Assembly: GCA_017995875.1 (NCBI GenBank)
Contig: JAGOIB010000001.1
Coordinates: forward strand, 1-32,814
DNA length: 32,814 nucleotides
Reading direction: 5' to 3'
DNA from: Saprospiraceae bacterium
GTDB taxonomy: Bacteria; Bacteroidota; Bacteroidia; Chitinophagales; Saprospiraceae
In this document: positions 1-32,814 of the stretch, one piece after another
How positions within the stretch are numbered: position 1 is the stretch's first letter
Layout: every line of letters begins with the position of its first letter
Position numbers and translations under genes: made by a program
Notes under the pieces: generated by a model
Told to the model about the DNA's origin: nothing
The model's input: only the letters and a program-made list of their open reading frames with translations
Database searches by the model: none

Positions 1-135
1 TGTTTCAAGATACTCATTCAAGATTATAAGACGAAGTATTTTCATTTTAACCTTTCTGGAAGGACCAGGTTGCACTTTTACCTTCCGTACTAATGAAAGG
101 AGTGGGTTTACTTAACTTTTATTTTAAAAAATTTC

Positions 136-164
136 TTTGGTATTTCCCCAAATTAGTATATTTG
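136..164 (+). promoter_or_regulatory. Candidate Bacteroidota-type promoter
   Basis: TTTG at 136-139 is followed after 17 bases by TATATTTG at 157-164, an exact match to the Bacteroidota -7 box TAnnTTTG with an acceptable -33 TTG. It lies about 100 bases before the first gene. The remaining sequence from 1 to 135 shows no convincing gene; it has only a weak GGAAGG/CCTTCC inverted repeat (58-63 and 81-86). Confidence 0.5.
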
Positions 165-267
165 GTTAGTAGTCATACTATGAGTATCCGCCAATTTTGA
201 TTTTTTTATTCTCGATTGTAATCTCCTATTGGGATTATATATTTTTCCTCACCTAAATCTAACTATT

Positions 268-741
268 ATGACTACGTATGAAAGTTTCAAATTCCATCAA
301 ATTTTGAGGGCTCTTTCCGTTTGGTTTACCTTTATGGTTATCAATTTTTTGTGGTACGGCTTAAGCTCACCCAGCGATTACGTCAAAGATATTGTTGGTA
401 AATGCCTCTGGACAGCCCTCTTTGCGTTTGCCTTTACCGCCATATACAACCATGCCTCAACCTGGCGGCCAAAAGTTGGGGAGCCCGCAACCCCTGGGGA
501 TTTGGGGCATAGAATTTTAAATAGCTTGTTTTTTAGCTTTGTGATTTTTCTTATGATACTTGCAGCTATTGCCTTTAGTCATTATATAATTTCTGTCGTT
601 TTTATCTATGTCCTGGATGGTTTCAGAGGTAGTCCGGAAGACATGGTTGATAATCTAGCTCTTGCGACTGAAGTAGTTGCCGGAGGACTTGTACTTGAGC
701 TTCATGCTAAGCAAGAAACATCAGAAAGAAGGGATGGTTAA
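268..741 (+). CDS. Hypothetical small membrane protein
   Basis: I do not recognise this 157-residue protein. The ATG at 268 (MTTYESFKFHQ) is chosen over an in-frame TTG at 229, because the residues added by the TTG look like untranslated leader. Hydrophobic stretches near residues 10-35, 45-65 and 85-120 suggest three or four membrane segments. A short soluble acidic/basic tail ends in ETSERRDG. No catalytic motif is visible. It ends 15 bases before the GlsB-like gene on the same strand, so the two are probably co-transcribed from the promoter near 160. Role unknown. Confidence 0.6.
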   Translation: MTTYESFKFHQILRALSVWFTFMVINFLWYGLSSPSDYVKDIVGKCLWTALFAFAFTAIYNHASTWRPKVGEPATPGDLGHRILNSLFFSFVIFLMILAAIAFSHYIISVVFIYVLDGFRGSPEDMVDNLALATEVVAGGLVLELHAKQETSERRDG

Positions 742-756
742 ATTTAAACTTTAATT

Positions 757-1008
757 ATGGATCTACTCATAACGCTTCTCGTCGGTGCACTTGCCGGCTG
801 GCTCGGCAGCCTCATTATCCGTGGTAGCGGATTCGGGTTGATTGGCAATATTGTCATCGGCATCCTGGGAAGCTTTGTAGGCACCTGGGTTTTAGGTAAA
901 CTGAATTATAGTTTTGGAGGTGGAATAGGAGGTGCTATTCTTACCGGCGCAGTTGGGGCTATTGTGATTTTGGTCCTGGCAAGGATCATTTTCCCCGGGA
1001 AAAAGTAA
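757..1008 (+). CDS. GlsB/YeaQ/YmgE-family stress-response membrane protein
   Basis: This 83-residue, Gly- and Ile-rich protein has the signature of the family once called transglycosylase-associated proteins. An N-terminal helix contains GALAGWLGSLI, a central glycine-zipper segment contains GNIVIGILGSFVGTWVLG, a glycine loop follows, and a third hydrophobic helix ends in FPGKK. Length and pattern match the family (about 80-90 residues, three membrane segments). Members are often induced by acid or general stress, but their molecular function is not settled. The start is an ATG 15 bases after the preceding stop. Confidence 0.88.
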   Translation: MDLLITLLVGALAGWLGSLIIRGSGFGLIGNIVIGILGSFVGTWVLGKLNYSFGGGIGGAILTGAVGAIVILVLARIIFPGKK

Positions 1009-1077
1009 AACCTATTTATTCAGAACTCCTTCTATCCTTCAGATTTCTACATCTGCGTTGAAGCGTACTTTTAAGCC

Positions 1078-2073
1078 ATGTTTGCCCCAAATCATCCTTG
1101 CAGGATCTTCCTTTCAATTGTTTTTTACTGGATGTTATGGTATCCTTTGGGTATGTTTTCGCAGACGGAAGCGATTCCTGAAAACACACTTTCAGAGCAA
1201 CAATTTATTGCGGGTTGCGAATTTTACCGGCAAAGTGTACTAAATGATTTGGAAGACGTATTGACCGAATTTGTGAATTTGTCGAATGGGCTAGCCCTGA
1301 ATTCAGCAGATCCACAGGCGCATTTTGCATTCAGAGAAATGGTTCTTAAAGGATCATTGATGGACTGTCATAATAAGACAACTGACGCTATGTACGGGGC
1401 TATTCGAAATATTGGACTTAAAGATAGTATGGCGTTAAGATCCTATGAGCAATGGCTTGATGATAATTTGTATTCACTTATGGACCTTCAGTTTCTTATT
1501 TCAAATGGGATACTTGAAGATAAATTTCCCTATCAACTTGTAGACCTTAATAAAGTGTGGAAGGAATTTGCCTTTTTTGGCATTGAAGCCAATATGAGTG
1601 TGGCAGATATAGGCGCTGGAAATGGGGTGATTTCATTTATCCTGCTTGATTCCGGCTTACCCTTAAACGTGGTGATGACTGAAATAGATGAAGATTACCT
1701 GGCGTTGCTTAAAACCAAAATTATAAAATACGGCACCAGGAATGAGTTAAGTTCAATTTCATTGATCAAGGGGACGGACAAGGAGCTTGGCCTTGGGGAT
1801 CTTAAAGTTGACCGTATGATCCTGAGGGAGGTATTTCACCATCTTAAAGATACTGAGTCAATATTGAAGGATATCAGCCTTCACTTGAAACCGGATGGAT
1901 ATCTTATTGTTGAGGAAAGTACAAAGGAATTAAGCAAGAAGGGGGAGGAGAGCTGCAATAAAGCTACCACCTATACGAAAATCATGAAGGAATTTGGCGC
2001 AGCAGGCTTTGAACTGGAAGGCCTGGAAGTCCTGGGATCTTTCTATATGTTGAGGTTTAAACACTCCGGCTAG
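1078..2073 (+). CDS. SAM-dependent class I methyltransferase with signal-like N-terminus
   Basis: This 331-residue protein carries a Rossmann-type methyltransferase domain in its C-terminal half. Motif I is VADIGAGNG at residues 175-183 (SAM-binding glycines). An acidic residue after strand 2 lies in MTEIDEDYL, and a motif IV-like stretch VDRMILREVFHHLKD is followed by LKPDGYLIVEE. The N-terminal third does not resemble a known domain. It begins with a basic and hydrophobic stretch ending GMFSQTEA, which looks like a signal peptide, so the enzyme may be exported. Another Met lies near residue 26, so a later cytoplasmic start is possible. The substrate cannot be told. It stands between the GlsB-like gene and thyA with no clear operon link. 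Confidence 0.75.
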   Translation: MFAPNHPCRIFLSIVFYWMLWYPLGMFSQTEAIPENTLSEQQFIAGCEFYRQSVLNDLEDVLTEFVNLSNGLALNSADPQAHFAFREMVLKGSLMDCHNKTTDAMYGAIRNIGLKDSMALRSYEQWLDDNLYSLMDLQFLISNGILEDKFPYQLVDLNKVWKEFAFFGIEANMSVADIGAGNGVISFILLDSGLPLNVVMTEIDEDYLALLKTKIIKYGTRNELSSISLIKGTDKELGLGDLKVDRMILREVFHHLKDTESILKDISLHLKPDGYLIVEESTKELSKKGEESCNKATTYTKIMKEFGAAGFELEGLEVLGSFYMLRFKHSG

Positions 2074-2141
2074 AATATCTCTTTTTCTAATATTATTTAT
2101 TTTCATATATCTTTTTACCTTAGCCGTCAAATTCAGACGAA

Positions 2142-2936
2142 TTGAAGGTTTATCAGGATCTCCTCCGCCACATTCTAGATCAGGGCATTCGAAAGAATGA
2201 TCGTACCGGTACCGGCACGATCAGTACGTTCGGGTACCAGATGCGGTTTGACCTGAGCGAAGGTTTTCCCCTGATGACCACTAAGAAAATCCACGTAAAG
2301 TCCATTATCCACGAGCTACTGTGGTTTCTGAAGGGGGATACCAATATCGCCTATTTGCAAGAAAACGGAGTGCGAATCTGGAATGAATGGGCAGATGCAG
2401 ATGGAAATCTTGGTCCTGTCTATGGCCACCAATGGCGCAGTTGGACAGGTGCAGATGGTCAGACTATTGATCAGATTAGCGAAGCTGTCAGGGCGATCAA
2501 GAACAATCCCGACAGTCGGCGAATCATCGTTTCAGCCTGGAATGTCGCTGAAATCGGAAAAATGGCCCTGGCCCCCTGCCATTGCCTTTTTCAGTTTTAT
2601 GTGGCCGATGGCAGATTGAGTTGCCAGCTTTACCAACGATCAGCAGATGTATTTCTTGGGGTGCCTTTCAATATTGCCTCCTATGCATTGCTGACCATGA
2701 TGATTGCCCAGGTTTGTGATCTTATTCCCGGTGATTTTGTACATACTTTTGGTGATGTACATATTTACCTTGATCATTTGGAACAAGTGCACGAACAGCT
2801 ATCCCGCGAACCTAAATCATTACCCGAATTAAAGATTAACCCAAGCATAAAAGACATTTTCTCATTTAGATTTGAAGATTTCAATCTGGTTGATTATCAT
2901 CCGTTTCCGGCTATCACAGCACGTGTTTCCGTATGA
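2142..2936 (+). CDS. thyA: Thymidylate synthase
   Basis: ThyA methylates dUMP to dTMP using 5,10-methylenetetrahydrofolate. The 264-residue length equals that of E. coli ThyA. Visible family blocks are NDRTGTGT near residue 20, FPLMTTKK near 45, RIWNEWAD near 80, YGHQWRSW near 95, the catalytic Cys146 in [11 protein letters not shown], and the dUMP-binding [18 protein letters not shown]. The start is a TTG: it aligns with the N-terminus of the family (MKxYxxLLxxIL) and no ATG lies just upstream in frame. The next residue after the catalytic Cys-His is Cys rather than the usual Ala, an unremarkable variation. It stands alone between the methyltransferase and the act operon. Confidence 0.97.
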
Positions 2937-2952
2937 GAAAAGCCAACCTTTG

Positions 2953-2969
2953 TTTAGATTCTATCTAAA
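2953..2969 (+). repeat. Perfect inverted repeat between thyA and actA
   Basis: TTTAGAT and ATCTAAA form perfect 7-base arms around a 3-base centre. It is AT-rich and has no T-run, so it is a poor intrinsic terminator. It lies about 45 bases before the candidate actA promoter and could be an operator-like site. Confidence 0.4.
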
Positions 2970-3014
2970 TAGCAAATTTAAACCAATGCAGACAGGTTAA
3001 ATCTTGTATCTAAT

Positions 3015-3022
3015 TATTTTTG
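3015..3022 (+). promoter_or_regulatory. Candidate -7 box for the act-cox operon
   Basis: TATTTTTG matches TAnnTTTG exactly and is followed by GCAGCAG. It lies 41 bases before the chosen actA ATG. No TTG was found at the usual -33 distance, so support is limited to the -7 element and its position ahead of the operon. Confidence 0.4.
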
Positions 3023-3063
3023 CAGCAGAATCAGCTATTATAGTAAAGTCCACATCCATTGTT

Positions 3064-4473
3064 ATGCATCATAACTTATTGAAATACTGTATAGTACTTG
3101 CACTTAACTCTCTATTATTTGTAGGTAGCACTTTTGCCGCTCCAACGGCCGAGGCAGGAAAGACACTCTTTCAAAACCAGTGTGCCAGTTGCCATAACAA
3201 AAACATGAAGGACAACCTAACAGGTCCTGCATTGGGTGGAGTAGAGGAAAGATGGGCGGCTTATCCTAAAGAGGATCTTTACAATTGGATCCGCAATTCA
3301 CAATCTCTTATAGCAGCCGGTCATCCAAGAGCGACAGAACTGTGGGGAAAATACAAGCCGACTGTAATGAATTCTTTTCCGGCTTTCACAGATGAAGACA
3401 TTGCTTCTATACTTCTTTTTGTTGACGCCCAGTTTAACAAAGTACCTGCTGCCGCAGTAGCCGCACAACCTGGTGGTGGGACAACTGAACCATCTAAACC
3501 AGGTAAATACATTTATTTCCTCTTATTCGCCATTCTGGCTGTCGTCGTTTATGTTTTATCAAGGGTGCTTCATAACCTCCGTCATCTTGTGGCAAAGGAA
3601 GAAGGCATTACCCTTCCGCCACAAAAAACCATTTTCCAGACACTCACCAGCAAGACCGTCATTGGATTTCTTGTTTTTGCCCTTGTTGTGCTTGGAGGTT
3701 ATACCACGGTCAACAATGGTGTCTCTTTTGGCCGTCAGCAAGGATATGCCCCCGAACAACCAATTAAGTTTTCTCATGCAACCCACGCCGGTATCCAGGG
3801 CATTGATTGCCAATATTGCCATGATAGTGCCCGGCGGAGTAAACATGCTTCTATTCCTGGTTCCAATACCTGTATGAATTGCCATAAAGCCATTGAAAAG
3901 GGCAGTGTATATGGTACACAGGAATTGACTAAAATATTTGCTTCCATAGGTTATGATCCATCCACCGACAAGTACATTGAGAATTACGACAAGCTAACCA
4001 ATGATGAAATCAAGGCGATCTATACAAAATGGATAGGGGATAATTATATGAAGGATAAGGAAGCAACTGCCCTTGACAGGAAAGGTGAGCGGACGGTTGA
4101 AGAGCAATGGACTGAAATTTCTTCCTCACTGACGAATGAATTGAAAGAAAATATCGCCGGTCCTATTGAATGGACCCGTATTCATATGTTACCTGACCAT
4201 GTATATTTCAATCACTCCCAACACGTCAATATCGGTAAAATAGCTTGTCAGCAATGTCATGGTAAGGTCCAGGAAATGGATGTCTTATACCAATATGCTC
4301 CTCTTTCAATGGGATGGTGTATCAATTGTCACAGACAAACAGAAGTACAATTTACCGGCAATGATTATTACAATACCTACAAGCAATATCATGATGCTAT
4401 TGCTAAAGGCCAGCGTACAAAGGTGACAGTTGAGGATATCGGGGGGTTGGAATGCCAGAAATGCCATTATTAA
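3064..4473 (+). CDS. actA: Alternative complex III subunit ActA, six-heme cytochrome c
   Basis: ActA is the multiheme electron-transfer subunit of alternative complex III, which oxidises menaquinol and passes electrons to a cytochrome oxidase. The 469-residue protein starts at the ATG at 3064, giving a signal peptide ending near TFAAP; an upstream in-frame TTG at 3004 was rejected. There are six CxxCH sites: 40-44 in an N-terminal monoheme class I-like domain, then 249-253, 270-274, 395-399, 419-423 and 464-468. The last is followed by a single Tyr and the stop. Two hydrophobic segments, near residues 147-168 and 195-215, separate the first heme domain from the five-heme part, which carries CxxCH/His pairs of the cytochrome c3/c7 type. 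It is the first gene of the operon, 51 bases before actB. Confidence 0.93.
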   Translation: MHHNLLKYCIVLALNSLLFVGSTFAAPTAEAGKTLFQNQCASCHNKNMKDNLTGPALGGVEERWAAYPKEDLYNWIRNSQSLIAAGHPRATELWGKYKPTVMNSFPAFTDEDIASILLFVDAQFNKVPAAAVAAQPGGGTTEPSKPGKYIYFLLFAILAVVVYVLSRVLHNLRHLVAKEEGITLPPQKTIFQTLTSKTVIGFLVFALVVLGGYTTVNNGVSFGRQQGYAPEQPIKFSHATHAGIQGIDCQYCHDSARRSKHASIPGSNTCMNCHKAIEKGSVYGTQELTKIFASIGYDPSTDKYIENYDKLTNDEIKAIYTKWIGDNYMKDKEATALDRKGERTVEEQWTEISSSLTNELKENIAGPIEWTRIHMLPDHVYFNHSQHVNIGKIACQQCHGKVQEMDVLYQYAPLSMGWCINCHRQTEVQFTGNDYYNTYKQYHDAIAKGQRTKVTVEDIGGLECQKCHY

Positions 4474-4524
4474 TAGTATCAGATTACGAACGGAATCATC
4501 TACCATTAGAACTTATTTAAGATC

Positions 4525-7500
4525 ATGAAGGATCATACACCATACAATGATATTTGGATTGGATCAGAGGACCTGGCTCGCGATGAAAAATTTATTGACC
4601 AGGCTTCCCGTGAAATGCCTGATGCTTCTGTGGCCTCCATGCTTGCGCAAGGTGCTTCATTTGCTTCTGCAAACACAGGTCGTCGTGATTTTCTGAAATA
4701 CCTTGGCTTTAGTGTAACAGCTGCAACCGTAGCAGCTAGCTGTGAGATTCCTCTCAAACGCGCTATCCCCTATGTCACCAAACCGGATGATATGGTTCCT
4801 GGTGTGGCAAATTATTATGCTACCTCATTTGTACAGAGCGGTGATTACTGTAGCGTCCTTGTTAAAACAAGAGAAGGCCGTCCTATAAAGGTAGAAGGAA
4901 ATCAACTTTCACCGATCAACGGTGGGGGAACATCTGCAAGAGCACAGGCTTCTGTCCTTGGTATGTATGACACCAACAGGCTCCGCTCACCTCAATTGAA
5001 GAATGCTGAAGGCCATTTTGAAGCAGCTACCTGGCAACAGATAGATGATTTGATGGCATCTTCACTGAAACCTGAAAGCAAGATTGCTATTCTTTCTCAT
5101 AGTATGTTGAGTCCCACAGAAAAGCAAGTCGTAAAAGATTTTCAAACTAAATATCCAAACACAACTGTAACTATATACGATCCGGTTTCATCAGCGGCTA
5201 TTCTTCGTGCTAATGAATTGATGTACGGAGTATCGATGGTTCCTGGGTATCATTTTGATAAAGCAAAAGTTATTGTTGGCGTTCAGGCAGATTTTCTTGG
5301 TACATGGATTTCACCTGTTCAGTTTGCCCATAAGTATGCTGCAGGCCGCAAGATTACAGATACGGCTGCACCAAAGATGTCAAGGCATATCCAGATTGAA
5401 AGTTACATGTCATTGACAGGTACCAATGCAGATAATCGTATCCGCATCAAACCAAGTGAAACAGGTGCGGTACTTACCAGACTTTATAATAAGATTGCTG
5501 CTGCCAAAGGTGGGTCAGCTATACAAGGACCTTCCTTGAACGAGACATTGACAGAAGCGGTGGATAAGACAGCTGATGAAATGCTCAAATTTCCAGGTGA
5601 AAGCTTATTGGTTTGTGGTACGAATAATATTGCAGAACAATCTCTTGTTTGCGCCATCAATCACCTGCTGGGTAATGAAGGCAAGACCGTTGACCTGGAA
5701 AATTATTCTTTGCAACGCCAGGGTGATGAAAGTAAAGTAGCTGCATTGATGACCGCCATGACCAGTGGCCAGGTAGATGCATTGATTGTCTATGGCGCCA
5801 ATCCGGTATATGAACTCCCTTTTGGTGCTGCATTTGGTGATGCTATTAGCAAAATTGCTTTAACGGTCAGCACCTCCATTGACCTTGATGAAACTTCTTC
5901 ACTTTGCAAAATGGTAGCCCCTACCAATCATTTTCTGGAATCATGGGGTGATGCAGAAGCTGTTCGCGGGCACATCAGTATGATTCAGCCTACCATTTCT
6001 CCATTATTCAGTACACGTCAGCGTGAAGTGAGCTTGCTCAAATGGATTGGAGGCGACAACCTTATATTTAGCAGCGATCAGCCTTACTATGAATATCTGA
6101 AAGCAAGATGGGCCACTCAGACCGGCTCAGTTGCTTCCTGGAATGAGTTGCTTCATGATGGAGTATTCTCTTATACTACGACTCCTTCAGGTGCATCCTA
6201 CAGGGATAACGTTTCCTCTGTTGCCGGAAAACTTACACAACCAGGCACCGGATCTGAAATCACCTTTATGGAAACGGTGGCTATAGGAGCTGGTCAAAAT
6301 GCCAACAATCCATGGCTCCAGGAGATGCCGGATCCTGTGACCAGATGTGCATGGGGTAACTACCTTGCACTACCTGTTCAATTTGATGGGACCAGGAGAT
6401 TTATAGCCCATGAAAATCTTGAAGATGGAGATCTGGCAGACGTCAAAGTTGGGGAGGTTACCATAAGAGTTCCGGTTATCAAACAATTTGGCCAGACACC
6501 TGATTCATTCGCTCTTGCCTTAGGGTATGGACGTACTGTTACAGGGCGTGCCGGAATGGGTGTTGGAGTCAATGTTACTCCATGGCTTAAAACCGATGCA
6601 GATGGACTCATCCAGTATTATAGTAGCGGTGTAACTGTTTCATCCAAGAAGGGCGAAGAAGACTATTTCTCTTGTGTTCAGTACCACCATACAATGGGGG
6701 TTACGGGAGAAGACAGTAAGACAAAAGAAGTGATCAATGCTGATGAAGCAGCATTGGTATATATGACATACGGTCTCGTGAGACAAGGGTATCAGGGTGC
6801 ATTAGTTAATAGAACTATCATTCGTAAGAGCCATCTTGATCACGTTGAAGAGTTTATCAAGGATCTTCAGGAAGAACGCCATGAACATCAGGCGCTCAAT
6901 ACCAAGCAGGTTTACCCTGGTCACGATGCAACATATGCAAGAGGCCACCATTGGGGTATGCACGTTGATCTTAATGCTTGCATTGGCTGCGGTGCTTGTA
7001 CGGTCGCCTGTATGGCTGAAAACAACGTACCTGTTGTTGGTAAACGGGAAATGAGCCGTCACCATGAAATGGCATGGTTGAGGATCGACCGTTACTTCTA
7101 TGGTGATGTTGATAATCCAAGCGCAGTATATCAGCCTTTGATGTGTCAGCATTGTAACAATGCACCATGCGAAAACGTGTGCCCTGTCAATGCTACCAAC
7201 CATAGTTCAGAAGGCCTTAATCAAATGGCGTATAACCGTTGTGTAGGTACAAGGTATTGTGCCAACAACTGTCCTTATAAAGTGCGCAGGTTTAACTGGC
7301 TGGATTACAATGCTGCAGATTTATGGCCAATCAATGAAGCAGATCTCGGATTGAAATCTGGCTCAGATGATGTACCATATGGCGCAGACAACCTGACGAG
7401 GATGGTATTGAATCCGGATGTTACAGTAAGGTCACGTGGTGTCATTGAGAAATGTAGCTTCTGTGTACAACGTATTCAGGAAGGTAAGTTGAGAGCGAAG

Positions 7501-7722
7501 ACTGAAGCACGATTGCTTAGAGATGCTGATGTAAAAACTGCTTGCCAGACTGCCTGCCCAACAGGTGCCATCACTTTTGGGGATATGAATAATGAGGAAG
7601 GTGAATTGAGCAAGAAGTTGAAATCACCACTCAATTATATAGTACTGGAAGAAGTCAATACAAGGTCTGCTGTCAACTATCAGGCCAGGGTAAATAATAA
7701 AGCAGAAGGCGTTGACGCCTGA
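4525..7722 (+). CDS. actB: Alternative complex III subunit ActB, iron-sulfur protein
   Basis: ActB is the large periplasmic subunit, homologous to a molybdopterin oxidoreductase catalytic chain fused to an Fe-S chain. The 1065-residue length fits the fusion. A Tat-like motif RRDFLK at 53-58 precedes a hydrophobic stretch and a possible lipobox ending at Cys73 (AAS-C). Residues about 100-750 form the catalytic-like part, which in characterised ACIII holds no Mo cofactor. The C-terminal part carries ferredoxin-type cysteine groups for Fe-S clusters: CIGCGACTVAC from 819, CQHCNNAPCENVC from 874, CVGTRYCANNCP from 906, CSFC from 977 and CQTACPTGA from 1007. It lies between actA and actC. It was not called polysulfide or nitrate reductase, because the six-gene act order is complete. 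Confidence 0.95.
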   Translation: MKDHTPYNDIWIGSEDLARDEKFIDQASREMPDASVASMLAQGASFASANTGRRDFLKYLGFSVTAATVAASCEIPLKRAIPYVTKPDDMVPGVANYYATSFVQSGDYCSVLVKTREGRPIKVEGNQLSPINGGGTSARAQASVLGMYDTNRLRSPQLKNAEGHFEAATWQQIDDLMASSLKPESKIAILSHSMLSPTEKQVVKDFQTKYPNTTVTIYDPVSSAAILRANELMYGVSMVPGYHFDKAKVIVGVQADFLGTWISPVQFAHKYAAGRKITDTAAPKMSRHIQIESYMSLTGTNADNRIRIKPSETGAVLTRLYNKIAAAKGGSAIQGPSLNETLTEAVDKTADEMLKFPGESLLVCGTNNIAEQSLVCAINHLLGNEGKTVDLENYSLQRQGDESKVAALMTAMTSGQVDALIVYGANPVYELPFGAAFGDAISKIALTVSTSIDLDETSSLCKMVAPTNHFLESWGDAEAVRGHISMIQPTISPLFSTRQREVSLLKWIGGDNLIFSSDQPYYEYLKARWATQTGSVASWNELLHDGVFSYTTTPSGASYRDNVSSVAGKLTQPGTGSEITFMETVAIGAGQNANNPWLQEMPDPVTRCAWGNYLALPVQFDGTRRFIAHENLEDGDLADVKVGEVTIRVPVIKQFGQTPDSFALALGYGRTVTGRAGMGVGVNVTPWLKTDADGLIQYYSSGVTVSSKKGEEDYFSCVQYHHTMGVTGEDSKTKEVINADEAALVYMTYGLVRQGYQGALVNRTIIRKSHLDHVEEFIKDLQEERHEHQALNTKQVYPGHDATYARGHHWGMHVDLNACIGCGACTVACMAENNVPVVGKREMSRHHEMAWLRIDRYFYGDVDNPSAVYQPLMCQHCNNAPCENVCPVNATNHSSEGLNQMAYNRCVGTRYCANNCPYKVRRFNWLDYNAADLWPINEADLGLKSGSDDVPYGADNLTRMVLNPDVTVRSRGVIEKCSFCVQRIQEGKLRAKTEARLLRDADVKTACQTACPTGAITFGDMNNEEGELSKKLKSPLNYIVLEEVNTRSAVNYQARVNNKAEGVDA

Positions 7723-7774
7723 TGCAAACTGATTAAGAAGTTACGATAAACCTATTACCATTAGAAATTAACAT

Positions 7775-9229
7775 ATGGGTTCAGGACCTACATCACCGAT
7801 CAGAGAACCGTTAATACGGGGACATAAGACCTACCACCAGATTACGGAGGATCTATGTTCACCTACAGAAAAAGCGCCAAACAGGGCATGGACGATTGCA
7901 TTTATAACTGCATTGAGTGCCTTGACCTTTGGAGTGATCTGTATTATTATCACCATCTGGGTAGGAATTGGCACCTGGAGGCTAAACAGAACGATCGGGT
8001 GGGGTTGGGACATTACCAATTTCGTTTGGTGGATCGGTATTGGTCACGCAGGAACGCTTATCTCCGCAATCCTTCTGCTCTTCCGTCAGAAATGGCGTAC
8101 TGGTGTAAACCGCGCAGCAGAAGCTATGACCATCTTTGCTGTAATCTGTGCGGCATTGTTTCCAATGATACACGTAGGTAGGATTTGGGTTGTGTTTTAC
8201 TTTTTCCCTTATCCGAACACAAGAGGTCCGATATGGCCAAATTTTAATTCACCTTTGCTCTGGGACCTATTTGCGATCTCCACCTATTTTACGGTGTCTC
8301 TTCTATTCTGGTATACCGGTCTTGTACCTGACTTTGCAACTGTAAGGGACAGGGCAAAAGGATTCAGGAAGAAAATGTATACATTCCTCGCTTTCGGTTG
8401 GACTGGTGCAGCAAAGCATTGGCAACGTCACGAATCGCTTTCACTTGTACTGGCAGGATTAGCGACACCACTTGTATTGTCTGTTCATACAATAGTAAGT
8501 TTTGACTTTGCCACATCTGTAATCCCAGGGTGGCATACCACGATTTTTCCTCCTTACTTTGTTGCCGGAGCTATCTTCTCAGGTTTTGCCATGGTGCAAA
8601 CCCTTATGATCATCACACGAAAGGTCCTGAATCTGCAGGAGTATATTACAATAGCCCATATTGAGTCGATGAATAAAGTTATCCTGGTGACAGGAACCAT
8701 CGTCGGGGTTGCTTATCTGACAGAGTTGTTTATTGCCTGGTATTCCGGTTATGTGTACGAACAATTTGCATTTTTCAACAGGGCATTAGGCCCATACTGG
8801 TGGTCTTACTTTGGTATGATGACCTGTAATGTTGTTTCACCACAATTGTTCTGGTCTAAGAAGCTAAGGAGAAATGTCACGATGACATTCTTCATGTCCA
8901 TCTTCGTTAATATCGGAATGTGGTTTGAACGTTTCGTCATTATCGCTACGACCTTAGCACGAGATTATCTGCCATCCAGCTGGAGTTTTTATGTTCCATC
9001 AATCGTTGAGATCGGCATTTATGTGGGTACCCTTGGAATTTTCTCAACGTTCTATTTGATTTTTGTTCGTATTGCCCCTGTTGTCGCAATAGCAGAAATC
9101 AAACATATTCTGAAGAGTTCAGGAGACCAGTATGTTACTTCAAATGCTAAAACAACTTTCCAGCAGATTGAAAGCGGCACACTCGAATTGCAAGTTGAAG
9201 GCCATGGCAGTGATCATGGACACCATTAA
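7775..9229 (+). CDS. actC: Alternative complex III subunit ActC, NrfD-like quinol-binding membrane protein
   Basis: ActC is one of two NrfD/PsrC-type integral membrane subunits and is thought to hold the quinol site. The 484-residue sequence shows about ten hydrophobic helices, beginning after the hydrophilic N-terminus GHKTYHQITEDLCSP. NrfD-type features include GWGWDITNFVWWIGIGHAG, a histidine in FPMIHVGRIWV, and the loop around LVLSVHTIVSFDFA with WHTTIFPPYFVAGA. The tail is His-rich (GHGSDHGHH). It begins 52 bases after actB and is followed after 41 bases by actD. Confidence 0.94.
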   Translation: MGSGPTSPIREPLIRGHKTYHQITEDLCSPTEKAPNRAWTIAFITALSALTFGVICIIITIWVGIGTWRLNRTIGWGWDITNFVWWIGIGHAGTLISAILLLFRQKWRTGVNRAAEAMTIFAVICAALFPMIHVGRIWVVFYFFPYPNTRGPIWPNFNSPLLWDLFAISTYFTVSLLFWYTGLVPDFATVRDRAKGFRKKMYTFLAFGWTGAAKHWQRHESLSLVLAGLATPLVLSVHTIVSFDFATSVIPGWHTTIFPPYFVAGAIFSGFAMVQTLMIITRKVLNLQEYITIAHIESMNKVILVTGTIVGVAYLTELFIAWYSGYVYEQFAFFNRALGPYWWSYFGMMTCNVVSPQLFWSKKLRRNVTMTFFMSIFVNIGMWFERFVIIATTLARDYLPSSWSFYVPSIVEIGIYVGTLGIFSTFYLIFVRIAPVVAIAEIKHILKSSGDQYVTSNAKTTFQQIESGTLELQVEGHGSDHGHH

Positions 9230-9270
9230 ATAATTAGTATACATTCAAAACATAAGTGATCCGATAGATC

Positions 9271-9801
9271 ATGAAGCACGGTGAAAAAAATATAATATTC
9301 GGTTTGTACGATGATGAGGAAGATCTCAAGTCTGCCGTAAGGAAGGCCAATGAAGATCATCTTCAGATCATGGATGTGTTAACACCATTTCCTGTACATG
9401 GATTAGATCCTTTATTAGGCCTGGCAGAATCCAGGATTCATATTGGAGGATTCGTATACGGTATGCTGGGAACCCTCACAGCCTTTTTAGGAATGACCTG
9501 GATATTTACCCGGGACTGGCCTCAGATATATGGTGGGAAGCCTTATTGGCCGATTCTTTCCTTTGTACCCATCACGTTTGAGTTGACTGTATTGTTTGCT
9601 TCTATCGGAATGGTCGTAACATTTTATATCATCAATGGACAAGGTCCTGGTATTGTCAACCCAATCATTCATCCAGGCATCACAGATGATAAGTTTTGCA
9701 TCGCTTTCAATACGGACGACATGGGAAGCACGCAAGTCGACAAGTACAGGCAATTTTTCCAAAACACCGGAGCAAGTCTGGTAGAAACGAAGACTATCTG
9801 A
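9271..9801 (+). CDS. actD: Alternative complex III subunit ActD (DUF3341)
   Basis: This 176-residue protein has the DUF3341 layout. An N-terminal cytoplasmic ferredoxin-like domain opens with IIFGLYDDEEDLKSAVRKA and includes the typical DVLTPFPVHGLD. Two membrane helices follow (about residues 57-75 and 92-118), with the conserved GGKPYWPILSFVPITFEL between and within them. The soluble tail FCIAFNTDDM is also typical. ActD has no cofactor and stabilises the membrane part of ACIII. Its stop lies 2 bases before the actE start, so translation of the two is probably coupled. Confidence 0.93.
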   Translation: MKHGEKNIIFGLYDDEEDLKSAVRKANEDHLQIMDVLTPFPVHGLDPLLGLAESRIHIGGFVYGMLGTLTAFLGMTWIFTRDWPQIYGGKPYWPILSFVPITFELTVLFASIGMVVTFYIINGQGPGIVNPIIHPGITDDKFCIAFNTDDMGSTQVDKYRQFFQNTGASLVETKTI

Positions 9802-9803
9802 TC

Positions 9804-10688
9804 ATGAGGTACACGATATATTTTTCGATCCTTGCATGCATTAGCATTTTTGCAGCATGCTCACCTGCCAAAGGAGATCGCAGAGGCCACGAGTATATGC
9901 CTGACATGACACATACGATCGGCTATGAAGCTAATCTGTATGATTACTACTATTATAACAGATGGGGTACGGAAGCTGAATATAAAAAATTCGCTTCTCC
10001 ACGAACAAGTGTACCAGGTACTGTCGCCAGAGGCCAAATCTCCGTTGCCAATGCAGTTGATGGCTCTTCAAGAATGATGGCAATGGAAGCGTTCGAAGGC
10101 GAAACAGATGGCTCTATCGCGATGACACCAAACGGTAGTGTCCCATATTATTACAAAGACACTGAGGAAGAGAGAATCCGGGCCACAAAAGAAATCACAC
10201 AGAATCCTTTTCCTATTACAGACGCAAGTCTTGAGCATGGAAAAGCTTTATATACCATCTATTGCGGAATCTGCCATGGAGAAAAAGGCGACGGTCAGGG
10301 GTATCTTGTTAGAGAAGAAAATCCTGCTAAAGGAATCGTTGCCGGTGTTTATCCTGCGGCACCTGCCAATTTTATGCTCGATACCTTTATACATTCCAAT
10401 GTGGGCAGGTTTTATCATGGCATTATGTATGGTAGAAATGTAATGGGCTCCTATGCCGATAAGTTGAGTTATGAAGAGCGCTGGGAGGTTATACATTACA
10501 TTCGGTCTATGCAGGCTGGAACGAAAAAAGCCCAGTATTCTTCTACTGCCAATACCTTCAACCAGGAGGCTACACCCTGGGCAGTTTTGGAAGCATCAAT
10601 GAAAAAAGAAATGGTCCCCGCCATAACAGACACCACAATGCACAAGGAAGCGGGTGGACATGATCAACAGAATACGAATCAACATTAA
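9804..10688 (+). CDS. actE: Alternative complex III subunit ActE, monoheme cytochrome c lipoprotein
   Basis: The 294-residue protein starts at the ATG at 9804, three bases after the actD stop; the longer in-frame reading from 9696 lies inside actD. A lipoprotein signal peptide ends at the lipobox IFAAC, predicting a lipid-anchored periplasmic protein. One heme c site, CGICH, falls near residue 154 in a class I cytochrome domain (HGKALYTIYCGICHGEKGDG), with candidate axial Met residues in NVMGSYADKLSYEE. ActE is the monoheme subunit of ACIII, probably near the exit point for electrons. The gene is 27 bases before actF. Confidence 0.94.
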   Translation: MRYTIYFSILACISIFAACSPAKGDRRGHEYMPDMTHTIGYEANLYDYYYYNRWGTEAEYKKFASPRTSVPGTVARGQISVANAVDGSSRMMAMEAFEGETDGSIAMTPNGSVPYYYKDTEEERIRATKEITQNPFPITDASLEHGKALYTIYCGICHGEKGDGQGYLVREENPAKGIVAGVYPAAPANFMLDTFIHSNVGRFYHGIMYGRNVMGSYADKLSYEERWEVIHYIRSMQAGTKKAQYSSTANTFNQEATPWAVLEASMKKEMVPAITDTTMHKEAGGHDQQNTNQH

Positions 10689-10715
10689 TCAGAGACCGAA
10701 TCGACTACAGCAGAT

Positions 10716-11960
10716 ATGAATCAGTTTATATTCGAAACAAGACAAAAGACATTGCTAGGCGCGATGATGCTGATTGGTGTCATTTCGTTGGTGATCACCT
10801 ACATGGGAGATGACCAGGTACATACCCGGTTCTGGTCCAATATCCTTCATAATTCCGTTTTCTTCACAGGAGTAGCGCTGATGGCCCTCTTCCTCATTGC
10901 TGCCAAGATTACAGCATGGTCAGGCTGGCACACCATCTTCAAGAGGGTGTGGGAAGCGTATTCCCTTTTCCTCATTGTAGGATTTGTGTTGATCACGATC
11001 ATAGCGATGGGCATTTGGGGCGGATGGCATCACCTGTATCATTGGGCAGATGAAGCATCTGTTAAAGCTGATGCAGTATTGACCGGAAAAAGTTCATTTT
11101 TGAATAAAGGCTGGTATACGTTTGGTGGCATTATTATAATGGGCTTGTGGATTTTTCTTGCCCTTCGCATCCGCGGTCTTTCCGTTGATGAGGATACAAA
11201 TGGTGATTCAACTTTTACCCACGCTCGTAAGATGAGAATTTATGGGGCTGCTGCATTACCGATAATCGGTTTCACCAGTGCTGCAATGATATGGCAATGG
11301 GTGATGTCTGTAGATGCACATTGGTACAGCACACTTTTTGCTTGGTACGCTTCTGCCAGTTTAATGGTGTCCATGATCGCACTCACGATCATCACCCTGA
11401 TCATCCTGAAGATAAGAGGATATTTTCCATTGGTGACTATTGAGCACTTACATGATTTGGGCAAATACATGTTTGCTTTCACGATATTCTGGACCTATCT
11501 GTGGTTCTCACAGTTCATGCTGATATGGTACGCTAACATTCCTGAAGAAACAATTTACTTCAACACCCGTCTGCATGAATATCCGGTGATGTTTTATTTG
11601 AACATAGGACTCAATTTTGCACTGCCATTCTTAGTGCTTCTGCGCAATGATACAAAGCGTAAATACGGAACATTGTTATTTATCGCCTGTGTTCTCGTTT
11701 TTACCCATTGGATGGATTTCTTTTTGATGCTTAAACCTGGTATCATCCATACGGCGCATGAGTTATCAAATGTGGGTGGTGAAGGGCATCATGTGGGTGG
11801 ATCAATACCAGGATTTACCATGCCTGGGTTTTTGGAAATTGGAACATTTATAGGATTCCTGGGATTATTTTTCTTTTTCGTTTTCAGCCGTCTTGAAAAA
11901 GCCAGCCTTGTTCCGAGAAAGGATCCTTATCTCATGGAAAGTTTGTCTCATCACACATAG
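10716..11960 (+). CDS. actF: Alternative complex III subunit ActF, NrfD-like membrane protein
   Basis: ActF is the second polytopic quinone-type membrane subunit of ACIII, a relative of ActC with about ten helices in 414 residues. Visible features are WGGWHHLYHWADE, a cytoplasmic turn LRIRGLSVDEDTNGD, the helix pair around MSVDAHWYSTLFAWYASAS, YMFAFTIFWTYLWFSQFML, and VLVFTHWMDFFLMLKPG. All are typical of the act-linked family. It closes the six-gene act block and is followed 55 bases later by coxB, matching the ACIII-oxidase supercomplex arrangement known in Bacteroidota. Confidence 0.93.
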   Translation: MNQFIFETRQKTLLGAMMLIGVISLVITYMGDDQVHTRFWSNILHNSVFFTGVALMALFLIAAKITAWSGWHTIFKRVWEAYSLFLIVGFVLITIIAMGIWGGWHHLYHWADEASVKADAVLTGKSSFLNKGWYTFGGIIIMGLWIFLALRIRGLSVDEDTNGDSTFTHARKMRIYGAAALPIIGFTSAAMIWQWVMSVDAHWYSTLFAWYASASLMVSMIALTIITLIILKIRGYFPLVTIEHLHDLGKYMFAFTIFWTYLWFSQFMLIWYANIPEETIYFNTRLHEYPVMFYLNIGLNFALPFLVLLRNDTKRKYGTLLFIACVLVFTHWMDFFLMLKPGIIHTAHELSNVGGEGHHVGGSIPGFTMPGFLEIGTFIGFLGLFFFFVFSRLEKASLVPRKDPYLMESLSHHT

Positions 11961-12015
11961 TGATCAGCATATCAGGAACAAATTATTGAATGAAGTAATT
12001 AAAGCTATATAGCAA

Positions 12016-13533
12016 ATGACCGCTTTCATTATTGGATTAAGTATACTGCTTTTGGTGATCGTTATTTTGCAGATCAGCAAGTTGACAGATTTATACGCCC
12101 GCATCCGCGGAGAGGAAGAAGTAGAAGAACGTATGAATCGGGGGCAAGGCATGGCCATGCTTCTCTTTATGATTGGCCTGCTTGTTCTTTGCGTTTTATC
12201 TGCGTATTGGTGGAAAAACCTTATGCTGGGCTATGGCCCTCATAAGGGTGCCTCAGCGCATGGAGACACACTTGACAGTTTATTCAATGTGACGTTGTTG
12301 TTTACAGGAATTGTATTTGTGATCACCCATATTGGATTATTCTATTTCGCATGGCGTTACAAGAAAGTAAAGGGGTCTAAAGGAACACACGTATCTCATA
12401 ATAATACCCTTGAGATAGTTTGGTCGGCTATCCCTGCTGTGGTCATGACGTATCTCGTGATCAAAGGACTTCTGGCATGGAACACTGTAATGGCAGATGT
12501 GCATGAAGGAGATGAGCACATGGAAATTGAAGCTACAGGATATCAGTTTGCATGGCACCTCCGGTATCCGGGCGCTGATGGTGTATTGGGTTCCAGAGAT
12601 TACAAGAAAATAACTGCGGACAATCCTTTAGGTCAGGATTGGACAGATCCACACAATTTTGATGACTTTCATCCGGATGAATTATGGTTGCCTGTCAATA
12701 AAAAAGTCAGAGTCCGCATCACAGCAAGAGATGTACTACACAGTTTCTTCCTCCCACACTTTAGGGTGAAAATGGATGCTGTTCCCGGACTGCCTACGTA
12801 TTTTGTTTTCACACCAACCAAGACCACTGAACAATACAGGGATGAACTTCGGAATTTTCCGGAGTACAACGTTCCAAAAGATCCATCGGATCCGGAAAGT
12901 AAAATGCTCTGGGAAGAATTTAATTATGAGCTTGCCTGTGCAGAGTTGTGTGGCCAGAGCCATTACAGTATGCGCCGCATAGTTCGTATTGTTACACAAG
13001 AAGAATATGATGCATGGTTGGCTAAGCAGCAATCCTATTACCAAAGCAGTATTCGTGGAAAAGATTCTGACCCAAACAAGGGGAAACTGCTTGATTTTGA
13101 AATAGGCCAGCATCGTGAAGCTCTTGGTATGGCTGTTGAAAAAGCCTTAGCCAATACAGGTATACCTCCGGCTGCCGGAGCACCTGACCTTAAAACCATT
13201 CGCCTTGAATACGTTGAGTTTGAAACAGGTGTGAATGCGCTAACTGCTGATTCAAAGTATCAGTTGAATGACCTTGCTGAAATTCTTAAGAAGTATCCGA
13301 ATCTTAGAATTGAAGTTAGCGGACATACAGATAATGTCGGAGATCCCGCAGCTAATCGTACACTTTCTCAGCAAAGGGCAGACGTAGTAAAAACGTACCT
13401 CGTTGCACAAGGCATAGGCGCGAATGTAATGACCGCAGTAGGGTATGGATCTACCAAACCTGTTGATACAAATGATACAGACGCGGGACGTCAGAAGAAC
13501 AGGAGAACAGAATTCAGAATAATAGCTCAATAA
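12016..13533 (+). CDS. coxB: Cytochrome c oxidase subunit II fused to an OmpA-type peptidoglycan-binding domain
   Basis: Subunit II receives electrons at the binuclear CuA centre. Of 505 residues, about 1-330 are a normal subunit II. Hydrophobic helices lie near 1-19, 46-65, 92-112 and 133-150, the first being extra to the usual two. A cupredoxin domain follows with His242 (DVLHSFFLPHF) and the CuA set Cys308, Cys312, His316, Met319 (CAELCGQSHYSM). A linker of about 65 residues, Pro/Ala-rich at its end, leads to an OmpA C-like domain at about 395-505. This domain has VEFETG, SGHTDNVGD (Asp439), LSQQRADVVKTYL, GYGSTKP and NRRTE (Arg496/497), the residues that bind diaminopimelate in this family. 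The fusion is in one open frame. Both cupredoxin and OmpA parts would face the periplasm. There is no heme c domain. Confidence 0.95.
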   Translation: MTAFIIGLSILLLVIVILQISKLTDLYARIRGEEEVEERMNRGQGMAMLLFMIGLLVLCVLSAYWWKNLMLGYGPHKGASAHGDTLDSLFNVTLLFTGIVFVITHIGLFYFAWRYKKVKGSKGTHVSHNNTLEIVWSAIPAVVMTYLVIKGLLAWNTVMADVHEGDEHMEIEATGYQFAWHLRYPGADGVLGSRDYKKITADNPLGQDWTDPHNFDDFHPDELWLPVNKKVRVRITARDVLHSFFLPHFRVKMDAVPGLPTYFVFTPTKTTEQYRDELRNFPEYNVPKDPSDPESKMLWEEFNYELACAELCGQSHYSMRRIVRIVTQEEYDAWLAKQQSYYQSSIRGKDSDPNKGKLLDFEIGQHREALGMAVEKALANTGIPPAAGAPDLKTIRLEYVEFETGVNALTADSKYQLNDLAEILKKYPNLRIEVSGHTDNVGDPAANRTLSQQRADVVKTYLVAQGIGANVMTAVGYGSTKPVDTNDTDAGRQKNRRTEFRIIAQ

Positions 13534-13546
13534 ACTATAAACGACT

Positions 13547-15406
13547 ATGTCATCTTCACAGCAGCATGAAACCGATGTTCTGATCCGTGAGCAGGGTTAT
13601 GACGATCATTTTCATGAACATCATCATGGAGATAAATTCCAATCGAATTTTATCACCCATTATATATTCAGCCAGGATCACAAGATCATAGCCAGGCAAT
13701 TCCTTATTACCGGGATTTTCTGGGCTATCGTCGGTGCAAGCATGAGTATCATATTCAGGCTTCAGCTTGGCTTTCCTGATGAAAGTCTGGCATGGTTAAA
13801 GCCTTTATTGGGAAAATGGATTACCATCAATGAAGCTGGTCATGGAGCGCTCAATCCTGAGTTCTACTATGCTCTTGTGACCATGCACGGAACGATCATT
13901 GTATTCTTTGTATTGACTGCAGGGTTGAGTGGAACGTTTGCCAACTTGTTGATACCATTTCAGGTAGGTGCCAGGGATATGGCATCACCGTTTCTAAATA
14001 TGCTATCCTACTGGTTCTTTTTCCTGGCCAGTGTCGTGATGTTCTTTTCTTTATTTCTCAGCACAGGCCCGTTTGCCGGTGGATGGACAGCATACCCTCC
14101 ATTGAGCGCCTTGCCTGAAGCAAGTTCAGGATCCGGTGCAGGAATGACATTATGGTTAGTCAGTCTTACATTCTTTGTAGTTTCAGTTCTTCTCGGAGGT
14201 ATCAACTATGTAACGACTGTCCTTAATTTAAGAACAAAAGGCATGAGCCTGTGGCGTATGCCACTTACAGTGTGGGCACTTCTCGTTACAGCTATTCTTG
14301 GAATCTTATCCTTCCCTGTACTTGTGTCAGGATTTTTCCTGCTCATGTTTGACAGGGGGATGGGTACCAGTTTTTATCTCAGTGAAATTTTTGTCAATGG
14401 GCACGCACTTGAAAATGTAGGTGGTAGTCCAATCTTATATCAGCATTTGTTCTGGTTCCTCGGTCACCCTGAAGTGTATATCATTATACTTCCTGCTATG
14501 GGTCTTACCAGTGAAGTATTATCGGTGAATGCAAGGAAGCCTATATTTGGATACAAGGCAATGGTTTATTCGATTTTAGCCATTGGTTTTCTTTCCTTCA
14601 TAGTGTGGGCACACCACATGTTTATGTCCGGGGTCAATCCGTTTATCACCAATTTCTTTGTGATTTTCACACTCATCATTGCGGTACCTTCTGCTGTTAA
14701 AGTATTTAACTGGATCTCGACTCTTTATAAAGGAAATATCCGGTTTACATCCGGAATGCTATTCGCTATCGGATTTGTGTCAATGTTTATTTCCGGAGGA
14801 CTTACTGGGATATTCCTTGGTAATTCTGCCATCGATATTCAATTGCATGATACGTATTTCGTTGTTGCACACTTCCATATTGTGATGGGTATTGCTGCCT
14901 TCTTTGGAATGTTTGCAGGTGTCTATCATTGGTTCCCACGGATGTACGGCCGTTTTATGAATGAGACCATGGGCAGGATCCATTTCTGGATGACGATGGT
15001 GGGTGCATATGCTATTTTCTGGCCTATGCATTATATGGGAATGGCTGGAGTTCCAAGGCGCTATTATCGTTTTGATACGTTTGATGCATTCAATCATTTT
15101 GCAGGACTCAATCAGTTCATTACTATTGCGGCTATTATTGTATTTGGTGCCCAACTCCTGTTTGTTTTCAACTTCTTCCACAGTATCTGGTGGGGTAGAA
15201 AGATGACAACCCAGAATCCCTGGGGCTCGAATACATTGGAATGGACATCCCCGATTGAACCGGTCCATGGTAACTGGCCTGGTAATTTACCGACAGTTCA
15301 CAGATGGGCATATGATTATAGCAAGGAAGGTGCTGAAAAGGATTTCATCCAGCAGCACATGCCAATGACTGAAAAGGAAAAAGAGGAAGGCGAAGACCAC
15401 GGATGA
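13547..15406 (+). CDS. coxA: Cytochrome c oxidase subunit I, A-type
   Basis: This is the catalytic heme-copper subunit that reduces O2 and pumps protons. The 619-residue protein has all key residues: heme a ligands His114 and His444, high-spin heme ligand His442 (VVAHFHIVMG), CuB ligands His307, His356 and His357, and the cross-link Tyr311 in GHPEVYI. Glu309 in that motif, Asp144 (GARDMASPFLNM, D-channel entry with Asn) and Lys385 (AVKVFNW, K-channel) mark it as A1-type with both proton channels. The N-terminus is a long His-rich cytoplasmic stretch (HFHEHHHGD). It starts 13 bases after coxB, and its stop overlaps the ctaB start by 4 bases. Confidence 0.97.
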   Translation: MSSSQQHETDVLIREQGYDDHFHEHHHGDKFQSNFITHYIFSQDHKIIARQFLITGIFWAIVGASMSIIFRLQLGFPDESLAWLKPLLGKWITINEAGHGALNPEFYYALVTMHGTIIVFFVLTAGLSGTFANLLIPFQVGARDMASPFLNMLSYWFFFLASVVMFFSLFLSTGPFAGGWTAYPPLSALPEASSGSGAGMTLWLVSLTFFVVSVLLGGINYVTTVLNLRTKGMSLWRMPLTVWALLVTAILGILSFPVLVSGFFLLMFDRGMGTSFYLSEIFVNGHALENVGGSPILYQHLFWFLGHPEVYIIILPAMGLTSEVLSVNARKPIFGYKAMVYSILAIGFLSFIVWAHHMFMSGVNPFITNFFVIFTLIIAVPSAVKVFNWISTLYKGNIRFTSGMLFAIGFVSMFISGGLTGIFLGNSAIDIQLHDTYFVVAHFHIVMGIAAFFGMFAGVYHWFPRMYGRFMNETMGRIHFWMTMVGAYAIFWPMHYMGMAGVPRRYYRFDTFDAFNHFAGLNQFITIAAIIVFGAQLLFVFNFFHSIWWGRKMTTQNPWGSNTLEWTSPIEPVHGNWPGNLPTVHRWAYDYSKEGAEKDFIQQHMPMTEKEKEEGEDHG

Positions 15407-16302
15407 AAGGGAAAGGAGACGTACAAATAAGGACAGCCTCGATTACATTCGGGGACTGGCTTCAGGATGTTGAGCTTCTGGTGAAGTTCAGGTTGAGTAC
15501 GTTTGTGGTATTCTCATCACTCGTTGCCTATGTCATAGCAGCAGGGCAAAACTTTCATTTGACTTCATTTCTGTTGTTGACAATTGGAGGTTTTCTCATC
15601 ACTTTCGCTGCCAACATTCTAAATGAGATATTGGAAGCAGATTATGATCGCATGATGCAGCGGACTTCCAACCGACCATTAGCAGCAGGGAGATGGTCGT
15701 CATCTTCTGCGTTAGTATTGGCTGGTTTTACATCCCTGGTGGGTATTACTTTGTTAGCCCTGTTAAATCCATTGACCTCATTTCTGGGTACATTATCGCT
15801 GGTCACATATGCCTTTTTGTACACGCCACTCAAGCGATATAGTCCTGTTGCCGTTATTGTAGGAGCTATCCCGGGAGCATTGCCGGTCATGATTGGCATG
15901 ATAGCCCATGATGGCGTTATTACTCCAGCCGCGTTATTTCTATTTGCCATTCAATTTGTCTGGCAGTTTCCACACTTCTGGGCCATTGGTTTTTTATCCT
16001 ATGACCAATATAGAAATGCTGGATATAAATTGCTGCCCGAAGAGAATGGACGTATAGACAGGAGACTTGGAGCACAGACTTTTATTTATACGTGCCTGAT
16101 GATACCGGTAATCCTTATTGGTTTTATGATCGGATTGATATCATTGGTTGGCGCCATTGGAATGGTGCTATTGTCTTCTTTCTTTCTTTGGAAAGCATGG
16201 ATATTTTACAATCAGTTTGATAAGGCAAGTGCACGTGCATTGATGTTTTCTTCATTTCTCTACCTTCCTGCCGCACTTATGGTGTTGTGGATAGGAATGT
16301 AA
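15403..16302 (+). CDS. ctaB: Protoheme IX farnesyltransferase (heme O synthase)
   Basis: CtaB attaches a farnesyl group to heme b, giving heme O, the precursor of the heme A in subunit I. The 299-residue UbiA-superfamily protein shows the first Asp-rich prenyl-diphosphate motif NEILEADYDRMMQRTSNRPL near residue 75, and the second region SYDQYRNAGYKLLPEENG near 200. It has about nine hydrophobic helices. The ATG overlaps the coxA stop as ATGA, implying coupled translation. No heme A synthase (ctaA) gene is seen in this window. Confidence 0.95.
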   Translation: MKGKGDVQIRTASITFGDWLQDVELLVKFRLSTFVVFSSLVAYVIAAGQNFHLTSFLLLTIGGFLITFAANILNEILEADYDRMMQRTSNRPLAAGRWSSSSALVLAGFTSLVGITLLALLNPLTSFLGTLSLVTYAFLYTPLKRYSPVAVIVGAIPGALPVMIGMIAHDGVITPAALFLFAIQFVWQFPHFWAIGFLSYDQYRNAGYKLLPEENGRIDRRLGAQTFIYTCLMIPVILIGFMIGLISLVGAIGMVLLSSFFLWKAWIFYNQFDKASARALMFSSFLYLPAALMVLWIGM

Positions 16303-16318
16303 CTTATAGTAAACGATC

Positions 16319-16906
16319 GTGAATACAAGTATAGACAGCGGAAGCATACAAACAAAGGCAAGACGGGGAATTCATCCTCCACTCTTTGCTTTGTGGGCTG
16401 CTATGGGCAGTATGGCGATGATGTTTGGTTCACTGACCAGTGCTTATATTGTAAGACAATCAGCAGGTAACTGGCTCGAATTCCGGATGCCGGATATTTT
16501 CTTTTACAGTACGATTGTCATCCTGTTGAGCAGTGCCACACTCCATGTTAGTTATTGGGCTTTTCAAAATGGAAAGGGGACGCTGTATAAATTGTTTTTA
16601 CCAGCAAGCCTGATGCTTGGTATTGCCTTTATCGTCATGCAGTACCAGGGCTGGAATGCCTTATATAACATAGGTGTAGTCCTCGATGGAAACCCCGGAG
16701 GTTCATTCTTCTATGTTATTTCCGGTATTCACGCAGCCCACGTCATTGGAGGACTTTTTGCGATGGCAGTGGCTTCAATCCATGCTATAAGCCTTACCTA
16801 TAAACCAACCGAAAAAAGAAAAAGGAGATTTCAGCTGGTGCTGCATTACTGGCATTTTGTTGATTTCCTTTGGTTATATCTTTTTCTATTTCTATTGATC
16901 AAATGA
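16319..16906 (+). CDS. Cytochrome c oxidase subunit III-like protein (short paralogue)
   Basis: This 195-residue protein with five hydrophobic helices belongs to the heme-copper oxidase subunit III family. Visible markers are PPLFALWAAMGSMAMMFGSLTSAYIVRQ, the SGIHAAHVIGGLF helix, and the C-terminal LHYWHFVDFLWLYLFLFL. The start is a GTG at 16319, because the next in-frame Met would remove the conserved N-terminal region. It lies 16 bases after ctaB and 15 before the longer subunit III gene. Paired subunit III genes are usual in Bacteroidota act-cox clusters; which one contacts subunit I in the assembled enzyme cannot be read here. Confidence 0.9.
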   Translation: MNTSIDSGSIQTKARRGIHPPLFALWAAMGSMAMMFGSLTSAYIVRQSAGNWLEFRMPDIFFYSTIVILLSSATLHVSYWAFQNGKGTLYKLFLPASLMLGIAFIVMQYQGWNALYNIGVVLDGNPGGSFFYVISGIHAAHVIGGLFAMAVASIHAISLTYKPTEKRKRRFQLVLHYWHFVDFLWLYLFLFLLIK

Positions 16907-16921
16907 TTTACATCTAAATAA

Positions 16922-17971
16922 ATGGCTACAGATACCTTAGACAAGAAACATACGGACCACGACAGCACAGAAAACGCAAGTTGGGATGGCGCGGAATATC
17001 CGTTTAAAGTAGGCTATGGCAAATTGATGATCTGGTATTTTCTGGTATCAGATGCATTCACCTTCGCCGGATTTCTGATCGCCTATGGTACACTCCGATT
17101 TAGTATGCCTAGCTGGCCGGTGCCTGATTTTGTTTTCAGCACTTTCCCCTTTCTGGGTCCTGGTCATCCGTTACTTTTTGTGACGTTTATGACCTTTGTC
17201 CTTCTCTTCAGTTCCTTTACGATGATCAGGGCTGTACAAGAAGGACATCGTGAAAATCGCAGAGGAGTTGCCATTTGGATGGGCTTAACCATTATTGGAG
17301 GTCTTGGCTTTTTAGGTTGCCAGGCCTGGGAGTGGACGACCTTGATAGGCGAGGAGCATATGAGCGTAACTACGAATCCGTTTGGAACACACACTGAAGC
17401 AGGTATTTACCTGGGCCCCGATGGAAAGGAATCTTCTGAAACCTTTCATGTAGGCTCAACCTACTTAATTCACAAAGCAAGTTTTGAATCAGAGCATCAT
17501 GACGCATCTGGTGGCGAAGCAGCTGGCCATGGTGAAACGGTAGCCCAAAGCGAAGGTGCTACCCATGAGGAATCCGCACAACATAGCGAGGCAGACGCTA
17601 CACACAGTGAAGCAGCAGGTCATGGCGGTCATTCATACGCAGGTCCTGGTGACTATCCGGACGCTGTAGTTGATGAGAGGGGGTATATCCATCGTAAATT
17701 TATTGTCTCGGAAGGAGAGCATGCAGGCCATACAAAGTCTGAAGCTTTTGGTCCGAAAGCATTTGGTGCTTTATTTTTCTTCATTACAGGGTTCCACGGA
17801 TTTCACGTTTTCTCGGGAGTGATTTTCCTGACCATCATACTAGTCAATGTCCTTAGCGGAATATATGTTGCCCGCCGCAATGGAAATGAAATGGTAGAAA
17901 AAATAGGATTATACTGGCACTTTGTGGATCTCGTATGGGTTTTTGTATTCCTTGTATTCTATCTGCTTTAA
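16922..17971 (+). CDS. coxC: Cytochrome c oxidase subunit III with His-rich insertion
   Basis: This 349-residue subunit III is longer than the usual 200-260. The N-terminal half has helices around YFLVSDAFTFAGFLIAYG, HPLLFVTFMTFVLLFSSFTMI and LTIIGGLGFLGCQAWEWTTLI. The C-terminal half has FFFITGFHGFHVFSGVIFL and the family ending IGLYWHFVDLVWVFVFLVFYLL. Between them, about residues 145-275, lies a long hydrophilic loop. Its core (189-240) is low-complexity Ala, Glu, Gly, Ser and His, with eight His in about fifty residues. The gene lies inside the cox operon, 54 bases before the subunit IV gene. Assignment to subunit III is firm; the job of the loop is unknown. Confidence 0.94.
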   Translation: MATDTLDKKHTDHDSTENASWDGAEYPFKVGYGKLMIWYFLVSDAFTFAGFLIAYGTLRFSMPSWPVPDFVFSTFPFLGPGHPLLFVTFMTFVLLFSSFTMIRAVQEGHRENRRGVAIWMGLTIIGGLGFLGCQAWEWTTLIGEEHMSVTTNPFGTHTEAGIYLGPDGKESSETFHVGSTYLIHKASFESEHHDASGGEAAGHGETVAQSEGATHEESAQHSEADATHSEAAGHGGHSYAGPGDYPDAVVDERGYIHRKFIVSEGEHAGHTKSEAFGPKAFGALFFFITGFHGFHVFSGVIFLTIILVNVLSGIYVARRNGNEMVEKIGLYWHFVDLVWVFVFLVFYLL

Positions 17972-18025
17972 CACTAACCTTCCGTATTTTATCCTTGAAC
18001 AACGATTTTGAATAAATAAAAGAGC

Positions 18026-18385
18026 ATGGCACACGATTATACAGGAGCAAAGAAAATCGCACTCAAAACGATTATTATATTGGCTGTAGTTACAGTGATA
18101 GAAGTACTGATTGCCTTGACCGGCAAAGGGTATATCATCGACGGATACCATGCCCCTAAATTGGTCATGAATTCCCTTATGATCGGTATGAGTTTATACA
18201 AAGCATATCTCATTGTTTTCGAGTTTATGCACATGAAGTACGAAGCAAGAGGACTGATGTTGAGTGTTCTGCTTCCGGTATGCCTTTTGTTCTGGGCTAT
18301 CATTGCTTTCCTCTATGAAGGAAATGCATGGAAAAATAATCGCCATACCGTTCAGGAACGTTCCAAAGTCGAAGTTTTAAAATAG
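18026..18385 (+). CDS. coxD: Cytochrome c oxidase subunit IV-like small membrane protein
   Basis: This 119-residue protein has three hydrophobic helices (about 12-30, 45-65 and 75-95) and the pattern of prokaryotic oxidase subunit IV. It has a short cytoplasmic N-terminus, a first helix with VVTVIEVLIAL, the loop KAYLIVFEFMHMKYE, and a last helix LLPVCLLFWAIIAFLYEG. It is a structural accessory subunit without cofactors. It is the last core oxidase gene, 54 bases after subunit III and 116 bases before the SCO-like gene. Confidence 0.88.
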   Translation: MAHDYTGAKKIALKTIIILAVVTVIEVLIALTGKGYIIDGYHAPKLVMNSLMIGMSLYKAYLIVFEFMHMKYEARGLMLSVLLPVCLLFWAIIAFLYEGNAWKNNRHTVQERSKVEVLK

Positions 18386-18501
18386 GCTACACACCAACAT
18401 TCCGACCTTGAATTTGTTATTCGGAAGTGTATATATGCCATTTTGTATGAAATGCATTGGCTGAAAACCGGTAATACATTTTCAGGAAAAAAATTAAAGG
18501 A

Positions 18502-19083
18502 ATGTCAAGGAAGTTTTTAGTCACCATCATTCTTATTCTGTTCCTGCTTCCATTCGTGTCATGGTATTACCTCCAGTCAGGACTCAACTGGCGTAAGGCT
18601 GCCCAGGAAGTCATGCATGGGACAACACCCTTTCCTGCTGTTAAGTACGACAACGGCAACGGCCTTAAATTTTCCAATGAGTTACTCGAAGAACATGTTT
18701 CTATAGTTTGTTTTATTCCCTGCAACAATGGAGATGATCAAATGAATGTGCTTGATGAACTCTACGAGCAATTTAAGGAAACCAATAAGGCTAATTTTAT
18801 TTTACTGGATTCGTGTCAAACAGATGCATCAGGAGCAGGAGATGTGGTGAAAAAGAATTGGTACAGAATACCTTGTTCGGATTCACTTGCCCTCTGTGCA
18901 TCCTTATTGAATGAATGGCCAAAGGGAAAAACATTTGCCCTTGTCGACAGAAACAAAGTCATCAGAAGCTATTATGGGATAGCAACCAAAGATGAAAAGA
19001 GAATATTGGTAGAACACATGGCATTATTACTTCCACGAGAACGCCAGGAAAAAGTAGAGCTTAAAAGAGGGGATAAGAAGTGA
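18502..19083 (+). CDS. SCO1/SenC-like thioredoxin-fold protein lacking the canonical copper ligands
   Basis: SCO proteins deliver copper to the CuA site of subunit II. This 193-residue protein has an N-terminal membrane anchor (residues 5-24) and an SCO-like fold ending TFALVDRNKVIRSYYGIATKDEKRILVEHMALL. In the position of the CxxxC copper motif it reads FIPCNNGDDQM. Cys74 aligns with the first ligand, but Asp78 replaces the second. An extra Cys70 gives a shifted CxxxC (70-74). The usual His before the LVD strand is also missing (WPKGKTFALVD). It may act as a thiol reductase or bind copper differently. Its stop overlaps the next gene's GTG start as GTGA. Family assignment is moderately sure. 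Confidence 0.7.
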   Translation: MSRKFLVTIILILFLLPFVSWYYLQSGLNWRKAAQEVMHGTTPFPAVKYDNGNGLKFSNELLEEHVSIVCFIPCNNGDDQMNVLDELYEQFKETNKANFILLDSCQTDASGAGDVVKKNWYRIPCSDSLALCASLLNEWPKGKTFALVDRNKVIRSYYGIATKDEKRILVEHMALLLPRERQEKVELKRGDKK

Positions 19084-19610
19084 ATTCAGATCAACAGGCA
19101 TATATAAAGAAACTCAACAGAATAGCCTGGGTTATTACGATCCTTGTGTGGCTGCTTGTAGGCGCAATGCGCAGGATAAAGTTTGATACGGGTATGGATT
19201 TGAGTTTTCTTGCCGGGCTCAATGCACTTTTCAATACAGGAGTTACGATTGCATTATTGACAGCCTATTATTTTATCCGGCAGAATAATATAGCACAACA
19301 CCGCAGGAGTATCTATGTAGCAATGGTACTTTCAGCCGGCTTCCTGTTGTCTTATGTTGGATATCATTTTACTACAGAGGAAATTGTTTTTTGTAAGGAA
19401 GGATGGATGCGTTCAACCTATTATTTTATTCTCTTCAGTCACATTATACTTGCCGGGTTGAGTTTGCCTTTCATCCTGCTTACGTTTATCAGAGGATATG
19501 CCGGTGATTATGCAACCCACCGGAGAATGGCCAAATGGGTTTGGCCGGTATGGTTGTATGTAGCAGCTACAGGACCGCTGGTGTATTTATTTCTGCTTCC
19601 TTGCCGATAA
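19080..19610 (+). CDS. DUF420 family membrane protein, probable oxidase assembly factor
   Basis: This 176-residue protein has five predicted helices and fits DUF420. It has GLNALFNTGVTIALLTAYYFI, a conserved HRR after it, an internal GYHFTTEE, SHIILAGLSLPFILLTFIRG, and the C-terminal H-RRMAKWVWPVWLYVAATGPLVYLFL. Histidines at helix ends are typical of the family and may bind a cofactor. The S. aureus relative CtaM is needed for aa3 oxidase maturation, and the place at the end of the cox operon supports a similar role. The start is a GTG overlapping the SCO-like gene's stop by 4 bases. Confidence 0.85.
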   Translation: MNSDQQAYIKKLNRIAWVITILVWLLVGAMRRIKFDTGMDLSFLAGLNALFNTGVTIALLTAYYFIRQNNIAQHRRSIYVAMVLSAGFLLSYVGYHFTTEEIVFCKEGWMRSTYYFILFSHIILAGLSLPFILLTFIRGYAGDYATHRRMAKWVWPVWLYVAATGPLVYLFLLPCR

Positions 19611-19626
19611 TTGCGCCTAAATGCCT

Positions 19627-19634
19627 TATTTTTG
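19627..19634 (+). promoter_or_regulatory. Candidate -7 box at the start of the CxxC gene
   Basis: TATTTTTG matches TAnnTTTG exactly and is followed by CAG. A TTG at 19601-19603 lies 23 bases upstream. If functional, it would give a transcript beginning at or just before the GTG at 19639, so the last gene of the cluster may also be expressed on its own. Confidence 0.35.
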
Positions 19635-19638
19635 CAGT

Positions 19639-19905
19639 GTGAAGAAGTTATCCCGCATAGGTATTGTATTATTTATCATCATAGGTTCGATGGTAGGGTC
19701 CTATGATGTTGATGCTCAATGCCCGATGTGCAAAATGTCTGCAGAATCCAATCTAAAGAATGGAGGGACTGCAGGCCGCGGACTTAATGCAGGAATCCTC
19801 TACATGCTTGCACTCCCGTATACACTTGTAGGTACAATCGGATTCATCTGGTGGCGAAATAATCGCCGTAAGGAAGAAGATGTAGACGAAACTCTTCAGG
19901 AATAG
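19639..19905 (+). CDS. Small CxxC-containing membrane protein at the end of the cox operon
   Basis: From the GTG at 19639 this is an 88-residue protein: a basic signal peptide (MKKLSRIGIVLFIIIGSMVG), mature start DAQCPMCKMSAESN, a Gly/Asn linker, one membrane helix (MLALPYTLVGTIGFIWW) and an acidic tail. An in-frame ATG at 19621 would add six residues (MPYFCS) ahead of that signal peptide. GTG is preferred because it gives a clean signal sequence and leaves the promoter box outside the gene, but the choice is uncertain. Similar short QCPMC proteins occur beside oxidase genes in other Bacteroidota (from memory). The paired cysteines with Met could bind copper or act in redox; function unknown. 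Confidence 0.75.
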   Translation: MKKLSRIGIVLFIIIGSMVGSYDVDAQCPMCKMSAESNLKNGGTAGRGLNAGILYMLALPYTLVGTIGFIWWRNNRRKEEDVDETLQE

Positions 19906-19947
19906 CCCCAATACCTTTAATCAGTATGTAATTATGATTTCATTTGA

Positions 19948-19998
19948 TTTGTTGTAGGCTACAACAAAGAAATGGTGCATCGATTTCTCAATGCACCA
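19948..19998. terminator. Two inverted repeats between convergent transcription units
   Basis: TTTGTTGTA (19948-19956) and TACAACAAA (19960-19968) form a perfect 9-base stem with a 3-base centre. Next, TGGTGCAT (19973-19980) and ATGCACCA (19991-19998) form an 8-base stem. They lie between the 3' ends of the oxidase cluster and the PorT-like gene. Neither has a strong T-run, so they may be terminators or mRNA 3' end stabilisers. Confidence 0.45.
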
Positions 19999-20031
19999 AC
20001 AGATCAACATGAACCTAATACAATGAACCCA

Positions 20032-20742
20032 TTAGAAGTTTATGGAGTAACCTATGCCAAAGGCGATGCCATGTGTTTTGATACGAACATCAGTAATGTT
20101 GTCAAGAAACATGTCATTGAGACTATGCCTGTATGTAGCTTCCAGGGAAATGGATCCGAATTCATTTGTTGGGATACTGATACCGGCTCCGGCGACTGCT
20201 GAAAGATCAAACCTGTTGTACAAGTCATTGTCCAGATTGAGGTTGATGGAAGGCAAGTTCCAGTCAATGAGTGCATGAATTTTGGGCGTAATTTTTCCGC
20301 TCACCGCATAGCCTCCTGTTGCACCAGCTTTGATATAAGGTATCACTCCGCGTTCGGTAAGATTGTATTTCAACATCAAAGGGACTTCGATATACTGAAG
20401 GCGTGTTTCAAGGCTTGCGCCAACCGGCAGATCCAAACCAAAAACAGGTATATTGAATTGTTCCCTGGCACCAAAACCTCTTGAACTATACTGGGCTCCA
20501 GTCACCAACGCAAGGTTTCTTGAAAAATATTTTTCATACTGAATCCCGGCCGTATATTGGGTTATTGGTTTGATGTAAGGATCTATCGCATCAAGTATGC
20601 CTAATCCATTAACCTCAACATTTGTCGGGCCCGCGGATCCATAAACACTGACACTGGATTGTGCCATTAAGGTTTGATAGAAACTCACAGCACAGAAAAT
20701 GGCTGCGGTACTTAGATTTCTGGTTGAAAGATTCGTTGTCAT
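20032..20742 (-). CDS. PorT-family outer-membrane beta-barrel protein
   Basis: This 236-residue protein has a signal peptide (cleavage near LMAQSS) and alternating hydrophobic/polar strands typical of the eight-stranded OmpW/PorT-type barrel: VSVYGSAGPTNVEV, YTAGIQYEKYFSRNLALVTGAQYSSRGFG, RLQYIEVPLMLKYNL, YIKAGATGGYAVSG, FDLSAVAGAGISI, and a final strand ending in aromatic Phe (GIGYSINF). The motif YIEVPLMLKY is characteristic of the family. The exact function is unknown; relatives include gliding/secretion-linked PorT but also many uncharacterised barrels. It stands alone on the minus strand. Confidence 0.85.
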   Translation of the reverse strand: MTTNLSTRNLSTAAIFCAVSFYQTLMAQSSVSVYGSAGPTNVEVNGLGILDAIDPYIKPITQYTAGIQYEKYFSRNLALVTGAQYSSRGFGAREQFNIPVFGLDLPVGASLETRLQYIEVPLMLKYNLTERGVIPYIKAGATGGYAVSGKITPKIHALIDWNLPSINLNLDNDLYNRFDLSAVAGAGISIPTNEFGSISLEATYRHSLNDMFLDNITDVRIKTHGIAFGIGYSINF

Positions 20743-20836
20743 GGCTGAATGATTTAGTTATCAGAATGACGACGGGGACGATTACAGCATTACATAAGAA
20801 TCAGTTAAGGGACTTTAAGAGAAACTTAAAATAAAA

Positions 20837-20868
20837 GGCGAAGGCTGAGGCGAAGGCGGAAGGAAGGG
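20837..20868. repeat. GGCGAAGGCTGAGG-type intergenic repeat
   Basis: This purine-rich run of AAGGCG/GAGGCG units lies between the two barrel genes. Its first twenty bases recur, inverted and with a one-base difference, at 32577-32597, about 11.7 kb away. Confidence 0.55.
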
Positions 20869-20875
20869 TAGCTGT

Positions 20876-20912
20876 ATAAAAAAAGGCTGCATCCTTAAGG
20901 GAGCAGCCTTTT
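20876..20912 (-). terminator. Intrinsic terminator after the 20936 barrel gene
   Basis: AAAAGGCTGC (20881-20890) pairs with GCAGCCTTTT (20903-20912). Read on the minus strand, the GGCTGC stem is followed by seven T. It lies 24 bases after the stop of the barrel gene. The A/T flanks would also let it work weakly on the plus strand. Confidence 0.85.
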
Positions 20913-20935
20913 CTATTTTGTTGAAAGCGTATTAC

Positions 20936-21430
20936 CTATTTTATCACATATCTTGCTGAAAGGGCACCCCATGAATAGTAGCCATCATCCCAGCCTCCAA
21001 TACGGAGGGTCGGCACGAAATCAAGGCTCAAATTGAAAGGTGCATCAGCAAATTTATAGTCAAGTCCGATAACACCGCTTATTCCTACACCAAAACCGTC
21101 GTTTTCAACATTGCCCCAGTATGTATCATCATAGGTAAAAAACTGTACACTTGCGCCACCTCCATAGTACCAACTCAGACCATCAACACCATTTATAGGA
21201 TTGTGGATTTCATATAAGCCGCCAAGAGTAAAATAGCCATAGATACCGGAATAGCCTCTAAAACCTGCATACAGTTCAAGCGCATTTGACTCACTGAGGA
21301 AGGTTTTATAAGAGATAGAAAGGGGATAGCCAAAACGTAAACCGATAGCGCTGTTATAATCCTGCGCTTTCAGATTACTTGCAACTGCCATCACAAATAA
21401 CATGGAAAAAAGTAATGTAATCTTTTTCAT
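20936..21430 (-). CDS. Outer-membrane beta-barrel protein
   Basis: This 164-residue protein has a clear signal peptide (MKKITLLFSMLFVMAVASNLKAQ, cleavage after KAQ). Short amphipathic strands are rich in Gly, Tyr and Trp: IGLRFGYPLSISYKTF, ALELYAGFRGY, YGYFTLGGLYEIHN, WYYGGGASVQFF, VGISGVIGLDYKF, LSLDFVPTLRIG. The last strand is ALSARYVIK. This resembles small OmpW/opacity-type barrels of Bacteroidota with eight strands. Function unknown. It has its own terminator, and a near-consensus -7 box (TATATTTC on the minus strand, near 21487) lies upstream. Confidence 0.8.
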   Translation of the reverse strand: MKKITLLFSMLFVMAVASNLKAQDYNSAIGLRFGYPLSISYKTFLSESNALELYAGFRGYSGIYGYFTLGGLYEIHNPINGVDGLSWYYGGGASVQFFTYDDTYWGNVENDGFGVGISGVIGLDYKFADAPFNLSLDFVPTLRIGGWDDGYYSWGALSARYVIK

Positions 21431-21544
21431 AGTTTGATTTTTTAGTATTTTGTTAGAAGATAGAATCGATTAGAATTGACACCGAAATATAGAGATTTTT
21501 TGTATCTGATTCACCAGCCATAAAAAAAATCCCTTTTCCCTCCA

Positions 21545-21943
21545 TCAGTGTTTTAGACTAAACAGCAGTAAAGAGAGCCAGCCTATAATGAAACAAAGAC
21601 CTCCCATGGGGGTAATAATCCCTATCGCTGAAGCAGGAAACCCAGTCAAACTTTGTGTCCCAATAGCAAATAAAGAACCAGAAAACATCACAATGCCTGT
21701 AATAAAGGTGATTCCGGTGATTCTGAGCCATCCTGAATCAGGACTCTGCTTAGATATAGAAATGACAAAAAGCGTGGCAAGGGTGTGAATAAACAGGTAC
21801 AAGACTCCTGTTTTGATAGTGTCAAGATCGCCGGTCGAAAGCCTGGATTTAAGGAAATGAGCTCCAAAAGCACCCACCATTACGCCGATAGCACCTAGTG
21901 TGGAAGTGACGGCAAATAACCGTCTGTAAAATGTGTTATTCAT
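21545..21943 (-). CDS. DUF423 family membrane protein
   Basis: This 132-residue protein has four hydrophobic helices and the DUF423 (YwdK/YgdD) markers: GAIGVMVGAFGAHFLK near the N-terminus, the loop TGVLYLFIHTLATLF, GIVMFSGSLFAIGTQSL in helix 3, and ITPMGGLCFIIGWLSLL at the end. The ATG at 21943 is used; a TTG one codon upstream is possible. Its start overlaps the last 8 bases of ung, so it is translated from the same transcript. Molecular function unknown. Confidence 0.92.
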   Translation of the reverse strand: MNNTFYRRLFAVTSTLGAIGVMVGAFGAHFLKSRLSTGDLDTIKTGVLYLFIHTLATLFVISISKQSPDSGWLRITGITFITGIVMFSGSLFAIGTQSLTGFPASAIGIITPMGGLCFIIGWLSLLLFSLKH

Positions 21944-22634
21944 CAAGAGACCAGTTTATAGGCTTTTCGCCCTGTTGAGCAAGAATCGAATTGACTTTTG
22001 AAAAATGGCCACAACCTTTAAATGCATCTCTCGCCAGGGGGGATGGATGCGCTGCCTCAAGCACAGTATGCTTTGATAGGTCAATCAATGACTTCTTTGA
22101 TCTTGCGTAATTGCCCCAAAGTAAAAAAATCAAGCCTTTCCTGTGTGCGGATAGCTTTTGAATCACGGCATCCGTAAAAAGTTGCCATCCAATTTTACTA
22201 TGAGATCCAGCCTGGTTTTTCTCGACGGTCAAAATAGCATTTAACAGGAATACACCTTGCGATGTCCAGGACGTCAAATCTCCATGAGCCGGTATTGGAA
22301 GCCCGACATCGCGATGGATTTCTTTGAAAATATTTTTAAGCGAAGCCGGAACGGCTACATTTTTAGGAACAGAAAAACAAAGTCCCATGGCCTGGCCTGG
22401 GCCATGGTAAGGGTCTTGTCCGAGTATGACTACACGAACCTTGTCAAAATGTGTTTTCTCAAAAGCATTGAAAATATCGGGTCCGGGAGGAAATATGGTT
22501 TTGCCTTTACTTTTCTCCTGGGTAAGGAATTGTTTGATTTGAGCAAAATATGGTTTGGAAAATTCTTCCATCAGATACGCTCTCCAGGTGGGGTCAATCC
22601 TGACAGCGGAAGGATCTAGGGAAGGTAATGGCAC
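21936..22634 (-). CDS. ung: Uracil-DNA glycosylase, family 1
   Basis: Ung removes uracil from DNA in base-excision repair. The 232-residue length is normal. Family 1 motifs are present: the water-activating motif VVILGQDPYHGPGQA with catalytic Asp74, the uracil-binding Phe in GLCFSVP, the Asn in LLNAILTVEKNQAGSH, and the DNA-intercalation loop AAHPSPLARDAFKGCGHF with the catalytic His. The start is a GTG at 22634; a later Met (MEEFSKPYF) would lose conserved N-terminal residues. The gene begins 26 bases after tRNA-Arg(UCU) on the same strand. Confidence 0.96.
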   Translation of the reverse strand: MPLPSLDPSAVRIDPTWRAYLMEEFSKPYFAQIKQFLTQEKSKGKTIFPPGPDIFNAFEKTHFDKVRVVILGQDPYHGPGQAMGLCFSVPKNVAVPASLKNIFKEIHRDVGLPIPAHGDLTSWTSQGVFLLNAILTVEKNQAGSHSKIGWQLFTDAVIQKLSAHRKGLIFLLWGNYARSKKSLIDLSKHTVLEAAHPSPLARDAFKGCGHFSKVNSILAQQGEKPINWSLDE

Positions 22635-22660
22635 CGGTTTGATTTTGGACGCTGAAGAAG

Positions 22661-22734
22661 TGACTCCACCAGGGTTCGAACCTGGAACCTACGGTTTAGA
22701 AAACCGTTGCTCTATCCTGTTGAGCTATGGAGCC
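22661..22734 (-). tRNA. tRNA-Arg (anticodon UCU)
   Basis: On the minus strand this 74-base cloverleaf starts GGCTCCATAGCTCA. It has an acceptor stem GGCTCCA/TGGAGTC (one G-U pair), anticodon stem ACGGT/ACCGT with loop TTTCTAA (anticodon TCT), T-arm CCAGG-TTCGAAC-CCTGG, and discriminator A. CCA is not encoded. It reads AGA codons. A TATATTTG box lies 15 bases upstream. Confidence 0.96.
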
Positions 22735-22748
22735 ATTTTAAAGAGGGG

Positions 22749-22756
22749 CAAATATA
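22749..22756 (-). promoter_or_regulatory. Candidate -7 box for tRNA-Arg(UCU)-ung-DUF423
   Basis: On the minus strand this reads TATATTTG, an exact TAnnTTTG match, 15 bases before the tRNA 5' end. The same octamer precedes the other tRNA-Arg in this window. Confidence 0.5.
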
Positions 22757-22900
22757 AAGAGCAAAGAGCAGAGTGCATAGAGTAAGGAGCAAGGTGCAGG
22801 GAGCAAGGAGCAAAGGGCAGGGAGCAAGGAGGCTTTGAATAAGGAATACCGAACAAGGAATAACGAATGACGAAGGGATGTCAGGAAATAGATCTAGCAA
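22757..22900. repeat. Degenerate purine-rich repeat tract
   Basis: Imperfect units such as GGAGCAAGG, GGTGCAGGG and GAGCAAAG are followed by GGAATACCGAACAA and GGAATAACGAATGA. It encodes no convincing protein and fills the 238-base gap between the tRNA and the thioredoxin-fold gene. Confidence 0.6.
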
Positions 22901-22972
22901 TAAATCAAAAACCAATGGCCAATAACCAGGTAAAAAGGGATAAACTCGAAACTCGAAACTGCAAACTGAAGA

Positions 22973-23482
22973 CTAGGACTTAGCCTTAAAAACCTCCCAG
23001 GAAGTAGTTTTGTAATGATTCTCAGCAGCATATTTAAGCTCTTTGATCAGGTCAGGAGCTTCCATGTAACCGGGAGAAATCAATATTCTGGCAAATTCGG
23101 AATCAAGGATGACATAAGTGGGGTAGGATAATTTACCATCTACAAGGTCGTGCGCTAATTTATGGACGCCATCTCTTCCACCCGGATACCATTTGAATTC
23201 TTCTCCTTTCCACATGATACTTTCCTTTTGCTCTGCATTGAGCTTAACGGCATAAAAGCTGGCATTTAACTGGGATACAATGGCCGGATCTTTGAAGGTG
23301 GTGGCATCCATTTTTTTGCACCATCCACACCAGTCAGTGTAGACATCAACAAATATCTTTTTAGGTTGTTTCTCATTGGCTGCAGCAGCCGCTTCCCATG
23401 TCATCCATTTTATTTCCTGACTGCTCACGCTGAACGCAATCATTAAAAGGAGGGTAGATAAAGAATACTTCAGTAAAGACAT
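22973..23482 (-). CDS. Exported thioredoxin-fold protein
   Basis: This 169-residue protein starts with a signal peptide (about residues 1-22, ending VSSQ) and then has a thioredoxin fold. IFVDVYTDWCGWCKKMD carries the active-site pair Cys52-Cys55. SYPTYVILDSEF supplies the cis-proline strand, and a C-terminal helix follows. CGWC with a signal peptide is typical of Bacteroidota DUF255/thioredoxin_7-like proteins, which probably act as periplasmic disulfide reductases. The insert VKLNAEQKESIMWKGEEFKW, before the cis-Pro, also fits that subgroup. It is divergent from ubiX with a 32-base gap. Partner unknown. Confidence 0.88.
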   Translation of the reverse strand: MSLLKYSLSTLLLMIAFSVSSQEIKWMTWEAAAAANEKQPKKIFVDVYTDWCGWCKKMDATTFKDPAIVSQLNASFYAVKLNAEQKESIMWKGEEFKWYPGGRDGVHKLAHDLVDGKLSYPTYVILDSEFARILISPGYMEAPDLIKELKYAAENHYKTTSWEVFKAKS

Positions 23483-23507
23483 TATATTAGGTGTGTTGAT
23501 ACGTAGA

Positions 23508-23515
23508 CAAAGATA
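23508..23515 (-). promoter_or_regulatory. Candidate -7 box for the thioredoxin-fold gene
   Basis: On the minus strand this reads TATCTTTG, an exact TAnnTTTG match 25 bases before the gene's ATG. It touches the first base of ubiX. No -33 TTG was found at the expected spacing. Confidence 0.35.
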
Positions 23516-24093
23516 TGCATAAACTTATAGTAGGACTTGGGGGCTCAAGTGGTTCGATTTATGCCCGGTTATTGCTCGATCGCTTAGCACTCTTAACGGA
23601 TCAGTGGGATACGGTAGATATTGTTATGAGTCGTAATGCTGAAATCAATTGGAATCTGGAAATCAAGGATAAAGATATCCGGAGCTATGGTCACAGGGTC
23701 TTCGATCCATCAGATTTTACTGCCCCTTTTGCAAGTGGTTCAGCCAGGTACGGAACGATGATCATTTGTCCTTGTTCTATGGGTTCCCTAGCCAGAATAG
23801 CCCACGGACTTTCAGATGACCTTATGACAAGGGCAGCAGATGTAATTCTCAAGGAAAGACGAAAATTGATCCTGGTGCCACGCGAAACACCCCTTAACCT
23901 TATTCACATTGACAATATGAGAAAATTGACCGAGGCGGGGGCTATTATATGCCCTGCAATACCTTCGTTCTACAATGGTGCTGACACCATTGAAAAAGTT
24001 TGCCTTACTGTAGTCGACCGGGTATTGGACCTTGCCGGATTCAATGTTGATACCTTCCGGTGGGGCGAAAAGAAAGTGAAAAATGAAGAGTGA
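23515..24093 (+). CDS. ubiX: UbiX-family flavin prenyltransferase
   Basis: UbiX joins dimethylallyl phosphate to FMN, making the prenylated flavin cofactor of UbiD-type decarboxylases. The 192-residue length and blocks match: LIVGLGGSSGSIYARLLLD at the N-terminus (FMN phosphate loop), CPCSMGSLARIAHGLSDDLMTRAADV in the middle, LILVPRETPLNLIHIDNMRKL, and the C-terminal CPAIPSFYNGADTIEKV. No ubiD is seen in this window. The C-terminal codons lie in a 21-base tandem duplication, so the tail KVKNEE may be repeat-derived. Confidence 0.95.
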   Translation: MHKLIVGLGGSSGSIYARLLLDRLALLTDQWDTVDIVMSRNAEINWNLEIKDKDIRSYGHRVFDPSDFTAPFASGSARYGTMIICPCSMGSLARIAHGLSDDLMTRAADVILKERRKLILVPRETPLNLIHIDNMRKLTEAGAIICPAIPSFYNGADTIEKVCLTVVDRVLDLAGFNVDTFRWGEKKVKNEE

Positions 24094-24117
24094 AAAGTGA
24101 AAAATGAAGAGTGAAAA
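24076..24117. repeat. 21-base tandem duplication over the ubiX stop codon
   Basis: Two identical copies of GTGAAAAATGAAGA+GTGAAAA sit head to tail (24076-24096 and 24097-24117). The first encodes the last UbiX residues and its TGA. Confidence 0.8.
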
Positions 24118-24156
24118 GTTAGCATTTATCTCTATGCCCTATGCTCTCTGCTTCAG

Positions 24157-24228
24157 TAGCCCCGGCAGGAATCGAACCTGCATCAAAAGTTTAGGAAACT
24201 TCTATTCTATCCATTGAACTACGGGACC
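24157..24228 (-). tRNA. tRNA-Arg (anticodon CCU)
   Basis: On the minus strand this 72-base cloverleaf starts GGTCCCGTAGTTCAATGG. It has an acceptor stem GGTCCCG/CGGGGCT (with G-U pairs), anticodon arm GAAGT-TTCCTAA-ACTTT (anticodon CCT), T-arm GCAGG-TTCGATT-CCTGC, and discriminator A. CCA is not encoded. It reads AGG codons, complementing tRNA-Arg(UCU) 1.4 kb away. Confidence 0.95.
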
Positions 24229-24304
24229 ATTTGGCTTATTAGGTAAGGAGGTCAGTTTGAACTACGTTGGCTTTCTCCGGGCTCCTTAAATGCCAATCAG
24301 GGCG

Positions 24305-24312
24305 CAAATATA
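24305..24312 (-). promoter_or_regulatory. Candidate -7 box upstream of tRNA-Arg(CCU)
   Basis: On the minus strand this reads TATATTTG, identical to the box before tRNA-Arg(UCU) and set in the same context (CTTTATATTTGC). It lies 76 bases upstream of the tRNA, so a longer leader would be needed. Nothing else gene-like was found from 24229 to 24403. Confidence 0.4.
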
Positions 24313-24403
24313 AAGCTATCCTTCAATCAAAAACGAGGGAAGCCAATCAATTTCAGAATAGCTTGATTCACACCTTATTAACAGCCATTCATACATCCAA
24401 ACT

Positions 24404-24433
24404 TTTGAGATATATATACTTGGATTAATTTTG
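24404..24433 (+). promoter_or_regulatory. Candidate Bacteroidota-type promoter of the DUF1573 gene
   Basis: TTTG at 24404-24407 and TAATTTTG at 24426-24433 match the -33 and -7 boxes with an 18-base spacer. The start codon follows 36 bases later. This is one of the two best-formed promoter matches in the window. Confidence 0.6.
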
Positions 24434-24469
24434 CGGATGAATTTAAGTAACCTAAAAATATTCTAAGAA

Positions 24470-25036
24470 ATGAATCTACTCAAAAATCTATTTGCTGCTT
24501 TAGTTATAGTTGCCTCATTATCGATGATCGCTTGCCAGGGTGATTCAGATGATGCACGTGCCAAAGCAAGAGAAAGTCTTGCTGCTACTCCTGCGGATGG
24601 GTCTACTCCAACAACTTCCGCCAACCCAACTGCGCAACCAACAGCTGTGACGGCAGAAAATCAAGTGCCATCAGGTCCAACCACAACTATGGTTTTTGAA
24701 CAAACCGATTTTGACTTCGGATCTGTGAAAGAAGGCGAAAAAGTAAAACACACCTACAAGTTCAAAAACACGGGTAAAGAGCCATTGATCATCAGTACAG
24801 CCAAAGGCAGCTGCGGTTGTACAGTTCCTAAATGGCCATCTGAGCCTATCCCTCCGGGTGGATCAGGTGTGATCGATGTTGAATTTGACAGCAAGGGCAA
24901 ACCAGGCAAACAAGCTAAGAGGGTTACAGTAACGGCTAATACAGTTCCTGCTCAGTCTTTCCTCAATATCACTGGAAATGTTGAGAAAGATCCTAATGCT
25001 CCTGCCCAGACTGCACCAGCTCCTGCAAAACACTAA
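24470..25036 (+). CDS. DUF1573 domain lipoprotein
   Basis: This 188-residue protein has a lipoprotein signal peptide ending at the lipobox SMIAC (Cys22). A Thr/Ala/Pro-rich spacer (about residues 35-70) follows, then a DUF1573 beta-sandwich. The family marks are FEQTDFDFGSVKEGEKVKHTYKFKNTGKEPLII, GSCGCTVPKWPSEPIPPGGSG and VEFDSKGKPGKQAKRVTV. A Pro/Ala tail ends the protein. DUF1573 resembles immunoglobulin-like ASH/MSP domains and is very common in Bacteroidota envelopes; its function is unknown. It appears monocistronic, with its own promoter and a strong terminator. Confidence 0.93.
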   Translation: MNLLKNLFAALVIVASLSMIACQGDSDDARAKARESLAATPADGSTPTTSANPTAQPTAVTAENQVPSGPTTTMVFEQTDFDFGSVKEGEKVKHTYKFKNTGKEPLIISTAKGSCGCTVPKWPSEPIPPGGSGVIDVEFDSKGKPGKQAKRVTVTANTVPAQSFLNITGNVEKDPNAPAQTAPAPAKH

Positions 25037-25062
25037 TCTGTAACGTTTCGTTACACATGCAT

Positions 25063-25105
25063 AAAATGCCTGTAAAGATGATTTTCTTTACAGGCATTTT
25101 TATTA
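25063..25105 (+). terminator. Strong intrinsic terminator after the DUF1573 gene
   Basis: A perfect 15-base stem (25063-25077 with 25086-25100) is built on ATGCCTGTAAAG, has an 8-base loop, and is followed by TTATT. It ends only about a dozen bases before the next gene's start codon at 25112. Confidence 0.88.
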
Positions 25106-25111
25106 TTGCTT

Positions 25112-25975
25112 ATGCGGTCGTATCTCTCCCTGCTTAAATTTGCTCATACCATTTTTGCACTGCCATTTGCCTTCCTGGCGTTTTTCCTTGGCGTCAAGAC
25201 GGAAGGGTCCGCCATCAATTGGCTTTTGTTTCTACTGATCTTGTTGTGTATGGTATTTGCAAGAAGTGCTGCCATGGCATTTAACAGGTATGCAGATCGT
25301 CATATCGATGCTGAAAATACCAGGACGTTAATCCGCGAGATTCCTTCCGGCGTCATTAAACCTTCCGCAGCCTTGAGATTAGTCATCTTTATGGCTATTT
25401 TATTCATGTTTACTACATATTGGATCAACCCTTTATGTTTTTACCTTTCTCCGATTGCCCTTCTCGTAGTGCTTGGATATAGCTATACAAAGCGATTTAC
25501 GTGGCTATGCCATTTCGTGCTTGGACTTGGATTGGGCCTTGCTCCGGTTGGCGCCTATATTGCTGTTACCGGTCAATTCGAACGCCTGCCTATTTTGTAT
25601 GGAATCATGGTCATGCTGTGGGTTAGTGGTTTTGATATCCTCTATGCCTTGCAGGATGAGGATTTTGACAAGCAGCATGGATTGCATTCAGTACCGGGAA
25701 GATTTGGTAAAGAAAAGGCAAAGCAAATAGCCATAGGCTTACACTTTGTTTGCACCATATTTCTCCTGTATATCACATGGTACCAAAGCCAACGATTTCC
25801 TTCTCTAGGCATACTTCATATCCTTGGTGCAGTCGGATTTATTTGCTTACTGATATGGCAACATCGATTGGTAAAATTGTATGATCTCGCAAAAATTAAC
25901 CAGGCCTTTTTCGAAACCAATGGGATCGCCAGCATTCTGTTTGGGTCTGCAGTGATCGTTGATGTATTGTTTTAG
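25112..25975 (+). CDS. ubiA: UbiA-family aromatic prenyltransferase
   Basis: This 287-residue UbiA-superfamily membrane enzyme attaches a polyprenyl chain to an aromatic acid in quinone synthesis. Visible marks are LLKFAHTIFALPFAFLAFF at the N-terminus, the first Asp-rich motif NRYADRHIDAENTRTLIREIPSG near residue 70, LGLGLGLAPVGAYIA, and the second motif DILYALQDEDFDKQHGLHSVP near 175. About eight or nine helices are predicted. ATG at 25112 is chosen over the TTG at 25106. In organisms with the futalosine route the relative is MqnP, and the presence of ubiX 1 kb away fits that, but the substrate cannot be decided from sequence alone. Confidence 0.9.
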   Translation: MRSYLSLLKFAHTIFALPFAFLAFFLGVKTEGSAINWLLFLLILLCMVFARSAAMAFNRYADRHIDAENTRTLIREIPSGVIKPSAALRLVIFMAILFMFTTYWINPLCFYLSPIALLVVLGYSYTKRFTWLCHFVLGLGLGLAPVGAYIAVTGQFERLPILYGIMVMLWVSGFDILYALQDEDFDKQHGLHSVPGRFGKEKAKQIAIGLHFVCTIFLLYITWYQSQRFPSLGILHILGAVGFICLLIWQHRLVKLYDLAKINQAFFETNGIASILFGSAVIVDVLF

Positions 25976-26057
25976 CAATTAGCTATCAGCAATTAGTGAG
26001 TTGTGAGTTGTGAATTGTGAGTCGTCAATCTTGTGGTAAAATCGCAAATCATGAATT

Positions 26058-26136
26058 GTCGTTTCGGCTCCGCTCAACGACCGGTAGATTTTTCAATAGT
26101 GCATGAAGATTGATTGTTTCGACTTCGCTCAACAAT
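26058..26136. repeat. Two copies of a hairpin repeat
   Basis: Copies lie at 26058-26081 and 26113-26136. Each has 6-base outer arms (GTCGTT/AACGAC and ATTGTT/AACAAT) around TCGGCTCCGCTC or TCGACTTCGCTC. All six differences between the copies fall at complementary positions. They sit in the 300-base gap between the ubiA-like gene and rdgB, which otherwise also holds GTGAGTTGTGA-type short repeats (25999-26022). Confidence 0.65.
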
Positions 26137-26175
26137 AGCTAGGTTTTTCTCGTAACCCTCACACAACCCCCACAC

Positions 26176-26234
26176 CTCCTTCGGTCACCGAAGCCTTTGA
26201 ATGGAAATGAAATTCCATTCAAAGTACGAAGGAG
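26176..26234. repeat. Nested palindrome downstream of rdgB
   Basis: Outer arms CTCCTTCG (26176-26183) and CGAAGGAG (26227-26234) enclose an 11-base perfect stem, TTTGAATGGAA (26196-26206) with TTCCATTCAAA (26213-26223). The overlapping TTCGGTCACCGAA (26180-26192) is an alternative hairpin. It could act as a terminator for the minus-strand rdgB operon, though no T-run follows. Confidence 0.65.
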
Positions 26235-26238
26235 ACTC

Positions 26239-26286
26239 ACGTTCTCACGTTCTTACGCTCTCACGTTCTTACGTTCTTACGCTCTG
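26239..26286. repeat. 8-base tandem repeat overlapping the rdgB stop
   Basis: There are six consecutive units of ACG(T/C)TCT(C/T/G). The last units cover the stop codon and final two or three codons of rdgB. Confidence 0.8.
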
Positions 26287-26867
26287 TTCAGAAACTCCAG
26301 GAATTTTCGCATGGCCATGGCCCGGTGACTGATTGCATTTTTTACAGAAGAGGACAATTCCCCAAATGTCCTGTCAAAACCGGCGGGAATAAATACAGGA
26401 TCATATCCAAATCCGCCATTTCCTGATGGATAATACGCTATCGAACCATCAACCTGGCCTTTGAAAAGGTAAACTTCATCTGCGTTGAGTTGATAAGCGA
26501 TGACAGCTGTAAACCTTGCAGATCTCAACGTTTCAGATTCCAATTCTGCTAAGACCTTCGCTATATTGTCGTTACTGTTTCTTTGTTCTCCGGCATATCT
26601 CGCAGAATACACACCAGGCCTACCATTTAATGCATCAACTTCCAAACCACTATCATCTGCAAAACAAGGATAGCCGGAATGATTGAAGATCAGAGAAACT
26701 TTTGCTTTAGCATTGTCTTCAAAGGTGTCAAATGGTTCAGGAATATCAGATGTCCATTGAATATCGTTTAATCCCAATAATTGGTATGGTGCGGGCAACA
26801 GTTGACGGACTTCTTCAACTTTATGGGTATTACCGCTTGCGAAAAGAAGGGTCTTTTTTTTATCCAT
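26277..26867 (-). CDS. rdgB: RdgB/HAM1-type non-canonical purine NTP pyrophosphatase
   Basis: RdgB hydrolyses ITP, dITP and XTP to monophosphates, keeping deaminated purines out of DNA and RNA. The 196-residue protein shows the family blocks: LLFASGNTHKVEEVRQLL at the N-terminus, DTFEDNAKAKV, the metal/catalytic FADDSGLEVDALNGRPGVYSARYAG, GNGGFGYDPVFIP for base recognition, and the C-terminal SHRAMAMRKF. The ATG overlaps the end of the upstream gene by 8 bases, so the two are translated together. Its last codons run into a short tandem repeat. Confidence 0.96.
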   Translation of the reverse strand: MDKKKTLLFASGNTHKVEEVRQLLPAPYQLLGLNDIQWTSDIPEPFDTFEDNAKAKVSLIFNHSGYPCFADDSGLEVDALNGRPGVYSARYAGEQRNSNDNIAKVLAELESETLRSARFTAVIAYQLNADEVYLFKGQVDGSIAYYPSGNGGFGYDPVFIPAGFDRTFGELSSSVKNAISHRAMAMRKFLEFLNRA

Positions 26868-27285
26868 GTTTTAAGGAGGCGGTGTATTCCTGCATGGCAC
26901 TCCATAAATCTTTTTTTGCCGGAGCACTTCCTGAAAGCATCTTTAATGTCACTGTACGGATAAATACGCATGATTCAAGGAAACGCATACCAGGGGAGGG
27001 AAGATCAATCCAAATGCCTGCCGAAGAGGGTGAAACACCAAAACTGATGATGAGTTTCAGGCCTGAAAGATTTATGTCGGGTAAAGAAGTATGATCGGAA
27101 GCATCATAGTGAACACATAAAACATCTGAGTTGAAGTCCGCTTTAAGAGCAGATGAAATCTTGTGGAGAAGTTCCTTGTCGGAGTCTGCAAGTGGCTGAT
27201 CAATGAGCATGCACAGCCATTTTTCATTTTCTTGAATACCGTTTTTTGCGGATTCAGGAATGCTATACGTGGTGAAAGGGAGCAT
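26860..27285 (-). CDS. Conserved-looking hypothetical protein coupled to rdgB
   Basis: This 141-residue protein has no signal peptide or membrane helix. It starts MLPFTTYSIPE and contains a central LKLIISFGVSPSSAGIWIDLPSPGMRFLESCVFIRT stretch predicted as alternating strands. It ends in a Lys-rich helical tail KKDLWSAMQEYTASLKHG. I recall similar unannotated proteins in other Bacteroidota with the order FGV(S/A)P...G, then a final KKxLWxAL helix, but cannot name a family. Its stop overlaps the rdgB start by 8 bases, so a link to nucleotide or DNA metabolism is possible but only by context. Its start is ATG, with a divergent promoter box 109 bases upstream. Confidence 0.65.
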   Translation of the reverse strand: MLPFTTYSIPESAKNGIQENEKWLCMLIDQPLADSDKELLHKISSALKADFNSDVLCVHYDASDHTSLPDINLSGLKLIISFGVSPSSAGIWIDLPSPGMRFLESCVFIRTVTLKMLSGSAPAKKDLWSAMQEYTASLKHG

Positions 27286-27382
27286 ATACCAAATTTTGTT
27301 ACAAATAATTGACGAAAGGTAAAATTAAAGAATGCTTTTAAAATATATAACAAGCTGACTATGAGATCAAAATGAAATTATT

Positions 27383-27390
27383 TACTTTTG
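27383..27390 (+). promoter_or_regulatory. Candidate -7 box for ilvE
   Basis: TACTTTTG matches TAnnTTTG exactly, 16 bases before the ilvE ATG. No clear -33 TTG lies at the expected distance. Confidence 0.45.
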
Positions 27391-27393
27391 TGA

Positions 27394-27401
27394 CAAATCT
27401 A
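27394..27401 (-). promoter_or_regulatory. Candidate divergent -7 box for the rdgB operon
   Basis: On the minus strand this reads TAGATTTG, an exact TAnnTTTG match only 3 bases from the plus-strand ilvE box. The leader to the hypothetical gene would be about 100 bases. Confidence 0.35.
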
Positions 27402-27406
27402 AGCTA

Positions 27407-28480
27407 ATGAAAGATCTTTCCATTCATCTCACCAGTGAATCCAGAGTATCAAAAGTAGACTTTCATAATCTCCCTTTTGGTAAGATTATTACCGACCACA
27501 TGTTTGAAATCGATTTTGATGGCAAACAGTGGGTCAATCCACGTATTTCTCCAGTAGAGAAGATGAGTATTCATCCAATGAACATGGCCTTACATTATGG
27601 ACAGTCCATTTTTGAAGGAATGAAAGCTTCAAGATCTAAGGATGGCACACCGCTGTTGTTTCGCCCTGAACTTCATGCAAAACGAATGAATGCTTCTGCC
27701 AAGCGAATGTGTATGCCTGAAATGCCGGAAGAGATGTTTGTAGAAGCTATCCACGCGATTGTCGGCCTTGAGCAGGAATGGATACCTAAGATTGAAGGAA
27801 GTGCCTTATATATCCGTCCTTTGATGTTTGCCACTGATGAAATGGTAGGGGTAAAAGCTTCAGATACATATAAGATGATTATCATTTGCCTGCCGGTTGG
27901 CCCGTATTATCCTAAGCCAATCAAGTTACTGGTAGAGCATCATTATATCCGTGCGGCACAAGGTGGAGTAGGAGAGGCCAAAACAGCCGGTAACTACGCT
28001 GCTGCCTTATATCCTTCAAAACTGGCCAGAGAGAAGGGATACGACCAGATTTTGTGGTTAGATGCCATCCATCACAAATTCGTTCAGGAAGTGGGCACAA
28101 TGAACATTTTCTTTGTATTTAAAAATGAAATCGTCACACCGGATACATCAGGCACTATCCTGAAAGGTATCACCAGGGCTTCTGCTCTTGAAATCTTACG
28201 AGGAGATGGTCATGTTGTCAATGAACGCGAACTTTCCATTGATGAAATTTTGACCAGGTATCAGGCAGGTGATTTAGTTGAGGTATTTGGAACGGGGACA
28301 GCTGCATTGGTAGCCAATGTCGAAGAGATCAAATACAATGATGTCACCATCACGCTCCCAAGCAATACCTGGCAGGTATCTACGGCGATCAGAGATGAAA
28401 TCAATGGTATGCGTTTTGGTACCATTGCAGATAAAAGAGGATGGACAGTACCTGTCAAGGAAGTTGCTGTGACGGCATAG
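27407..28480 (+). CDS. ilvE: Branched-chain amino-acid aminotransferase
   Basis: This PLP enzyme moves the amino group between Glu and Leu, Ile or Val. The 357-residue length fits the longer (type II, BCAT2-like) group. Visible blocks are HPMNMALHYGQSIFEGMKA near residue 65, LFRPELHAKRMNASAKRM, LYIRPLMFATDE, the PLP lysine Lys192 in GEAKTAGNYAAALYPS, LDAIHHKFVQEVGTMNIFFV, ILKGITRASALEI and VFGTGTAALV. It is monocistronic, with a promoter box just upstream and a T-rich terminator downstream. Confidence 0.96.
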   Translation: MKDLSIHLTSESRVSKVDFHNLPFGKIITDHMFEIDFDGKQWVNPRISPVEKMSIHPMNMALHYGQSIFEGMKASRSKDGTPLLFRPELHAKRMNASAKRMCMPEMPEEMFVEAIHAIVGLEQEWIPKIEGSALYIRPLMFATDEMVGVKASDTYKMIIICLPVGPYYPKPIKLLVEHHYIRAAQGGVGEAKTAGNYAAALYPSKLAREKGYDQILWLDAIHHKFVQEVGTMNIFFVFKNEIVTPDTSGTILKGITRASALEILRGDGHVVNERELSIDEILTRYQAGDLVEVFGTGTAALVANVEEIKYNDVTITLPSNTWQVSTAIRDEINGMRFGTIADKRGWTVPVKEVAVTA

Positions 28481-28516
28481 ATTTACTATAAGATAATTGA
28501 ACATATCGAAAAATGA

Positions 28517-28548
28517 AGGGGCGCAAATTTTTGCGTCCCTCTTTTTTT
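28517..28548 (+). terminator. Intrinsic terminator of ilvE
   Basis: AGGGGCGCA pairs with TGCGTCCCT (one G-U) around a short loop, followed by CTTTTTTT. It starts about 37 bases after the ilvE stop. Confidence 0.85.
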
Positions 28549-28559
28549 ATCCCAACATA

Positions 28560-28598
28560 AAAAAATCCCGCCATCCATTGAAGGAGGCGGGATTTTTT
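28560..28598 (-). terminator. Bidirectional terminator between ilvE and groEL
   Basis: AAAAAATCCCGCC (28560-28572) and GGCGGGATTTTTT (28586-28598) form a perfect 13-base stem with T-runs on both strands. It most likely ends the groESL transcript arriving on the minus strand, and backs up the ilvE terminator. Confidence 0.85.
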
Positions 28599-28700
28599 AT
28601 TATCTGTTTAACGCGACTATATTTTGAATCAATGAGAATAATCTCTATGATCGGCGATTATTAATCAGCTTCATCAACGTAATCATTATAATCAGTGGAA

Positions 28701-30356
<1,656 letters not shown>

Positions 30357-30392
30357 TTATCTTAGTTAATGTTGATGATTAAAATTGGATGA

Positions 30393-30668
30393 TTAAGCAT
30401 TGATAATGACCAAAACGTCATCTTCACGCATGATCAGGTAATCGACCCCTTCATAGGTTAATTCCTGGCCGGAATATTTTCCATACAGTACGACATCGCC
30501 AACTTTTACGGTCATCTTGATGTCTTCTTTGCCGGGTCCTACAGCGACGACTTCTCCGCGTTGTGGTTTCTCTTTGGCCGTATCAGGTATGATGATCCCT
30601 CCTTTGGTCTTTTCTTCTGCAGGAGCGGGTTTGATCACGATCCGGTCATTGATAGGTTTAAGTTTCAT
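30393..30668 (-). CDS. groS: Co-chaperonin GroES
   Basis: GroES caps GroEL. The 91-residue protein has [32 protein letters not shown], including the mobile loop ([13 protein letters not shown]) that docks on GroEL, then GEVVAVGPG and [30 protein letters not shown]. It is directly upstream of groL. No CIRCE element (TTAGCACTC-N9-GAGTGCTAA) was found ahead of it, so HrcA control through the standard operator is not supported by this sequence. Confidence 0.97.
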
Positions 30669-30921
30669 AGATTTTGATGATTTTATTGTTGAGTATATAA
30701 GTTAGGACTGAATTTCAAGCCACCATTATCATAAGATGTGCCAGAAGGACTTTTCATGACATAATTTCAGTCTGGATTGAATTTCATCAATAATGGTCAG
30801 GAAAAGCTCGAATTCAAGCTGGATTCTACTGACATAATGGCTATAAAAGCACCCTATGGCAGAGTGGTTGCCAGGATGTTTTGATACCAATAAAAAGACC
30901 CGAATGAAGAAAGGATTGACC

Positions 30922-31149
30922 CTATTTGACAAAGAAACTAGCAAGAATGCATAAGCCAAACATAGCTGCAGCAAGACCCCACGTCAGTTTCTCAATGAAA
31001 TCAACTGATTTAGCGGCGCCAAACATCTGGTTAGCGCTCTGACCTCCGAAAGTGCTGTCAACACCACCACCTTTAGGGTTCTGGATAAGGATAACAGCCA
31101 TCAACAAGATGCAGATCAACGCAATGAGAATAGTAATTAACTTAAGCAT
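30922..31149 (-). CDS. secG: Preprotein translocase subunit SecG
   Basis: SecG is the small accessory subunit of the SecYEG channel. The 75-residue protein has two membrane helices (about 3-22 and 53-73). Between them is the family loop LIQNPKGGGVDSTFGGQSANQMFGAAKSVDFIEKLTW, where the QNPKGGG and the GAAKS/D-FLEKLTW pattern are characteristic. It lies 15 bases after the TPR-like gene. The 253 bases from here to groES contain no supported gene, only several imperfect copies of CTGAATTTC/GACATAAT and a CCATTAT/ATAATGG inverted pair. Confidence 0.95.
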   Translation of the reverse strand: MLKLITILIALICILLMAVILIQNPKGGGVDSTFGGQSANQMFGAAKSVDFIEKLTWGLAAAMFGLCILASFFVK

Positions 31150-31164
31150 GACAAAACGATATGA

Positions 31165-31968
31165 TTATTGTAAAGCCTCTATTTTGGCTGCAAAGAAACC
31201 ACTTTTTTCCGGATATTTTTCCATAAGCTTCATATACATTTCCACCGCCTGATCCTTATACCCCTGGGAGGCCAACAGTTCGGCGAAGGTTTCTGAGATG
31301 CCTTCTTTGGCAGGTCCGGTAACCTGGGTAAATGCAAAATCATCATCATATGGATGCACATAGTCTGATCCGCGAAGCCCCTTAAGCCATTGAGTATAAG
31401 GCGAAAGTGTTGATTCAGTTAAAGTTAAATCCTGCTTGATGGCCTTCTGCTCATCTTCTTCTTGTTTTCTTACAGTTTTAGCAGCCTTGCGGACCAACTT
31501 CCCGGCTTTAGGAGTCTTTGGTTGATTATCTCCTGCTTCATTCTGGTCAGGCGATTCTTCTCCTAATGGTGGATCGGTATCCTGATTTTTGCTCTTTTTC
31601 TTTGGATCACGTTTTATCTTCTCCTTTTTAGGAGTAAGGGAAACGAAATTTTCTTCCTGGAAAAAGGAATCATCAGTCACCGGTTCAATTTCTTCAGAAA
31701 CCACAGTCAATTTTCCAGAGGTAATAATTTCTGACGAATCGTTTGCTGAATCGATCAATATTGTTTCCGGTTGATCCTCAATTTGAGGAATATTCGTTTT
31801 AGTTTCAGCGTCCGCCAACAAATTTTCCAGACTTTTGGTTGGATCAGGGCTTCTCAATAAATATTGATGAAGGTCTGTTTCCCAGCTTACACCATTACCA
31901 ATCTCAGGATGGATCGCTTCTGCAATGCCTGGTTTGGGGGGTATATGATCGGGAACTTTATTTTCCAT
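31165..31968 (-). CDS. TPR-like protein with a long disordered region
   Basis: This 267-residue protein has no signal peptide. The N-terminal about 190 residues are charged, Pro/Lys/Glu-rich and probably disordered (for example PKKEKIKRDPKKKSKNQ). The C-terminus has the block LSPYTQWLKGLRG, followed by one degenerate TPR-like helix pair: ISETFAELLASQGYKDQAVEMYMKLMEKYPEKSGFFAAKIEALQ. Genes with this ending often sit between lptE and secG in Bacteroidota (from memory). It may be a cell-envelope or secretion adaptor; function unknown. The spacing is 9 bases after lptE and 15 bases before secG, which supports one operon. Confidence 0.75.
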   Translation of the reverse strand: MENKVPDHIPPKPGIAEAIHPEIGNGVSWETDLHQYLLRSPDPTKSLENLLADAETKTNIPQIEDQPETILIDSANDSSEIITSGKLTVVSEEIEPVTDDSFFQEENFVSLTPKKEKIKRDPKKKSKNQDTDPPLGEESPDQNEAGDNQPKTPKAGKLVRKAAKTVRKQEEDEQKAIKQDLTLTESTLSPYTQWLKGLRGSDYVHPYDDDFAFTQVTGPAKEGISETFAELLASQGYKDQAVEMYMKLMEKYPEKSGFFAAKIEALQ

Positions 31969-31977
31969 GTTGCCTGG

Positions 31978-32487
31978 CTACCAATTGTTGAATGCCTGGT
32001 TAAAGATATCCTCCAGGATCTGCTTGAAGATAATGTCTATAAGGTCATCCTGGACCGGAAGCAGGTTTTGGTCAGATGGGAAGTCTGCAAAATGAGAAAA
32101 AGTCTTTGTCCATTGATCCTTTGAGTCCAGGTGATTAGTGTATTCAACGGACACATAAATGGTGAGTCGGTTGAAGGATGTTGTTTCGCCAGGTTGAGGC
32201 GCGACGGAAGTCACTACAAAACTTTGAACTGTACCACCAAATTCGAGATGAGGCTCAAGATCTGTGTATTTCAATCTCGATTCTCTTGAAATTTTATCCT
32301 TCAGGGCCTCTCCAAAGGTCTGATTAATTGTAGCAGGTGCATTGAGCGCTGTAGACTTAAAATTATCTACATAGAAGGTCTCTACATCAGTGGCGATACT
32401 ATATCCTTTAAGAGAATAACAACTCGTTATCCATGGAATGATTACCACTAACCAGAGTAAACTATTTATACCTTTTCTTTTTTGCAT
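31978..32487 (-). CDS. lptE: LptE-family lipoprotein
   Basis: LptE forms the outer-membrane plug of the LPS exporter LptD. The 169-residue protein has a lipoprotein signal peptide with Cys23 (WITSCYSLKGYSI). The Bacteroidota LptE pattern follows: VETFYVDNFKSTALNAPATINQTFGEALKDKISRESRL, a LEFGGTVQSFVV strand, RLTIYVSVEYTNH, and a C-terminal amphipathic helix DIIFKQILEDIFNQAFNNW. Sequence conservation of LptE is low, so part of the call rests on the known order regulator-lptE-TPR-secG. Confidence 0.88.
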   Translation of the reverse strand: MQKRKGINSLLWLVVIIPWITSCYSLKGYSIATDVETFYVDNFKSTALNAPATINQTFGEALKDKISRESRLKYTDLEPHLEFGGTVQSFVVTSVAPQPGETTSFNRLTIYVSVEYTNHLDSKDQWTKTFSHFADFPSDQNLLPVQDDLIDIIFKQILEDIFNQAFNNW

Positions 32488-32515
32488 TCCTATGTATTAA
32501 TCAATCATTCTTGTT

Positions 32516-32640
32516 CCTTCGCCTTTCGCCCATTTAGCCCCTAAATCCCCTGAAGGGGACTTTTATTTAGCCATTTCCTTCGCCTCAGCCTTTCGCCCCT
32601 AAATCCCCTGAAGGGGACTTGTGTTTAGCCATTTCCTTCG
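32516..32640. repeat. 58-base-period direct repeat with CCCCTGAAGGGG palindromes
   Basis: CCCCTAAATCCCCTGAAGGG and five further bases are identical at 32538-32562 and 32596-32620. Each is followed, after three changed bases, by TTTAGCCATTTCCTTCGCCT. The tract continues with CCTTCGCC and CCTCTTAAGC units to about 32695, filling the gap between the regulator gene and lptE. Confidence 0.8.
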
Positions 32641-32701
32641 CCTTCGCCTTTCGCCTCTTAAGCCTCTTTCTCCTCTTAAGCTTCTTCAGCCTCTTTAGCT
32701 T

Positions 32702-32814
32702 TCAAATATCGTACTGCTTAATCTTTCTGTACAACGTCCTCTCTGAAATACCAAGTTCCAATGCAGCTTCTTTCCTCCGGCCGCCGTGTCGCTTCAATGA
32801 TTTTTTAATCATAT
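32702..32814 (-). CDS. C-terminal fragment of an NtrC-family sigma-54-dependent regulator (cut by window edge)
   Basis: Only the last 37 codons are inside the window. They read [20 protein letters not shown] then [14 protein letters not shown] and stop: a Fis-type helix-turn-helix with the recognition helix [11 protein letters not shown]. This ending, and its place upstream of lptE, is typical of the sigma-54 activators that begin this operon in Bacteroidota. The AAA+ domain and the start lie beyond 32814, so the identity of any sensor domain is unknown. Confidence 0.85.

Follow-up and report, generated by a model that had tools for sequence, protein, structure and literature searches.

An OmpA-like domain fused to cytochrome c oxidase subunit II as a putative peptidoglycan tether for the ACIII-aa3 supercomplex in Saprospiraceae

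The usual picture of respiratory complexes is one of mobility within the membrane. OmpA-like domains (PF00691) are carried on a linker from a membrane complex to the cell wall in MotB, TssL, and TolR-Pal, and the anchors of this kind belong to force-bearing machines or are outer-membrane lipoproteins. Among respiratory systems, the ACIII-aa3 supercomplex of Flavobacterium johnsoniae and the ACIII-caa3 supercomplex of Rhodothermus marinus have homologous subunits of alternative complex III (ACIII) next to an aa3-type oxidase, as at the locus described here. In a low-resolution map of the latter, subunit II of the oxidase has its periplasmic domain next to the ACIII cytochromes, and ActE, a lipobox protein that extends to the membrane surface, lies beside subunit II and is favorably placed for direct electron transfer to it (available portions of PMC5928083). 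The same portions, and those available for F. johnsoniae (PMC8552683), make no mention of an OmpA domain in either supercomplex; "ompA" in PMC8552683 refers to a promoter. The act genes of F. johnsoniae, a laboratory strain, are open to genetic manipulation (PMC8552683).

The window analyzed here, the whole stretch of 32,814 nucleotides, contains an ACIII-oxidase operon with all of the genes given below on the forward strand. Upstream of the gene of interest, actA (3004-4473), actB (4525-7722), actC (7775-9229), and actE (open reading frame from 9696, likely start 9804, end 10688) were assigned from Pfam domains, and actD (9271-9801) by name (PF11821); actF (10716-11960) had no Pfam match and was named from its position and its relatives in other operons. 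Downstream, coxA (13547-15406) begins 13 bases after the coxB-ompA stop codon and is followed by ctaB (15403-16302), two COX3-family genes (16319-16906 and 16922-17971), and a COX4_pro gene (18026-18385), so that the genes for subunits I and III neighbor coxB-ompA, as they do other genes for heme-copper oxidase subunit II. ActA has a Cytochrom_C match (residues 49-140) beside its multiheme part, a feature similar to the additional cytochrome c domain that the available text of PMC5928083 reports in ActA of F. johnsoniae. A gene beyond cox4 (18502-19083) has no Pfam match, and weakly similar genes (~24-30% identity) occupy the same place in several relatives.

The coxB-ompA gene (12016-13533, forward strand) encodes 505 amino acids in one uninterrupted frame, arranged as an N-terminal membrane part (residues 1-155, 12016-12480, extent judged by eye), a periplasmic CuA domain (residues 170-345, 12523-13050), a linker of ~50 residues (residues 346-396, 13051-13203), and an OmpA-like domain (residues 397-505, 13204-13530). 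Pfam places COX2_TM at residues 77-147 and COX2 at 171-261, both over their gathering scores, and the OmpA domain (PF00691) at 402-496 (E = 6e-23, 81.5 bits versus a cut-off of 27.2, covering positions 2-98 of the 98 in the profile). The NCBIfam CoxB equivalog score was 141.4 bits, slightly below the cut-off of 147.7, and the NCBIfam MotB and TssL models also matched, every match lying below its cut-off. Six residues of the CuA domain, His242, Cys308, Glu310, Cys312, His316, and Met319, are the CuA ligands; all but Glu310 are invariant in alignments of 28 and 77 fused sequences (the window's included), and Glu310 is invariant in the alignment of 28. The linker has a median length of 48 residues across 248 fused homologues, and a CxxCH motif is absent from the window protein and from the C-terminal tails of the CoxB relatives that were read. 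The preliminary description of this DNA had proposed a complete CuA subunit II, a linker, and a full OmpA-like domain in one frame, with the C terminus of CoxB in the periplasm. The open frame, the Pfam matches, and the invariant ligands bear this out, as does the position of the tail after the CuA domain, and the break in the frame that the description had allowed for was not found, the frame being open also in homologues of the same architecture. By the features tested, the predicted protein is a genuine oxidase subunit II with a genuine PF00691 domain.

In A. baumannii OmpA, Asp271 and Arg286 were shown to bind diaminopimelate (DAP) (available portions of PMC6572160). Their equivalents by motif and spacing in the window protein are Asp439 (13330-13332, forward strand) and Arg454, within the motif LSQQRAD (13375-13377, forward strand), which are separated by 15 residues, as are Asp271 and Arg286. 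The aspartate had been recognized correctly in the preliminary description, which paired it with the arginine of NRRTE; because the two A. baumannii residues are 15 apart, like Asp439 and Arg454, the former arginine is not the matching one, and Arg454 is the true equivalent. Across the fused homologues, aspartate is found at the position of Asp439 in 240 of 247 and arginine at that of Arg454 in 247 of 248, with both present in 239 of 247; the pair is retained in 43 of the 44 CoxB-OmpA proteins read from genomes. The Asn495-Arg496-Arg497 motif (13498-13506, forward strand) is also conserved, with Asn495 and Arg497 each kept in 247 of 247 fused homologues.

A database check for COX2 plus OmpA homologues, as the preliminary description had proposed, returned them in plenty, with PF00116 and PF00691 both present in 120 of 120 best matches (the best 120 of 3434 above threshold, 8000 candidates having been scored). 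The same architecture was found on two MAG contigs from a separate collection (L001 and L002), in a scan whose single-sequence query reaches no further than close relatives. Databases list the close homologues as "cytochrome c oxidase subunit II / 2" or "OmpA family protein" and, where an organism is given, assign them to "Saprospiraceae bacterium". Together with the window, the proteins from three protein searches numbered 333, of which 248 were fused and 85 were COX2 only; this proportion is not a frequency, as fused sequences had served as queries.

Genomes of the order Chitinophagales were surveyed in two overlapping draws, of 198 and 396, in which a CoxB match was found in 181 and 376 genomes, respectively. 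At least 108 of the 396 genomes are fused, comprising 106 rows among those listed and two further genomes (G077 and G122) from their open reading frames. The 106 rows consist of 101 of Saprospiraceae type (of 134 listed) and five of a divergent second set, and they take in the decayed domains of G680 and G658; "Saprospiraceae-type" denotes CoxB rows better than ~1e-105, with the divergent second set excluded and the truncated G660 added. In G122, the search row ends short of the OmpA domain and the fusion was seen by direct reading of the frame; as matches may stop before the domain in this way, some fusions may hide in partial or unlisted rows. Within the order surveyed, the CoxB-OmpA fusion is present in most genomes of Saprospiraceae type. 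In a draw from the class (395 genomes, 263 with a CoxB match), the fused genomes among the rows listed numbered six, all already fused in the order searches, and in a draw from the phylum (138 genomes, 99 with any match, many of these to the OmpA domain alone) there were three fused CoxB rows, all from genomes of the order draws. Fifteen long CoxB frames (435-522 amino acids) read from other class-draw genomes (L091-L105) have their extra ~80-170 residues at the N terminus, and none of the 15 has an OmpA domain.

We consider it likely that the OmpA-like domain tethers the ACIII-aa3 supercomplex non-covalently to peptidoglycan. The oxidase would be synthesized and inserted in the usual way, the C terminus of subunit II would remain in the periplasm, and the ~50-residue linker would let the OmpA domain reach the wall, where Asp439 and Arg454 would clasp diaminopimelate; the whole quinol-to-oxygen module would then be held at one place relative to the wall. 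The extended CoxB linker, with its median of 48 residues, appears long enough to bridge the CuA domain to the wall. Wall binding, the reach of the linker, and an effect on mobility are what we infer, and such a tether could be attached to either of two adjacent periplasmic subunits, CoxB or ActE.

The ActE-borne form was found in genome G195, where CoxB has no OmpA domain and ActE, a lipid-anchored, single-heme cytochrome encoded two genes upstream of CoxB, ends in one (142 bits; 84.7 bits with Pfam). When this ActE was used as the query, 134 of the 396 order genomes matched at ≤1e-45 and 16 of the matches ran through the OmpA domain; all 16 operons were read, and CoxB is without the domain in 16 of 16. 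These 16 genomes do not represent 16 events, because the CoxB core is identical in G748 and G684, two near copies, and because a single origin, tested on 14 ActE-OmpA domains, was not rejected (p-AU 0.63). In the class draw, a full-length ActE-OmpA match was found in four of 395 genomes among the rows listed (G348, G378, G485, and G388), all in ACIII operons. The four are outside the order draws, with CoxB falling short of the 1e-40 level in the class search, and probably lie outside Chitinophagales; CoxB has no OmpA domain in G348 and G378 and was not seen in the stretch read in G485 and G388, the two genomes in which the ActE-OmpA domain is without the aspartate. Over the 20 ActE-OmpA proteins, both DAP residues are present in 18, CxxCH in all 20, and a simple lipobox pattern in 14.

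Wherever both genes were judged, no genome has the OmpA domain on both CoxB and ActE. Among the Saprospiraceae-type genomes, ActE-OmpA occurs in 0 of 100 with CoxB-OmpA versus 10 of 28 without (Fisher p = 5.8e-8, which ignores relatedness); G660, G756, and G650 were left out of the Fisher tests, as were, for this count, G161, which lacks an ActE row, and G718 and G708, whose ActE was not judged. In an independent-pairs test, between one and three pairs were informative; each of them pointed the expected way and, with a median p of 0.5, they were too few for significance. The mutual exclusion of the two fusions is therefore strong in raw counts and unproven after correcting for relatedness.

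As the same kind of domain sits on the neighboring ActE in other lineages, selection would seem to act on the anchoring of the supercomplex and not on any feature peculiar to subunit II. Whether borne by CoxB or by ActE, a C-terminal extension would emerge from a single periplasmic face of the supercomplex, and what the two fusions would share is supercomplex anchoring, not electron transfer. The R. marinus ACIII map also includes density for an unidentified periplasmic subunit above ActE (available portions of PMC5928083), which might be where an ActE-borne domain would sit or could be a separate periplasmic partner.

Two other roles for the domain were weighed against these data. It might serve assembly or stability from within the complex, packing on ACIII or on a periplasmic partner without binding peptidoglycan, and a minority of the proteins do keep the domain minus one DAP residue (eight of 247 fused homologues, and the ActE-OmpA proteins of G485 and G388). 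This role appears unlikely, as the DAP pair is kept in 239 of the 247, a linker-borne domain on two unrelated subunits fits a tether better than a specific interface, and several relatives manage without the domain altogether. Alternatively, the domain might span the periplasm and fix the distance between the inner and outer membranes, or tie the oxidase to an outer-membrane partner, as could be supposed from how common OmpA-like domains are on outer-membrane proteins. With both hosts, CoxB and ActE, being inner-membrane parts, we hold this to be very unlikely; in the operon stretches read, gene matching was confined to the genes of the window and the OmpA HMM.

On a tree of the CoxB core, from which the domain and tail were excluded (109 rows, namely 108 genomes and the window), CoxB-OmpA requires at least 17 changes of state and ActE-OmpA at least seven, counts that cannot separate gain from loss. 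Excluded before these counts were G037, G756, and G660, where CoxB reaches the contig end, and the outlier G004. On a slightly larger CoxB-core tree, for which G116 was too short, the well-supported branches alone force 10 and five changes, respectively. In the family of G122, which has a CoxB match in 12 of 13 genomes, G122 is the sole fused member (among the other 11, the match in G116 starts at residue 107), and of the other three genomes in the family of G023 two are unfused and one is interrupted by the contig end.

In a tree of the OmpA domains themselves, a supported group of 12 unites those of G122, G023, G057, and G186 with eight stand-alone OmpA paralogues. A single clade of all 43 CoxB-borne OmpA domains was rejected (p-AU 0.0024), as was a single clade of the Saprospiraceae-type domains with those of G122, G023, G057, and G186 (p-AU 0.022), the p values being somewhat optimistic as the groups were chosen after the first tree and the alignment has 111 columns. 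G680_CoxB, G658_CoxB, G189_p177, and G760_ActE were left out of the AU tests. We conclude that at least two independent fusions, perhaps three, took place on CoxB, from different OmpA paralogues. One ancient CoxB fusion followed only by losses was also considered; for the domain, the AU test rejects it, the groups having been picked post hoc. Two OmpA proteins encoded outside the operon, one (L123, G023:C17) 61% identical to the fused region of the G023 CoxB and the other (L136, G057:C6) 71% identical to the fused domain of G122, exemplify the type of paralogue that could have donated the domain.

The domain has apparently also been lost or has decayed several times. Weaker OmpA matches were obtained for G680 (L258, 63.1 bits), in which the aspartate and arginine are kept and the NRR motif is gone, and for G658 (L259, 87.3 bits), in which both the aspartate and the NRR motif are gone. 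The CoxB tails of G704, G633, and G603 (L240-L242) give no match to the OmpA HMM, with no Pfam match to the domain in G704 either, and are read as at most a decayed OmpA remnant. Across these five decaying tails, the ligand motifs have disappeared in part or entirely. In G193 and G189 the CoxB tails are acidic and proline-containing, and in these two genomes, as in G641, G742, G696, and G666, no matched operon gene in the stretches read carries an OmpA domain. The last four (L243-L246) have a Saprospiraceae-type CoxB with a long C-terminal tail of unknown kind; Pfam found no OmpA domain on CoxB or ActF of L243 and L246. As several Saprospiraceae-type operons are without the domain, the tether would be dispensable. 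A Pfam search for another anchoring domain in genomes lacking CoxB-OmpA found none in 10 proteins from seven loci, which include L259 (G658, with its decayed OmpA match) and L184 (G195, an ActE-OmpA genome), and ActF had no Pfam match in the five relatives' proteins scanned, as in the window.

Ratios of nonsynonymous to synonymous change were obtained for the OmpA domain in pairs of fused proteins. The dN/dS was 0.046-0.169 in seven of ten pairs, whose members keep the aspartate and arginine, although the values are rough, dS being above 1.2 in six of these pairs. For the decaying pair G680/G658 the ratio was 0.353, and the two remaining pairs gave none because dS was saturated. In 10 of 10 pairs dN of the OmpA domain was above that of the CuA core. 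Purifying selection on the OmpA domain is supported by these estimates. They also bear on neutral shuffling, in which abundant OmpA domains would land on envelope proteins by chance. Such domains are indeed abundant, with 7-29 matches to the window's OmpA domain at E ≤ 1e-10 in each of 12 genomes searched (the fused one counted where present), and the state changes on the tree are frequent (at least 17 for CoxB). Chance landing is nevertheless barely plausible beside dN/dS values of 0.05-0.17, near-invariant ligand residues, and repeated fusion in the same operon at two subunits. An assembly or frameshift artefact is ruled out by the homologues, of which 120 of the 120 listed share the architecture, and by its recurrence in numerous genomes that were assembled separately.

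Taken together, these results leave the wall anchoring of the ACIII-oxidase put forward in the preliminary description partly supported as an interpretation and strengthened by the swap to ActE: the fusion, the periplasmic C terminus, the DAP pair, purifying selection on the domain, its repeated origin, and its presence on ActE in some genomes whose CoxB is without it speak for it, and wall binding itself we infer. They suggest respiratory machinery that may be tethered rather than drifting in this bacterial group. The preliminary description was aware of no described function for such a fusion, and neither COX2-OmpA nor ActE-OmpA proteins were found described in the accessible parts of the open full-text literature. 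The fusion is new as a recognized system and not as a sequence, its architecture being already in public databases under generic names. If the tether reading is correct, it would account for proteins now named just "OmpA family protein" or "cytochrome c oxidase subunit II", and a wall clasp would have been placed more than once, on two adjacent subunits, which would open the importance of respiratory-chain position to direct test; among the relatives, genotypes with the domain, without it, and with it swapped occur naturally.

Of the known systems, the MotB-type OmpA-domain wall anchors of membrane machines are those that CoxB-OmpA would resemble in how it works, by analogy, with the difference that its host is an electron-transfer enzyme, unlike MotB, TssL, or TolR-Pal. 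Subunit IIc of caa3 oxidases resembles it in build, as it too is a subunit II extended by a further periplasmic domain at the C terminus. In caa3 that domain is a cytochrome c, whereas here it is an OmpA domain, and the C-terminal extension is free of CxxCH in the relatives read. A further parallel is PsaB of photosystem I from Gloeobacter violaceus (7f4v_aB, from PDB 7f4v), likewise a bioenergetic inner-membrane subunit with an OmpA-like C-terminal stretch (residues 754-864 of 872). Gloeobacter is without thylakoids and has its reaction centers in the inner membrane (available portions of PMC8227023), and the main text of the paper on the Gloeobacter structure (PMC9000952), searched by term, contains neither "peptidoglycan" nor "OmpA". 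PsaB differs in belonging to an unrelated complex and another phylum. On the whole, we lean slightly toward the broader view that wall-anchored respiration is recurrent and selected in Bacteroidota, with a clasp on CoxB or ActE, not both, holding respiratory patches, and that it is convergent with the PsaB of Gloeobacter.
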